Assembly (NCBI GenBank): GCA_000611775.1
Contig: KK106981.1
Span: forward strand, 6,160,312 to 6,224,311
Direction of reading: 5' to 3'
Length of the DNA: 64,000 nt
Origin: Umbilicaria muhlenbergii
Taxonomy: Eukaryota; Ascomycota; Lecanoromycetes; Umbilicariales; Umbilicariaceae
Under the pieces are notes generated by a model, which had not been told where the DNA came from, searched no databases, and saw only the letters and a list, made by a program, of their open reading frames with translations. Below are positions 1-64,000 of this stretch, piece after piece. The stretch's first letter is position 1; every line of letters begins with the position of its first letter. A program made the position numbers and the translations under genes.

Positions 1-2977
1 AAGAGATGTAATGACAGCAGACATGGAGGGCCACGCGTGGTGCTAAAGGTTGTTAGAAAAGATTGGTACAAGGAAGGTGAGAATACATACGGAGGCATTG
101 AGGTCGGGGAGCTATCTATACTTCAGCTCATCGCACTGCCAGACAGCAAAGCTACCCCAGTCCATCAGGAGTGACAGGGTGATGGGCAAGGCGTCTCGAA
201 GGAGTAACTGCTCGGTGGTGAGGAAGTGGTTGCATGTTCGGAAGTCGTGGCGGGAATAAGCCCGTAATCGCGGAGGGCAGTGTCTGTTGCAGTATTTGGT
301 ATACGGTAGTGAATAATGATGGATCTAGCAGTAGCCACCGGCACTCGGTGTGCTAGCGAACGGAGTAGGGCTGAAGACGGAGCAGGCAGGCAGTCTCTTG
401 AGTGAGAGTCTCCTGAATCCTGAGTCTGAGTCTGGTGTTCGGTGTTCCACTGCCTTGGCAACATCATGCGCGCCATCATGCAGCGCTGGGGTCATCCTTG
501 GAATATGTCGTACTCGTACTTGCTCATGGCAATCCACGTGCTGCCTGACGCCTCCATCTCTGCATACAGGAACCGACAGGACTCCAATTGGTTGGGAATC
601 CCAAAGTGGACGTCTGGATTCAATGGCTGTTGGATTTGAATCGCCATGGGGACAGACTCTGATCCACCAAAGCTTGGCCCTTTGTGAAGGTTGCTGATAC
701 TCCTATCCAGGGGTCCAGGTGGCAGGAGAAGGACGGCTGCTCGGAGAAATGAAATTGGTCAACACATTGGATATCTGGTAGCATAGTCATCTGTCCTGGT
801 GTTTGGTAGCATCGTTTTCGGACAATTCCGGTACATCTCATGCAGGCTTCCCACGAGGCTAAGGTAGTGTGCCGTCTTCGTAAGGAGCAATCCACAACCG
901 CCCTCTTATAATAGAGGCAGATAATAGACCTGGAGCCCGCGATGGCACAGTCGCATACGAGCAAGAAGCTCCTCCGTTTGCCGTCTGTCAGCAAAGACCC
1001 GTCATACTGACTCATAAAACTGCAGCCGAAGCGTATCTGTAAGTGCATGAGATAAGCGGGCAGGATCTCAGGTGGGAGCAAAGGCCCTGTTCACATTAGT
1101 ACGCCTCCGCCCAAAGTTGGGCTGAGAGCTTAGGATCGTAGGATTGAACTGGATGCCGTATGACAGGGGAAGCCCTCGCTTCCCTGCATAAGGCGGCGGG
1201 ACACGAGCCACGTCTTGGGCCTCTTGTGCCGGCACCATGGCAGTCTTTCATGAATCGATCAATATCGACGACTCAACAATAGTACCTGCAGGATGCACTC
1301 ATTTCCGCATGGAGTAATTATAACTCTATTGATCGCGTGGCAAGCTGTTGTGCAACGAGAAACAAGCGAGAAGACTGGGCGTCCGGAATCCATGACCGTG
1401 ATGACCGTACTCGGAGTGGCTGCCACATTCAAGGATCCTGTCTTCGGCGCCCCTGTTGCGCCCGTGAATTGGGTTGTACGAAGCCATACTCCTATAACTG
1501 CAGCATGACAGACTTGGCGTCAATTTGTCGATGGCATGCAGCTGCGATACAGGCCCTGATACAGACCCTGTTGGTCTTACGGCAGCGAACCGCTTGCAAA
1601 AGCCCAGCAAGGCTGCACTCGGCAGGCTCGGTTAAGGAATGGTCCTCAGCTTTGGTCTGAGTCTAAGTTCTCGTACTCATACTCTATCCAGGGGAATTTC
1701 GGGTCTTCTCAGGGGGAACAGACAGTGGAATACGAATACCTGGGGACACACGATCAAGGGCAAGGGTAAGCTGTGCTAGAAATAGCTCAAAGGAGCGGTG
1801 TGAACAGGGCAGTTCGGGGCTGAAAGGCGACTTCCTATCAAACATGAGATTCGATGACAAAGACCATCCTCATGGGCGCGGTTCTTCGGCACCTCCAAGG
1901 GCTTCAGCTTGGATGGACGTTGTCAGCACCTCGAGGAGTACTCCGGTACAGTAGATAGTCGCTGTGCACGACTAGGCCTAGATCAGCTTGTCAAGCATTG
2001 ATGAAGATCACGAAGTGGAGTAAATCTCGATATAGTGGCATCATAGAAGCGGCAAGGCCGAGATGTTCAAATATTCGGCCTCTCGGGCTCAGACTCGCTA
2101 CTCCTCTCCACTATCCTTCTCTTCCTTGATCCTATCGTCCATGCGAAAACCTGACCTACCTTACCTAGGTGTCTAGCCATTCCCGCTTGTGGAGGCTTTT
2201 CGTTGCAAAGTCGATATGTGGCAGCGTTCGGGTGATCTCCGCGGTGGAGCCGCTACCTTGCACAGCTGATCCAACAAATCTAATACAGACGACTTTTGTT
2301 CAACCTCGAAGTCGGTACTGGGTTGTTACGATTCATTGATTCATTGATGGCAACGACTCGCTACCGTGTGCATCTCCAACGAGCCTCGGGCTGCGGATAG
2401 TGGATATTGAACGCCTCCTCAGCCCTCAATGGGGTTCGTCTTGGGGTGGCGCTTTCCCATCAGCACTCTAATGTAACACCGGCCAACCTCCCACCTGATC
2501 CTTCGGAGCTTTTGCATTCGTCCACTGAGGATAAATATAACTGAGTCGTTCTGTCTATCCATTCCAGCTTCTCAACCTTGTACTGCCAAAGGTGGCTAAT
2601 TCATTATTGCTGTCTGGATTTCTCAGGCTTTCATATCTTATCATTGTATACGTCCTGAGTGAGACGGAAGCATGATGGGGGACCGCTTCGCATGTAGTTT
2701 GGGGCGGGAATTTGTTGTGTTGGTAGATACCTTTGTTGGTTTTCCGCATCCGGTCATTTGCTTGACGGATGCGTTGGGTTGCTATGATCATGAATCACCC
2801 TTGGGCTTTCTGAATACGAAGGCTTTAACATGTTCTTCCATTATACAGCATACATCTCTGTGTTAGCATTACCAACAAGTTTCCTGTCTTTAACATCTGA
2901 CTTGACATCGCGCAACATCACGGCAAGCTCGGCCACTTCCGCCAGAAGACCACTAGAAAAAGCGCTGTAGCTTCGAG
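1..2977. other. Gene-less stretch at the left edge
   Basis: I see no gene that I can support here. Several open frames of 60-150 codons exist on both strands, but none has recognisable domain sequence, a coherent splice pattern or a typical start context, and they overlap one another. The base composition is mixed with no long repeat. The last 100 bases should hold the promoter and 5' UTR of the F-box-like gene that starts at 2978. Confidence 0.5.
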
Positions 2978-4963
2978 ATGGATTCTATTCCGGACGAGAT
3001 TATCCTCCTAATATACCATTTTTGCCGCGACATTGATAGGCCTACTCCTACCCTTGACTGGGGGCGACCTAGCACTGACGTCCACTTACCCGAGGTTAGG
3101 GGCGTTGCTTCTACACTTCGTTTGCTGTCCAAGCGTTTCAAAGATGTCATTGACGACGTGATGTGGCAAACGGTCCGCATTCGCTCAACGGCATCGAGTA
3201 TGTATGGCCTGCATTGGCTAACAACATCCAATCCACGTCTCTGCGAGCGGATCCAGGCAATTGAATACCACTTAACTCCTACTCCTTACATTCGGCAGTC
3301 TAATAGTTTCACAAGTCCTTTGAGCTTTCTTGCACACCACGAGTACTTCAACCAAGACACTTTTGAAATGACAATAGGTCAAATAATACCGCCATGGGGC
3401 CAACCGCAGGCCCTTTACGAACGGTATCGCCGCTTACAGCATCCGGAGATCATAGAGGCCGAGACTGGCCGCAGGGTAACACGTCTTCAATACAGCAACA
3501 ACTACAGACACGCCGAGGGCACCTTCTATAATCATAACATGGACTTTACCTACTTAGTTGGCGTGGCCCTTGCAAGCAGGTCGCTTCCAAATCTCACAAG
3601 ATTCACGGTATCCAGCTTTCCAGATGAGGATTTCCCTCTCTGGTGGCAGCTGGCGTTGAACTCTGCGGCAGATCGTGGCGTCGTGAACGACGCACTTGCT
3701 GGCGTTTCCGTGGACGAGGTTTTCGAGAAGCCAGAGCCTGGCCACCTTATGCCGGCTTTGGTAATGCCCGCCATTCGAGCATTTTATGTGGTTCTATACG
3801 GACTCTGGCGGCGGAACACAAAGACTGCGGGAGTGTCTCTGATCAGCGATCTGACTCTCCAATGGATACCCCCGCTTGTGGATCAATCACCGAGCTTTTG
3901 GCAATATTGGACTCCAGCAGCTTTGACACCGATCACTAGCTTCTCTTGCTTAAATATCAGCAACCACCTTCCTATGACTTGGGTATTCGGATACTTTCGC
4001 ACACATATATTGGGACCAATGCGTGAGACTGTGGAAGTCCTTAAGCTTGGCTACCGCCGATGGGCCTATAAGAAGCCGCTTTGGATCCGTCGGCAGGAGG
4101 ACTATTACTATCCGGGGCCTGGTCATCTGAACTCTTGGCTCAATACCTACAACGAAAGGGTAGGTACCACGTCGGGGAACGTTCTCCCACTGTTTGGCCT
4201 TCTACTGCCTTTCGTTGAACACCCACTAGAATCAGATTACTGGCGAGATTGGGATCCCAATGAGGGATCAATGTCGCCGGCCGCGCTCGACCGCCGTGAG
4301 AGGGCTTTGGTTTTGCAACTCGAGAACCTCATGTCGCAGGTGTCACGGTTTTTGGAAGTTGGGGAACGCTCTAAGCGGTCAGATGCAAATAAATCCGACG
4401 AATCGTGGCTCCCTCGGTTACGGGAGCTACATCTTAAGCCTTGGTTATCAGTGGGGAATATAGATCACTTTTCGAACATGTTTGCCCTCTTTTTCCACGA
4501 ATGGGACGAGAAGAAGGCTAGGGATCTTGAGCCCCAAATCACGTTTTCGAGGGTTCATCTTGAGGGCCTTAATCTGCCTCTGGGACTAAATGCTGAGCTT
4601 GATCCGTCCACCGGACTCATGGTGAATACTTGGAGACGGCCTGGTTGGGAAGATGTGATTCGCCGCATCGAGACTGGATGGTTCGAGGACGGGGTTCCGG
4701 CGATAAATCCAACAGTCACTCACGACAACCTGTGGCAGGACACCACCGACCCTCAACATCACTGGCGTTGGATCTCGCTGCCCGGCGGAGGCCGAATTCT
4801 AGCATGGGATCGAGCTTATACAGACCAAGTCTTTATAAAGCCATGGGGAGAATGTTGGTCCTGGATGGGCGATGAGGAGAAGCAAAACCGGTACATGGAG
4901 AGGGTCGCCAACCATCTCCCTTTTATTCAAGCATATGTAATTGTGTCCCTTCTTCTCTTCTGA
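2978..4963 (+). CDS. F-box-like protein
   Basis: A single 661-codon open frame. The N-terminus (about residues 1-70) has the pattern of an F-box: IPDEIILLIYHFC, then a run ending LRLLSKRFKDVIDDVMWQTV. F-box proteins usually act as substrate adaptors of SCF (Skp1-cullin) ubiquitin ligases. The rest is rich in Trp, Tyr and Pro and lacks clear leucine-rich or WD repeats, so no substrate can be suggested. This pattern is common in large lineage-specific F-box families of filamentous ascomycetes. The Met at 2978 is the first in frame and starts right at the F-box. The extreme C-terminus (VIVSLLLF) may be read through a small unspliced intron: a GT at about 4937 and an AG just before a TAG at 4973 would end the protein earlier. 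F-box assignment is by pattern only. Confidence 0.75.
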   Translation: MDSIPDEIILLIYHFCRDIDRPTPTLDWGRPSTDVHLPEVRGVASTLRLLSKRFKDVIDDVMWQTVRIRSTASSMYGLHWLTTSNPRLCERIQAIEYHLTPTPYIRQSNSFTSPLSFLAHHEYFNQDTFEMTIGQIIPPWGQPQALYERYRRLQHPEIIEAETGRRVTRLQYSNNYRHAEGTFYNHNMDFTYLVGVALASRSLPNLTRFTVSSFPDEDFPLWWQLALNSAADRGVVNDALAGVSVDEVFEKPEPGHLMPALVMPAIRAFYVVLYGLWRRNTKTAGVSLISDLTLQWIPPLVDQSPSFWQYWTPAALTPITSFSCLNISNHLPMTWVFGYFRTHILGPMRETVEVLKLGYRRWAYKKPLWIRRQEDYYYPGPGHLNSWLNTYNERVGTTSGNVLPLFGLLLPFVEHPLESDYWRDWDPNEGSMSPAALDRRERALVLQLENLMSQVSRFLEVGERSKRSDANKSDESWLPRLRELHLKPWLSVGNIDHFSNMFALFFHEWDEKKARDLEPQITFSRVHLEGLNLPLGLNAELDPSTGLMVNTWRRPGWEDVIRRIETGWFEDGVPAINPTVTHDNLWQDTTDPQHHWRWISLPGGGRILAWDRAYTDQVFIKPWGECWSWMGDEEKQNRYMERVANHLPFIQAYVIVSLLLF

Positions 4964-6103
4964 TAAGACTTACAGTAGCTGACACCTTGATTTAGGACAG
5001 CGCGATATCGGCGTATCTTGGCCCCTAGGGTTTGACGGAGAGTTAGCCGGTTATATACTGCCAAGTTGTCCCTGCTACACGTCGCTTGGGGCTTGTGATG
5101 CTTTAGGCACAGCGAAGAGTAACCTAGACTGATCAGCCCTAGCTCTAGTGAACAGGCTGTTGTTACGTCCTACTCCTGGAATATTGGCACTCCCCGACCA
5201 CCACAGATCTGTACGCAGCGTAGACCAAGCATAGAAACATCTCTTTCCATGCCACGGGGTGGGTAAGGACAGTGCGACACCAAAATCAAGCGAGAATAAG
5301 CTGATCTCTACCGTGCCCTCTCTCTCCCCCTTCCCTGGCCAAGGCGGCGATCTCTTGAATTGATGTGCCTATGCCTGTTTCGTACCAGGAAGCCAAGGCG
5401 GTGTACCCCGTACTGCCGTCTGCAGATCGACAAGAACATGGTCCGTGCTCCCTCGCTTCGCCTACTAGCCGAGCCAGCCCATTTTAGTGCCTTAGCTCCC
5501 AACATCGCATTGAAGACCCAACTTCTCATCCCCAAACAGAGGACCAAGGCGGTCACCGTGTCAGATCAGACAAGGTGGGTGTCTCTACAGCAATGGTCAG
5601 CAGTGTTCTCTACAGAGTCCGCGCTATGAGTTCCCGCAGCATTCATCGTACATTGCCCAGGGCCAGACGAGAAAGGGCCCATGGGCCCCAGGCGCATCTT
5701 GCGCTAGACGAACGAGGACGTTGAGCAGCGTTCTTTGCACAGCGACAACGACAGAGAGCGTCTGCAGGAACGCCAACTTGCATGGGGTCCTCAGAACAGC
5801 CGTTAAGACCTCTCCTGCCAGAGGTGTCCATCATCTCCAGTGATGGGCGAGAATCGATCACGGGACCGGCTCAGCTTTACCACTAAACACCAAACAGATT
5901 AGCTCGCCAAACCGTAAGCGAAGCATTCTTCCTCTTCCGAACTCACGAACACGACAACAAGCCAACGCCTTCATCGTATTAAACGCCCAAATCTTTTTCC
6001 ACTTCGCCACTACGCAACATCATCCGCCCTCTAACGTCGTGCCATTACTATCGCATCTACGCGCTCAGTTCCATCAAAAAATCGTTGAGGTATCGGATTT
6101 GAA
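4964..6103. other. Intergenic region between the F-box-like gene and H2A.Z
   Basis: No supported gene. The region holds the 3' flank of the F-box-like gene and, from about 5880, a pyrimidine- and A-rich leader expected of the highly expressed histone-variant gene that starts at 6104. Short open frames at 5308-5861 on both strands show no recognisable protein. Confidence 0.45.
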
Positions 6104-6921
6104 ATGGCTGGCGGTAAAGGCAAATCAACCGGTGGAAAGGCTGGACCGAAGGAGGCGGCAGGGAAGAGTCAGAAGTCACACAGCGCAAAGGCTGGTCTTC
6201 AGGTCAGTATTGGCAATACCGCGGATGTGGATAGCGGGTTCGGACGCGCATCGTCCAGATGGGGAAGATCATTGGAAGGCGTGTGCTGTTGTGAATCACA
6301 CCATACCCCAAAGACCCTGCGCGCTTCTAGCGATGGGAACAGTCCATATATTTCATTACCAAGTGCAGTTCATCGACAGGTCTCAATTCTTGGAATTCGC
6401 CGTCGCCGAGCAATCCGCTGACTCGGTCCCGGCGCGTCATCCTCCGATCACTCCGCAAACCTCAGATCTAGAGACATGCACATTTTGAACTAAGGCCTTT
6501 GCTGACTGGTTATACGACAGTTCCCTTGCGGTCGTGTCAAACGTTTCCTCAAAAACAATACCCAGAACAAGATGCGCGTCGGTGCCAAAGGTACGCTCTC
6601 CCCATCCACCTCCCCCTCTATATTCATCCATCCTTCACTCTCTCTAAGCACTCCATGCTGACACTCGTCACAGCCGCTGTCTACGTTACCGCAGTACTTG
6701 AATACCTAACGGCCGAGGTTTTGGAATTGGCCGGCAACGCCGCCAAAGATCTTAAAGTCAAGCGCATAACCCCGCGCCACCTACAGCTCGCGATCAGAGG
6801 TGATGAGGAACTGGATACGCTTATTAGAGCAACGATTGCATTCGGAGGTGTCTTGCCGCATATCAATCGTGCGCTGTTACTGAAGGTTGAGCAGAAGAAG
6901 AAAGGGAAGGCGGAGGCCTAG
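6104..6921 (+). CDS. HTZ1: Histone H2A.Z (three exons)
   Basis: Variant histone H2A.Z, deposited by the SWR1 complex at promoter nucleosomes. Exons 6104-6202, 6521-6590 and 6674-6921 join in frame (phases 0 and 1) to give 138 residues, the usual H2A.Z length. Exon 1 encodes the Lys/Gly-rich acetylatable tail ([14 protein letters not shown]...). Exon 2 encodes [23 protein letters not shown], with only the first part of the histone fold. Exon 3 carries [24 protein letters not shown], then the [14 protein letters not shown] stretch (acidic-patch region) and the [12 protein letters not shown] docking segment typical of H2A.Z rather than canonical H2A, which has NIQAVLL. The first intron is 318 nt, several times longer than most other introns in the window. 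The start was chosen by the tail sequence. The next gene downstream is Rvb2, a subunit of the complexes that handle this histone. Confidence 0.95.
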
Positions 6922-7376
6922 GTGCGAAAACTTGGAGCAGGGAAGATTGAAGAAGGCCGGAAAGTAATCAAGGGTTCTTCTCATACGTGCAAATTCCGGT
7001 TGCGATACGGGATGGGATTGGTAGTTTGCAATGGATATGGTGACGGAGCTGTTTCCGAGGCGTTTTTACAATGAATGGAAATCCGCGATAAAGGTTGGCT
7101 GCTGTTGAATGTACCATCCCTATCAATCTCGTTGAGCTTGAAATCAAGCTGCCACCAAGATGGCTCTACTAGCGGCAAATCCTGCTGTGAAAGTGACTGG
7201 AGCTGATCATTAAGTACTACCCCAGCATCACTGTCAAAGGTTAGGTCTGAGGTCATCGCACATAATGGCATGTAGAGATAGCCCAATTTTTGTTGATCAA
7301 CGAATCCTCGTTCCAGATCCTAGTTTCCAGGCGCGAACTCGAAGGTGTGTAGATGAACAATGATAAACCGCTCGTA
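6922..7376. other. Intergenic, H2A.Z 3' flank
   Basis: No gene seen. This is the 3' flank of the H2A.Z gene up to the TA dinucleotide (7375-7376) that borders the MITE. A minus-strand frame at 6981-7286 has no recognisable content. Confidence 0.4.
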
Positions 7377-7604
7377 CTCAGGCTAATTTTACCGGAGGAC
7401 ACATTCAAGATCTGATGACCGATAATTCTTCAAAGAAAGATTTCAAAGAATGAGCAGATATAGAAAACCATTCAACAGCAGAAGTGTACAACTTCATTAG
7501 CACTACAACTTTGCTGCCAATTGTTTCTTTTTATCTGTTGATGTGGTAATGTTATTCAGCTGGCAAGCTCGTTCAAGTGTGTCCTCCGGTAAAATTAGCC
7601 TGAG
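7377..7604. mobile_element. MITE with 27-bp perfect terminal inverted repeats and TA target duplication
   Basis: The bases 7377-7403 (CTCAGGCTAATTTTACCGGA then GGACACA) recur as an exact reverse complement at 7578-7604. A TA dinucleotide sits immediately outside each end (7375-7376 and 7605-7606). The 228-bp element has an A/T-rich interior without an open frame of note. Perfect TIRs, a TA duplication and small size are the hallmarks of a Tc1/mariner-type miniature inverted-repeat element moved by a transposase supplied elsewhere. Its TIR does not match that of the Tc1/mariner copy at 59714-61983, so another autonomous family must have mobilised it. It lies about 200 bp upstream of the Rvb2 start, so it could affect that promoter. 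Confidence 0.88.
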
Positions 7605-7803
7605 TAGCACTTCGAGTATCGCAGCTGAGTAATCGGGCGCGGTCTCCGTCCTCTTCGGTCAGGGCGATTGCGCGCTGAATTTGGCGACCGTAACTTGATG
7701 TACGGTTGCCGCCTTGATAACCGCAAATCTCACGAACTTTCCACACGCGTGCGGTCCAGCTCTCATCTAAGATCTAGTACTTTGGCGCATTTTGATAACA
7801 ACA

Positions 7804-9321
<1,518 letters not shown>

Positions 9322-11332
9322 TATACCACTGGAGGGATAGGTAGCTTTGGCGTTAAAAGGCTCGAAAAGTTCAGATAGACCATGTATGATACCTGTCTTA
9401 AGACCCAACAGCGCTTTCGTTGGGTAGTCATGGATGGAGCGGTGGCTTAGAGAGCTGGACTCACCTGTCTTGTGAATTTCTTTCTTTCACTGTTTCCGCG
9501 TGTGCTGTCGTCAACACCGCCGTTCATGTCTATGATGTCTCACGCTACCATCATAGTCCTGCGTCATATTCCTTTCCTGCCATTCTGCGTGAATGCTAAT
9601 GAGTCAGTGGTACCTGCACGACTCCATCACGGACGAGTATATAAACCCACGACCGCAGAACAACTCTCGTCCTTCTTCCTACCATCCACAGCACCCCAAC
9701 TCCAAACATCACCGCCTTCCGCATCCGCCGACCTCAGCTACTCACACACCATACACAGCCAACCTCCCACGCCCACACCCTCAACCCCACCCCTTCTCTT
9801 TCCAGCCTCCAAACAGCACCCACAAACCCCCCCAGGCACCCCCATCCCTCGCTCCCAACCCCCCAACCTCACCTCCCCATCTCCCCCCCACCAATGTCTT
9901 CCTCCCCACCCGCCCCCNNNNNNNNNNNNNNNNNNNNNNNNNNNNNNNNNNNNNNNNNNNNNNNNNNNNNNNNNNNNNNNNNNNNNNNNNNNNNNNNNNN
10001 NNNNNNNNNNNNNNNNNNNNNNNNNNNNNNNNNNNNNNNNNNNNNNNNNNNNNNNNNNNNNNNNNNNNNNNNNNNNNNNNNNNNNNNNNNNNNNNNNNNN
10101 NNNNNNNNNNNNNNNNNNNNNNNNNNNNNNNNNNNNNNNNNNNNNNNNNNNNNNNNNNNNNNNNNNNNNNNNNNNNNNNNNNNNNNNNNNNNNNNNNNNN
10201 NNNNNNNNNNNNNNNNNNNNNNNNNNNNNNNNNNNNNNNNNNNNNNNNNNNNNNNNNNNNNNNNNNNNNNNNNNNNNNNNNNNNNNNNNNNNNNNNNNNN
10301 NNNNNNNNNNNNNNNNNNNNNNNNNNNNNNNNAGGGGAGGGGGTTGGGGGGGAGATGGGGCATGCGGGACGAGAGGGGGTGGGGACGGTGGTGAGGGGGT
10401 GGGTGAGGGGCGGCCGAGAGGAGAGGCCCCGGGGGGTGGGTAAGAGATGTCGACGTCTTGTTTGTGGCAGCGCTGGGAAATCGGGGTAGCGCGGGCGGGA
10501 AAACGCTCAGGCTGCGGCTCCTGCTGCGGCACTGGTGGGCGGCGGGCGGAGACGGGGGATGGTTCGTATCATTCGCTTTTTGGGGTCTGGAGGATGTGAG
10601 CAGCGGCAGGCTTCTATGGGGGTTGTCAGTGATGATGGGATTTAGGGTCAGTATTGAGGTTCAAGGAAATCCTAGTGCGAGCTAGGTCAGTCATCTTGGA
10701 AAGGTAGTTGGACAGGGGAATTCTTCTGGGAGGGTCGTCGATGGGCCTGCGGATTAGGGGTTTGGTGACGAGCGGTGGTTATGGAGGGCAATGATGGCAA
10801 ATTGAGCTTGATGAATGCATTTTGTCTTTGGAACTCAGCACTTTGCCTTTTGGGACTATCTGGATGAGCAATTGTCGACAGGCCTTGTCAAATATGGTGT
10901 AAATAGCATGCTTATAAAATCTTGAGAAACCGCTCGCAGGTTGTGCAACGATGGCAGAATAGTAAAGCAGTAGTAAAGATGATGTATGAAGCTTGGCCAG
11001 AGGCTTCTTGCGTAGTCAAATAGCCAAACTCGAGGAGTATAGACGTACTCCATGTAAGGTTCGGGGCAATCTGGTGCCGCTAATAGTACACCCATAGCAG
11101 ATTGACCCGTGAGCAGGGGAACCAGTCTTCCAGGGCTGCTCTATATGACCAGGTTCGGAAGAGGTCAAGCACCCTGGACGCGTTCCTGACTTAAAGTCGT
11201 CGTAAGCTCGATGCAAGGTACCCTTTCAGGTTCAGCCCGGGCAAAGCCATGGCGCGGTATATCACTGAACGTAGTGGGTGGTCTAACTGCAGGGTATCCG
11301 GAGCGGCCTTGTCTAGCTTTCCACCATCGTCC
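9322..11332. other. Gene-less region with C-rich/G-rich tracts and an assembly gap
   Basis: No supported gene. From about 9640 the plus strand becomes very C-rich with almost no G. After the gap the strand becomes very G-rich (10333-10450). Long open frames across this stretch are products of the biased composition and the run of N, and should not be taken as genes. The region from 10450 to 11332 has no recognisable content. Confidence 0.55.
9918..10332. other. Assembly gap (415 N)
   Basis: A run of N separates a C-rich left flank from a G-rich right flank. The left flank holds CCCCATCTCCCCCCCA at about 9877-9891 and the right flank holds its near-exact inverse at about 10346-10360, so the missing part may be the centre of a long imperfect hairpin or a homopurine/homopyrimidine repeat that defeated sequencing. 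Confidence 0.9.
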
Positions 11333-11842
11333 TCAATTACCCCAGATAGCTTGCCCAAGAATAAATAAGAAAGCAAGAGCCGCGAACACCGAGGTACATA
11401 TAAGAGCCGACATCCCAACCGCCTCTGCGTACGCCCTAAGCGCCAAGGAGAGGAAAATGAATGCCGCGAAAATGAGACCTTGAACGAGTCCAGAAGCGGT
11501 CATGGTCACTCCAGTCCATAGTAGTCGCCTCTTCCCATGCGACTGCAAGCCGGCCTTGATGGACTCCCGATTGAACTTGAGTCCCACGGCGAGGAAACTT
11601 GCGGTGCCTAGCGCGACCAGAAAGAGCAGAAAGGCCAGGCTTAGGAAAGATCGTACTTCTTCTTCGGTGTACTCTCCGACTGGGGTAGCCACGCCCGACA
11701 CGACTTTGCCGAAGGTGATGGACGCGCCAAAGGTGGAGATGCCGATGACGGCGGAAAAGAGGCTCCTAAAGAAATCGACTACCTTGTCATCCTCGGTGTT
11801 TGCAGATAGAGGAACGGCCGCCATCTCCTGCCGATCAGTCAA
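11333..11842 (-). CDS. Small four-helix membrane protein of unknown function
   Basis: A single minus-strand frame of 169 codons. About four hydrophobic segments are visible: residues about 25-48 (FRSLFSAVIGISTFGASITF), 64-87 (FLSLAFLLFLVALGTASFLA), 109-132 (TGVTMTASGLVQGLIFAAFI) and 141-166 (GMSALICTSVFAALAFLFIL). Both N- and C-termini are short, and a basic loop (KFNRESIKAGLQSHGKRRLL) lies between helices 2 and 3, which suggests it faces the cytosol. I do not recognise a named family; similar small integral membrane proteins are common and unannotated in dothideomycetes. The first Met (MTDRQEMAAV) was used; Met-7 is an alternative start. Confidence 0.65.
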   Translation of the reverse strand: MTDRQEMAAVPLSANTEDDKVVDFFRSLFSAVIGISTFGASITFGKVVSGVATPVGEYTEEEVRSFLSLAFLLFLVALGTASFLAVGLKFNRESIKAGLQSHGKRRLLWTGVTMTASGLVQGLIFAAFIFLSLALRAYAEAVGMSALICTSVFAALAFLFILGQAIWGN

Positions 11843-12889
11843 CGTCTAGAACTTGATCTGTGCATACGGTAGTGTATGGACAGGTACGAGAGGGATCTAA
11901 CCGAGGTAGTCAGGGCTTGCTCTTGCTTTGTTGGCTCTGCAGAGAATGCAGGACGCGAGGACGCCTCATTTGGTAGATCTTCGAACTACGGTCCAATAGA
12001 TGGATCTGTTGAGCGAAACTGGACCCTTTTAAAGCAGGTTGGTTCCAAAATAGTCATGTCGGCCGCATACTCAGGTGCACTCGCAGACCTTGGGGGGTGA
12101 CCCATGGTGATCATGTTCGTCACAGCTATGACGGGCATGGCACAACCCTCAAGAATCAAGATAATCATTCGGATGGATGCCACATGTCTGCCTCAACGGA
12201 GGACCAGATCGCTCCATCAGATGATCAGGGTCAGGTTTTGGGGCCCTGGTCGTGGGGCCCTGGTCGTGAGCTGAATCAATGAAGTGTCTGCACTCGGTGC
12301 TTTCTCAGGGGCCTGTTTGATAGACAATCCTTGGCCATTTCGCATAGTTCATCTCGTCTGAAGGCTCCAGCAGGGACAGTTCCCCCCTGCCTTGCCACAT
12401 GATGCCAAGACGCCAGATTTGTACCACCGAAGAAGCGACGGAAGGAAGAATGCACTACTGTGGCTGCCTCGTCCATGGTGTGTCTTCGTTCAAATCGGTC
12501 ACCGAGAGTGCCACCCACTCCAACCTTCTGTCAACGCCATGCGGCACCAGGGTGGCACATGGGGCCAGCGCAGCAAAACATCAGTACCTTGGCGCAAGAT
12601 AGAGGGTGCAGCATTCACGATGTCTTAGCTTGACTGATCGAGAGTGAAGTGATGCCGTCATCACCTTCACCATGCGCGTTCACAGGAGTGCTCATTCACC
12701 TCACTGGCGCGTGGACACATTTTATATATGAAAGCCTGATCGCACAATGGCAGGCACTGACTACGTACTCACCACACAGTACCACTAACACCCCCGGCGA
12801 CCCGCTCACATCCTTCCAAGGGTTCACTCACTCCGGACTCCACGCCAGCGGCTCCTTCCGTGACTTACCACCCAACGTTCCTTGCAATC
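11843..12889. other. Intergenic region
   Basis: No supported gene. It is the divergent upstream region shared by the minus-strand membrane protein and the plus-strand secreted protein. Small open frames on both strands show no recognisable content. A short direct repeat (GGGGCCCTGGTCGTG) occurs at about 12240-12270. Confidence 0.4.
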
Positions 12890-13396
12890 ATGCGTCTACC
12901 CGTCCTCCTCACCACCCTCACCTCTCTCCCCCTCCTCCTCGCCATGCCCTACTACTCGACGAACGCCCTCGCCGAACGCTCCTCCTCATCCCTGACCCGG
13001 ACCCCACAATCCTACTGTCCCCCGCGCCCCGCGTCCGAGTCCTACCAACGCGCCATCTTCTTCGCCTTCATCGAAGTGTTGTACACGGAGAAGAACGCCA
13101 CCAAGGCCTTTGACACCTACGTCGCCGTCAACCTCACCGAACACGACCCTTTCGACCAGCAAGGCCGCGACGCCAACGCCGCCAAGTTGGCTGCCATCAT
13201 CCCCTTTGCCAACTTCACCGTCTTGCGCCAGAACTTCGACAACAACATCGGCTTCCTGCAAGCGAGGATTGAGGAGGAGCCGGAGCCAATTGCGTTGGCG
13301 GATATTTATCGCATGGATGGGACTTGCATTGTCGAACATTGGGATATTACGCAGGCCAGGCCGGCGAACGCGACCAATCCGATTGCGATGTTTTGA
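12890..13396 (+). CDS. Probable secreted SnoaL/NTF2-like protein
   Basis: The frame is open from 12860, but the Met at 12890 (MRLPVLLTTLTSLPLLLA) gives a textbook signal peptide directly at the N-terminus, so I prefer it; the protein is then 168 residues. After the signal comes a short Ser/Arg linker, then one globular domain. It begins ESYQRAIFFAFIEVLYTEKN and continues with AFDTYVAVNLTEHDP and a late IADIYRMDGTCIVEHWDITQ-like strand. The order helix, YV...HDP, then a strand ending in a His-Trp pair is typical of SnoaL-like/NTF2-fold proteins, several of which are secreted by fungi. Three N-glycosylation sequons (NAT, NLT, NFT) fit export. The enzymatic role is unknown and the fold assignment rests on pattern alone. 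Confidence 0.7.
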   Translation: MRLPVLLTTLTSLPLLLAMPYYSTNALAERSSSSLTRTPQSYCPPRPASESYQRAIFFAFIEVLYTEKNATKAFDTYVAVNLTEHDPFDQQGRDANAAKLAAIIPFANFTVLRQNFDNNIGFLQARIEEEPEPIALADIYRMDGTCIVEHWDITQARPANATNPIAMF

Positions 13397-14544
13397 TGTG
13401 GAAGGACTGAACGAGAGAGAAGAGGTGTCAAAATGGTTCGCTCTGAGGGAGGGAAGCCGTAGAGAGGAGCAAAAGTCTACATGTCCGAAGAGCTCGACCA
13501 TAGTTGGAGTGGTAATCCTGAGTATTAGCTGCGAAGCTGGGACCGTCATTACTCAATCGAATCACACCTCCAATCTAATTCTAAAATGCAGCATGTGACC
13601 GTCAAACGTGACCAAGGAAGACACCTGTGAGAAGTCTGTTGCAACATGCTGATCTTGTTTGATTGACGACATAGGTAACGTTACAGTAAGCATTCAAAAT
13701 AAAGGCAGTGGCACAATTGAGCAAATGATTGCAGAAAAGGGCAAAGCGGGGGAAAGCAAGTAGGAAAGCAAGTTGAACAATCAAGTTGTATTCTTCTAGT
13801 AACAACGTGTAGCCCTGAGCAGGCATCTGACCCTACAGTCCAGCAGTACTGCATGATACCATCCTTCGTCCTCGGCGACAATACAGACATACCCGTACGA
13901 AAGGAGAGGGCAAAAGCTGCCTGACCAGAACCGAGCTCCGAGAGCACATGCTTGCGCATCACAAGGAAGGTCATCCTGAAGTGGTGGCCCGGGGCCCCGA
14001 CCCGCCGCCTGAGGAGCCCCTCTTAGGCTAGTGTCAGCCTCTCGGTTACTCGATTTCCTGCGTGACGTCGATAGCCCCCACGTGAGCCCCCTCCGCCTCA
14101 ACCGCACACCATCGTGGCCTTCACACATGTATGCCTCAGAATTGACTACTACCTGACAGCAGATACGACACGCTTCAAGTCCATCATTGCCTGATGAGGA
14201 GCGTAAAGCTGTTGTTCTCGACCTGGTACTGGAGGAGCCATGTCCCCTGGCATTGGTCATTATTGACGCTTTCTCCTCATTCTATGTCATGCATGTTACA
14301 CAAGCCGCAAAATTTTAACGCTTCTCAAAAGGCATTCCCTGATGTTATTGTGCTCCATTGCGGGGGTCATGTCCCTCTGACATTGGTTATTGATAACGTC
14401 TTTTCGTTATTCTACATCATGCATGTTACACAAGATGTTATAATTAGGCAAATACTCAGTATGCCTTTTACTCCGCCTCTTGACTGCTTCTCCAAAAGGG
14501 ATTCCCTGTTGCTCTTGTTCTCAATCAGGTATATATTTGTCCGC
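13397..14544. other. Intergenic region with a diverged tandem duplication near its right end
   Basis: No supported gene. Open frames on the minus strand at 13602-14260 look accidental. The last 300 bases contain a two-copy repeat that is described separately. Confidence 0.4.
14236..14515 (+). repeat. Diverged two-copy tandem duplication
   Basis: Two segments, about 14236-14343 and 14366-14515, share a series of blocks in the same order: CATGTCCC...CATTGGT, then TTATTGA, then CATGCATGTTACACAAG, and CTTCTC(C)AAAAGG(G/C)ATTCCCTG at the end. Spacing between blocks differs, so the copies have diverged by substitutions and small indels. It lies immediately upstream of the gene that starts at 14545. 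Confidence 0.7.
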
Positions 14545-15233
14545 ATGGTCGGCAGTAAGCCCTCGGCTAACGCTTACCAACCTCCAACATCATCTTCACT
14601 CCAGGCTCCGACTGGCATTCCGACTACTGCGAGCTCTACGACGCCAATCCCCTCCCGCATCTTGTCGGCTGGTTCATGGATATGGAAGCTATGGGGGGCT
14701 TCATGCTCTTTTTCCGCGAACTCATCGGTCCAGATGCTACCATTCAGATTCTCATGCCTTCCCTACATTTCTACACCATCCCCTTACCTCTTCACATCCC
14801 AGAGGAACTACAACCCCTCAAGTTCCGCGGCGAGTTGCATCGCTGCAACCAGCCATATATCTATCTCAACGTCCCCTGCGGTAAGCCTAAGATATTCGAC
14901 GGCGTCTGTAACATGGGCCCCGAGTGGCTTGAAATGCAGCTTCTCACATACAAAAAGGATCAGAAGAAGAAGAAGAAGATCTGCTCGGGGGTGGCGGCTG
15001 GTACAGCAGGTGTGGTTTGTGGCATGGTTGGTGGAATCGGTGTAACTCTCCTTGTAACAGTTGTCTTGTGTCCTCCGCTCGGAGCTGCGGCTATCGCAGC
15101 GGCGGAGGCAGGAGTAGCAGCGAGCGCTGGGGTGGAATTTGCTATTGGTGGGAGTTTGGTGCTTGGGACAGCGGGCGGAGGCGCGTTGAGTGCAATAGGT
15201 GCGGATAAGGTGGTGGAGCACAATTGGAGATGA
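14545..15233 (+). CDS. Unknown protein with a hydrophobic Gly/Ala-rich C-terminus (two exons)
   Basis: I propose exon 1 at 14545-14554 (MVG plus one base) and exon 2 at 14605-15233. The intron has a clean GTAAGC donor, CTAAC-like branch sites and a CCAG acceptor, and the join keeps frame, giving 212 residues that start MVGSSDWHSDYCELYDANPL. Without the intron the frame could only begin at the internal Met at 14676. The N-terminal half is soluble with several Cys (DYCEL, RCNQPY, VPCGK, GVCNMG). A basic run of Lys (about residues 135-145) is followed by two long hydrophobic Gly/Ala-rich segments that look like membrane hairpins. No family recognised. The region upstream carries a tandem duplication. 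Confidence 0.55.
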
Positions 15234-16110
15234 GTGCAAGAATTGGCTGATTGAGAAGGATTGAAAGGTTTCTTGTTCGTCCGGCTGCCCGAGGCCTTTC
15301 TTTGCTTAATCCTCGATAATGGATAAGCACAGATGCCTAGGGAATGATGTTCCGGGATGGGCTAGGCATGTGCATCGCAATCACGTCTACGACTTCCGTG
15401 GCTTCTCTCTTCCACTGATATAAAGCGGCGGAGGTTGCACTTCTTAGCTATAGTCTCTTAGAGTCTGCACATCATCTTCAGCGATGACGGTGTCTAGTAT
15501 TGCTGGTGATCAGAGCGTGCTCATGTCATGGAGATGATTTGACCAATCTCACTTCAAGTTTGTTGTTCATGCTAAACCCAGTGGCAAGCCATGACTTGAC
15601 AAGAACCCATTCGCAATCTGTTCATGAGTCGCAGAAGCTAATCTGTGACTCGAATCTTGCTGATGTTTATCATTCTCATCAGCTCATTGCCTTCTACTAC
15701 AGCCTCCAAGCTTTCCCAGCATCAAAAAAGATGTTACTGAATCTATTCTCTTACGTGTCTTAAAGTCCGACTAGTGCCACTGTTTATCTTGTGTTCAGGC
15801 ACACGGGATGCCCAGTCCTCTTGAGTCTGTGGTCGTCTCTGACAGCCACAGCATGTTATAACAGTATAGAACCCTCGTGTCGAACCACAGGGTTTTCTTA
15901 CAAGCACTTCGACCTCTACCAGCTCAAAAAAATCCATTGAGAAGAGCAGATAAATTACACTTTTCTATATCATACAATCCAAGCACAGGCTCACATGCAG
16001 ATAAAACCAAAAACATATTAATACAAACCGCTACCAATACAGCACCATCACCAATCCCCTTTTCACTTGCCCTACCCAACCACATCCACCAAACCACTCC
16101 CACACTCGAA
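15234..16110. other. Intergenic region between convergent genes
   Basis: No supported gene. The stretch contains A/T-rich sequence with C-rich patches near 16030-16120, the 3' flank of the minus-strand gene that follows. A 14-base string GGATGCCCAGTCCT near 15806 recurs near 17882. Confidence 0.35.
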
Positions 16111-16707
16111 CTAAATCCCCAAAGGATTGGCCGCCGAACCCCGCCCATACCCGCCTCCAACAGTCCCAACATTCTTCTTCGCCGGCGCCGCCTTCCCCGC
16201 CACCGACCCAACCGGAGATTTCGCCGCCGCGGCCTTCACTCCTCCCGTGGCAGCACCAACACCTTTCTTCGGAGCGGACAAGGCCTTCTGAGCCGGCAAA
16301 CCTTTAGGAGCCGGCACCGCCTTCTGGGCCGGCACTCCCTTCGCAGCGGGCCCCGCCTTCGGAGCCGGCGCTTTCTTACTCCCCCCCGTCGACAGCCCCG
16401 ACCCGATTCTCGGCGCCACGACCGCCCTCCTGCCCCCCGACACACTATCAGTCAAGCCCAACGGGTTGGCCGCACTGGCGGCCCTTGCCCCGGGGGCCTG
16501 CGTCCAGTCCTTGATGGCGTTGCCGTAGTCCTTGGCGGCGTTGCCGTAGCCGCGGATGGTGCTGTCGATGCTTTCGCCGACGCCGTTGATGCTGTTGCCG
16601 ACGGAGGCGACGGCACCGCCGGCGAAGTCGCCCGCGCTGGCGACGGTGCCGGAGATGGCGGACGAGACGGCGGAGGAGAGGGTCGAGGTGATCCATTGGG
16701 TGGCCAT
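16111..16707 (-). CDS. Ala/Lys/Pro-rich protein with an amphipathic N-terminal half
   Basis: Minus-strand frame of 198 codons. The first about 75 residues (MATQWITSTLSSAVSSAISG and onward) are low in charge and rich in Ala, Gly and Ser with a regular spacing suggestive of amphipathic helices, as in LEA-like or lipid-binding fungal proteins. The second half is a disordered basic tail made of repeated Ala-Pro-Lys-x-Gly motifs (APKAGPAAKGVPAQKAVPAP). It ends GRGSAANPLGI, echoing an earlier SAANPLGL. Function unknown. It begins only 48 bp after the stop of the next minus-strand gene, which also has an Ala/Lys/Pro-rich tail, so the two may share a transcript or be parts of one gene. No GT...AG intron could be found that joins them in frame. 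Confidence 0.6.
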   Translation of the reverse strand: MATQWITSTLSSAVSSAISGTVASAGDFAGGAVASVGNSINGVGESIDSTIRGYGNAAKDYGNAIKDWTQAPGARAASAANPLGLTDSVSGGRRAVVAPRIGSGLSTGGSKKAPAPKAGPAAKGVPAQKAVPAPKGLPAQKALSAPKKGVGAATGGVKAAAAKSPVGSVAGKAAPAKKNVGTVGGGYGRGSAANPLGI

Positions 16708-16755
16708 TTTAATGGGGCAGGGGTCGTGGGACGGACGGAGCGTGCGAGGTGCGGT

Positions 16756-17190
16756 TTAGGCGGCGGGTTTGGACGGGGCTTTGGGTTTGGGGAGGTCTTT
16801 TTTGGGGGCGGCGGGTTTGGCTTTGGAGGCGACGCTGCGGGCGACGCTGGGGGCGACGCTGGGAGCGATGCTGGCGGCGACGCTTTCGGTGTCGGAGAAG
16901 TTGTCGGCTTGTTTGGCGGGTTTGGGTTTGGGTGCGGCGGCTTTGGGGGCGGCGGCTTTGGCTTTGGGAGCGGGTTTCTCCTTTTCGTCTGGAAGCTCGG
17001 TGATCCGCGGGCCGGTGATCTTAGGGGGCCTGGGAGCGTCTTTGGATGGCGGCGGGAGGGGCTTCGGGGGGAGTTTGGGAGCGGTGCGGGTTTTCCAGGC
17101 GGGCTTTACTTTGGGGGCACCTTGGGCGCGGGTGGCGGTGATGTTGATGAAGTCGGTGTCAAAGAAGACGTCAAATGAGATATTCGGCAT
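16756..17190 (-). CDS. Pro/Ala/Lys-rich protein
   Basis: Minus-strand frame of 144 codons starting MPNISFDVFFDTDFINITAT, a short hydrophobic/acidic segment, followed by a basic disordered region (KPLPPPSKDAPRPPKITGPR, then alternating Pro-Lys-Ala). A Ser/Val/Ala repeat (SIAPSVAPSVARSVASKAKP) lies near residues 105-125. Composition gives the only clue; no known domain. It lies 48 bp upstream of a similar basic protein on the same strand. Its upstream region (17191-18227) is shared divergently with the acyltransferase gene, whose tail has the same Pro/Ala/Lys composition. Confidence 0.55.
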   Translation of the reverse strand: MPNISFDVFFDTDFINITATRAQGAPKVKPAWKTRTAPKLPPKPLPPPSKDAPRPPKITGPRITELPDEKEKPAPKAKAAAPKAAAPKPKPAKQADNFSDTESVAASIAPSVAPSVARSVASKAKPAAPKKDLPKPKAPSKPAA

Positions 17191-18227
17191 TGGGAAACGA
17201 TTTCTTGGGGTGGTGAAATTGAGTGTGGTGGCGGTTTGGAAAGAAAAGGAAGATAATGGGGGAGAGATGGTAGAAGAATGATTGCATTAATATGAGCAGG
17301 CTAACTGGTAATTCGTCACTCGGCGGTCTTAGGCGCTGGGCGACGTCATCAGGAGTGTCGGTTTTGCCATTACAAGGAAGGGCGCATTGCCCTTGCCTGG
17401 GGATCGCCATCCGCTGGCCTATCGTCGCACCGGCTGGGTCTCGATCCTCTGCATGGATGGCTCAGCCCGCGCCATACGCCACACATTTCCGCTTTGGTTG
17501 AAACACACAAGCACGTGCAAGTGGAAAAGGACAAAACGGCATCGGAAAAACGGAGCAAGCGTTTTCAAATGAGCAGTGTATAATCCCCATATTCTTATCA
17601 ACGCAGAACTGTAGATATGATTGCAAGAAGCCCACTTCAGCTAGGGCAGTGTCGTGGAAAGAAGAACATCATACTCTCGCTCAAGGTTGGCTTTACAACG
17701 CTTCGTTGCTCGGCAAAGCCACTCTGATCCACCCAAAACTTGGCAGTATCCCTGGCTTCTGCCCGGCATCAAAGCAAGTTCCATGCTGTGGGGAAGCCCT
17801 TACGTCGTGCTTGACACCATTGGCTCGCGTCATGATACACCGCCACAATCGCTGTGGTTTGCATGAATAGGGGACGACATCGGATGCCCAGTCCTTTGGT
17901 TTCTTTGTTCGTCCACGGGATTTGTGATGTGTCCTGACGTATGTACGCCTCCGCCGATACGCGAAACAGACGCCATATCGGGAGGATCCGTCCAAATGTC
18001 CGTTTGCTTCCGTACTTGAAGTTACGGCATTCGTCGCGGTTCACATGCTTGGATTTCGACATCACACGAGCGAATAATACTGTTTGGGTGGTTACTGCTT
18101 TATGTATGCAAACACATATCTGTAAGAGTAGAGCTGGACATGTATAGGGCATAGAGTTCTTTTCGCATCAACCCTGAATGAGTGGCGTTGTGGTTGCACC
18201 GGGCCACTGCAACTTCGAAGCACCACC
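17191..18227. other. Divergent intergenic region
   Basis: No supported gene. It separates the minus-strand Pro/Ala/Lys-rich gene from the plus-strand acyltransferase gene and presumably contains both promoters. Open frames here are shadows without recognisable content. Confidence 0.4.
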
Positions 18228-20148
18228 ATGTCAACTTCTAAACTAGACCTTGGTGCTGGCGTATCAAACACTGTCCAAGAGCCATTTCCTCCAGGAACAC
18301 CGGCCCAGCATGGCGAAGCTTCGCAGTTCTCACGCATACTCGCGCTGGGTTCGTACTTTATATCAGGATGCATGGCGTAAGTTTCTCTCCCCTGAGGTAG
18401 AAGCATAGCAGATTAATGGGACTGTCACATAGGATCAATGCTTCACAATTTCTTGGCGCTCCGTTGTATCTGGTCAATGAAAACTGGTATAACGCGTGGA
18501 TAGCATTCACCAAACAGTCGTTTGGACTACTTACCACCACTATGACCCAATGTTGGGCTCCGACAGTTATAAGAGCGAGTGGAGACGCCAGCGTCCGAGG
18601 ACAGTTGTTGAAGACAGCGGATGGAAATCTGTTATGTAATTTCCCGCAGAGACTTGTTCTCATAGCAAATCATCAGGTGCGTCATCTCAAGTAGTATCAA
18701 AATCTGAGGCTAATGAACGAGCAAAGATATACACGGACTGGATGTATTTGTGGTACATAGCCTACACGGCCGACATGCACGGCCGCCTTTTCATCATTCT
18801 CAAGGAATCTTTGAAACGCATCCCCGTCATTGGATGGGGCATGCAACTCTCACAGTTCATCTTTCTAAAACGGAATTGGGAGAAAGACAAGCCCAATATG
18901 GCTGAGCATTTGCAGAAACTCAATCAAGCGGCTGATCCAATGTGGTTGATGATCTTCCCAGAAGGAACGAATCTGGCTACTTGCACGAGAGAGAAAAGTG
19001 CGGCATACGCCGAGAAAAGAGGCATTCGAGATATGCGGCATCAGCTGCTGCCACGGACTACAGGCCTTGAATTCTGTTTACAGCAGTTGCGACAGACGGT
19101 GGGTTACGTCTATGACTGTACTATTGCCTACGAGGGCGTACCGTATGTTATGATCCTGGAATTCTGAAATATTGATAGTGCTGCTAGACTAACATTTTTA
19201 AGCCCCGGAGAGTACGCTCAGGATATATTCACCCTCCGAGCAGCATATGTTGAAGGCCGCCCTCCAAAGTCTGTCAACATGTATTGGCGCCGTTTTGCAA
19301 TATCTTCCATACCTATAGACAACCCTCAAGCGTTCGAAATCTGGCTCCTAAACCGTTGGTACGAAAAGGACAATCTTTTGGAGTACTACCATCGCAACGG
19401 CCGCTTTCCGGCTGACGTCGGAGTCGAGAAAACGGCTTCCGGGAAGATTCGTCGAGGTGCTGGCTATATCGAAACCGAGATCAAATCCTTTCGTTGGTAT
19501 GAGTTCATGCAGATTTTCGCCCCAATCGGTCTGTTTGCTTTGGTGTTGTACTCTTTCTACGGCTCGTTGCCGGGGAACGTTTTAAAGACCATCGTCGACA
19601 AAGTGGGTGCCGCTGAGCAAGAGCAAATGAAAATCCAGCAACAGGAGAAGAAACCACCGACAGCAGCCCCACAAACCGCCTCTAGAATTGCGAGCAAAAA
19701 AGCAGCGGCAGCCCCGAAACTTCCAACGAAGAAGAAACCTATCCGGCAAGCCCCCGCCAAGGCAACCAAACCCCCGAAAGCTGTGCCAGCTGCACCATCA
19801 ACCAAGCAGCCCACGACGAACCCAGCCAAGAAGCCGCAGCCGAAAGCGAAGCAGGTGGCCGCAACCTCGAAGCCGCCAAAGCTCGACGTACCACGTGCCG
19901 TCCCGCCCACAGTCAAAAAACCAACCGTCAAGCCAGCTGTCAAGCCGGCCATCAAGCCGGCCGCCAAGCCCGCAGCGCCCAAGAAGCCGGCCCCGACGAA
20001 GCCAGCCGCGACGAAATCGTCTCCTGAAGCAAAGTCCAAAACCTCTGCGGCGCCGAAGAAGCCGGCGACGACGCCGAAAACGAAGCCGTCTGTGCCGAAA
20101 CCGGCAGTCAAGCCTGCGGCGCCGAAGAAAGTGGAGAAGAGAGCCTGA
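18228..20148 (+). CDS. Lysophospholipid acyltransferase with a long basic Ala/Pro/Lys tail
   Basis: Member of the PlsC/LPLAT family, related to fungal Cst26-like and animal LCLAT/AGPAT proteins that move acyl groups to lysophospholipids in ER membranes. Exons 18228-18376, 18433-18676, 18727-19142 and 19203-20148 join in frame for about 584 residues. Catalytic motif I NHQIYTDW (His and Asp of HX4D) lies near residues 129-136 and spans an intron. Motif III FPEGT is near 208-212. Hydrophobic segments occur near 40-65 and again around 375-395 (FMQIFAPIGLFALVLYSFYG). After about residue 415 the protein becomes a tail of about 165 residues of Lys, Ala and Pro (KPAVKPAIKPAAKPAAPKKP), like a histone H1 tail. 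That tail is unusual for this family. The start is the first Met with a good exon 1 frame; the order of motifs makes the family call firm. Confidence 0.88.
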
Positions 20149-21136
20149 CCTGAAAAGGGGTGATGTATGAGTGAAATAGATGTATTTGATACCACCACAT
20201 AACTGTAATAATCTCGCTATTCAAGCCCTCCTTGCTTTCTCCCATGCTTGTGAGAACGTCCCAACTCGCCAAAAGGACTCGGGGACGATAAACAAATTCT
20301 GGTGCGCCATCACCCCCCAGCCCTAAGACTGGACAGGACCGGACCATACCGAATCCATCAACCCAGTCCGTTCCATCACCACCCACCCCGACGAACTTGG
20401 CATCGAGTCTCGACTGTCCGAAGCCGAAGCTCTTCGATCAGTGGCTGCAAAAACGCCATCCTCATCGGACCGGCATGGGGAGGAGTCAGGAGCCCGAACG
20501 GACGGCCTGGATTCGTTCGGTTGGATTCGTGTTGCGTGTGAGCAGTGGACTGAGAAGCGTCCATCTACTGATACGCGTCTGCGGGCGCCTCGGCGTCGAC
20601 CTCGGGCGTTGTACACTAGGTCTGATTTAGGGGGTGGGAGTAGTTCGAACAGACGGACTGAATGCGGTCGATCTAGGACTGTCAAAGCCTTGGAGTGAAT
20701 GAGTAGCACTACTCCCACACCTGGTCTGATTTTACTCAACCTTTGTGTTTTTGATGTCGCTGGCATGTTTGTCTTCTTTGTGATCTCTGATGTTTATTCC
20801 AGGCGCCAAACAATATGTCTTCAGTATTTGTTCCAATAGATCTTTTAATAGGTCTTCTATGTGTTTTCTAGATTTCTTCCATGGTCAGATTAATTTACTC
20901 CAAGTATATTGCGTACTGCAATACCTATCGTTATTATACCATCACGGAAACAAAAACGGGGCTTAGTACAGTAAATAATTCATTGTCTGAAAGCTGGCTA
21001 ACTTATTCCTTCACAAAGGTATCGGTCTTTTAGTAACCTTCACCCACAAGTTCCTCAATTGATACGCCTCAACGCTATGCTACCACCCTCCAAAAGAGCC
21101 CAACGCCTCATAATGCGTCCCAACACCCCCTCAACC
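20149..21136. other. Intergenic region between convergent genes
   Basis: No firmly supported gene. A plus-strand frame from about 20340 to 20698 has fairly protein-like codon use (ESRLSEAEALRSVAAKTPSS) but lacks a start or a convincing upstream exon, and it ends in a basic Arg-rich stretch. From 20700 to 21060 the sequence is A/T-rich, as expected of 3' flanks. Confidence 0.35.
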
Positions 21137-22391
21137 CTACTTCCCCTTCCCCTTCCCCTCGCCACCACTTTCCGTCCCACTCACGTCCTTCCTCCTCGTC
21201 CCCGCCCGCAGCGTCTGCCCAGCTCCTTGAAACTTCGGCTTCGTCTCATCGACCACCTTCTGCTCGCCGCTCTTCTTAACAGGCTTGATCTCATAGCCGA
21301 AAAACAATTTATTGGGCGGTAGGCGCAGAGGCTGCGGCCCGTTGGTCCGTCGGATGGGAGTCGGAGTGGGGTTGGTGGATGTGCCCGCCACTGGGGTAGA
21401 CGGATTAGGCGTAGGTGCTTTGCTGCCCTTCTTCGCGTTGAGCTTTTGACCACCGAGGAGGAAGTTGGAGGAGACGGCTTTGGCGCCTGCGGCCGCGGCG
21501 GTGGATGTAGGCGCAATCGAAGCGTAATTGATGGCTTGGGCCATGGTACCCTGGTTGTGCAGCATGCCTCCGGCGGGGAGGCCTCCGGTCACGCTTCGTG
21601 GTGTGCTTGTCCCGCTGGGTCTCTTTGGTTCTTCGTATCCAACCGGAGCGGCGAAGTCGACCTCCAGGTCCGTCTCTAGAACACTGATCGCGTTTTTCTC
21701 TGTCTCGGGCTTCGTCTCCAAGACGGCCATTTCGTAGGTCTGATCGTTGTAGGCGAAAGTAAACACGTCGCCTTTGGTCAGACAGGAGAAGTTACGAAAG
21801 GCGTTTTCAAGGACGGCTTTGGGGTCGGAGATGTCTAGGAAAGAAGTAGATTGGGCTTGGAGTTTGATGAACTGGCCAGACGGGAGATCGGTGGATTTGA
21901 TTTGGAGGAGGTCACCGGGTTCGAGGAGGAGGGTTTGCATAATCTGTCAAGCCCCACACAAACAAATGAGCGGGTGATCAGGTTGACGAGACACTCTTCT
22001 GGACAACGTACCCAGAACGGTAGATAGATCTTCCCCTCTTCTGCGATGAACTCGAGTACACCGGCGTGTGTCATTCGTTCCTTGGCGCCGTTGATGAGTT
22101 CGAACAGCATGGGGTATGTGATTTCCAGTCGAGTGAGCTTGTCGAGCGCGCTCGGCGGCATGATTACCTTTCCACCATGGTTGACGTTGTCTCGTTCTGG
22201 GCCAGGCAGCATAGCCACGGGGTAGCAGCGATAGTATTCATCGAAGCGGCGGGCAGGTGTCATAGCAGCTCTTCGCCTCATGGCGGAAGGGTACATACCC
22301 CCGCCCATCATCGTATCTTCATCGTAGTAGCCGCCGAACTAGATAGCAAGTTAGAGAGGTTGGCGGCTTTTAGAGGATATGATATTACCAT
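21137..22391 (-). CDS. UFD1: Ubiquitin fusion degradation protein 1
   Basis: Ufd1 pairs with Npl4 as the cofactor that brings ubiquitinated substrates to the Cdc48/p97 unfoldase in ER-associated and nuclear protein degradation. Minus-strand exons 22391-22389, 22338-22012 and 21943-21137 give about 378 residues. The double-psi barrel domain occupies about residues 20-200, with conserved [43 protein letters not shown] and [15 protein letters not shown]. The C-terminal half is disordered and ends in the Npl4-binding type segments [17 protein letters not shown]. The intron at 21944-22011 falls in the FW|IMQTL junction. The first exon is the ATG alone: no other in-frame Met precedes [14 protein letters not shown]. 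If that intron is not real, translation would begin at the internal Met-Met of exon 2. It is divergent from LIN1. Confidence 0.92.
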
Positions 22392-22758
22392 GACGGCCGT
22401 AGTAGAGACGTTGGCACTAAGTGGCAAAGTGGAGAAGACGACAGTAGTGGCGAAAGGTAAGTGGTCTTTCAGACACCAAGGAGCTGGTGTAAAAGGTTGT
22501 TGAAATGGAAGCTCGAAAGGGTGCTGAGAGGTGGTGTTAAGAGCTTGGAGCTCTGGAAGACGGCGAGCTGCCTGCGGAATGACGCAGCTGGAACGTTCCG
22601 TCCGACATGATTCTTGAGCTCAACCTCTACACGTACATTACTCCTACACAAGCACTGATTTTAATTCATCACTTACACGACTAACCTACATTGCGATCTA
22701 AAGTCGATTGGATATAACAATCTAGTTGATCTGAGCTGCATACCCCACCAATCCTAGC
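22392..22758. promoter_or_regulatory. Shared divergent promoter region of UFD1 and LIN1
   Basis: About 370 bp between the starts of two divergent housekeeping genes, with no open frame of interest. Both promoters must lie here. I did not recognise a specific factor site that I would defend. Confidence 0.4.
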
Positions 22759-24186
22759 ATGTCCGCCTCCAGAGCCGTTCCACGCCCCAAACGCGGCGGC
22801 GAAGAATTTGCCCGCACACATTACCTCGATGCCGATGGGCCATCTTCGAAGAAACCCCGCTTCGACGTTCGAAATCCCTCTGCTCTCGCCCCAGATGCGC
22901 CTGAAGAGGACGCCATCCTCGACGCCGATGAAATCGGCAAGCGGGGACAACAAACGAAACGCAATGCGGTCAACATTGATGGATACGAGTCGGACAGCTC
23001 GAATGAGGGCTTTGATGCAAGGGCCGATGCAAAAGCGAGGGAGGCTAATCAGAAGGGGATGAATGGAGCTGGAAGTGCCATGGAGGAGAACGATGATATG
23101 TTTGCGGATCTGGACGATGATTTCCGGGATGGAGACGAGGACGAGGAGGCACTGAAATCGGGTAAGAAGCTGAAAAAGGACGTTAGATTTCTAGATGTGG
23201 ACGAGATTGAAGGACAAGTCGCTGGGAGCAAAAGCGGAGGTCACGTTAGTGCCGACTTCTCACTCAACGATAGAGGGGGGACGAACGGGAGGGTGAGTGG
23301 GAAACAAAGGGAGAGAGATGCGGAGAGTAGTAGTGAGAGCGATGTAGACGAAGAGGAGAGGGCATACGTCCCAAACCAAATAGACGAGGAGCTCGGCGCT
23401 GGAGGCAAGAAGGAGCACGCACCGAAGCTGGATGCGTTCAACATGAAAGCGGAGCAAGAAGAAGGGCGATTCGATGCACAGGGTAATTTCGTGAGGAAGG
23501 CAGCGGATCCTGATGCAGTGCACGACTCATGGCTGGAAGGTGTTTCAAAGAAGGATATGAAAAAGGCCAAGGAAGCTGCTGACAAACGGGATGAGGAGCG
23601 CCGGCAAAAAGCTATCGCAGACGACGCTGTGCTGACAAGTGATGTACTCAAGACGCTGATCCCCTATTTGGACCGAGGAGAGACGGTACTGGAAGCGCTA
23701 GCGCGACTAGGGCGGGGAAAGGCAAAGAAGAAGCCTAAGTGGCAAAACAAGAACAAAAACAAGCGGGCCCAAGATGATGAGATGGATGTCGATGCAGAGA
23801 AGCCTGCGGAGGACCCTGCGGAAATACGGCGAAGGGAGGCAGTCGAAGCTATCACGGGCGCGGCCGATCAATTACTCACTCGGGGTCAATCAGAAGTCTA
23901 CGATGCGGAGCGAGAAGTGTTGATGCGGCAATACCGTCGAGAGACGGGGGATGACTGGGTTGATCCGCCGAAGGAGGAGGCTCCGGAAGACGGTGGAGAG
24001 GGCTATGGGGACGTCAAGCAGTGGGATTACCGGTGGTCTGATGCACGGGATGGGGGAGAAGCTCATGGACCTTATGATGGCGCTATGATGGTGTCGTGGA
24101 ACGATGCTGGGTATTTTGGTGATGGGGTCGAGTTTCGACGCGCTGGGGAAGAAGGGGAGTGGAGTCGATCGGTGGATTTTGTATGA
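22759..24186 (+). CDS. LIN1: U5 snRNP protein Lin1 / CD2BP2 homologue with C-terminal GYF domain
   Basis: A single-exon 475-residue protein. Lin1/CD2BP2 associates with the U5 snRNP (through Prp6/Dib1-like partners) and is present before tri-snRNP maturation. The N-terminus has the conserved PKR...FARTHYLD...KKPRFDVRNPS stretch. The middle is highly charged with acidic runs (FADLDDDFRDGDEDEE) and includes KDVRFLDVDEIEGQ and the family segment EGRFDAQGNFVRKAADPDAVHDSWLEGVS. The last about 60 residues form the GYF domain: the core appears as WDYRWSDARDGGEAHGPYDG, then AMMVSWNDAGYFGDGVEFRR. Here the canonical GPF/GYF step reads GPYDG...W..AGYF. It is intronless, divergent from UFD1, and sits near another tri-snRNP gene (SNU13). 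Confidence 0.92.
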   Translation: MSASRAVPRPKRGGEEFARTHYLDADGPSSKKPRFDVRNPSALAPDAPEEDAILDADEIGKRGQQTKRNAVNIDGYESDSSNEGFDARADAKAREANQKGMNGAGSAMEENDDMFADLDDDFRDGDEDEEALKSGKKLKKDVRFLDVDEIEGQVAGSKSGGHVSADFSLNDRGGTNGRVSGKQRERDAESSSESDVDEEERAYVPNQIDEELGAGGKKEHAPKLDAFNMKAEQEEGRFDAQGNFVRKAADPDAVHDSWLEGVSKKDMKKAKEAADKRDEERRQKAIADDAVLTSDVLKTLIPYLDRGETVLEALARLGRGKAKKKPKWQNKNKNKRAQDDEMDVDAEKPAEDPAEIRRREAVEAITGAADQLLTRGQSEVYDAEREVLMRQYRRETGDDWVDPPKEEAPEDGGEGYGDVKQWDYRWSDARDGGEAHGPYDGAMMVSWNDAGYFGDGVEFRRAGEEGEWSRSVDFV

Positions 24187-24526
24187 GGCCTTCTATCATG
24201 AGACTATCTAGCAGAAGTCCCGAAATACAAAGTTGATCTTGTACATTATGCTCAATTTGGGTTTGTTTATAACACAGACTATTTGTGTCGGTCTCCTCAG
24301 TGAAAGGAGTTTTGGGCTGACAGCATTGACTACATCCAAGCCCTGAGCATATAACGGAAGTGAGACATACTTCTGGCATCCATTGATTGTAGAGACCCTA
24401 TGCGCAGGACGGTCTAGCACCGCATTGCATCGTTATATCTCCCACATAAGTATATAAACAAGGTCTTCCGCAACACCTATTACAGCAGATGTTCCTGCAC
24501 CTCCAGTCTCGAACTTCCACACACTT
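24187..24526. other. Intergenic, convergent 3' flanks
   Basis: A/T-rich sequence between the ends of LIN1 and the minus-strand CMD-family gene. No gene or repeat seen. Confidence 0.4.
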
Positions 24527-24955
24527 TCACGTCTCCCTCTCCTTCTTCATGTCCCCAATAACCCTCTCCGCAACCTTAAACCCCTCCATACCCGCCGGCA
24601 TCCCACAATACATCGCCGCCTGCAACAGCGTCTCTCGTATCTCCACTTCCGACGCTCCATTATTAACCGCCCCCCTAACATGCACCGCCAACTCAGTCGA
24701 GCGGTTCAAGGCGCAGAGCATCGCAATATTCAGCAGCGATCTCTGCTTGCGTTCCAGCCCCGGCCGCGTCCAGACGGAGCCCCAGCATGCTTCCGTGACC
24801 AGCTCTTGCATGGGGCGGGCGAAGTCCGAGGAGCCGTTTGCGAGGGCTCTGTCGACGTATTCTTTGCCGGCGACTTCGTAGCGGACTTTGAGGCCTTCGT
24901 TGAAGAGGGTTTTGTGGGCGTCTTGGACGGGCGTGGAGGAGGACTGGGAGGTCAT
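24527..24955 (-). CDS. Carboxymuconolactone decarboxylase (CMD/AhpD-like) family protein
   Basis: A 142-residue single-domain protein on the minus strand, typical length for gamma-CMD proteins (about 120-150). The CMD core is clear: WTRPGLERKQRSLLNIAMLCALNRSTEL, then AVHVRGAVNNGASEVEIRET, then LLQAAMYCGMPAGMEGFKVA. In bacteria the family opens the lactone in the protocatechuate branch of beta-ketoadipate metabolism. The AhpD branch uses a CxxC pair, which is absent here, where only single Cys residues are seen, so a peroxidase-linked role is unlikely. In fungi most members lack an assigned substrate. The predicted start MTSQSSSTPVQDAHKTLFNE gives a short leader before the domain. No aromatic-catabolism genes lie nearby. 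Confidence 0.88.
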   Translation of the reverse strand: MTSQSSSTPVQDAHKTLFNEGLKVRYEVAGKEYVDRALANGSSDFARPMQELVTEACWGSVWTRPGLERKQRSLLNIAMLCALNRSTELAVHVRGAVNNGASEVEIRETLLQAAMYCGMPAGMEGFKVAERVIGDMKKERET

Positions 24956-26017
24956 GGCTAGGGAGCCTACGGGAAGGCAAGTTGCAATTCTTTTGGATTG
25001 AGTAGCTAGATCTCTCCTGCTGTCAACAGTGCTAGGCTCTGCACAGCTTCGAGCCTTTGCACACTGGTCGTTTGATGTGTGCTGCTTCCTCGGCTTTGGG
25101 GCTTCTACCTTAGTCCTCTTATGGGTTTGAGTTTACCCCAGCATCGGCTAGGGCGAACAGTTTTGCCCGGATTATGGAAAGCATAAAAGTGCGTACTCCA
25201 AATGTAAGTCAGCACGCAAAGGATGTTATGGTACGGCGCCATCTTAGCTCTGCTGCAGGCTTCTTACTGATAGCTTGTGCTCGGAATATCTATACGAGGT
25301 ACCTGCTCATTGGTGTTCCTAAGATGACATGATTCCGCCCTGACTTCACCCCATCAGGAAAAGGGTGAACGATGTGGGTGACGTTCACCCATTCGCGATT
25401 CTATTGGTCACCGGCTGCCTGACTCACTGCATTTTACGAGGAAGCCCTTACATACCTCCTGTGTAGATAATACAATGTTATAACTCTATTGATACCTGAC
25501 GAGGTACACCTAGTCGTGCTCAGCTCGTAGTCTTCAATTTTCTAGAAGAGCCTAGAACACCAACATAATTACAGCTTAACCGGTGTTTTAGTTAGGGAGA
25601 AGGCGGATAACCAACTGAGCTGCTTGAAAAGTCCTACCGGGTAGATGAATCTGACGTCAAAGGAACCCAAAATGTTGGCAGTTGTGCAATTTATACTGAG
25701 TACACAGCGCAGAAAGACTTGAGAAATATTGGTCAACGAATTTGGAGAAGCAAGCAATCAGGAGTTGAACATTCGGAGCAGATTATCTAGATATAGTGAA
25801 CAAGATATGATCCACGAAGTTCTGGCAATGCCATCACATCCACTATGTTTCAATAAAACACATGAGGCCAAGAGCGACCCATGCGCACACATGGCGCTTG
25901 AGGGATATCCACGACCAGAATCGAACGATACCCGCTGCCCCATACGTTTGGGGCGAGCTATGACGATCTACGCGCATACCCCATAAGCCCATAAGGAGTT
26001 GAAACTCAATAAAGAGC
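24956..26017. other. Gene-less stretch between the CMD gene and SNU13
   Basis: No supported gene. At about 25900-25985 the minus strand shows a tRNA-like fragment (a TTCGATT string and a CCCC/GGGG stem), but it does not fold as a cloverleaf and is listed as rejected. Confidence 0.4.
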
Positions 26018-26589
26018 TCAGATCATTAGCCTCTCTATAGTATCCTTCAACGTCCGGATCTGGCTCATCAAGTCGCTGGCCTCGTTCGTTGTGATGCTCG
26101 CCGCTATAACCGCACGGCTCACGCCACATGCTCTTCCCAGAGAAATCTTGCTTGGAACGTAAACGTAGGGCACATTCTTATCTTCCGCGAGCAAGGGGAG
26201 GTGGAGGAGAATAGCCAAAGGAGACGTATCTGGGTGGAGAAATCAACTTGGGTTTCAAGCGGCATGGTCTTCGATTGCCATGCTAGAAGAACCATAGGAA
26301 TAGTCATACCAGCGGCAAGAATGATGATTTCCGAGATACCACGGTTCAGGGTTTTGGTGGCTATTGAGTGGACTGGTCAGCGAGGTACTTCTCAAAAGTA
26401 AAGGACCAAGACACTTTTAACAAACCTTCGTTCGCGCCCTTCTTGAGCTGACGGTAGTGAGAGGCTTGTTGAATGAGATCAAGGATGGTTTGAGAGAGGG
26501 CTTGGTCGGCGATAGGCCAGGCTATTCATGTGTCAGTTGGGTTATCGACATCTTTAGGTTAGCTTACCTGCGGAGGTTTGTTCAGACAT
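26018..26589 (-). CDS. SNU13: Snu13 (15.5K RNA-binding protein of U4/U6.U5 tri-snRNP and box C/D snoRNPs)
   Basis: L7Ae-family protein that binds kink-turns in U4 snRNA and box C/D snoRNAs. Minus-strand exons 26589-26568, 26521-26426, 26360-26310 and 26229-26018 join in phases 1, 1 and 1 to give 126 residues, the same length as the yeast protein. The N-terminus is [20 protein letters not shown]. Exon 2 ends [11 protein letters not shown], part of the RNA-binding G-x-N-E loop. Exon 4 holds [20 protein letters not shown], then [20 protein letters not shown]. All three introns are short (46-80 nt). This gene is easy to miss because the open frame of each exon is short; only the last exon stands out. 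Confidence 0.95.
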
Positions 26590-27778
26590 GACGTTGAAGC
26601 TTGTTGCAAAAGGTTCACTGCCTTAAAATGGCTCGCCCTTTGCGTGATTGTGGTATGATGTTTCGAGAAATGCAGTGATGCTGAAGAGCAAAAATATTAG
26701 AAAATGGGTTAGCTCCAGCTTTCGGCCCGCTGTTAGGCCGACATATTAGCCTGAGCCTAAAAGCTACTCTACTTCAACGTCGGTACAAGTACTCATGTTC
26801 AGGAGATATGGTTCTGATACAGTGTCATAGCTGTTTTGATATCAGGCGCCGACGTCCAAGGAATTTACACACCAGAGATTGAAGGTCAAGTGCGAAGAGA
26901 GCACCCTCAAGGCATTGGATAATGGACTGCCTTCTTCCCGCCATCATCTGATTAAAGATTGGACAGCCTTGCTACCTTATCTCTACTGTGGGCTGTGCTC
27001 GCCGAGTGTGCGCTCGAAATATCGATGACTGCCAGTGTGGTAGTGCAACGTCACTGTCAACCAAGCTCTAGACCATGCATCTGTCTATCTTTAGCTATCT
27101 GATTTGCGCCGCGGTGAGTAGCAGGTCAGTCGGCAGCCCTCCCAACTTATTACCAGCCAACTTGATATTGCACGGGGTAAAGCGGGCAGATGCAAGAACT
27201 GTCAGGCTCAGAAAATAACCATCCCACACTAATTGAGATCATCTTCTGTCTTTACTCTGTTATAGAGGCTCCTCTTAGTCTTCTTTGGTCAATACCACCA
27301 CTGACACTAATGCTGCGCATCTCGGTCACATTGCATGTAGGATCCGAGAAGGCTGTAACGTACAGGCTCATTTCAAATTGCTCATGTCCATTGCAGTGGT
27401 AATGGTGTTCTATTAATGGTGGCATTCTTTGTGCGTTTCACTATCTTTACCCTGCATACGATCCTCCGAGTACCAATCACTGCCTCTAGACTATCTGTTA
27501 ATACACAACCAGGGGTTCAAGTTTGAAAGCCCTTCGAGCTCAGCCTTCATGCGGCGCATGCGGCATATGCATTGCTATCTACGTTTAGACTGTTGTGGAA
27601 TATATCAAATTCTCTCATATACCTGGATTACACCACCTACGAGCTGCGCATAATAACAGAGCTAGAATATTCGCACGGGCTAGTTCACTCGTCAGTTATT
27701 TACTTGTGTATCCTCCCAAGCATCAAACCTCGGCCCTAGAGATTGCAGTTTTCGTTCCTCCCCGAGATTATTCCCAGC
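26590..27778. other. Gene-less stretch, start of the accessory region
   Basis: Upstream of SNU13 (minus) and upstream of the decayed membrane-protein gene (plus). No supported gene. Open frames at 27190-27653 show hydrophobic stretches but nothing recognisable. Confidence 0.35.
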
Positions 27779-29942
27779 ATGAGTCGTGCTTTAGACAACA
27801 GGGGCGTGCGTAGAGCGGAGCAAGAGCTGCAGGAAGCAGCAGCATCCTTACTGAAAACCCCACAGGTACACATAATTGATGGCTGGCCTGCGAAGCCGAG
27901 GGCGCTTAGAGAGAGAGGTTGGCTGTGGGTTGTGTTTTTCATCCTTGATATAGTATCTGCCTTGTTGGCCCTCTCATTCATTGGTACATTACGCATAAGG
28001 TACCTTTCCAATTTCAACGTCATCATGTTGCTAACTATTGGCTGTAGTTCTCGCCATTGTAACAATAGGTTTAGATGGGCGACCAATTTCTGCCTCGGGT
28101 GATAAAGTGAAAGCTGCTACACTTTTAGTGGGATACGCTGTCGCAGTACCTGACATTCGGCTGACTTCTTTTAGGGCCCTACAATTTTTCCTATTTTGTG
28201 TGCCAGAATTGTCAGTCGGACGTTAAAGGCCTCTGCGTTATTCCGAGCTGCAAAGGGCGCAAAGCTGGGGGTAAGCTGAACTTGTACCGCTTCAATGTTT
28301 CGTTTCACTCAGCTTACTCTCCATAGGTTTTGGAGCAACTGATGGGTAGCGTTACCATATTTAGCACACTGGAAGTACAGCTTTTGCTTCGTAGCTTCAA
28401 CTTGCTCGGGTGCGCCCTTCTTCTGGTTTGGGCCCTGTCTCCGCTCGGAGGCCAGGCCTCTTTACGACTCCTGGGTGAGGGAACTCAACCGATTCGATCA
28501 CAGCAAGATCTAAGATACCTTGATTCGGACTCGATGTCTCAATTTTCAGGAGGAGACGACACGGTGACTTTTGGCTTCGCGATCAATGGTCTATATTCGG
28601 CAACATTATTTTCCCCGCCGAACGTGCAGGCCGCAAGTACAGATCTCTGGGGGAACGTGAAGAGACCTGTCCTAGAGACGTTGGAGTCCGGCAATAGTGA
28701 ACCTGAAGGCTGGCTCACCGTCAACCCGTCGAACGCAACGTATTCCTCGCTTCTCGGTCTACCAATAGCTGGAATGGCGATCAGTGGTCAATTTACTTTC
28801 ACCGTTGGAGAGTTATTACATGACTTTGATTTGCCCGCTTTTGGATCACGTTGACAGGGAGACTTTCAACTGGACTTCTGTGTTGAGTGAGGATTACCTG
28901 CTTACTCAACCATATAAGAACTCTTCATTTTCCCATGAGAATAATACCCGGAATGTCTTCGGCTTCTTCGTGGATAGTAAAAGCAACTTCTCGAGACCTG
29001 ACGCCCTCTACCCTAACGAGTCGTTCTATTCAGCTGTATAGTTACTATATGTGCTTTTTGCATCCTAAGCTGACGGAGGCAACGGTGCAACCCTCGCCAA
29101 CTGCTCCTTGACCCGATCGAGCGTGGAATTAAATATAACCTGTTAAGGTATATCCTGTGCAGTGACTCAAATGCGGCGGTCTACGTTTGGCCATCGACCA
29201 TCTGACTATACTCCTTTACATGATAGATCTTCACGACTAAACTTCTGGGAAACCTGGGCAGATGCTGCAGGTGCATCTCTTCATCCGAACACAGCAACCC
29301 CTACAGAGTTATTCATCCAGAACGGATCCTTAACGGCAGCTTTTAACCTCGCTGGGCCAGGCATTTGCGGAAGTCAATCTGTATAAGCTTCCCGCCGAGG
29401 TTTTCAGTGAGCGGCTCTCTTTGTTGTGGAATACTTACTGGCAATGCAGCCTTGCACCTTGGGACCAGACCAATAATCTCCCAAGCAATCTAACGGAATT
29501 CTCTGATCAATTGAACTCGTCTGACCTGATCTTCAATGCAACCACCGCCAGCGTCACACAACTGCAGCCAGTCTATGTCTCTAACCACCTGTGGGCGATT
29601 ATCCTATTGGTTGCCTCACTTGTACTGTTCATCTGCGCGATATATTGTGCTATCCTTAAGTACCGGACTGTGGCTCCTGATGTCCTAGGTTATGTGAGCT
29701 CCTTGACAAGGGACAACCCGTACGTACCACTGCCCGGCGGGGGCACTGCCCTGGATGGCTTAGAGAGGGCGAGGCTGTTGAAGAACATGAAAGTCAGGCT
29801 TCAAGATGTAACTCCAGGGGATCATCAAGGGCATATTGCGTTGAGAACTGATGAATGGCCCAACTCTGGAAAGCTCACAACTGACAGGTTGTATGCCGGC
29901 ATGCCTCAAGGTGAACTCCTAATTGGGCGTGCGCGCTTCTGA
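27779..29942 (+). pseudogene. Decayed fungal multi-pass membrane glycoprotein gene
   Basis: The order of segments matches a large unnamed family of fungal membrane proteins. Exons 27779-27983, 28048-28127, 28175-28270 and from 28327 splice in frame. They encode MSRALDNRGVRRAEQELQEA, a first TM (WLWVVFFILDIVSALLALSF), GLDGRPISASGDKVKAAT, GPTIFPILCARIVSRTLKAS, then VLEQLMGSVTIFSTLEVQLL and LLVWALSPLGGQASLRLL. After about 28790 the family sequence continues in another frame (ESYYMTLICP..., NTRNVFGFFVDSKSNFSRPD). It meets stops at about 29039, 29075 and 29147 while still matching (ANCSLTRSS, CAVTQMRRST), then shifts frame again near 29350 (EVFSERLSLLWNTYWQCSLA). It ends with the last TM and the conserved tail YVSSLTRDNPYVPLPGGG. 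Two frame changes and three stops argue for a pseudogene, though sequencing error is possible for any single one. Confidence 0.75.
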
Positions 29943-31071
29943 TGAGAAATATAACGAAGATTTTGCTCTTTCCCTCGTCATTTTGTAAACGATGACAGAT
30001 GACCTACTTGCGCTAAGGGTAGTAATTCGGTCAGTTGGTAGAGCTAGTCGTATGCCAACCAAAACTGATTGTTCAGGCTGATCTTCGCCGCCATTCCGAA
30101 TCTGGCTGTCTCGCTTGTACTGACGGACTTATACCGATTTCTCCTCCCGGGTGACGCTCTCGTTGAGCAGACGCACCGAGCGATGCCAGACGTCCAGAGC
30201 TTGATCAGTCTTGCTGCTAAATTTTTCAAAGGGGACTCACAACAAAGCTGTTCATCGGAATATCCTCATCCGATTACCTAGAGATGGTGCGTGAGACTAC
30301 TAAGGGCAACTCACTGCTCAATAATTCTATGCTTGACAGAAGTACCTACAGTTTGTTCGTGCCATAAGAAAATAGTATCGGCAATGAGGTCATCTTGTGC
30401 GGCTGCTGCTGATTAAGAGGGCGGATGTTTATGTTTAGGGCGGAGACTGCGGCAACGCGCTATAGGCGGTTTTATAATTTATGAAACGGCGATGAAACGG
30501 TATTCCAGCTGCTGCTGGATCTTTCGGGGGGCATTTGGAGCGGCGTTCTTCTGGGTGTTTACTGTAAATATAGAAGGTGAAGGGTGAGTGCTACTGACCT
30601 GGCGGGTTGCTGGATCACCCTCGGTCACTTGGCTCGCCCGCTAAAGCGCTGGGTGAGCCAGGGGCAGAGTCTTGTCTTCTTTTGTGGCCAAGTCACTGTT
30701 AATCAACATAGAAGTAGATCATGTGTTGCAGGTCTCCGCTTGTAAAGATGCCTACTTCTAGGTAATCATCCGTCAACTTTTTGCACGAAATTCCTTGTGT
30801 TCAGACTTGAGCTAGAAGGACCAACCCCAAGACCGTTTGAAGTGGGGAAGCTAATTGCGGAGTCTTGGTTCCCATTGCTGATTGCATGCGTGCTCTGGGA
30901 AATATATCTGTGTAACGCCCAAGTGCTGGATCTGCTAAACAGCCCCCACAGCATCGTAAGATTGACTTTCAGCCGCACCTGTGGAAAGTCGTCTAGATCA
31001 AAGCTATCGTTGACAAGAAGCGATTACTTTCATTAAACTGGAACACAAGCTTCTGACGTGCTAAGACGAAC
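29943..31071. other. Gene-less stretch, possible gene relics
   Basis: Short plus-strand frames (30069-30281, LIFAAIPNLAVSLVLTDLYR; 30797-31036, LIAESWFPLLIACVLWEIYL) contain transmembrane-like segments and could be relics of another membrane-protein gene, but I cannot connect them or name a family. No active gene supported. Confidence 0.3.
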
Positions 31072-31344
31072 ATGGAGCATCACAAAGGCGGTCGATTCAT
31101 TCTCCCCACCGCTCCGTCCCCTCCGATGTCATTCCGCCGCTATCGATCAGGCCTAGAAAGCACAGGATTTGACCGCAGCGGTGGTCTTTCTTCCGGGGGT
31201 CACCGTGTGCCCTCAAACCTAAGGCAGGCGCTTCCCCGTCGCAGTTCTTTCAGTGCTGGTCGGAGAACAACTCCAGCGTGGGATGTAAAATCTGGTGAAG
31301 GGGAGAACCGTCGAACCCATTTCACTATCAACCTTGGTTCAGCA

Positions 31345-31521
31345 TGTTGAATTTAGGCGCTGTCGGCTTACGGCAGTCGCTTATCGGGGTTGATATCGGT
31401 GTTGGATGGTAGGCAGGGTTTAGGGTTTTCAGGGTTCAGGCAGGCACGGCGGGGCCTTATAGTTAGCTGGTTCCCACATTGTTCTTGGCTAGTTAGTCAG
31501 TCCTTATCGATATTTACAACA
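31345..31521. repeat. Left LTR of the TRIM
   Basis: 177 bp, TGTTG...CAACA termini, same sequence by eye as the right LTR. The following bases form the primer-binding site. Confidence 0.9.
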
Positions 31522-31654
31522 GGTTATGAGCCCGGTCAGCGCAAGGCGCTGCGGATTGACTCCGTCCATGCTGAGAGGACGTTAAAGACTATGCAAACAA
31601 GCCCTCTACGGAGGCAGTAACGGAAGCCAGCCCACAGAGGTGGCGTTTCAGTCA

Positions 31655-32243
31655 CGGAAGCCCACAAAGGTGGCCATTCCACTTCAGAAGCCCTCCACGC
31701 AGAGGCATTACAGGCCTACAAGGCACTTATCGGAAGCCCACATAGGTGGCCATTCCACTTCAGAAGCCCTCCACGCAGAGGCATTACAGGCCTACAAGGC
31801 ACTTATCGGAAGCCCACATAGGTGGCCATTCCACTTCAGAAGCCCTCCACGCAGAGGCATTACAGGCCTACAAGGCACTTATCGGAAGCCCACATAGGTG
31901 GCCATTCCACTTCAGAAGCCCTCCACGCAGAGGCATTACAGGCCTACAAGGCACTTATCGGAAGCCCACATAGGTGGCCATTCCACTTCAGAAGCCCTCC
32001 ACGCAGAGGCATTACAGGCCTACAAGGCACTTATCGGAAGCCCACATAGGTGGCCATTCCACTTCAGAAGCCCTCCACGCAGAGGCATTACAGGCCTACA
32101 AGGCACTTATCGGAAGCCCACATAGGTGGCCATTCCACTTCAGAAGCCCTCCACGCAGAGGCATTACAGGCCTACAAGGCACTTATCGGAAGCCCACATA
32201 GGTGGCCATTCCACTTCAGAAGCCCTCCACGCAGAGGCATTAC
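31655..32243 (+). repeat. 76-bp tandem array inside the TRIM, about 7.75 copies
   Basis: Units start CGGAAGCCCACA at 31655, 31731, 31807, 31883, 31959, 32035, 32111 and 32187, exactly 76 bp apart; the last is cut at about 32243. The copies look nearly identical; the first differs slightly (CACAAAGG rather than CACATAGG). A decayed partial unit precedes the array at about 31620-31654. Since 76 is not a multiple of 3, each frame reads through three units before the same TAG; these open frames are artefacts of the repeat, not proteins. Confidence 0.95.
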
Positions 32244-32430
32244 TTTGTAAGACGCATTGTGGATGCGCATTTTTGGTCTTTTGTGAGTCGTGTTTTGAAC
32301 ACGCAGTTTAGGGAATTATCTGTGGGCTTTTTGGGTCGAGATATGAGCTTTTTGGGAGGTTAGAAATTGGAGGATTTTCGGGAAGTTTTGGGAAGTTGAG
32401 GGAGCAGAGGGAGCCTCCAGCGAGAGGGAG

Positions 32431-32607
32431 TGTTGAATTTAGGCGCTGTCGGCTTACGGCAGTCGCTTATCGGGGTTGATATCGGTGTTGGATGGTAGGC
32501 AGGGTTTAGGGTTTTCAGGGTTCAGGCAGGCACGGCGGGGCCTTATAGTTAGCTGGTTCCCACATTGTTCTTGGCTAGTTAGTCAGTCCTTATCGATATT
32601 TACAACA
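32431..32607. repeat. Right LTR of the TRIM
   Basis: 177 bp, apparently identical to the left LTR, preceded by a purine-rich tract. Confidence 0.9.
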
Positions 32608-35600
32608 CAGCACGCCAGAAAATCGTCGACGAGGAACAGGGCCCGCAACCGTACTTCGGCCTTCGCGAAAAACCTGTGCAGACAGAGACCGATGACGTGC
32701 GCGCAACTCAAAGAGCCAATGTGAAAGACATCCACATAAGACGTTCTAGAAGAGCTATTGCTGAGGATGATGGAGACAACCCTATTATACTAACGACTAG
32801 CCCAAGTGAAGCGGAGGACGATGGTAAATATCAATCTGCCTATGCTCATTGGAGGTTTGTTCCGCCGCCTTATGCCTATTTGCAAATCACTGCATGCTCA
32901 ATTTGATGCAGACACATGAAAGGCGATGAGTTCAGCTTTGACGGGTTCAAGGCCAGCTCCCTTTGTAACACCACTGTCTACTCAGCTAATCTCGCAGCAG
33001 ATTCTGGCTCTTCAGACACCTGGCTTGGATGGTGATGACATAACTCTTATCTCCCGCGTACTAGACAAGTGGGGTTCTCAAAACGAGAAAAAAGGGGTAG
33101 ATGGCTGCTTTTTGCAGGCCGGTGCCGTTCATTACGACGGCTTTGACCTCTCCCGTCAGAGCGGTGGCAACAAGTCTGCCACCTTCTTCTGCCTGCCTTA
33201 TTTTTCTATCGATACGCCCACTCACATAGATCGTCAAAGAGCAAACGATAAGTCTCTGCATCCTGTCCGGACGCTGCTACAATGGCGATATCACTCAATT
33301 CCATTCAGAGATCGAGACAATCAGACAACGAAGCCGTGCAAAGGAGGGGTTTTGCGTGTACCCCAAATATGGGGTCTTATTGTTAATTCTAGTATGTTTT
33401 TGGTCTTGCAGACGCTTCAGTAACTTGAGCTGACAAGGTGTACTTGTGTGTTAGAACACATCATTACTGCAGCACCATTTCATCTTGCTAATCTTCAAGG
33501 GACGGCTCTTAGGATGGAAGCGGATAGTCACCATGCAGGATCTCCTTTGATACAATTCATCAGTATTGATGGAATCTCTCACTATTTTCCGGATGAACAG
33601 TGTATGACATGGTTTGTAAGTTCTGTCGTTGTTCACTCAACTCTTGATCCACATACACTCTTATTCTGCGACTGCAGCAGGATGTCTCTAGAGTTTTTAT
33701 CTCAGCAGTACAGCGCTGATGTTCAACGCTCTTCTAGGAGATGATGGAGAAAGTTCAATCCACATTTGACAGACCCATAGACCTCACAAATTTCAACTTC
33801 TTTGCTGAAGTTACGTGGCCCACAGACGAGGTCGACTTAATCACTAGCTGGTCAGCAGTTATGGCTTCAGAGGATCGATTGCATGTCGTTTTACAGATGA
33901 AGAGCAAAGAATGGGAAGGAGATCAACGAAATATACGTACAAGGGACCGGAAAAACCACTACCTGCGTGAGCGGCCTTACCCAACATTAGGCTCTATACA
34001 ACACTTTGGACGACGATCATCTAGGCCGTTACCTGTGCGTGTGCTTCAGCCCGACCGACTGAGTACTAAACAAAGCGGGCGAACCGAAACTAGTGTTATA
34101 GTGTACGATGACTCATTAGAGTTGTCAGACACGTTTTCGTCTCCCTCACCCGGCAGATCCTCTGAAAGTGGGAACTCAGACTTCGGTTCCGAAAATGAAG
34201 GGAGAAAGCCCTCAGATGTGATGAGTTATCCGCTGAATCAATCACTTCTAGAAAAGCAACATAGTAATCAGTACATGGAAGCTCAACTTGCTCTAGTCCC
34301 TTTCGATGTACATCAGGATCTTCCGAGGCACGAGGATACTGCGGCGTTCTCTGAGGAGCCGCTCAGACTGACCGAGCGGACTTTTCGCGAATCACAAATC
34401 ACAGTAATTCCGGAGGCTTCAAGCGCTTACAAAGCATTCTTCAACGGCGAGAAGCTAGCCAGTCCTGGGTCATACAGACCAAGATATTTGATGAAAAATC
34501 GCGTTCGATCAGAACATGCTTCTGATCGAGGATGCTCTGGATCGAAATTCTTCGAAGAAAGTAGACTCGTTCATAGAGACGGCAATCCCCCTCAGAATCA
34601 TAGACGACGAGACCTCCGTCTGATTTCCAGGACCATGAGGCATAAATCGGAGGACAACGTATTTGATAGAAAGAGGTATACTTATCAAAGCCAACGATAC
34701 ATAGAAGACGCGGAAGATCATAGTATATACTATATTCCAAGCAGATCTCCGACTCCCTCTCATACTGAGTCAGCTACCTCACGATCAGTGTCCATCAGAT
34801 CAACACCTGGTACCCATGGCAAGACAAAGAGGGCAGAAATTGCCGAGGCAGCTGCCGGAGGCACAGAGAAAGCGACGAGGACCTATCAAGACAACGCAGA
34901 TGTTGATGTGCTAGAGACTCCATTCACAAGTCAAGAAATCGAAGTCCCGCCAGTTTTTACATGGCCCACTGAATCACGTAACTTCCCGTGGGAACCCAGC
35001 CTTTGGATGAATCGCGATGAAGTTTTGGAAAACATTGTGAATGAACTAAGCAGAAGTCTTTCTAGGAGTACGCACGAGCGAGCAGCTTATCTATCTATTG
35101 CTGCATGTACACAGCAAGATGCAGAAGTTTTCACTCATTCAACTCACAATACCAGCAAGTTATTGAAGAGCAAGCAAAGATTTATGGAGAGGGCAAATCG
35201 CCTCTCAAATTTCTTTCTTCCCACATATTATGCGTCCAGCATTACCGGCAAATACTGGGGTTCAATGCTATCTCTGCTTATTGTATGTATACCCTCCGCA
35301 ACCTAGGTTCTCTAACATTGATTGTGCATTTAGTTGAGTGATGAAGCGTGGGGCGTTGAGCTAATCAAACAATGCTCTCGGCAACTAAAAAACCTCCTAG
35401 AGGTCGCAGAAGAAATACGAAACGGAGTAAGGGGCAGCATTAGTTTGCAAGCCTCACCCTATCGCATTCCGGCGGCGCTGGTCAAGGCCTACCGGAGTAT
35501 TGTGATGTTACTCATCACCGCCGTAACTCATCTACGAAAGCTCGCCACCACATCTTTGCCAAAGCTTTCGCTGAAGTGGCCCATACAGGAATACAAAGAA

Positions 35601-36482
35601 GAAATAGAAGACGTGGGTACTGATTGCTTGCGAATGATGCAAGAGGGAAAGGATCAGCTGATGCGGATGATTCACACAAGAGACTTTACGGGCAGTATTA
35701 GTTACGAGCCCGTTAGCACTGAAGCGATGGTGGCGAAGGTGATGGAAAATGCCCTACAGGGGACCTCAGCACCGCAATATCCTGATCTTTCCGAGGCTTA
35801 CACCAACTTTGTCATGGATTTGGTAAGCGAGACCTTGCCCTGTTCGCAGCACTGGGCATGGGCGCTGACACCTTGAGCTCGTAGGAACTTCTAGTCCGTG
35901 AAAAGCCCAAACGACGGTTACTTAAAGATATACATAACACAATAGAGCAGCTCGAGGTGATCGATCTTGTTCTACTGGATCAGAAAAAAGCATTATTAGA
36001 CTACCTGAATCTGCTAGAAGGTTCTAAAACCGTAACTAATCCCCTCCTATCGTCTGTGACTGTACGAAACATCGAGAATGCCGAAGCAAGAAGACAACAT
36101 TTCCTTGAACTAAAGTGGCGAGCCTCTGATCTTGCCCGGCAGGTATGCCCCATTTAAGAAAACGTCTTGATGCACTATGTACTAAGTAGCCGCCCAGCTC
36201 GTGCAAAGTTTGGAAGTCTTGAATGATGATCACGGCAAAGCAATCCTCGTCTTCACGATAGTCACGATTGTCTTCCTTCCGATGTCGTTCGTAACAAGCC
36301 TCCTGGGAATGAACACCAGCGATATTCGAAACATGAACAGTGATGAAAAGCTGTTTTGGGCAATCGCCATGCCTCTCACAGTATCTGTCACTGTCATAGC
36401 GCTAGGGGTGGGCTTCCAAGAAACCCTCCGGCAGCGCCTTGAGAATCTATTTTCTAGAAGTGAAAAGAGGAAGATCTTTTAA

Positions 36483-36856
36483 AGCAAGCATGGTGGAGCG
36501 ACCCCTGTGAGCTTCTTTATGAAACACCGACTGGCATGCGTGCCCGCACCATAATATCAAACCGGCGAATCATCATGCAGTCTATAAGATTTAAGTGATC
36601 CAAGCGGACTCATTTAATCTCATCGCTAATATAAACAACGCCTCTGCAACACATTTGCAAGCGGTCTACATCTTTCAATAGGATATGAAATTGAGAAGAG
36701 TCGGAAATAGGAACGGGAAACATGCTCAAACATAACCCGCCATAAGGGATTCGAGGAAAACTAAACGCCACTGGGCACGCTTCGCTGAACCACACTGAGC
36801 AGCTATCGTGCAACTTGTTCATCACGGCACAATCAACTCCCTCTTATCTGTCACCT
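36483..36856. other. Intergenic, convergent 3' flanks
   Basis: Between the CorA-like gene and the minus-strand GSRHG-repeat gene. Nothing recognisable. Confidence 0.35.
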
Positions 36857-37459
36857 CTATCCCCAGTGTGGTCTCCCATATCCCCTTCTTTCCATACGCT
36901 CGCCCTCAAACCCACCATGACTTCGTCCATAGCTCGGTGCATGTTGACTCCCGCCATGTCTACTTCCACCAGCAGCGCCTTCGCCACGATGACTCGCTCG
37001 ACCGCTTCCACCGTGTCTGCTCCCACCGTGCCTGCTCCCGCCGTACCTGCTTCCGTCGTGCCTGCTCCCGCCGTGTCTGCTCCCGTCGTGCCTGCTCCCG
37101 CCGTGCCTGCTTTCGCCGTGCCTGCTTCCACCATGTCTGCTTTCGCCGTGCCTGCTTCGGCCATGATGACTAGCTCGACCACTTCCACCGTGCCTACTCC
37201 CGCCATGTCCATCCTCGTCGTACTCACCCCGGCCGTCGTCCTGAATATAATACGGATCACCCCGGCTGTCGTCCTGAATATAATATGGATCATTCTCCGG
37301 GCCCCGTACTCTTTCAAACCCTCGGTCGCGTCCACTACGTGCACGATCAGCAAGCTCCAGTTCCCAGCGCCGATCGTTGTCCAACTGCCGAATGCGCGCT
37401 CGCAGCATCCTGTTGTGAGGGGTATTCCTCATTCGGAGGTTGGATTGGCCGGAGCCCAT
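36857..37459 (-). CDS. Low-complexity protein with GSRHG repeats
   Basis: Minus-strand frame; I choose the Met at 37459 (MGSGQSNLRMRNTPHNRMLR), which gives 200 residues, since the extension upstream to 37537 is unlike protein. The N-terminal about 70 residues include a charged helix (MLRARIRQLDNDRRWELELA) that could be a coiled coil. Two copies of DPYYIQDDSRG/DGRG follow, then about 15 tandem five-residue units (GSRHG, with E, D or G at variable positions), and a Gly/Arg-rich tail. The repeat is a 15-bp coding minisatellite. The MGSGQS start might be N-myristoylated (Gly-2), an inference. The plus strand also has a long open frame here (Ala/Pro/Val-rich), so the true strand is not certain. 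Function unknown. Confidence 0.55.
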   Translation of the reverse strand: MGSGQSNLRMRNTPHNRMLRARIRQLDNDRRWELELADRARSGRDRGFERVRGPENDPYYIQDDSRGDPYYIQDDGRGEYDEDGHGGSRHGGSGRASHHGRSRHGESRHGGSRHGESRHGGSRHDGSRHGGSRHDGSRYGGSRHGGSRHGGSGRASHRGEGAAGGSRHGGSQHAPSYGRSHGGFEGERMERRGYGRPHWG

Positions 37460-38420
37460 TTGTGCGGTGTATTGTATTTTTGTGTTGGAGTGCCAGTTGT
37501 AGATAATGTTTAATTGGGAGATGGATAAGAATCTCACAGATCGTCAGGGAGGATAAATAAGAAAAGAAGAGGAAAAGGTGGTGGTTGCGAAGGCAGGTTG
37601 ACTTATAGACTAACAGAGTGCATGAGTCCTTGATAGACCATGACTCAGAGACCGCATTCATTCACCATCAAGATGTCCGCGTCTCAGGGCTGCGGCCTGT
37701 AAAGGCATGCTGTAAGAAGAGGAATGATGATAATAGCAGAATAAAAGAAAAGCCACAAGACAAAACCCCACAACCCAGCAACCCCCGCCCTGGTCGCTGC
37801 AAACCGCACACCGCCCACCTCCCGCCCCGCCCAACCCACCGCCAACCATATCCAGAAATACCCCCTCCCACCCCAAGTCCCGATCCCAACCAACACAACC
37901 AGCTCCAAAGCCCAGTCGGAAGCACAAAATCCAATTCAGCAGACAAACCACAGGGCATACAGTCCAGGCGACCCCCGCGCTCAGTAACCGAACAAGAATA
38001 ATGTACCTGAAATAGTCAGAAAATCATGACTGACAAGACCACAGACATCCGAGCATGAGGAGTTTTCAGGGGTCTCACAACCCCTTTGGATGATAGTAAT
38101 CTCGGGGCCGGGTCAGGGCGTGACTCTCTCATTGTCCTTGGGAGTTGGATCTCTGGACTTGGTGGACGAAGGACTGGATGCAATAGCGGAACAAGAACAG
38201 AAGAAGAGCAGATAACGAGTAGAAGAGATAGCAAAACCAGAGGCACACAGCTGATTCCCAACAGCACGTTTCCTCTATCCACAACCAATCCCATACTCCC
38301 CCCCCAAAAAGGCAAACGCCCATGTAAATGCCCCACCACCCCTCCAAAAGACGCCCGCAAATGCCACCCCACCCATCTCCTGTACCACCTCCTACCACCC
38401 CTCTTCCACCCACCCCGCCC
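37460..38420. other. Gene-less stretch upstream of the GSRHG gene and downstream of RPC2
   Basis: No supported gene. C-rich, then A/G-rich stretches (37740-38000 and 38180-38420) generate open frames on both strands by composition only. Confidence 0.4.
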
Positions 38421-41400
38421 TCAAGCCGGAAACTCATCCTCCAACGTCAACCTCGCCATAACATTCATACTCAGCAACTCCTGCATGAGCAACTTCGCCG
38501 CATAAGGAATCGTCATCTTGACGACCCCCTTCGTACTCTTGCACGTCTGGCACCACCCGTGATACCCCATCAACCCGCATTTCTCGCAGACATCCACCTG
38601 ATGCGCATCACTACTCAGCATCAACCTCTCCAACAACAGCTGACTAGCACCATACGCGATCAAACAATCCCGCTCCATCTCCCCCAGCCGGAGCCCACCG
38701 TCCCGAGACCGACCTTCAGTGGGTTGGCGGGTAAGAATGGCCCGTGGACCCCGAGACCGTGAGTGCATCTTATCCTGAACCATATGCTTAAGTTTCTGGT
38801 AGTAGATCGGACCGAAAAAGACATAAGCCGGTAAACTCTCGCCCGTAATGCCGCTGGTGACGAAGTCCTTGCCGGAATAATCGAAGCCCTTCTCGATGAG
38901 GACTTCGGCCATATCCTCGACCTTGCTGCCCCCGAACGCGGTTCCGTACTGCAGGTTGCCAGACATGACGCCCGCCTTGCCGGAGACGAGCTCCAGCATT
39001 TTGCCGACGGTCATACGGGAGGGGAAACCGTGGGGGTTCATGATGATGTCGGGACAGACGCCCTGGTCGTTGAAAGGCATGTCGGCTTGGTTGGCAATGA
39101 TACCCACGACACCTTTCTGGCCGTGCCGGGAGGAGAATTTGTCGCCCACTTCTGGGCGTCTGGTCTGCCTCGTCTGCACCTTGAGCAGCTTGTAGTCGGA
39201 CTCAGTGACGGATATCATTACTTTGTCGATGTAGCTCGGATCCGGAAGACGGTAGGTCATTGGCGTGTCTCGAAATTCGTTACTTCCGTAGTCAGAACCA
39301 AGTCCGCTGGCGGCTGTATTGAGGGGGGTCTGCTTGTTGATGTAAACTTCGCCCGCGCTGACTTTCTCACCAACTTGAGCCAGGCCATGATGATCGAGGA
39401 GGGCGTGCTTTTTGATGGGCGCACCATTTTCTTCGTGGCGATCACCTACACGGTCTTCGGTACCATTAGGGTATTTACGCAGAGTGGTAGCGTACTTCCT
39501 GAAGACTTGGCAACGGCCAAAACCGCGGTCGCAAGATGCTTTGTTGAGAACAAGGGCGTCCTCGATATCGTAGCCCGAATAACTCATGACGGCAACAGTG
39601 GCGTTTTGTCCGGCCGGTAATTTGTCATACTTGATCAACTCTATCGTCCGTGTCTTGACCATTGGTTTCTGTGGATATACCATAAGATATAACAAGGTGT
39701 CGATACGTAGAAACTGGTTCTGTGCAATGGCGCCTATGGCTTGCTTGCCCATAGCACATTGGTAGGTGTTTCGAGGTGATTGATTGTGGTGCGGATAAGG
39801 GATAAGGCCAGCAACAGCTCCCAAGATGGTGAAAGGTTCGATCTCCAAATGAGTTGTCGTCTCGTTGATCTCATGCTCGTACACAGCAATATTAGAGTCG
39901 TTTTCCTCATTGACGTCCAGATATTCGACAAGACCACGAGCGAGGAAGTCGTCAAACTCCATTGTCCCATTCCGCATCGATTTCAGATGCCTAGATGTGA
40001 CCTTTGACTTGGATTTCTCGACAACGATGAGTGGCCGGCAGATGCGTCCTTCATCTGTGGCAATGTGCACTGCGTTGTGGTGATGATTGATAAATATGCT
40101 AACAAACTCGGAGACACGACCCATACGACGAAGCCTCCGGAAGCCGTTGAGGAACTGTTTGGGTTGGCGGGTCAACGCTATTGGCGTGCCGTTGGTGAAG
40201 ATAATATATGCACCATCTCCATATAGATCCTTGCCATTGACCGCAGCTATATCGAGTGCTCCAAGGACGAACACTAACTTTCGGACCGGTGCTTCTTCGT
40301 CGTCCGTAGTGATATGCGTCATCAAAGCCAAGTTCTTGACAAGACCGCAGGCCTCTCCTTCAGGGGTGTCGGAGGGACAAAGCATTCCGAATTGTGATGG
40401 CTGCAAAGCTCGAGGACCACTGACTTTACGGGTCTTTTCGAACTGACTGGTGATCCTAGTCATCATGCCTAACGCGCTGATGTAGCTAAGTCGACTTAAT
40501 ACATGCGTAACACCTGCCCGCTCCATCCTGAACCGTTTCAAATTCCAGTTCCCGGTAGAAATGGCTCGATTCATGCCCTGGGTGATGTGATTTCCATGAA
40601 CCTGCATGACCGAGTAGGCATCGAACTCTTCGGTTCGGACGGGTTTCTTCAGGACCTTGTCGATATTGAGCTTGATATCGTGGTTAAACTTCTTGAAAAG
40701 ATCCTCAAAAAGCAAGGATAGAAGCTGTCCAGCCAGCTCCAATCGTTTGTTTCCGACGTAATCCCTATCATCAACCAAGCTGGGATCATGACTCGCCATA
40801 AGAACCCTCCGGACCATGAACGCGACGTACAGGGCTTTGGGCCGGAAGTTGAGCCCCTGGACTGGGACATGGGTGATGATGACCGAAGCTATAGCTTCTA
40901 GTGCTTCTTGTGCATGATTTCTTCGTGGCATACCAAAACCAATTGGTTTCCTGGTGATTTTGATCCGAGCACCAAGGTACTCCAATGCCTGTTGCTGTGT
41001 GTACACACCAAGCTTGGCACACTCCTCGAAATTGACAGAGAATTGATCCTGGTAGATGGCGTCTGTACCGGCAACCAGAAACAGTATCTCATGATCTGAA
41101 TCAACACCCATGGCCTTAAACATGAGTACAATTGGAATGTCTTCGTTCAGAACGTTGTGCTTTAGATATATTCGGTCTTTCTTCAGCAGAACGTAACTTT
41201 TCGACTTTCGTTCGTGGGTTGAACTACAGAGAAGTCAGTAATTGGATGGAAGCCATGGTCATTATCCCATCGGTACCTGGTAACGGATGCCTGCACAATG
41301 TCTTTCTTAGGCTCCGCCTCTACGATCACTCGATTCTTGCTCAACTGCTCCTGGACCAGAATAACCTTTTCCGTACCGTTGACAACGAAATATCCTCCCG

Positions 41401-42277
41401 GATCAAGAGCGCATTCGTTCAAGACCCCCATGTCCCTTTCGCTCTTGCTCGATAGCACGCATTTCGAGCTTCGAAGCATAATTGGCAGGCGACCGATGGT
41501 GATTCCTTTTCTTCTGATCCTGCTTTTCCCCCGTGAATATTCCAAGTCGACCATGATCGGCGCCGCATATGTCATGTCACGGAGCCGGCACTCATTCGGC
41601 GTAACTGTAGATTGCCATTCATGCCGAGAGTTCTCGATCATCCCTTCGTCGAGACGGCAGGGCTTTCCTACGTAGATATCTGTGTAAATGAGGTAGAAGT
41701 CTGGAGACACATCACTAAGGATTTTCTGATTCGCCTTGACAATCTTCTTGAGTTCGACTTCGACGAAGAAATTGAAAGAATCAATGTGTTGCTTGACTAG
41801 TCCTTTGACTTTGAGGAAAGCTGGCAGGAGGTTCCATTTGTCCTATGTTGCATCAGTACAGACTTAGCCAGTACTATCATTGCCTCTGTGTACTCTACCT
41901 TGGCGGTATTGATAGGTTCGGTCAAGGACTTGCCACCATAGAATGGTTCGAGTAGAGCATCGAAACCCTAGATGAAACATCAGAGGCAAGCAACCGTGAG
42001 CACGGTAAGAGGTTTCGTACGTCATCTTGACCGGTCCTCTTTGGTTTGGGCTTCTCCTGTTGGTCGGGTGTATTTGTTGACGCTTCATCTTGAGTGGCTG
42101 TCTTTTTGGACTTGCTTTCTGGTTTTGTCCTCTTCCTTGGAGGTTTCGCCGTTGGCTACGTGGGAGCATCAGTGATGTGCCTTCGCGAGAAAGAAGAAAT
42201 GGACCAAGTACCTCTGCAGGAGCCAGGGAGCCCGGTGGGACCTCCACAGGTCCTTGGGGACGCTTGCGTGGAGGCAT
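38421..42277 (-). CDS. RPC2: RNA polymerase III second-largest subunit
   Basis: Catalytic beta-like subunit (yeast Ret1/C128) that transcribes tRNA, 5S and U6 genes. Minus-strand exons 42277-42212, 42155-42021, 41967-41899, 41842-41277 and 41223-38421 join in frame for about 1,212 residues. Diagnostic Pol III sequence includes [20 protein letters not shown], then [20 protein letters not shown]-like and [20 protein letters not shown]. Conserved polymerase motifs are [46 protein letters not shown] and [14 protein letters not shown]. The C-terminal zinc site is CEKCG...WCQTCK. The first two exons encode a basic Pro/Lys-rich leader of about 65 residues ([20 protein letters not shown]), longer than in yeast. 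It differs from Rpb2 (Pol II) by the KMGV-like FKAMGVDSD region and the Pol III-type N-terminus. Confidence 0.96.
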
Positions 42278-43913
42278 GCTGATTACTTCGTGGTTGCCCA
42301 CGACTGAAGCATCGAATTTGGCCCCAATCAGAAAGTTGTTCCGCATGTCGCATGAGTTATTCCGGTGAACCAATCCGGTGTCGTCGTCACTGTCCCGTGT
42401 GCCACTGACGGCAGGTACCGGGACGATTCCGCAGCGCTACTCAGCGCTACTCAGCCTACTCCGCTACCTATCGGAGTAAGGTACCTTACGGTACCCGTGC
42501 TACCTCCTCTAGAGCCTAAGGTAAGGTAGAACCGCTGTGTCGGCTAAAGAAGACGCCGAACTAGCGCGATAGGTGGACCCCTAAAAGGCCAACCTCACCG
42601 CCGTTTGTGTGTGGGGTCGCCAGCTCTCGGCCTCGCCTCCGTGCCTCCGGATTATTATCGACTATCTATGGCACAGCAAAGGTATCCGCGCGTTGTAACA
42701 AGCGGATTCGTGTGTGAACAGACAGCCCCGTCTCACCAGCTCTCTCATGTAACCGTTCAGGCAGACATACATGCGGCACTTGTCTACCGCACATATGGCA
42801 TGGGGGGACGGACCCTGATCGTATCTCAGGGGGTGGGGGTTCCTGCCCCTACAACCAATCCTCACGAACATCTTTGTGTACCTCTACTTCAATGCTTGTG
42901 CCGCGAAAATTGAAGGCTATCGCGCAAGCCTATCATGAGCTTGGTCGAGCCAAAGGAATGATACACCATCGACCTCACGCTGTGTGGTGTTCCTGTGTGG
43001 TGTGCGCCTTCAGGTAACAACAATCGGCCCACTCAGATAAAGTGGGTGTTATTTGCGGCGGCGCCTCAAAGCGGAGGCGAATTATCCGTACCCATGTGGG
43101 ATGGGGGCAGGGAATACAAGGAAGTTGATCCTGGTGTGGGCTGGATCGGTATGATACCATGTCCCCCGACCTCGTGCAACGAAATCAAGTCCAAAAAGGA
43201 CTCCCCAAGTTTGGGAACGGGGCGTGGAATCCGGGGTAGACGAGACAATCTCATTCTTCTTTATCGAAAGCGACACGCATACCACGCCACAGTGGAATTG
43301 CGCTGTCTTCTGACTGATGAAAGGGTTGGGAGGCCCTTTCGGAAGGTTAAATTGCTAGGACGCCCACTGCTTAGCTCTGCAGACCAGGCGGCCCAAAGCG
43401 CCAAAGATCGACGTGCAGTTCGGTGTACCCTGCTCGCTGTGCGTGCTACCTCGTACTGCCCTTGAAACCCACCTCCACCTCGTTCTTGTTGTGCGGCGAC
43501 TTCATGCTCTCCATCTTCGCCACCGCTTAGATCCACCTCTGTATTTGTACCATGGACACCTTCACATAGCTGACGTATTTATACCATTCTGGGGAGAACT
43601 TTGCACGTGTGCAGGTGCCCGCGAAAGACGCCAGACTGCAGGGGTTCGCAGGTCGAGCCGATGCAAACTGGGCCTTGGTCTTGAGGCCATTGCTGCACCA
43701 CAGAGCCCATTCGAAGGCACCAGCCTTCCATCATCGATCGTGAGTACCAGGAGATACTGCTACCTGCTTCTGACTTGTCCCTTCTGGGCTGTGCTATATC
43801 TCCCTTCAACGCCTTGCTGCATCCTCACCGCCCGACTCCACTTCGGGAGCCCTGATGACTCGACCTAGAATCCATCAAGAAGCTGACTTCATCGGACGCA
43901 TTGACAGATCACT
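42278..43913. other. Divergent intergenic region of RPC2 and the Pumilio gene
   Basis: No supported gene. Near RPC2 are direct repeats (GCGCTACTCA twice at 42434-42453) and the palindrome TAAGGTACCTTA at 42477-42488. Open frames at 42605-43868 look accidental; part of 43400-43913 is probably the long 5' UTR of the Pumilio gene. Confidence 0.4.
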
Positions 43914-46900
43914 ATGGCCTCCACCAATAGTCTTAGTAGTCGTCTTGAGGAGCTACGCTCTCGCAACCCTCAGTCCCCTCCTAGAGATCACGCATACTCA
44001 GGTTACAATACACCTTCTCGCTATAGCGGAAGCTTCATGCCTTCCCATTCTCAGCCCTCCAACGATACACGTGCAAGTCTCCAACGGCGTTTCACAACAG
44101 ACTTGAGCAGTCTCAACATGCCCATGTTGGCACCCATTGGCCAGCAGCCGCAGCCTGCTCCTCCGACAATAGACAGCATCGACATGTCCTCCACTGTAAG
44201 TGTTCTTTTACTTCTCACAATTACACTCGTCCCTACGTAGTATCTAGCGCAAGACTTTTGATGCTAGTCTTCATTCACTTCTCGATCTTCACTCGGCTCT
44301 CGTGCTGACTTTGAATCGATGCAGACTTTCCATAAGGTCCAGCTTGTAAGCCACCTCGCTCCCAGCTCGTGTCAACCTTCATACCGAGTCATTCCGATCC
44401 ATCTCCTTTCTTACTGACACATCCCAGCTTGAAAAGAAACGACTTGAATACGAGTTGCTAAGGGAGCAGCGGAAAAGGTTCGAAGCCGAGCTCGAGAAGT
44501 TCAACCTACAACAAGCCCGCGAGAAGCAGGAGCTTGATAAAATGGCACAAGACCTACGAGGTATCAATTTGGTCGCTGGGTATCAAAGCGAGCCTACAAC
44601 GCCCCCGGAATACCGAGACCACGTCTTTTCGTCTGGATTCCCTCGTCCGAACCGCTTTTCGTCCTCAAGCTTGGTTTCGCCGCCTGGCTTGAACAATCGT
44701 AGCAGTCGCTCTGGCTCGCAGCTTACTTCACCGCCTTCGGAACAAATTTTGGTATCCCAGAACCATGGCAAAACGGACAAGCTACCTTCGAAATCCGTAC
44801 CAGGCTCTAGACGTGGGTCAAATGACAAAATCATTGTGTATATGCCTGACAATACCACTGCTGAGCAACGATCTACGATTGGGTATGTCCAGCCTTGATG
44901 TCCCACCATTCATCCGTTCCCCTCAATCAGCTATGAAGTACTTGGAAATCGTGGCTCTATCGTCCCGCTTCTCGGCTCTCATACTTCCTTTCACCCCAAC
45001 GTCAAGCTCCCTCCATGTTTACCGCGTGAATGAGAGATGACTTCGAAAATGAAGCTCCAAGTCCTCGATTTTATTGTTTCACAGCCAAAGCTTCGCAACT
45101 ACCTCCGCAAACATGACGCTAATCCTTGGTAGTTCCAATCGCTATTCAATGCCAGTCACCGGCTTGAAGGCACGCGACCGAGACAACGGCGCCGAATATT
45201 CCTCAGCCTTGGGCATGGGACATATCAATACCACAGGATTCCTCTTTGGTGATGACGATGAAACCGCGAAGAAGGAATCTGCTACCTCCCCAGACGTGAA
45301 CAGCTACCTTCAGATGAACGCAACGGATGATAAATTTCCAATACTCGTGCGGCGTGATGACTACCCGGGCTTGGTAAGCTTTCGTCCTGTAAGACAAATG
45401 AGGACTACAGCTGACTGCTCCTCATAGCTGTCTGCATCTTCGGCCGCTTTAGATCTAGCCCTCTCCCAGTCTCCTGGTCCGGACTCGCAGAGTAACGGCT
45501 GGACTCCATTTGCTCGTCACCGGCCCTCACAACAAAGCCTCCCACAGAACGTCTTCCAATCACAACAGAACAACGTTCACAACGATGGGTTGTCAAACAA
45601 TGGCTTCCAGCAGAGCCGAGATGTGGTGGATGAAACTCCTAATACTGGACGCCAGCTGCAACGTCGATCGATGGAAGCGACTTTGGCAACTCTGGCGCAA
45701 AAGAGTGTGCCTGGTCACGCCATCCAGAACGCAATAGCTCCGACAAGACCCACACTAGCAAACATGCAATCCTCGTATTCGACGAACGATATCCCCACCA
45801 CGAAGACGACTTATGGCCATGGACCTACTATTACACCCCCGAAGACCCACGCGCAACAACACTTTCATAATCACAACGCGAGTCTTGGTCGTATACCGCC
45901 GAATGCGTTGAACAATCGTCAAAGTCGCGAGCTTCCAGGCGGTGACGCTCGTCGAGAAGAGCAAACCAATGGGTATCAAGCTTTTCAATCGGGCTTACAA
46001 GCCAGCGCTGCACCATTCGGCCCATCACCAACCATGCCTGCGCCTGCCGAAACCATTCCTAACCCCGTGAGCCCTACTGCCATGTCTCCGTATGCGAATC
46101 CGTCGTACTATGGAGGTTATGGAGTCCAGTTGATGAACATGGGAATGACTCCGATGAACATGGCGAATCCAATGGCCTTCAACAACCATATGCAGGCTTA
46201 CCAGCAACAGAGCCATTTTGCAGCATACCAACAATATGGGAACCCTGGACGCTTTCATGACAGCCAAGCGCGCATCATGCAGCAGAGACGTGCACAGAAT
46301 GGCGAAGGTTTGTTGAATGCAAACTCCAGTAAATTTACAGGCTGATTGTCTTGTAGAGAACGCTCGCTTCACCAATGTGAAACTGGAACATTTGCAGGGT
46401 GAAATCTATGCGCTATGCAAAGACCAACACGGATGTCGCTACTTGCAGAAAAAGCTAGAAGAGCGTAACCCCGAGCATATTCATCTTATCTTCACGGAGA
46501 CGAATGAGCATGTAGTAGAACTAATGACTGGTAACTCCATCTTTCTTTCATTCTACTATCCACGGCTGCTGATGAGTTTAGATCCTTTCGGTAACTACCT
46601 CTGCCAGAAATTGTTGGAGTACTCCAGCGAGCAGCAGCGTACGGTTCTGATCAACAACGCCGCACCACAGATGGTGAAGATTGCCTTGAACCAGCATGGT
46701 ACACGTGCTTTACAGAAGATGATCGAGTTCATTACTACCCCTGAGCAGGTACGCAAGACCCTTCTCCTCCTGCTTGAAATGACCGACCGGCTGACATTCT
46801 ATTAGACTCAGATGATAATCTATGCTCTCCAGGACAGAGTAGTGGAGCTCATACAAGACTTGAATGGAAATCACGTTATCCAAAAATGCCTCAATCGTCT

Positions 46901-47865
46901 AACTCCGAAAGATGCTCAGGTTCGTTATGCTCTCATAGCCTGTGGCAACCAGCTAATATAGTGCGAAGTTCATATTTGACGCCGTTGGCAACAACTGCGT
47001 GGTTGTCGGAACTCATCGCCATGGATGCTGTGTTCTGCAGCGCTGTATCGATCATGCCTCTGGCCATCAAAAAGCCCAGCTTATCAGTCAAATCACCGCC
47101 GATGCTTTTGCTTTAGTGCAAGATCCATTTGGCAACTACGTATTGCAATATATCGTTGACCTTGCTGAACCTGCCTTTACGGATCCGCTGTGCTATATCT
47201 TCCAAGGCAGTATACCATCCCTGTCGAAACAGAAGTTTAGCTCCAACGTCATCGAGAAATGTCTTCGCGGCGCTGACACGAATGTTACGCGCGTTATGAT
47301 CGAAGAGATGCTAAATGCCAACGAGCTCGAGAAGATGCTTCGCGACTCTTTCGCAAACTACGTGGTCCAGACAGCTTTGGACTATGCAGATCCTGAAACC
47401 AAAACTCGTCTGACTGACGCTATCCGTCCGATTTTGCCAGCGATTCGTCAAACGCCATACGGGCGCCGCATTCAGAGTAAGATCATGGTTGCCGACGGTC
47501 AGGGTCGGCTCAGCGGCATTTCCACGCCGAATGATATGTCTTCCCCCGGCCAGATCGCATTGGGGAGGCACAACAGCGTGACATCATCTACGAATCCTCA
47601 TCCAGCGGCGACCGCTAACGGTCTAAAGACAATGAATGGCAGCTACGCCAACCCTCATCAGGTCAACTACCAAGTTAACGGCGCCATGACAACAACCTCG
47701 TTCATGCCGTCTACCATTGCGTCAGCCTCAGCACATTCACAAAACCTGAGCAACGGCTCCTCTAACTTCAGCCAGTTCAGTGCGGGCAGTAGCCAGAACT
47801 CTGTACATCACTCCATCCAAAACTACGGCCGCGCCCAGCAACCAGAAGGCTTCAATTACTTCTGA
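43914..47865 (+). CDS. Pumilio-family mRNA-binding protein (Puf4/Mpt5-like)
   Basis: Sequence-specific RNA-binding protein that represses or localises mRNAs with UGUA-type 3' UTR sites. Proposed exons are 43914-44195, 44325-44345 (a 21-nt micro-exon, TFHKVQL), 44428-44882, 45085-45373, 45428-46307, 46357-46530, 46582-46748, 46806-46919 and 46969-47865; they join in frame for about 1,092 residues. The N-terminal about 640 residues are disordered with a short coiled coil (KKRLEYELLREQRKRFEAEL). Eight PUF repeats follow, with base-reading triplets visible: HGCRYLQ, FGNYLCQ, HGTRALQ, NGNHVIQ, HGCCVLQ, FGNYVLQ, FSSNVIE and FANYVVQ. The DQHGCRYLQ and THRHGCCVLQ forms resemble Puf4/Mpt5. The C-terminus is Ser/Asn/Gln-rich. 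The 202-nt intron at 44883-45084 is the least certain part. Confidence 0.9.
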
Positions 47866-49247
47866 ATGATCCACACATCTAAACCTACAATCTAGCAACA
47901 CTGTACTGGACACGACGAAACGAATGTTATGCTACTACGGCCAATAACGACACCATATGCATCAGAGATATTTGCAATGTCACAGTACCTATCTGCAGAC
48001 CAATGACCCGTTTGCATATCGCTCTGCACCTCCAAACCCATACGTCTCGAGTCATTGATCGCGAGCTGCACCATCCGTATCGTCGTGCTCGTGTCTCTGC
48101 GCTCCGAAGTATCACATTCTGCACTGCAGGGGTCCAGCTTTCTTGTTTCGAACGAGCAACTTATTACCTTCATGTATCCATATCCATTACATAAGAAGCA
48201 CCCTCTTCTCTTCCTGAATCTGCAAACTTCCCAAATTCCCACAGCTTTTTGCCGAAAATCACGAACCGTGATCTCTTTCTCTTTCACCAGCCTTCAACAT
48301 TTGCACCAGGTAATTCAGAGGATATCTACACCACCTAAGTGAGCGTCTCCGGGCATCACAAAGCTTCTGATCCGCTGGCTATCTTCTCTGGCTCTTCTAG
48401 ATCTTTGATTGCATATGCGTCTTTCTTTCGGTTCACGAGCACACGATCAGGCAATATGGCCACCTTGCTTGAGGGACATTGTGGTCGCTGAGACTGTTTG
48501 TATGTAGCATTAGCATACCATCCTATCTGTTATTTAAATCCAACGGATGACTACTGTAAATGCAGCCCTATGACCTGTGATATCGCTCATAATGCTCGAG
48601 AAATTTTCCCTCGCATCCAGTTTCTCTCTCAATAGACGGCTCAAGCGTTTGCTGCCACGCGTATGTCAGACAGGCCCAAAGAGGTAGGAGGAAGCCAGAT
48701 GAACATTGAAAACCGAATGCTAACGACGGCCCCGTCATATTACTTGAGGGAGGAGGATGGGTGCAATTGTCCAGCGCCGGTCGAGCGGCTGTTAAATCAT
48801 GTAGCACCTTCTCAAATTGAGACCGCTAGGAGGCGAGTATAGCTGGTTTTAAAAAAAGGCATACACCATCTCTTTCCTTACGACAGACAGATAGTAGATG
48901 AAATGAAAGACGGTAAGAGGTTAATGGAAGATAGACAGAAGATGAGATAGAAGACAGATCAAAGAAAAGTTAATGGACGGATGAAATAAGAAGTAGAAGA
49001 CGGAGTAGAAGAGGAGTAAAATGTAAGCAGCAGAATTATAGCATTAAGAGATGCTATAACGGAGGCACAGTTAGAGTGGCCCTCGTCATGGACCTTACAT
49101 AACCTAAAACGTCACGAGCTACACCTTGAAACTCAAGTATGGCACCGGATATCGTGCAGATGAATTGGTCCTTATAGAACGACACTCCGGAATCTTGCAT
49201 AAATACCCTCTATCCGGATTTTAGTTATTGGTAGCACATATTAGTAT
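47866..49247. other. Long convergent intergenic region with a purine-rich tract
   Basis: Between the 3' ends of the Pumilio and RNase III genes. The first part is probably the 3' UTR of the Pumilio mRNA. No supported gene. Confidence 0.4.
48885..49025 (+). repeat. Purine-rich degenerate repeat
   Basis: About 140 bases almost without C, built of variants of AGAAGAYRGA and GAGATAGAAGACAGA (for example AGATAGACAGAAGATGAGA, AGAAGTAGAAGACGGAGTAG). It reads as a degenerate microsatellite. Confidence 0.6.
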
Positions 49248-50536
49248 CTATTTACCCCCATTTGATGCTTCGATTTCCCCGACACCTTCCCGCTCCCTCT
49301 CAGCCTTGACTTTCGCATCAAAGTCCCGCTTGACCACCGCGATTTCCTCCACTAGGGGATTGGATAGAGCGTCCATGGCGGCGTCGATACCGGCTTCGTT
49401 TTTGTTCAACCCTCTTCCCGACCCGAGATGCTGATTGTCCCATCCCCATCCCGTGAGATACGCGCCGACGGAAAACCAGACCTTGCCTTCCTTGTCGATT
49501 CGATCGGGTGGTCTTTCCTCCCGGTAGTGCAGCTTGATACCCTTGCCCAACAGCTTCTTTGCCAGGTCTTGTTTCGCCATAGCGTTTGTGTGTGCGTGGA
49601 CTGGTATGTCCATTTGCATGAGCTTGGGCGCCCAGAGTTCTGTCAGCCAGTTTTCCACTGTGGCGAAGCCGTGGGTGGAGTCGGATAGGACGACAGCGGC
49701 GACGTAGGCTTCGAATACGTCGCCCATTGTTTTGATCCATGTCTTGCCACCGAGTGCGGTCGTCGGAGGTATCTGGGTCCGTTTCTCGAAACCATAGGCC
49801 ACCGAGTACTGAGCAAGTGTCTCGTTCTTCACAAGCATCTCTCGAACCTGGGACAGTCGTCCTGCGGGTAGGTGCCAGAATCGAGAGTAGATAAGCCGCG
49901 TTGCGATGATCTCGATGTATGCGTCGCCTAAGAACTCCAGCCGGTCATAGCTTGCATCAAAGGTCGCTAGCTTCGGAGCCCCGATTGTGCCCTGGTGCTT
50001 AAACGGTAGATCTGCTAGCGATTCGTCTTTGATGGGTGGCAAGCTGGGTATCCTCGATTGCGGTGAGCCTTGCTTTTCGGATGCTTGTGGAGGTGCAGAA
50101 CTGCTGTACGGTGGGAGGGGATTCAAAGATGTTGTGTTGGGGTAATTCCTGTCTAAGGCAGCACGAGGAGAATCCAACGACTGCTCCGAACGAGGGACTT
50201 GTCCTAGGTTCGATGCAGCCACCATATGCTCGACCGGTGCACGTCTTCCAGTGTGCTCCTCTGCTGGTCCAGGACCTTGCTTCAAGGATCCCACGGGCTT
50301 GGGATGCCGAGCATTGGTCTGACCGCGTCCATGATGATTGTAGTCGTGTCTCGTAGGTAAAGAGGTGTTGTAAGTGGCATGATAGTCACCAGTAGCAGGA
50401 TTTCCCTAGACACATAAGCCTCAGATTGATCCAAATACCCAAGAGAAGGAAGCGTTACCCCGTCTGCGCCCTTTCTCTTCTTCTGGGAAGATACGGCATC
50501 CGCGCCGTTGCCTTCAAAACCCCGCTTCTTACCCAT
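49248..50536 (-). CDS. Ribonuclease III
   Basis: Double-strand-specific endonuclease, like yeast Rnt1 / fission yeast Pac1, that processes pre-rRNA, snRNAs and snoRNAs. Minus-strand exons 50536-50459 and 50405-49248 join in phase 0 for about 411 residues. The leader is basic (MGKKRGFEGNGADAVSSQKK), a likely nuclear signal. The RNase III signature DRLEFLGDAYIEIIATRLIY is near residues 180-200, including the catalytic Glu and Asp. The second acidic site, GDVFEAYVAAVVLS, is near 254-267. The C-terminal about 110 residues (KLMQMDIPVHAHTNAMAKQD onwards, GIDAAMDAL) fit a diverged double-stranded RNA-binding domain. A single RNase III domain and no PAZ or helicase distinguish it from Dicer. It is divergent from the mS33 gene with a 286-bp gap. 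Confidence 0.9.
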
Positions 50537-50822
50537 TGCGTGCTTATTTATCCCATAATTCATCCAGTAGGACCCAGATGAAGCTCTACGTGGAATTAGA
50601 ATATTAGTTATACGCAAGCCTTGGCCTGCACAACGAAGTGTTGCGGTTGTCACTTAGAGTAGTTAAATTCAAAGCTCAAGTCTCTGCATAACACTAGCGT
50701 ATAATAATGACGGCACAAAGCGAAAATTATGCAAGGGACGAGCCCATCTCTACTCCAAGTCGTACAGCCCAACTTTCGAAGATCCAGCAATTGTTCCCAG
50801 ACTCTACGAATGAGACACAACA

Positions 50823-51332
50823 ATGGCGGTGGCAAGGTCCCGAATACTGGACTTGATGAAGGTAAGGCAATTCAGCAATGACTTTCGAAGCCCTTTCTCA
50901 TGACGAATAGTTACAATGCCGCATCTTCTCCACGACCTTCAACCCAGAGCGGTTAAGAACCGGTAACAAAGTGCTACGCCAAAGGCTGAGAGGACCCGCA
51001 ATGGCGGCCTACTATCCAAGACGAGTTGTCACCTTCCGAGATCTACAGAAAGCATACCCTGATCTAGAGACGTGGGACGAGGAAGAAGAGGACCGAGTAG
51101 AGGCGATCAGAGTGTACGGGCATTCCCTTCATACACTATATGACCAGCTGTTAACTACTTCTATAGAGCCAAACAGAAAGGGAAAGGCGCGCCGAAAAAG
51201 AAGAAGAGTGCAGAAGGTGGATCCACCCTGGGCAGTTTCTACCTTCTCAATACTAGTGCTGACTGTTTTGCAGAATCCAAGAAGTTCGCTGGCAAGAAAA
51301 AGAAGTCCGTTGTTATAGAACCGAAGGCCTAG
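50823..51332 (+). CDS. RSM27: Mitochondrial small ribosomal subunit protein mS33
   Basis: Component of the mitochondrial 37S subunit (yeast Rsm27, human MRPS33). Exons 50823-50861, 50911-51113, 51167-51216 and 51274-51332 join in frame for 116 residues, the expected size. Exon 1 encodes MAVARSRILDLMK, exon 2 the conserved core (LQCRIFSTTFNPERLRTGNK, then VLRQRLRGPAMAAYYPRR and TWDEEEEDR). Exons 3-4 encode a basic Lys-rich tail (AKQKGKGAPKKKKSAE, FAGKKKKSVV). The donor at 51114 was chosen over the GT two bases earlier because only it gives the tail in the frame shared by relatives. No cleavable presequence is apparent apart from the basic N-terminal helix. It is divergent from RNase III. Confidence 0.93.
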
Positions 51333-52398
51333 ATACAGAGATTTGGCCCCCGGTGCTTTGCTATGTTGGCTTGGTACGGAATGTTGGCGTTCTCGTGGTG
51401 AAATGCACAATAGCGGCATGGTGGGAGTTTCGGTGTTTTCTGTGGATACCTGCAGTATCGACGGCTTCGGTGTCGTATTCGTTGTAAGCAGTGGCATCTT
51501 CGAGCCTCCATGCCGACGGGTATGGAGACGTTAAGTACGGTCAGATCGGTGGTCCTTGGATCAATCAAGGCATCTCTTGGAATTAAGCAAGTGCCGACTC
51601 TCACGTAGAACATAAAAAGTGTGCAGCATAAGTCATGAATACAAAGGCGGATTGGTATATTGTTCTTATTCTATCCTTCTTCTTCCCTTCTTCTATCTTT
51701 CTTGTATGCTTCCTTTTGCTTCACCACTCTTGTCTATATTCGTGACTTATGCTACACACTCTTACTGCACTGTGTGCCAAAGGTTTTGCTCGAAACTCTG
51801 CATTCGTATTGCTATTACTGCAACATAACAGAATCGGCCTACCATATATGATTGGTCTCATGTAAAAGACAGACAACGGCACGTAGACTAAATATAAAGC
51901 AACAGTCAGTGTCCTACACTTCATGACACTGTAGTCTTGCAACAAATTGTGCTGAGCACTGCTGAGGGGCGCCTTGTCCAACTCGGTATGCTCTCCATAG
52001 TGTTCGACTGGCTTAGTTTAATCGTTCAGAAGGAAGACAGGAAGACTTAATGTAGGGTCCTCCGTCACCCGTGATGATTTGTAGTTCTAGTCATGTCGCT
52101 ACAACTGCAACTCCAGCACCCATAACCTGAGCGTGACTGGTGACTAGCCACGCTAGCTTACACGCCGTTGGCTGTTTTATAAACGGAGCTCTGTAATTAA
52201 CACTAGCGCTGAAATCGCTTCGCTCCCGCTTCAACGACAACTGCACCTCGTCTCTGTCTGCGATTCATCAGCTCCTACCTCCTTATGAACATAGCGATAC
52301 CCTCCTTCTTGCGATCTCATCCGCCAGGTTCTTCATAGCCATCACTAGTCAATTCTTCGGCCTGATTGTAGCGCAGCTCTGCGCGCCTCCTGCCCAAC
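51333..52398. other. Intergenic region
   Basis: 3' flank of the mS33 gene and promoter of the SF3B2 gene. No supported gene; A/T-rich between 51600 and 51950. Confidence 0.4.
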
Positions 52399-54130
52399 AT
52401 GCCGTCTGCGGTTAAGCCGTCGAAGAATCAGATGAGGAGGGCGAAGAAAAAGGCAGCAAAGCAAAATGGGGTAACTAGAAGACTTTGTATCTGCGGAATA
52501 CTTGCTGATTGCGCTTCAGGGCACTTCCGCTCCTGAGCCTGCTGGCGAATCGGACATCAAAGAAGAAGAGGTCGCCAAAAGCGATGCTCCCTCAACATCA
52601 GATGCTCAAGATCTTGACGCGATGGACGAGGAGGATCCGCTCTACGAGATGTACAAGGGCATCATGGAAAAGTTCGAACAAAGTGATAAAGAAGATCCTT
52701 CGTTAAAGGAACCGGAAAAGCCGGAGATATATTACGACGACGATGATGAGATCCCCGACGAGGATGAAGAGAAGGGTGAACCCAAGATGTCCAAGAAGAA
52801 ACGGAAAGAGCAGAACAAGCTGTCAGTGGCGGAGCTGAAGGCGTTGGTCAAGAAGCCGGAAACTGTGGATTGGACAGACACATCAGCCTCGGATCCCAGA
52901 TTACTGGTACACATCAAGGCTTATCGAAACGTTGTTCCCGTCCCTTCACACTGGTCACTGAAACGCGAGTATCTATCGTCGAAACGAGGTGTAGAGAAGC
53001 CTCCGTTTGCTCTGCCCAAATTCATCCAAGAAACGGGGATTGCGGAAATGAGGGATGCTGTATTGGAGAAACAAGATCAGGCCAGCTTAAAGCAGAAGCA
53101 AAGAGAGAGAGTACAACCGAAGATGGGAAAGCTTGATATCGATTATCAAAAGCTCTACGAAGCCTTTTTCAGATTTCAGTCCAAGCCGGAGCTGACACGC
53201 TATGGTGAGGTCTACTACGAGGGCAAAGAGTATGAGACAAATCTCAAACATCTTCGACCTGGTGAGCTTAGTGAAGAGTTGAAAGAAGCTCTTAACATCC
53301 CACCAGGCGCGCCGCCGCCATGGCTGATTAATCAGCAGCGCTTTGGTCCACCACCGTCGTACCCTGCGCTCAAAATACCGGGTCTCAATGCGCCTCCTCC
53401 ACCGGGCGGACAATGGGGCTTCCATCCCGGTGGATACGGTAAACCACCTGTAGACGAGTACAATCGGCCGTTATATGGCGGCGATATCTTCGGTGTACTA
53501 CAGCCACAGCAAAACGCCCAATTAGGTGAGCCAGTCGAGAAAACACTTTGGGGTGAGTTACAAGAGCCAGAAGAGGAGTCCGAAGAGGAAGAGAGCGACG
53601 AGGAGGAGGAAGATGGGGACGATGAAGATGTTGGCGCAGGACTACAGACACCCAGTGGTCTTGAGACCCCTGGCGGTATGGCTTCTACAGTGCCTTCAGA
53701 ATTTGGTGGTGCCGAGAGTGTGGCTGGTGAGTTTGATCTACGAAAGCAAAGGAGAGGGACCGAAACGGAAGAGTCTTCGCATCCTCGTGCGGCGTACCAA
53801 GTCATTCCAGAGCAGCAAGCGAGAGTACAGGGATTCTTCGGTGGGGATCGTACCTATGATCTCAAAGCAGCTCAGAGTAGTTTACCTGTGCTGGGCCAAG
53901 AAGATCATAACCGGAAACGTAAGAAGCCAGGTGATGTGGATGTAGCTATGGATCCTGAGACGTTGCAAGCCAAGGATGGAATAGATAAAGAGGAGATGAA
54001 GAGGTTGTACGAAGCACAAAAGCAGCAGGAGCAGAGTCAATGGGGATTTCAAGAGGATCTCAGCGATATGATAGCTAGTGAGAGTCGGAAGAGGCAGAAG
54101 AGAGATGAAGAACGAAGAGCCAAGCGGTAG
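52399..54130 (+). CDS. CUS1: Splicing factor 3b subunit 2 (SAP145/Cus1)
   Basis: SF3b component of the U2 snRNP that contacts the pre-mRNA around the branch site and binds Hsh49/SF3B4. Exons 52399-52470 and 52520-54130 join in phase 0 for about 560 residues. Exon 1 encodes MPSAVKPSKNQMRRAKKKAA. An acidic stretch precedes the DUF382 core (LSVAELKALVKKPETVDWTD, then ASDPRLLVHIKAYRNVVPVP, HWSLKREYLSSKRGVEKPPF). The PSP domain follows: LRPGELSEELKEALNIPPGA, PPPWLINQQRFGPPPSYPAL, KIPGLNAPPPPG and PLYGGDIFG. The C-terminal part is acidic then charged. All hallmark blocks are in the usual order; the protein is somewhat shorter than human SF3B2 because the long N-terminal Pro-rich region is missing, as in other fungi. 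Confidence 0.95.
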
Positions 54131-54612
54131 AGTGAAGCCCATGAGCTGCATCAAATTCAAGATACCCAAGATTCGCAAGAGCCTCTGGCAAGATGCACCC
54201 CGTATTTTATCGAATCAAACGTGAAAGCAGCTATCTCGAAGCCCAATGAACTCACCAGAGGCTGCCTTCGCACCTTGTTGCAAGCAATGAGTGGTATACG
54301 AACAGACGTGATGCAAGGTTAACCTCAGATGCCTAATGACCGTACTGCTAACACCTGAGGGCCCATGTGTTGACTGGAGATTAGTGCCCTGAAGGAATTT
54401 CTGCATCTCTTCCAAGAAGGGTTTAGCGTAAAAGCGCGAGATCCGAATTATTTGAAGAGCAACCTCACCTTGCATACACACAGATGTTGATCACCTCGAC
54501 GTCGACACGGAACTGTTATCATAGACAACAATTTCAACTCGCCGCCGATCGGTGCAGCTAATTTCAGTTCGGAAAGCTTACACACTATCGCCAAGGGCCG
54601 ACCTTAACAGTG
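54131..54612. other. Intergenic region
   Basis: Between the SF3B2 gene and the SR-rich gene on the same strand. No supported gene. Confidence 0.4.
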
Positions 54613-56395
54613 ATGGACAGAGGACGCGACAGAAGGTCCGTCCAAACAGTCTATAACCCACTTTTGCACTCAGCCTAACACAGATCACTGTCCTGACTCC
54701 AGTGGTCTTCATGTCTGTTCCTTTAGAAGTATCCGCTAACTTATATTCCATTACAGGTATGACGAGCGAGATCGCCCCTTGGGAGGTGAGACCTACCGAC
54801 CATCTGAAAGATCTGGACGGTCTCCGCTTCGAACCGATACCTATCGAGCAACCCGATCACCACCTCGCAGAGGCCGTACACCGCCTCCAGCCGCAGATAA
54901 CTATATTCCCGGTGGTGGCAGGATTGTACCGCGACCTCGGAGTCGCTCTCCTGGAAGATTCCAACGCCGCTCACGAAGTCCTGCCCCACGAGGCAGAGAT
55001 AATGGAAGCTATAGAGGCCGGCCGAGGTCTCCCATGCGTGGATACTCTCCGAGAAGAGATGAGCGTGACAGGAGCCCGCCGCCAAGAGCGCGAAGAACCT
55101 CAAGGTCACCATTCAATGGTCCAGGCCGTCAAAGATCACCAGCTCCCGTAAAGAGAGCCCGAGAGCGGTCACCTATTGACAATCGTCGTCCGCGATCTCC
55201 ACCCATGGCGAAAAGAGAGAGATACGCTTCGCCACCACGTGAGAGGTTCGACAGGGATGCTGCTCCTAGATTTCCCCGAGAGAACAACTACCGCCCCAGA
55301 GAGCGTTCTCGTACTCCTCCTGTACGACGCTCGGAACATCCATCTCGTAGGGAATCTCCAATATCTTCACGCCGATCATCTCCCCCAATTCATCTAGATA
55401 GAATAGCCCACACTGGTTCTGGCACTCATTCTCCCGCCTTCGCTGGCTCTCGGCCTCTACCGCCCGCGACTCATTCCCCTTCATACCGTGAGAGGTCACC
55501 CCGACATGAACGTGAGCGCTCCCCTCCTCGTCGAGCATACTCACCTGTGCCGAGATCACCGCCGAACGGACCCTCGGGCTATCGTGAACGTTCGCCGCCA
55601 CCTCGACGTGAAAGAGACGAACCTCGCAATGGTGTCACTCCAAATACATGGTCGTCAAATCAAGTGTCAGCCACACCCGGTCCCAGCTATCGCAATGGCG
55701 ATGGGAACTCCTCTCGCGCTCCACCAAGCGGCCCTGGTGGATCTCGCTACAACGACTCCTACTTACGGGAATCACCCTCCGGACCGCCCTCAGCTCCAAT
55801 CTCCATGTCCGCCCACAATCGCCCTAGCAGCTCATCTCTCCTAACAGCTCCAACACGCCCACGAGGTGGTCCCTCATCGTTTGGGCGAGAAGGCCCCCGA
55901 GAATCCTCATACGGCGGTCCCCCACCTCGTCGTGGTCCGCCACCCTCCCATTTCAACGGCCCTCCTCGCCAATCAAGCTACGACGCTCGCTCCGGCGACG
56001 TTCCCACCGGCCCCCGCGGCTCCTACCACACCTCCAACCCCTCACCCTTCGAGTCGCGCCCTCCTTTCCGCCCCAACAACAGCTCTTCGACAACCTACCC
56101 ACGCACGCAGCGCTTCTCGCAGCACCTCAACAACGTGCCGGCCATCGTACCCGGCGGCAAACTCCTTCCCAGCGGCTTGGATCCGCAAGCGGAGAAACGG
56201 TTGGCGCAGTTGGAGGAGGACAAGAAGAAGTTGCTGGAGGCGATTGAGGAGAAGCAGAAGCAGAAGCGGGCCGGGTTGAGGGAGTGGGAAAAGGCGGAGA
56301 GGGAGAGTGCGAGGGAGGGACTGAAGAGCGAGCTCGCGGAGGGGCATTTGGATCGGATGACGGGGGAGGGAGGGATGGGTGGGAGTGCGTTTTGA
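54613..56395 (+). CDS. Arg/Ser-rich (SR-like) protein
   Basis: Exon 1 (54613-54635, MDRGRDR plus two bases) and exon 2 (54757-56395) join to give about 553 residues; the join yields RRYDERDRPLGGETYRPSER, in keeping with the rest. Most of the protein is low complexity, with many SP/RS dipeptides (RSPPRRGRTPPP, RSRSPGRFQRRSRSPAPRGR, RERSPPPRRERDEP), like SRRM-type or other splicing-associated matrix proteins that are phosphorylated by SRPK/CLK kinases. A Gly/Pro/Ser segment follows. The only ordered part is a C-terminal helical stretch (LDPQAEKRLAQLEEDKKKLL, EAIEEKQKQKRAGLREWEKA), probably a coiled coil and the best handle for a search. No RRM is visible, so it is not a classical SR protein. 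The donor GTCCGT at 54636 is atypical. Confidence 0.7.
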
Positions 56396-59300
56396 GGGGA
56401 TGTGCAGGCGGTTAGGTTGATGTTTTAAAAGCTATTTGATATGCCCCTGAAGCTCTAGGTTCAACTTGTTCCATACGGGATACATTATCCTGACGCAGAA
56501 CGAGCGCTGAGCTCCTTTCCCTGGTACCTAACCTCGATGATAGCAAACATTACCCGTCGTGATATGATGGACTTGGTGATTGCCTAATGTGGCTATCTCA
56601 TTGGTGAAGCACCAGGTCCTAGAATTGTTACTCGTAGCCCCAACATAACAAGTACGGGATTGTGAATCTGCCCCTAAATTCATAAGATCGCTTTACAATT
56701 ATGTCCTAAGACATTCTTGTATGAAGGCACAAACATACCATAAGCAAACAGCCCTTGCTCCAGTGTATCACGCGATGCCCAGGAGCACTCCTGCGCCACA
56801 GCGCACCAGCAGTCCCGTACTCCTCAGCTAGCAAAACGCCCGGTCTTAGAGGCCCTCCAAAGCAAGATGGCACGCTTGACATACTAATAACACTTACACC
56901 GTCCAACCAAAAGTGGAGCTTTGAAAACTATCAACTACTTAGTACAGTAGTCGAGCGGCTTACAAAATAGAGCTGACATCACTCAGCCTATTGTGTGACG
57001 TGTGGAAGTACCTGGTACTTGTGCGACCGACAATCTCATCTATTCAAACCTTGTATAAGAAGTGAGCAGCTTTTGGTTTTTTGTTGCCTGCAGTTTCTCA
57101 GTTGTGACATTGCACTTGTGAGTATCAGTGTGGTTGACCACCGAGTACACCCCCCCCTTGGTGTGCATAAATGCAAAGGCAAAACCCACCGATTCATGAC
57201 TATGAAGTACCCTCTGCTATTGCCTACTGTCTTTGCGACTGTCCCTTTGACTGTCTCCGCTGCTACCTCAGCTTCTACTCCTGCTGTTGCCCCCATCAAC
57301 TAACGTTTCAGCGTTGGACGGCCCGGTGAGCGTTTTCTATAGAGGTGCATGGCGCGCTGAGAGTGATTTGGAGATGATACAGCAGGCTTAATTTAGCCAT
57401 TTAATGGTTGATGACGGCGAGCTCAGCGGTCATAAATCACAGTTTTCAGGGGTAATACTTAACAGGGACCATATGTCATAGTACACAATGCTCTGCAGGT
57501 ATCCCGGTACTCCCCAGTCACATTTTCTATGGGGATTTACTCAGTGGTCATTAACCGCTAATGATGAGAAGGCTTGCTGGTGTAACTGCCCCACACCGCC
57601 GCCTTGACCATGAGCCTCAGCTCAGCTTGTCTACAATCAGTCATCACCTCACCTTCGCATCTAAACCATTTTTGGGCACTCATAGTCAGTGCAAAATCCC
57701 CAGGGGCAACCAGTCAGCCTTCATACTAATTTCTAGCTGAAAGCTAGGCCTCGCTGAGTAGGCGATGTTGTTACACCACCAAAAACCCTAACTTCTCTGC
57801 TCTCTCACAAAATATGAGTAAGCATCAGTCAACAAAGTGCTACCAAGAAGTCTTCTTTTCTCTGCTGCTTCTTCTTCATCAGTGTCATTATCTTCACCTT
57901 TCTCTCCTCTGTTTCTTCATTCTTCCCACTGTGATATTGTCCTTTGTAACGCTTCAATAGATTGTTTTCATGGAACAAATATGTAGCAGTTATGCTTGTC
58001 ATGCTGGTGCTGCTTGGAGCTCTTTCTCAGTTAGACTGCGCTCTCAATTTTCTACATGGATAAGATCCTCATCTTTATCTGTTGTGACTGCCTGTGCAAA
58101 TTATGAGTCATTTGGTGACTTAGGTCTTGTCTCCAAGATCATATTTGTCCTCGCAAAGAAAGTGATGCCTTGGTTCTCTGCTGTTCTCGCGGTACGTTTT
58201 CATGCACATCAACTAGTGTGGTGTAGCACGTGCAGTATTGCAATTTACAAAGTACTGAAAACAGGGATGGAGACCGCTTTAGAAGACACCCTTTCTACAG
58301 ACCTTTTCCCTTAGCAGGCCCAGTTTCTCCCGTTTTAGAGCTCAATTTAAAGCTCCGAGATGTCACTTAAGAAGTGAGTATATTCTAATTGACATGCAGA
58401 GACTGTCTCTCACCCCTTCAACCGCCTCCCAACCCCAGCTGCCGCCGCCGCCGCCCCCCCAAAATCAGCTGGCTCGCCGCCGCTGCTGACATCCACCCCG
58501 CGTCTCCCCTTGCCATAAATCTCCTTATGTTGCACTCATAACCCGAAGCGAAAGAGTAATCTGATCCGGACAGCATCTCGAGGTTTAGTCCTGCTACGTG
58601 TACCCAAGCAAATTATTTCAAAGGGAAGGCAAGGGCTAGCCATTCAGCTAGTCAGCACAGGGGATTGAATTTGGTCGCGCAGGGCGGCAGCAAGCAAGTA
58701 AACAGCGAGATTCAAGAGCTCTAAGAGCTCCGAGGCACCAAGAAGAGATGTAGCAGCAGCAGCACCTTCTAGATCAGAAGCAGCTTCATATAACCCTGTC
58801 TGAGTTCACTGACTTTGCCCCTGTGGCAGACCGTCCTTGCAACATGAGACCTCAGGGGTAGCAGGTGCAGCGAGACCAGTGAGACCAGCAAGCTCAGCAA
58901 GCTCCTTCCTATCAGGGGATCCAGGCGGTCTGGTAGGGTCGTTCAACTTTCCTGTCAGTAGATCCCTGGCCTAGAAGCATGCTTCTAAGTCAGCGATCCA
59001 TTGCCTGGCAAGCAGGCCAGAATTGGGTAATATTTCGTTGGCTGAGGCCGCCCCAGATTTGTGGCAGAGGGAGAGGGGGGGGGAAATAACAACAGCAGCG
59101 GTTAAATAGCTATCATGGTGGTAGCGGCGGCGGTAGTGATGGTGACAGTGACGGGTAGGAGGCGGTGGGTGGGGGTGGAAGGTGATCACTGCATGTCCAT
59201 TAGCATATGTTTAGTCCTTCAATTAGGGCGTTTAGCAGTTTTTTTGTAGTGTAGTACTAGCTATAAGAAGAATAGCAACCAATAGGGTCAATCAACGAGA

Positions 59301-59713
59301 AGTCAGTCCTGCTAGTACTACATACCTAGGTAGATCGAATGCACACCTACAACGGAGCTATGTAGGGCTAATTAAACAATAGAGGATTAGTGGGACTTCA
59401 TTTATGAGGTCATCCCGCAACTCAACGGATGCAGCACTCCACCACCATACCAAATAGAGTAGAAGGTGAAAGTGAGTTTTGTTCTGTCTGATCAGGGCTA
59501 GGAGCGGAGAATCTGGCATTCCAGGCTCACTAGGTATGTAGCACTACACTACATTCAACTGCTAAACGCCCCAAATGACAATTCAGAGCTCGAAAAATTG
59601 TGGAGGGGTAATCCCTAAACGGAAGCGGGCTTTGGAACCGCTACATCATCGCTTACTAGAAACGGCTAACAGCACCAAGACGTTACCGAGCCGTGCGAGC
59701 CTAAGGTACCTTA
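56396..59713. other. Long gene-poor stretch left of the Tc1/mariner element
   Basis: No convincing gene over 3.3 kb. There are simple repeats (CCGCCGCCGCC at 58440-58460, G-run at 59080, CAGCAGCAG-type at 58750) and scattered open frames without recognisable content (for example 57970-58314). It may contain old unidentifiable repeats. Confidence 0.45.
57196..57303 (+). CDS. Possible 35-residue secreted peptide
   Basis: A small frame starting MTMKYPLLLPTVFATVPLTV, a good signal-peptide pattern, and continuing SAATSASTPAVAPIN to a stop. Almost nothing remains after the expected cleavage at SA-A, so it may be the broken 5' end of a secreted-protein gene or an accident. Weak support. Confidence 0.2.
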   Translation: MTMKYPLLLPTVFATVPLTVSAATSASTPAVAPIN

Positions 59714-59911
59714 CGGAACCGTGCACCAAAAGTCATGACTAGCGCCTTTTCGTGCATGCGCCACATACAGGGGTAGGGCAGGGAGTAGGGCAGGGGTAGG
59801 GCAGGGGGTAGATTCTCGCCCCGAAAAGGCGGTGAGGAAAAGGGGAGCCTTCGAATATCTTCCTTTAGTAGTAGACTTCGTAGTCAGTTAGAATACTCAA
59901 TATCCAGCAAT

Positions 59912-61213
59912 ATGGTAGCCAAATCACATGATCCAGGGACCAGAGTACAAGCCCTTGCCTTAGCAGAGTATGGAGCCCCTACAAATATTGTTGCAGACTT
60001 GACAGGCTTGTCTATAAGTTCTGTAAATCACCTGAAGAAGACTGCTCGAGAGAGAGGCTAAGATCCAGAGAAATAAAAGATAATATTGACTGAATACGTT
60101 GCAGACGCTCCTCATTCTGGCCGTCCCAAAACAGTAACTTCTGACAAGGAAGAAGCAGTCCTGAATAGGGTTAAGAAGGACAGTTATGACAGGGAGATGT
60201 ATACCGCTGAACTTGAAGCTGAATTCAAGCTTTCCCCTATGTCGATTCTTCGAATTCTCCACAAAAACAAGATGCACAAGTGAAAACCAAGCTGGAAGCC
60301 AGCCCTGACACCTGCCATGAGAGAAGCCCGTCTATTTTTCGCTCAAACAGTACAACATTGGACTCTCGAAGACTGGAAAAGAGTCATTTGAACTGATGAA
60401 ACCAGCGTTATATTAAGGCACAGACGGGGGGCGATTAGGGTATGAAGAACAGCTGAAGAAAGATATGAGAAGACTTGCACAAGGCGGAGGTGAAAAGAGG
60501 CATCTGAATTCATGTTTTGAGGCTGTTTTTCATACAATAAAAAAGGCCCATATCATATATGGGAGAAGGAGACTGCTCAGTCAAGGAAGGAAGCAATAGA
60601 ATATATGAAAAGAGTGAATGACGAGAATGAAGCAGCAGCTCAAACAGAGTGGGAGATTGCTACAAAGATGCGGAGAATGAATTTGAACAGGGCTGATAAA
60701 CCCTCAGGTCGTGCTCCGCAATGGTGATATACAGATAAGCAAGGAGCAGTCACACGGAAAGCACGCAAGAGGGGTATTAACTGATAACGATACCAGAGGG
60801 AAGTCCTTGTCAAGAAGCTTATACCCTTTGCTCTTGAGTGCAAGAAAGACCGTCCCGAAACCACAGTCCAGGAAGACAAGGCGCTGAGTCATGCCTCAAG
60901 ACACCAGAAACAAATCTTTCTTGATGCCAATATCCTCCGTCTTCTATGGCCAGGCAACTCTCCAGACCTCAATGCCATTGAGCCCTGCTGGATGTGGATG
61001 AAATGATATACCACTAAGAATGAGGCTCCCCGGAACCGTCTTGCTGCTCAGAAAGCGTGGAGGCATTGCTGGCTCAAAGGCCTTGAGCAATGAAGGATTC
61101 AGCGCTGGATTGAGCGGATTCCCCGCCATATCCAGAAGATTCTTGAGCTCGACGGCGGCAATGAGTATAAGGAAGGGCGTACAGATGGAGACACTCGCCC
61201 TAAGGGACCATGA
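59912..61213 (+). pseudogene. Broken Tc1/mariner transposase with stop codons suggestive of RIP
   Basis: One reading frame runs from the ATG at 59912 to a TGA at 61211-61213 without a shift. The N-terminus has a helix-turn-helix (ALALAEYGAPTNIVADLTGL, SISSVNHLKKTARERG). Next come DAPHSGRPKTVTSDKE, the first catalytic Asp in TDETS, the second in QEDKALSH and the third in NSPDLNAIEPCWMW; about 29 residues lie between the second and third. The frame contains TAA at 60059, 60074 and 60785 and TGA at 60281, 60389, 60443, 60518, 60725, 60782, 61004 and 61091. At several TGA sites the surrounding residues match places where Trp is expected (before TDE, before GCF, in QW-YTD). TGG to TGA is a G-to-A change in the CpA context that repeat-induced point mutation attacks. 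Confidence 0.8.
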
Positions 61214-61245
61214 GCTCCAAGGCCTGCTGAACAAGCCAGACAAGA

Positions 61246-61529
61246 CTCTGAGCCCCCTACCCCTGAGCGAGCATCCCCTGCCAGAAGCTCCTCAACAAGC
61301 TCTATCTCTGCCTTCTCTGCCAGCGAGGAACGTCCAGCTAGAGGGTGAGGGTGAGGATGAGGACGTGTGGCTCAAGGACGTGGAGGGCGAGGTGTTGTGG
61401 GGTGTGGAACAGCGCCAGCAGGGCCTGAGCTGCCTAGCCCTGGGTCAGCATCCACTGCCAGAAGCTCCTCTGCAAGCCCTGTCTCCGCCTCCTCTGACAG
61501 CGAGGTACATCCGACAAGAGGCTGAGGAC
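61246..61529 (+). repeat. 177-bp (59-codon) repeat in the transposon's Ser-rich tail
   Basis: Two units: GCATCCCCTGCCAGAAGCTC at 61271 and GCATCCACTGCCAGAAGCTC at 61448 mark equivalent points 177 bp apart. In the transposase frame they read ASPARSSSTSSISAFSASEE and ASTARSSSASPVSASSDSEV, so the repeat length keeps the frame. The second unit runs into the assembly gap. Confidence 0.75.
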
Positions 61530-61720
61530 NNNNNNNNNNNNNNNNNNNNNNNNNNNNNNNNNNNNNNNNNNNNNNNNNNNNNNNNNNNNNNNNNNNNNNN
61601 NNNNNNNNNNNNNNNNNNNNNNNNNNNNNNNNNNNNNNNNNNNNNNNNNNNNNNNNNNNNNNNNNNNNNNNNNNNNNNNNNNNNNNNNNNNNNNNNNNNN
61701 NNNNNNNNNNNNNNNNNNNN
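61530..61720. other. Assembly gap (191 N)
   Basis: A run of N inside the transposon. The right flank is G-rich followed by AGCAGC/AGTAGC repeats (Ser codons), so the gap lies in a low-complexity repeat. Confidence 0.9.
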
Positions 61721-61983
61721 GTGGGGGGGGGCCGGCGGCGGCAGTGAGGGCGGCGGCAGCAGCAGTGAGAGTAGTAGCAACAGTGAGGAGGCTGCTGTCA
61801 AGGTGTACAGTTCCTATACGCATGTTAGTATGCTTAGAAAGCTGCTGAATTGACTCACCTATCTGAAACATAAAACTCTTTCGATTTATGAAGTATTACC
61901 CGATTAGGAATAAAGTCTAAGGCAGGGGGGGCATGCAGGTGGCGTTTTTAGCGTCTGGTCATGACTTTTGGTGCACGGTTCCG

Positions 61984-62430
61984 TAGTGTTCATGCCACTC
62001 TACTCCTCGTCTATTCATACGTACATAGGAGGTACAAGCAGATTCTGAATCACATACGTTCTGCCTTATCCTCGCGCAATTCGTTTGATGCATTGAATCA
62101 TGTTGAACGTCATACCTCTCTTTAGTCTCTATATGTTCTGGTCAGCAATGTAGAGCTTTATATATTATGTAAGATTACAAGGTACAATATCTCCCTATCG
62201 GAGCTGCATGTTACTCAAATCGTTTCATTTATATATTTTAGAGTAGTACAACTCCGGCTGTCTGCAGGTCAAATGACTTCGGTACTTGTGTTGCCTGGCA
62301 TCATCGTTGTTGTGCTGGATCGGACTGGCGTATGTTCATTCGGCTGTAGCAGATGAACTCGACTCAAACCGATGTATACTACATTATATCCTGTAAACAT
62401 CTTGTCACAGCAAAGTCACAGAGTTTCGAA
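61984..62430. other. Intergenic, A/T-rich
   Basis: From the TA right of the transposon to the proposed start of the second CorA-like gene. No gene seen; A/T-rich with TATATA-like stretches at 62155-62245 that could belong to a promoter. Confidence 0.35.
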
Positions 62431-63983
62431 ATGGCATGCGATGCTGAGGTGTCTTCTTCCGCAGTTCCAGCGCCCGTACCCCATCCAGAGAATCCCTCGT
62501 TCGTGGACTATAGCAGTATGCTGAAGGGAATCTATGTGCAGCACAAGGAGACTGATGCGGTGATTCGCTACCTCGACGAACGTCAAAATAGACCCCTTCC
62601 GGCCATCGAGTCTGCAACGATCGTCAATTATCGGGCCGGCAGAGACTATGAGGTAAACCACTATAGCTGCCTACATGACGGTAGAAGGAACGCTAGTCAG
62701 TGCCTTCCTGATGCGAGACCCCCATGGGCCGATGTGTTTCAAGAGAACGTGGAGAGATCAGACGATAGTGTCCTCGTCCGCTTTGTTCTCTTATCTAAGC
62801 CCTCAACCGGGTACAGGAGCCTCTCCGCCTGGATCATCACCTACTTAGGCCTGTATTTGGCACTCGAGCCTGGGTTTTTTTACCCTTTGATTGATGCAGA
62901 TGGAGATTACATACCAGAAGACAACAAGGCCCGTGGAGTGTCTCGTAACCCGACTACCCTGTTCATGGAAGCACATTGCTTTGCGCTATGTTCAGCGAAA
63001 AGGGAGCGTACCATGGTAGGTTCCAATTGGCGTCCACGAGTCGGTGAGTCATTGAACATCCTTGGAGCAAAGACAAACACTTACAGCTAACAGTCCTTGC
63101 CTTTATCGTCGACACGACAGCATTGTTCTCAGAGGCCAATAGATGGTTTTTAGACATTCTACCCAAGAGACTTCTTCCGGCGGGGGATGGGGCCCTGAAG
63201 CCTTGCGGGGTCCTGCAGTCCCAAATCCTGGACCTCTTGGGGGAAGCACACTTTTCGGACTCGGATCCAGCTATCGACAGTATTACCGCTACAATTGTGT
63301 GCACTTTCCCACGGGCTTTTAGCCGGATGTTGTGGTCGTACACACAATCTACGCGAAACAAGTTTGAACAGATAAAACGTATCCAGGAGGACGCGCTGAT
63401 TCGATCGCTGCCGAACGCGATAGACAACGATGAGTGGCTCATCAAAGAGTGGAAAGAACTTCATCATGCTCTTGGGAGATATCGTGTGGGGAATACTAAT
63501 TTTACTCGGTGGTTGCGATCCTCAGAAATTGCCTATTCAGATAGCGAGAAGACAACTTCACAGCAGCTGCAAGACGAGTTGGAGGACGTACTTGGAGACG
63601 GTTACAGGCTTGAGGCCGAGATGAGAGAGCGTATCCAAGTTCATGTCGCTGCCCTGTCTTTGGAAGAGTCAAGAAAAGGCATACAACAAGCTATATCAGT
63701 TGGCCGGCTTACACAACTGGCGTTCGTTTTTATCCCTCTTACCTTCACGACGGGTATCTTTGGGATGAACATCGAGTCTTTGAAGGACGGCGCGCCATTA
63801 TGGAAGTTTTGGGTTACTGCTACCACCATTAGCTTCGGGGCACTTCTTTTCATGGCTCTCATCGGTCGAGTGGAGCGCAAAATCCACTTTTGGCGACATA
63901 TTGCACGGGAGCAGAATGTAGGACTTCTATTGTATATGATGCGGATATTCTTACTCAAGATTACTGGACGTAGGTTGTTATAG
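62431..63983 (+). CDS. CorA-like (GMN-motif) membrane protein
   Basis: Exons 62431-63043 and 63094-63983 join in frame (GTGAGT donor, CTAACAG acceptor) for about 500 residues. The frame is open 26 codons further upstream to 62353, but MACDAEVSSSAVPAPVPHPE looks the better start. The N-terminal about 220 residues are a soluble domain (SSMLKGIYVQHKETDAVIRY, FQENVERSDDSVLVRFVLLS). Then come a helical region (WSYTQSTRNKFEQIKRIQED, TSQQLQDELEDVLGDGYRLE) and the CorA core: a long helix (ERIQVHVAALSLEESRKGIQ), TM1 (LAFVFIPLTFTTGIFGMN) with the GMN signature, and TM2 (FWVTATTISFGALLFMALIG). GMN is the selectivity-filter motif of CorA/Mrs2/Alr1 Mg2+ channels. Fungal proteins with this long N-terminal domain are of unknown transport role. 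It looks intact, unlike the split relative at 31072-36482. Confidence 0.82.
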
Positions 63984-64000
63984 GAAATGCCTCGTTACTC

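Follow-up and report, generated by a model that had tools for sequence, protein, structure and literature searches.

The closest described counterparts of the element reported here are the Helenus TRIMs of rusts and Agaricomycetes, presented in the cited part of that work as non-coding elements with 5-bp target duplications and a Copia element as likely helper (Kojima 2024, PMC10886601), and as mostly primed at a tRNA anticodon arm, the initiator tRNA (iMet) being the commonest (PMC10886601). TRIMs are also reported in the ascomycete Venturia (PMC4646964), and their usual length limit is put at 1000 bp (PMC6934838). As for the primer, Ty5 is described as using an initiator tRNA cut by RNase P (PMC5371799), and nucleotide 40 is given as the primer position for this priming group (PMC1181622).

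We analysed a stretch of 64,000 nucleotides from Umbilicaria muhlenbergii (hereafter the window) and searched the genome to which it belongs (34.79 Mb, 7 contigs). The window contains an element that we take, with a probability of about 0.92, to be a TRIM, a non-autonomous LTR retrotransposon mobilised in trans by half-tRNA-primed Copia elements. Judged from sequence, this reading is based on the LTRs, the target duplications, the primer complementarity, the copy family, the Copia elements with the same primer site and the sister copies with a Copia-type LTR, one of which has two different LTRs.

Structure and insertion site of the focal element

The earlier note, made from the letters of the window, had described two seemingly identical LTRs, a CAGCA target duplication and a primer site directly after LTR 1. 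All three are borne out: the LTRs agree at 177 of 177 positions (31345-31521 against 32431-32607), CAGCA stands on both sides, and GGTTATGAGCCCGGT begins at 31522, adjoining the end of LTR 1 (Table 1). The element was also rightly called non-coding, its longest stop-free stretch being 103 codons; it combines short LTRs and a target duplication with a primer site, a polypurine candidate and no genes. Sister copies have purine-rich ends likewise just before the 3' LTR. A young insertion, as proposed, is supported by the sequence. What had escaped the earlier note is the 76-bp tandem array at 31655-32243, because of which the focal copy, at 1263 bp, exceeds the usual 1000-bp limit; the 15 copies with duplications range from 534 to 1420 bp. 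Two units of the array fold better than shuffled sequences (z -2.18, 3 of 200 shuffles as good), and the folding of the leader (z 0.57) and of the tail (z -0.67) is no better than that of shuffles.

Table 1. Features of the focal element, of the frame around it and of three tRNA genes; positions are those of the window unless a contig is named.
Feature	Position	Strand	Basis or remark
Interrupted open frame, left piece, 91 codons	31072..31344	+	Frame analysis
Target site duplication CAGCA, left copy	31340..31344	+	Sequence
5' LTR, 177 bp, TGTTG...CAACA, type A	31345..31521	+	Sequence; genome matches
Primer binding site	31522..31536	+	Exact complement of nt 26-39 of the host initiator tRNA (14 nt), followed by one G:U
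Leader, common to sister copies with other LTR types	31537..31654	+	Leader comparison
Tandem array, 76-bp unit, 7.8 copies, 99% match	31655..32243	+	Repeat search and folding
Internal-domain 3' tail, without notable coding frame	32244..32419	+	Sequence comparison, frames
Polypurine tract candidate GCGAGAGGGAG	32420..32430	+	Sequence; directly before LTR 2
3' LTR, 177 bp, identical to 5' LTR	32431..32607	+	LTR alignment
Target site duplication CAGCA, right copy	32608..32612	+	Sequence
Interrupted open frame, right piece	32613..32906	+	In phase with left piece across empty site
Initiator-tRNA gene, two introns	C4:1007223-1007401 (L077:1469-1647)	minus	Pattern search, excision, ARAGORN
L214, Thr(UGU)-like tRNA gene	C4:2856416-2856550 (within C4:2856410-2856555)		52-nt GTGAGT...CTAAT...CAG after nt 24
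L219, tRNA-Ser(AGA) after excision	C4:110250-110430	minus	53-nt GTGAGT...CTAAT...CAG after nt 14

The element interrupts a predicted open frame (31072-32906), which is in phase on both sides of the reconstructed empty site; the second codon of the element is a stop in that frame. Neither piece of the frame has a Pfam match.

A small non-coding fungal element with 5-bp duplications, an iMet anticodon-arm site and a Copia with the same site could be a TRIM of the Helenus type, which in rust fungi carries a tRNA-like Pol III promoter within the LTR. However, a comparison of 31300-32650 with the Rfam families, that of tRNA among them, gave no match at E values up to 1, and ARAGORN finds no tRNA in the window. 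The LTR has no tRNA-like stretch, and we rejected membership in Helenus, a reading that we hold to be extremely improbable.

A copy family with several LTR types and its probable Copia partners

A genome search with the 177-bp LTR, in which 40 of 50 candidates were scored, gave at least 42 matches. The element belongs to a multi-copy family, with copies elsewhere that carry their own duplications, and is not the single copy without relatives whose finding would have counted against the earlier proposal. Around the primer site, 29 loci were examined for a pair of LTRs, further partial pairings within L004 and L008 being left out of the count. A pair was found at 16 of them, in 15 cases with a perfect 5-bp target duplication. 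Fourteen of these are the focal copy (L001), L002, L004, L008, L011, L016, L023, L032, L079, L080, L081, L083, L084 and L085; the fifteenth, L033, represents a separate small family whose LTRs run TGTTG...TATTA. At the sixteenth locus, L005, there is a partial pair in a nested cluster, without a duplication. The two LTRs of a pair are 82-100% identical, with 100% reached in the focal copy, L011, L023 and L084. At the remaining loci, which include L007 and several loci with Copia-type leaders, there was no second LTR within the searched stretch. Five further loci with type-A LTRs comprise four solo LTRs, each within a 5-bp duplication (TGCTC, TCCTG, CCTAT and CTCTG), as the earlier note had suggested looking for, and one 3' LTR of an element (L043).

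L033 itself lies within a CCAGG duplication and has LTRs 99.5% identical, the same primer site and an unrelated leader; the ends of L017, L022 and L030 resemble its own. A scan of viral contigs for related sequences by exact 20-mers found nothing; a 19-mer of the tRNA exon, present in at least 120 stretches of these contigs, was not used.

These copies also bear on whether the two LTRs might be an assembly duplication of an LTR-like repeat. The LTRs and the array units are indeed nearly identical, but the target duplication, the primer site and the polypurine stretch are all correctly placed, and identical solo LTRs with their own duplications occur elsewhere. Separate target duplications around the copies at other loci make this explanation very unlikely.

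The leader of the TRIM matches across copies with several LTR types: the 177-bp type A, a 165-bp relative 78% identical to it, a type C of about 110-115 bp and a 260-bp type B. Type B is also the LTR of copies of Copia that bear a reverse transcriptase (RT), for example L051, L054, L055 and L070. At L005 the TRIM leader is joined to a 260-bp type B LTR that is 85-89% identical to the LTRs of RT-bearing Copia. In L007 (on C3; positions 1242-2122 of the locus) a type B LTR (1247-1506) is followed by the TRIM internal domain and a 115-bp type C LTR (2003-2117), and CCATA lies directly outside both unlike LTRs, as one 5-bp target duplication. Ordinary reverse transcription yields two copies of one LTR. 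The best explanation for the L007 hybrid, drawn from its letters, is that a particle contained two RNAs and that template switching took place between them; alternatively, one LTR may have been replaced by recombination after insertion. Under template switching, L007 would be a frozen hybrid that hints at mixing with Copia-type RNA. Taken together, the leader matches show, as far as sequence can, that one non-coding internal domain has moved between several LTR types.

As to the helper, RVT_2 has 55 matches in the genome, many of them a few kb behind such a primer site, and 53 of the 55 hold stops. One C3 locus has an open Copia frame of 1505 codons around the RT, in which Pfam, run on two pieces, finds Pol_BBD and gag_pre-integrase in one, and an SH3-like domain and RVT_2 in the other. 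The LTR of this Copia differs from type A and ends in TTGCTTCAACA; just before it are a 19-bp match and a type-B LTR, an arrangement suggesting that the 5' LTR was interrupted by a type-B element. The earlier note had asked whether an autonomous Copia carries the same LTR ends and primer site: there are Copia elements with the same primer site, but comparison by eye of the LTR and RVT_2 match lists revealed no RT-bearing Copia with the type-A 177-bp LTR, and among the loci scanned for this LTR those of the open Copia frame gave no match. One TRIM-leader match (C3:2960562) is about 1.3 kb from an RVT_2 match. TRIM and Copia leaders have their first 18-22 nt in common and nothing further, and the predicted link between the two runs via the sister copies with a Copia-type LTR.

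Gag traces raise a different origin, namely that the element is a decayed deletion derivative of one Copia with type-A LTRs and not an established TRIM lineage. A CX2CX4HX4C knuckle (recognised by eye; the fragment has no Pfam match) is encoded in L023 and L008, both of type A, and in L093, with an LTR that shares 76% identity with type A across 87 bp, a 267-codon frame matches Retrotran_gag_2 (1e-24); A-type LTRs would therefore once have gone with gag. However, the same non-coding internal domain recurs under several LTR types in many insertions that arose independently, each with a duplication of its own, which points to a propagated element and not to one decayed copy. We consider such a derivative very improbable; an origin by deletion would not conflict with subsequent propagation as a TRIM. 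L093, with its primer site at position 3941396 of C3, has no RVT_2 match nearby and is possibly a gag-only element.

The Copia copies are themselves decayed, and in the RT stretches L048-L067 the stops are mostly TGA. Classical RIP is not supported, the C-to-T decay favouring CpG and CpC over CpA. Between L051 and 11 relatives at 90-94% identity (five at 78-83% were left out), the changes affect 9-12 of 34 CpG, 12-29 of 67-68 CpC, 3-14 of 100-101 CpA and 4-12 of 92-93 CpT sites.

For the TRIM moved by Copia, the proposed course of events is as follows. The TRIM RNA would enter Copia particles; the host initiator tRNA would be cut after nt 39, and its 5' fragment, paired to the site that follows LTR 1, would serve as primer for minus-strand DNA; the reverse transcriptase and integrase of Copia would then complete the copy and integrate it, creating a 5-bp duplication. 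Packaging, tRNA cleavage, template switching and present activity are what we infer here from the sequences described.

Predicted half-tRNA priming and an apparently split initiator tRNA gene

The 12-mer GGGCTCATAACC of the primer site occurs 61 times in the genome, against once for a reversed-pattern control, and one of the 61 is the initiator tRNA gene itself. All 32 readable distinct contexts other than this gene follow an LTR-like end (CAACA in 22, CAATA in 4, TATTA in 4 and TAACA in 2). Exact complementarity to the host tRNA extends over 14 nt in 28 of the 32, 15 in 1, 13 in 1 and 12 in 2; with G:U allowed it extends over 15 in 24, 16 in 1, 14 in 4, 13 in 1 and 12 in 2. The site is complementary to the initiator-tRNA anticodon arm of the same strain, with a predicted primer end at nt 39, which we take to be the position used by copia. 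The half-tRNA priming put forward in the earlier note is supported by this: the strain's tRNA does contain the complement, 14 nt exact and one G:U, so the objection that it might lack one falls away.

The gene that encodes this tRNA appears, from its sequence features, to be split by two spliceosomal-type GT-AG introns, and it is the only recognisable initiator gene. In gene order, exons of 11, 11 and 50 nt are separated by segments of 55 nt (GTAAGT...CAG) and 52 nt (GTGAGT...CAG). The joined exons form a 72-nt tRNA-Met in which all stems are paired (ARAGORN). Among eight excision variants, four gave a tRNA-Met, every one with two excisions: the 72-nt form came from two of them, and the other two, which use an AG lying 4 nt beyond, gave 68 nt. 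On the unspliced locus ARAGORN found no tRNA, and its Rfam score (24 bits) was below the cut-off of 29. Intron 2 contains a perfect ACTAAC as branch-point-like site; those of intron 1 are imperfect (CTCAC or ACTAAA). The joined tRNA has an A1:U72 pair and three G:C pairs in the anticodon stem, presumably initiator features. It also has A54, given as an initiator feature in the part of the work cited (PMC3978253). A T6 starts 7 nt past the end of the gene. Intron 1 sits within the Pol III A box; because its donor GTAAGT leaves 10 of the 11 letters of what we take to be the A-box consensus, Pol III may still be able to read the gene.

The C4 locus might instead be a dead copy, or tRNA-like pieces brought together by chance, with the true initiator gene unrecognised or unassembled. 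The search for another initiator gene was by patterns only, of 1258 candidates for the tRNA family 63 were scored (at least 19 matches), and the genome-wide pattern for a GT-AG intron before the B box gave 8 matches against 7 for the reversed-pattern control, that is, chance level. On the other side, removal of the two segments yields a perfect 72-nt cloverleaf; GGGCTCATAACCC, which distinguishes the tRNA from the primer site, occurs once in the genome (C4:1007255-1007267); and no intronless form was found within 3 mismatches of a 33-nt pattern, nor any second copy of the locus, in the genome. A D-arm pattern had four one-mismatch matches against six in its control, and three of the four, inspected by eye, showed no tRNA. 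The primer sites of the elements fit the tRNA of the split gene, though they pair with its third exon only and therefore provide no test of splicing. A dead or chance locus is in our view unlikely.

The same kind of intron was present in two more tRNA genes. Ordinary tRNA introns lie in the anticodon loop, and five of the 19 matches of the family search, the three longest included, were read: in L215-L218 (four of the five) the insertion is confined to that loop. L214 combines its GT-AG segment (Table 1) with an 11-nt anticodon-loop intron that must also be removed for the mature form; ARAGORN calls it Gln(ttg) unspliced and Ala(tgc) after excision, Thr(UGU) being our reading. Of the eight matches to the GT-AG pattern we read three, L219, L220 and L221. 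L219 has a T6 at its end and is called Ala(tgc) with a 50-nt intron when unspliced. L221 gave no tRNA. Initiator intron 2, L214 and L219 have in common a CTAA(C/T) branch-like site. Altogether, GT-AG introns are present in three of the eight tRNA loci read (four introns), four loci are without and L220 stands apart; the eight were picked by length or pattern, and three of eight is thus no frequency. L220 (C7:1198482-1198655, minus strand) is a type II tRNA gene with GTAAGT...CTAAC...CAG beside the anticodon stem; ARAGORN reads it as Ser(act) after excision, and it was left out of the intron count with its anticodon ambiguous. A single-excision scan of the window and L001-L093 gave a tRNA from 0 of 495 variants (control, 0 of 872), and missed the initiator gene because this requires two excisions.

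A chance origin of the tRNA introns is unlikely because excision leads exactly to the initiator cloverleaf, donors and acceptors follow the consensus, and there are further such genes. The initiator tRNA is presumably produced by spliceosomal splicing. More generally, it seems probable from these sequences that nuclear tRNA genes, including the only recognisable initiator gene, carry spliceosomal introns outside the anticodon loop that are removed by the spliceosome, in which case translation initiation and Copia/TRIM priming would both hang on mRNA-type splicing.

Comparison with known systems

Taken alone, the TRIM is a new family of a known kind, and it is not Helenus. The novelty suggested in the earlier note thus holds for the family but not for the kind, iMet-arm-primed fungal TRIMs having been published (PMC10886601). 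As far as the cited part of that work describes them, Helenus elements are likewise non-coding, with two LTRs, priming mostly at a tRNA anticodon arm (iMet the commonest), 5-bp duplications and a likely Copia helper, and they have a tRNA-like stretch in the LTR (PMC10886601). The focal element has no such stretch; here there is instead a 76-bp array, and several LTR types flank a single internal domain. The TRIMs of plants and Venturia are similarly described as having LTRs of 100-250 bp, a primer site and a polypurine tract without genes (PMC6934838, PMC4646964); unlike these classical TRIMs, the present family has a half-tRNA primer, a tandem array and LTR exchange, and its focal copy exceeds 1000 bp. 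Drosophila copia and yeast Ty5 are also reported to use an initiator tRNA cut in the anticodon arm, with the site adjoining the LTR (PMC5371799, PMC1181622), but they are autonomous and the focal element has no genes. With the present TRIM, the half-tRNA-primed fungal TRIMs gain a family from outside the rusts. There is presumably also a likeness to TR-GAG elements, in the gag between short LTRs of L093 and the remnants in L023 and L008; the focal copy has no gag.

For the apparently split primer gene, parallels are more distant. The U6 snRNA genes of fission yeast and other fungi are Pol III-type genes with mRNA-type introns, and are not tRNA genes; we know of no mRNA-type intron in textbook tRNA genes, and searches of the open PubMed Central literature found none describing spliceosomal introns within nuclear tRNA genes. 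If our reading is true, it becomes directly testable whether the spliceosome can act on tRNA transcripts, and tRNA finders overlook an essential gene. Cyanidioschyzon and the Guillardia nucleomorph have ectopic tRNA introns that likewise lie outside position 37/38, but in the part of that work cited they are of the endonuclease type or unclear, whereas those described here have GT-AG ends and branch-point-like sites (PMC3978253). What would go beyond the known kind is the exchange of LTRs and, most of all, the apparent splitting of the primer gene.
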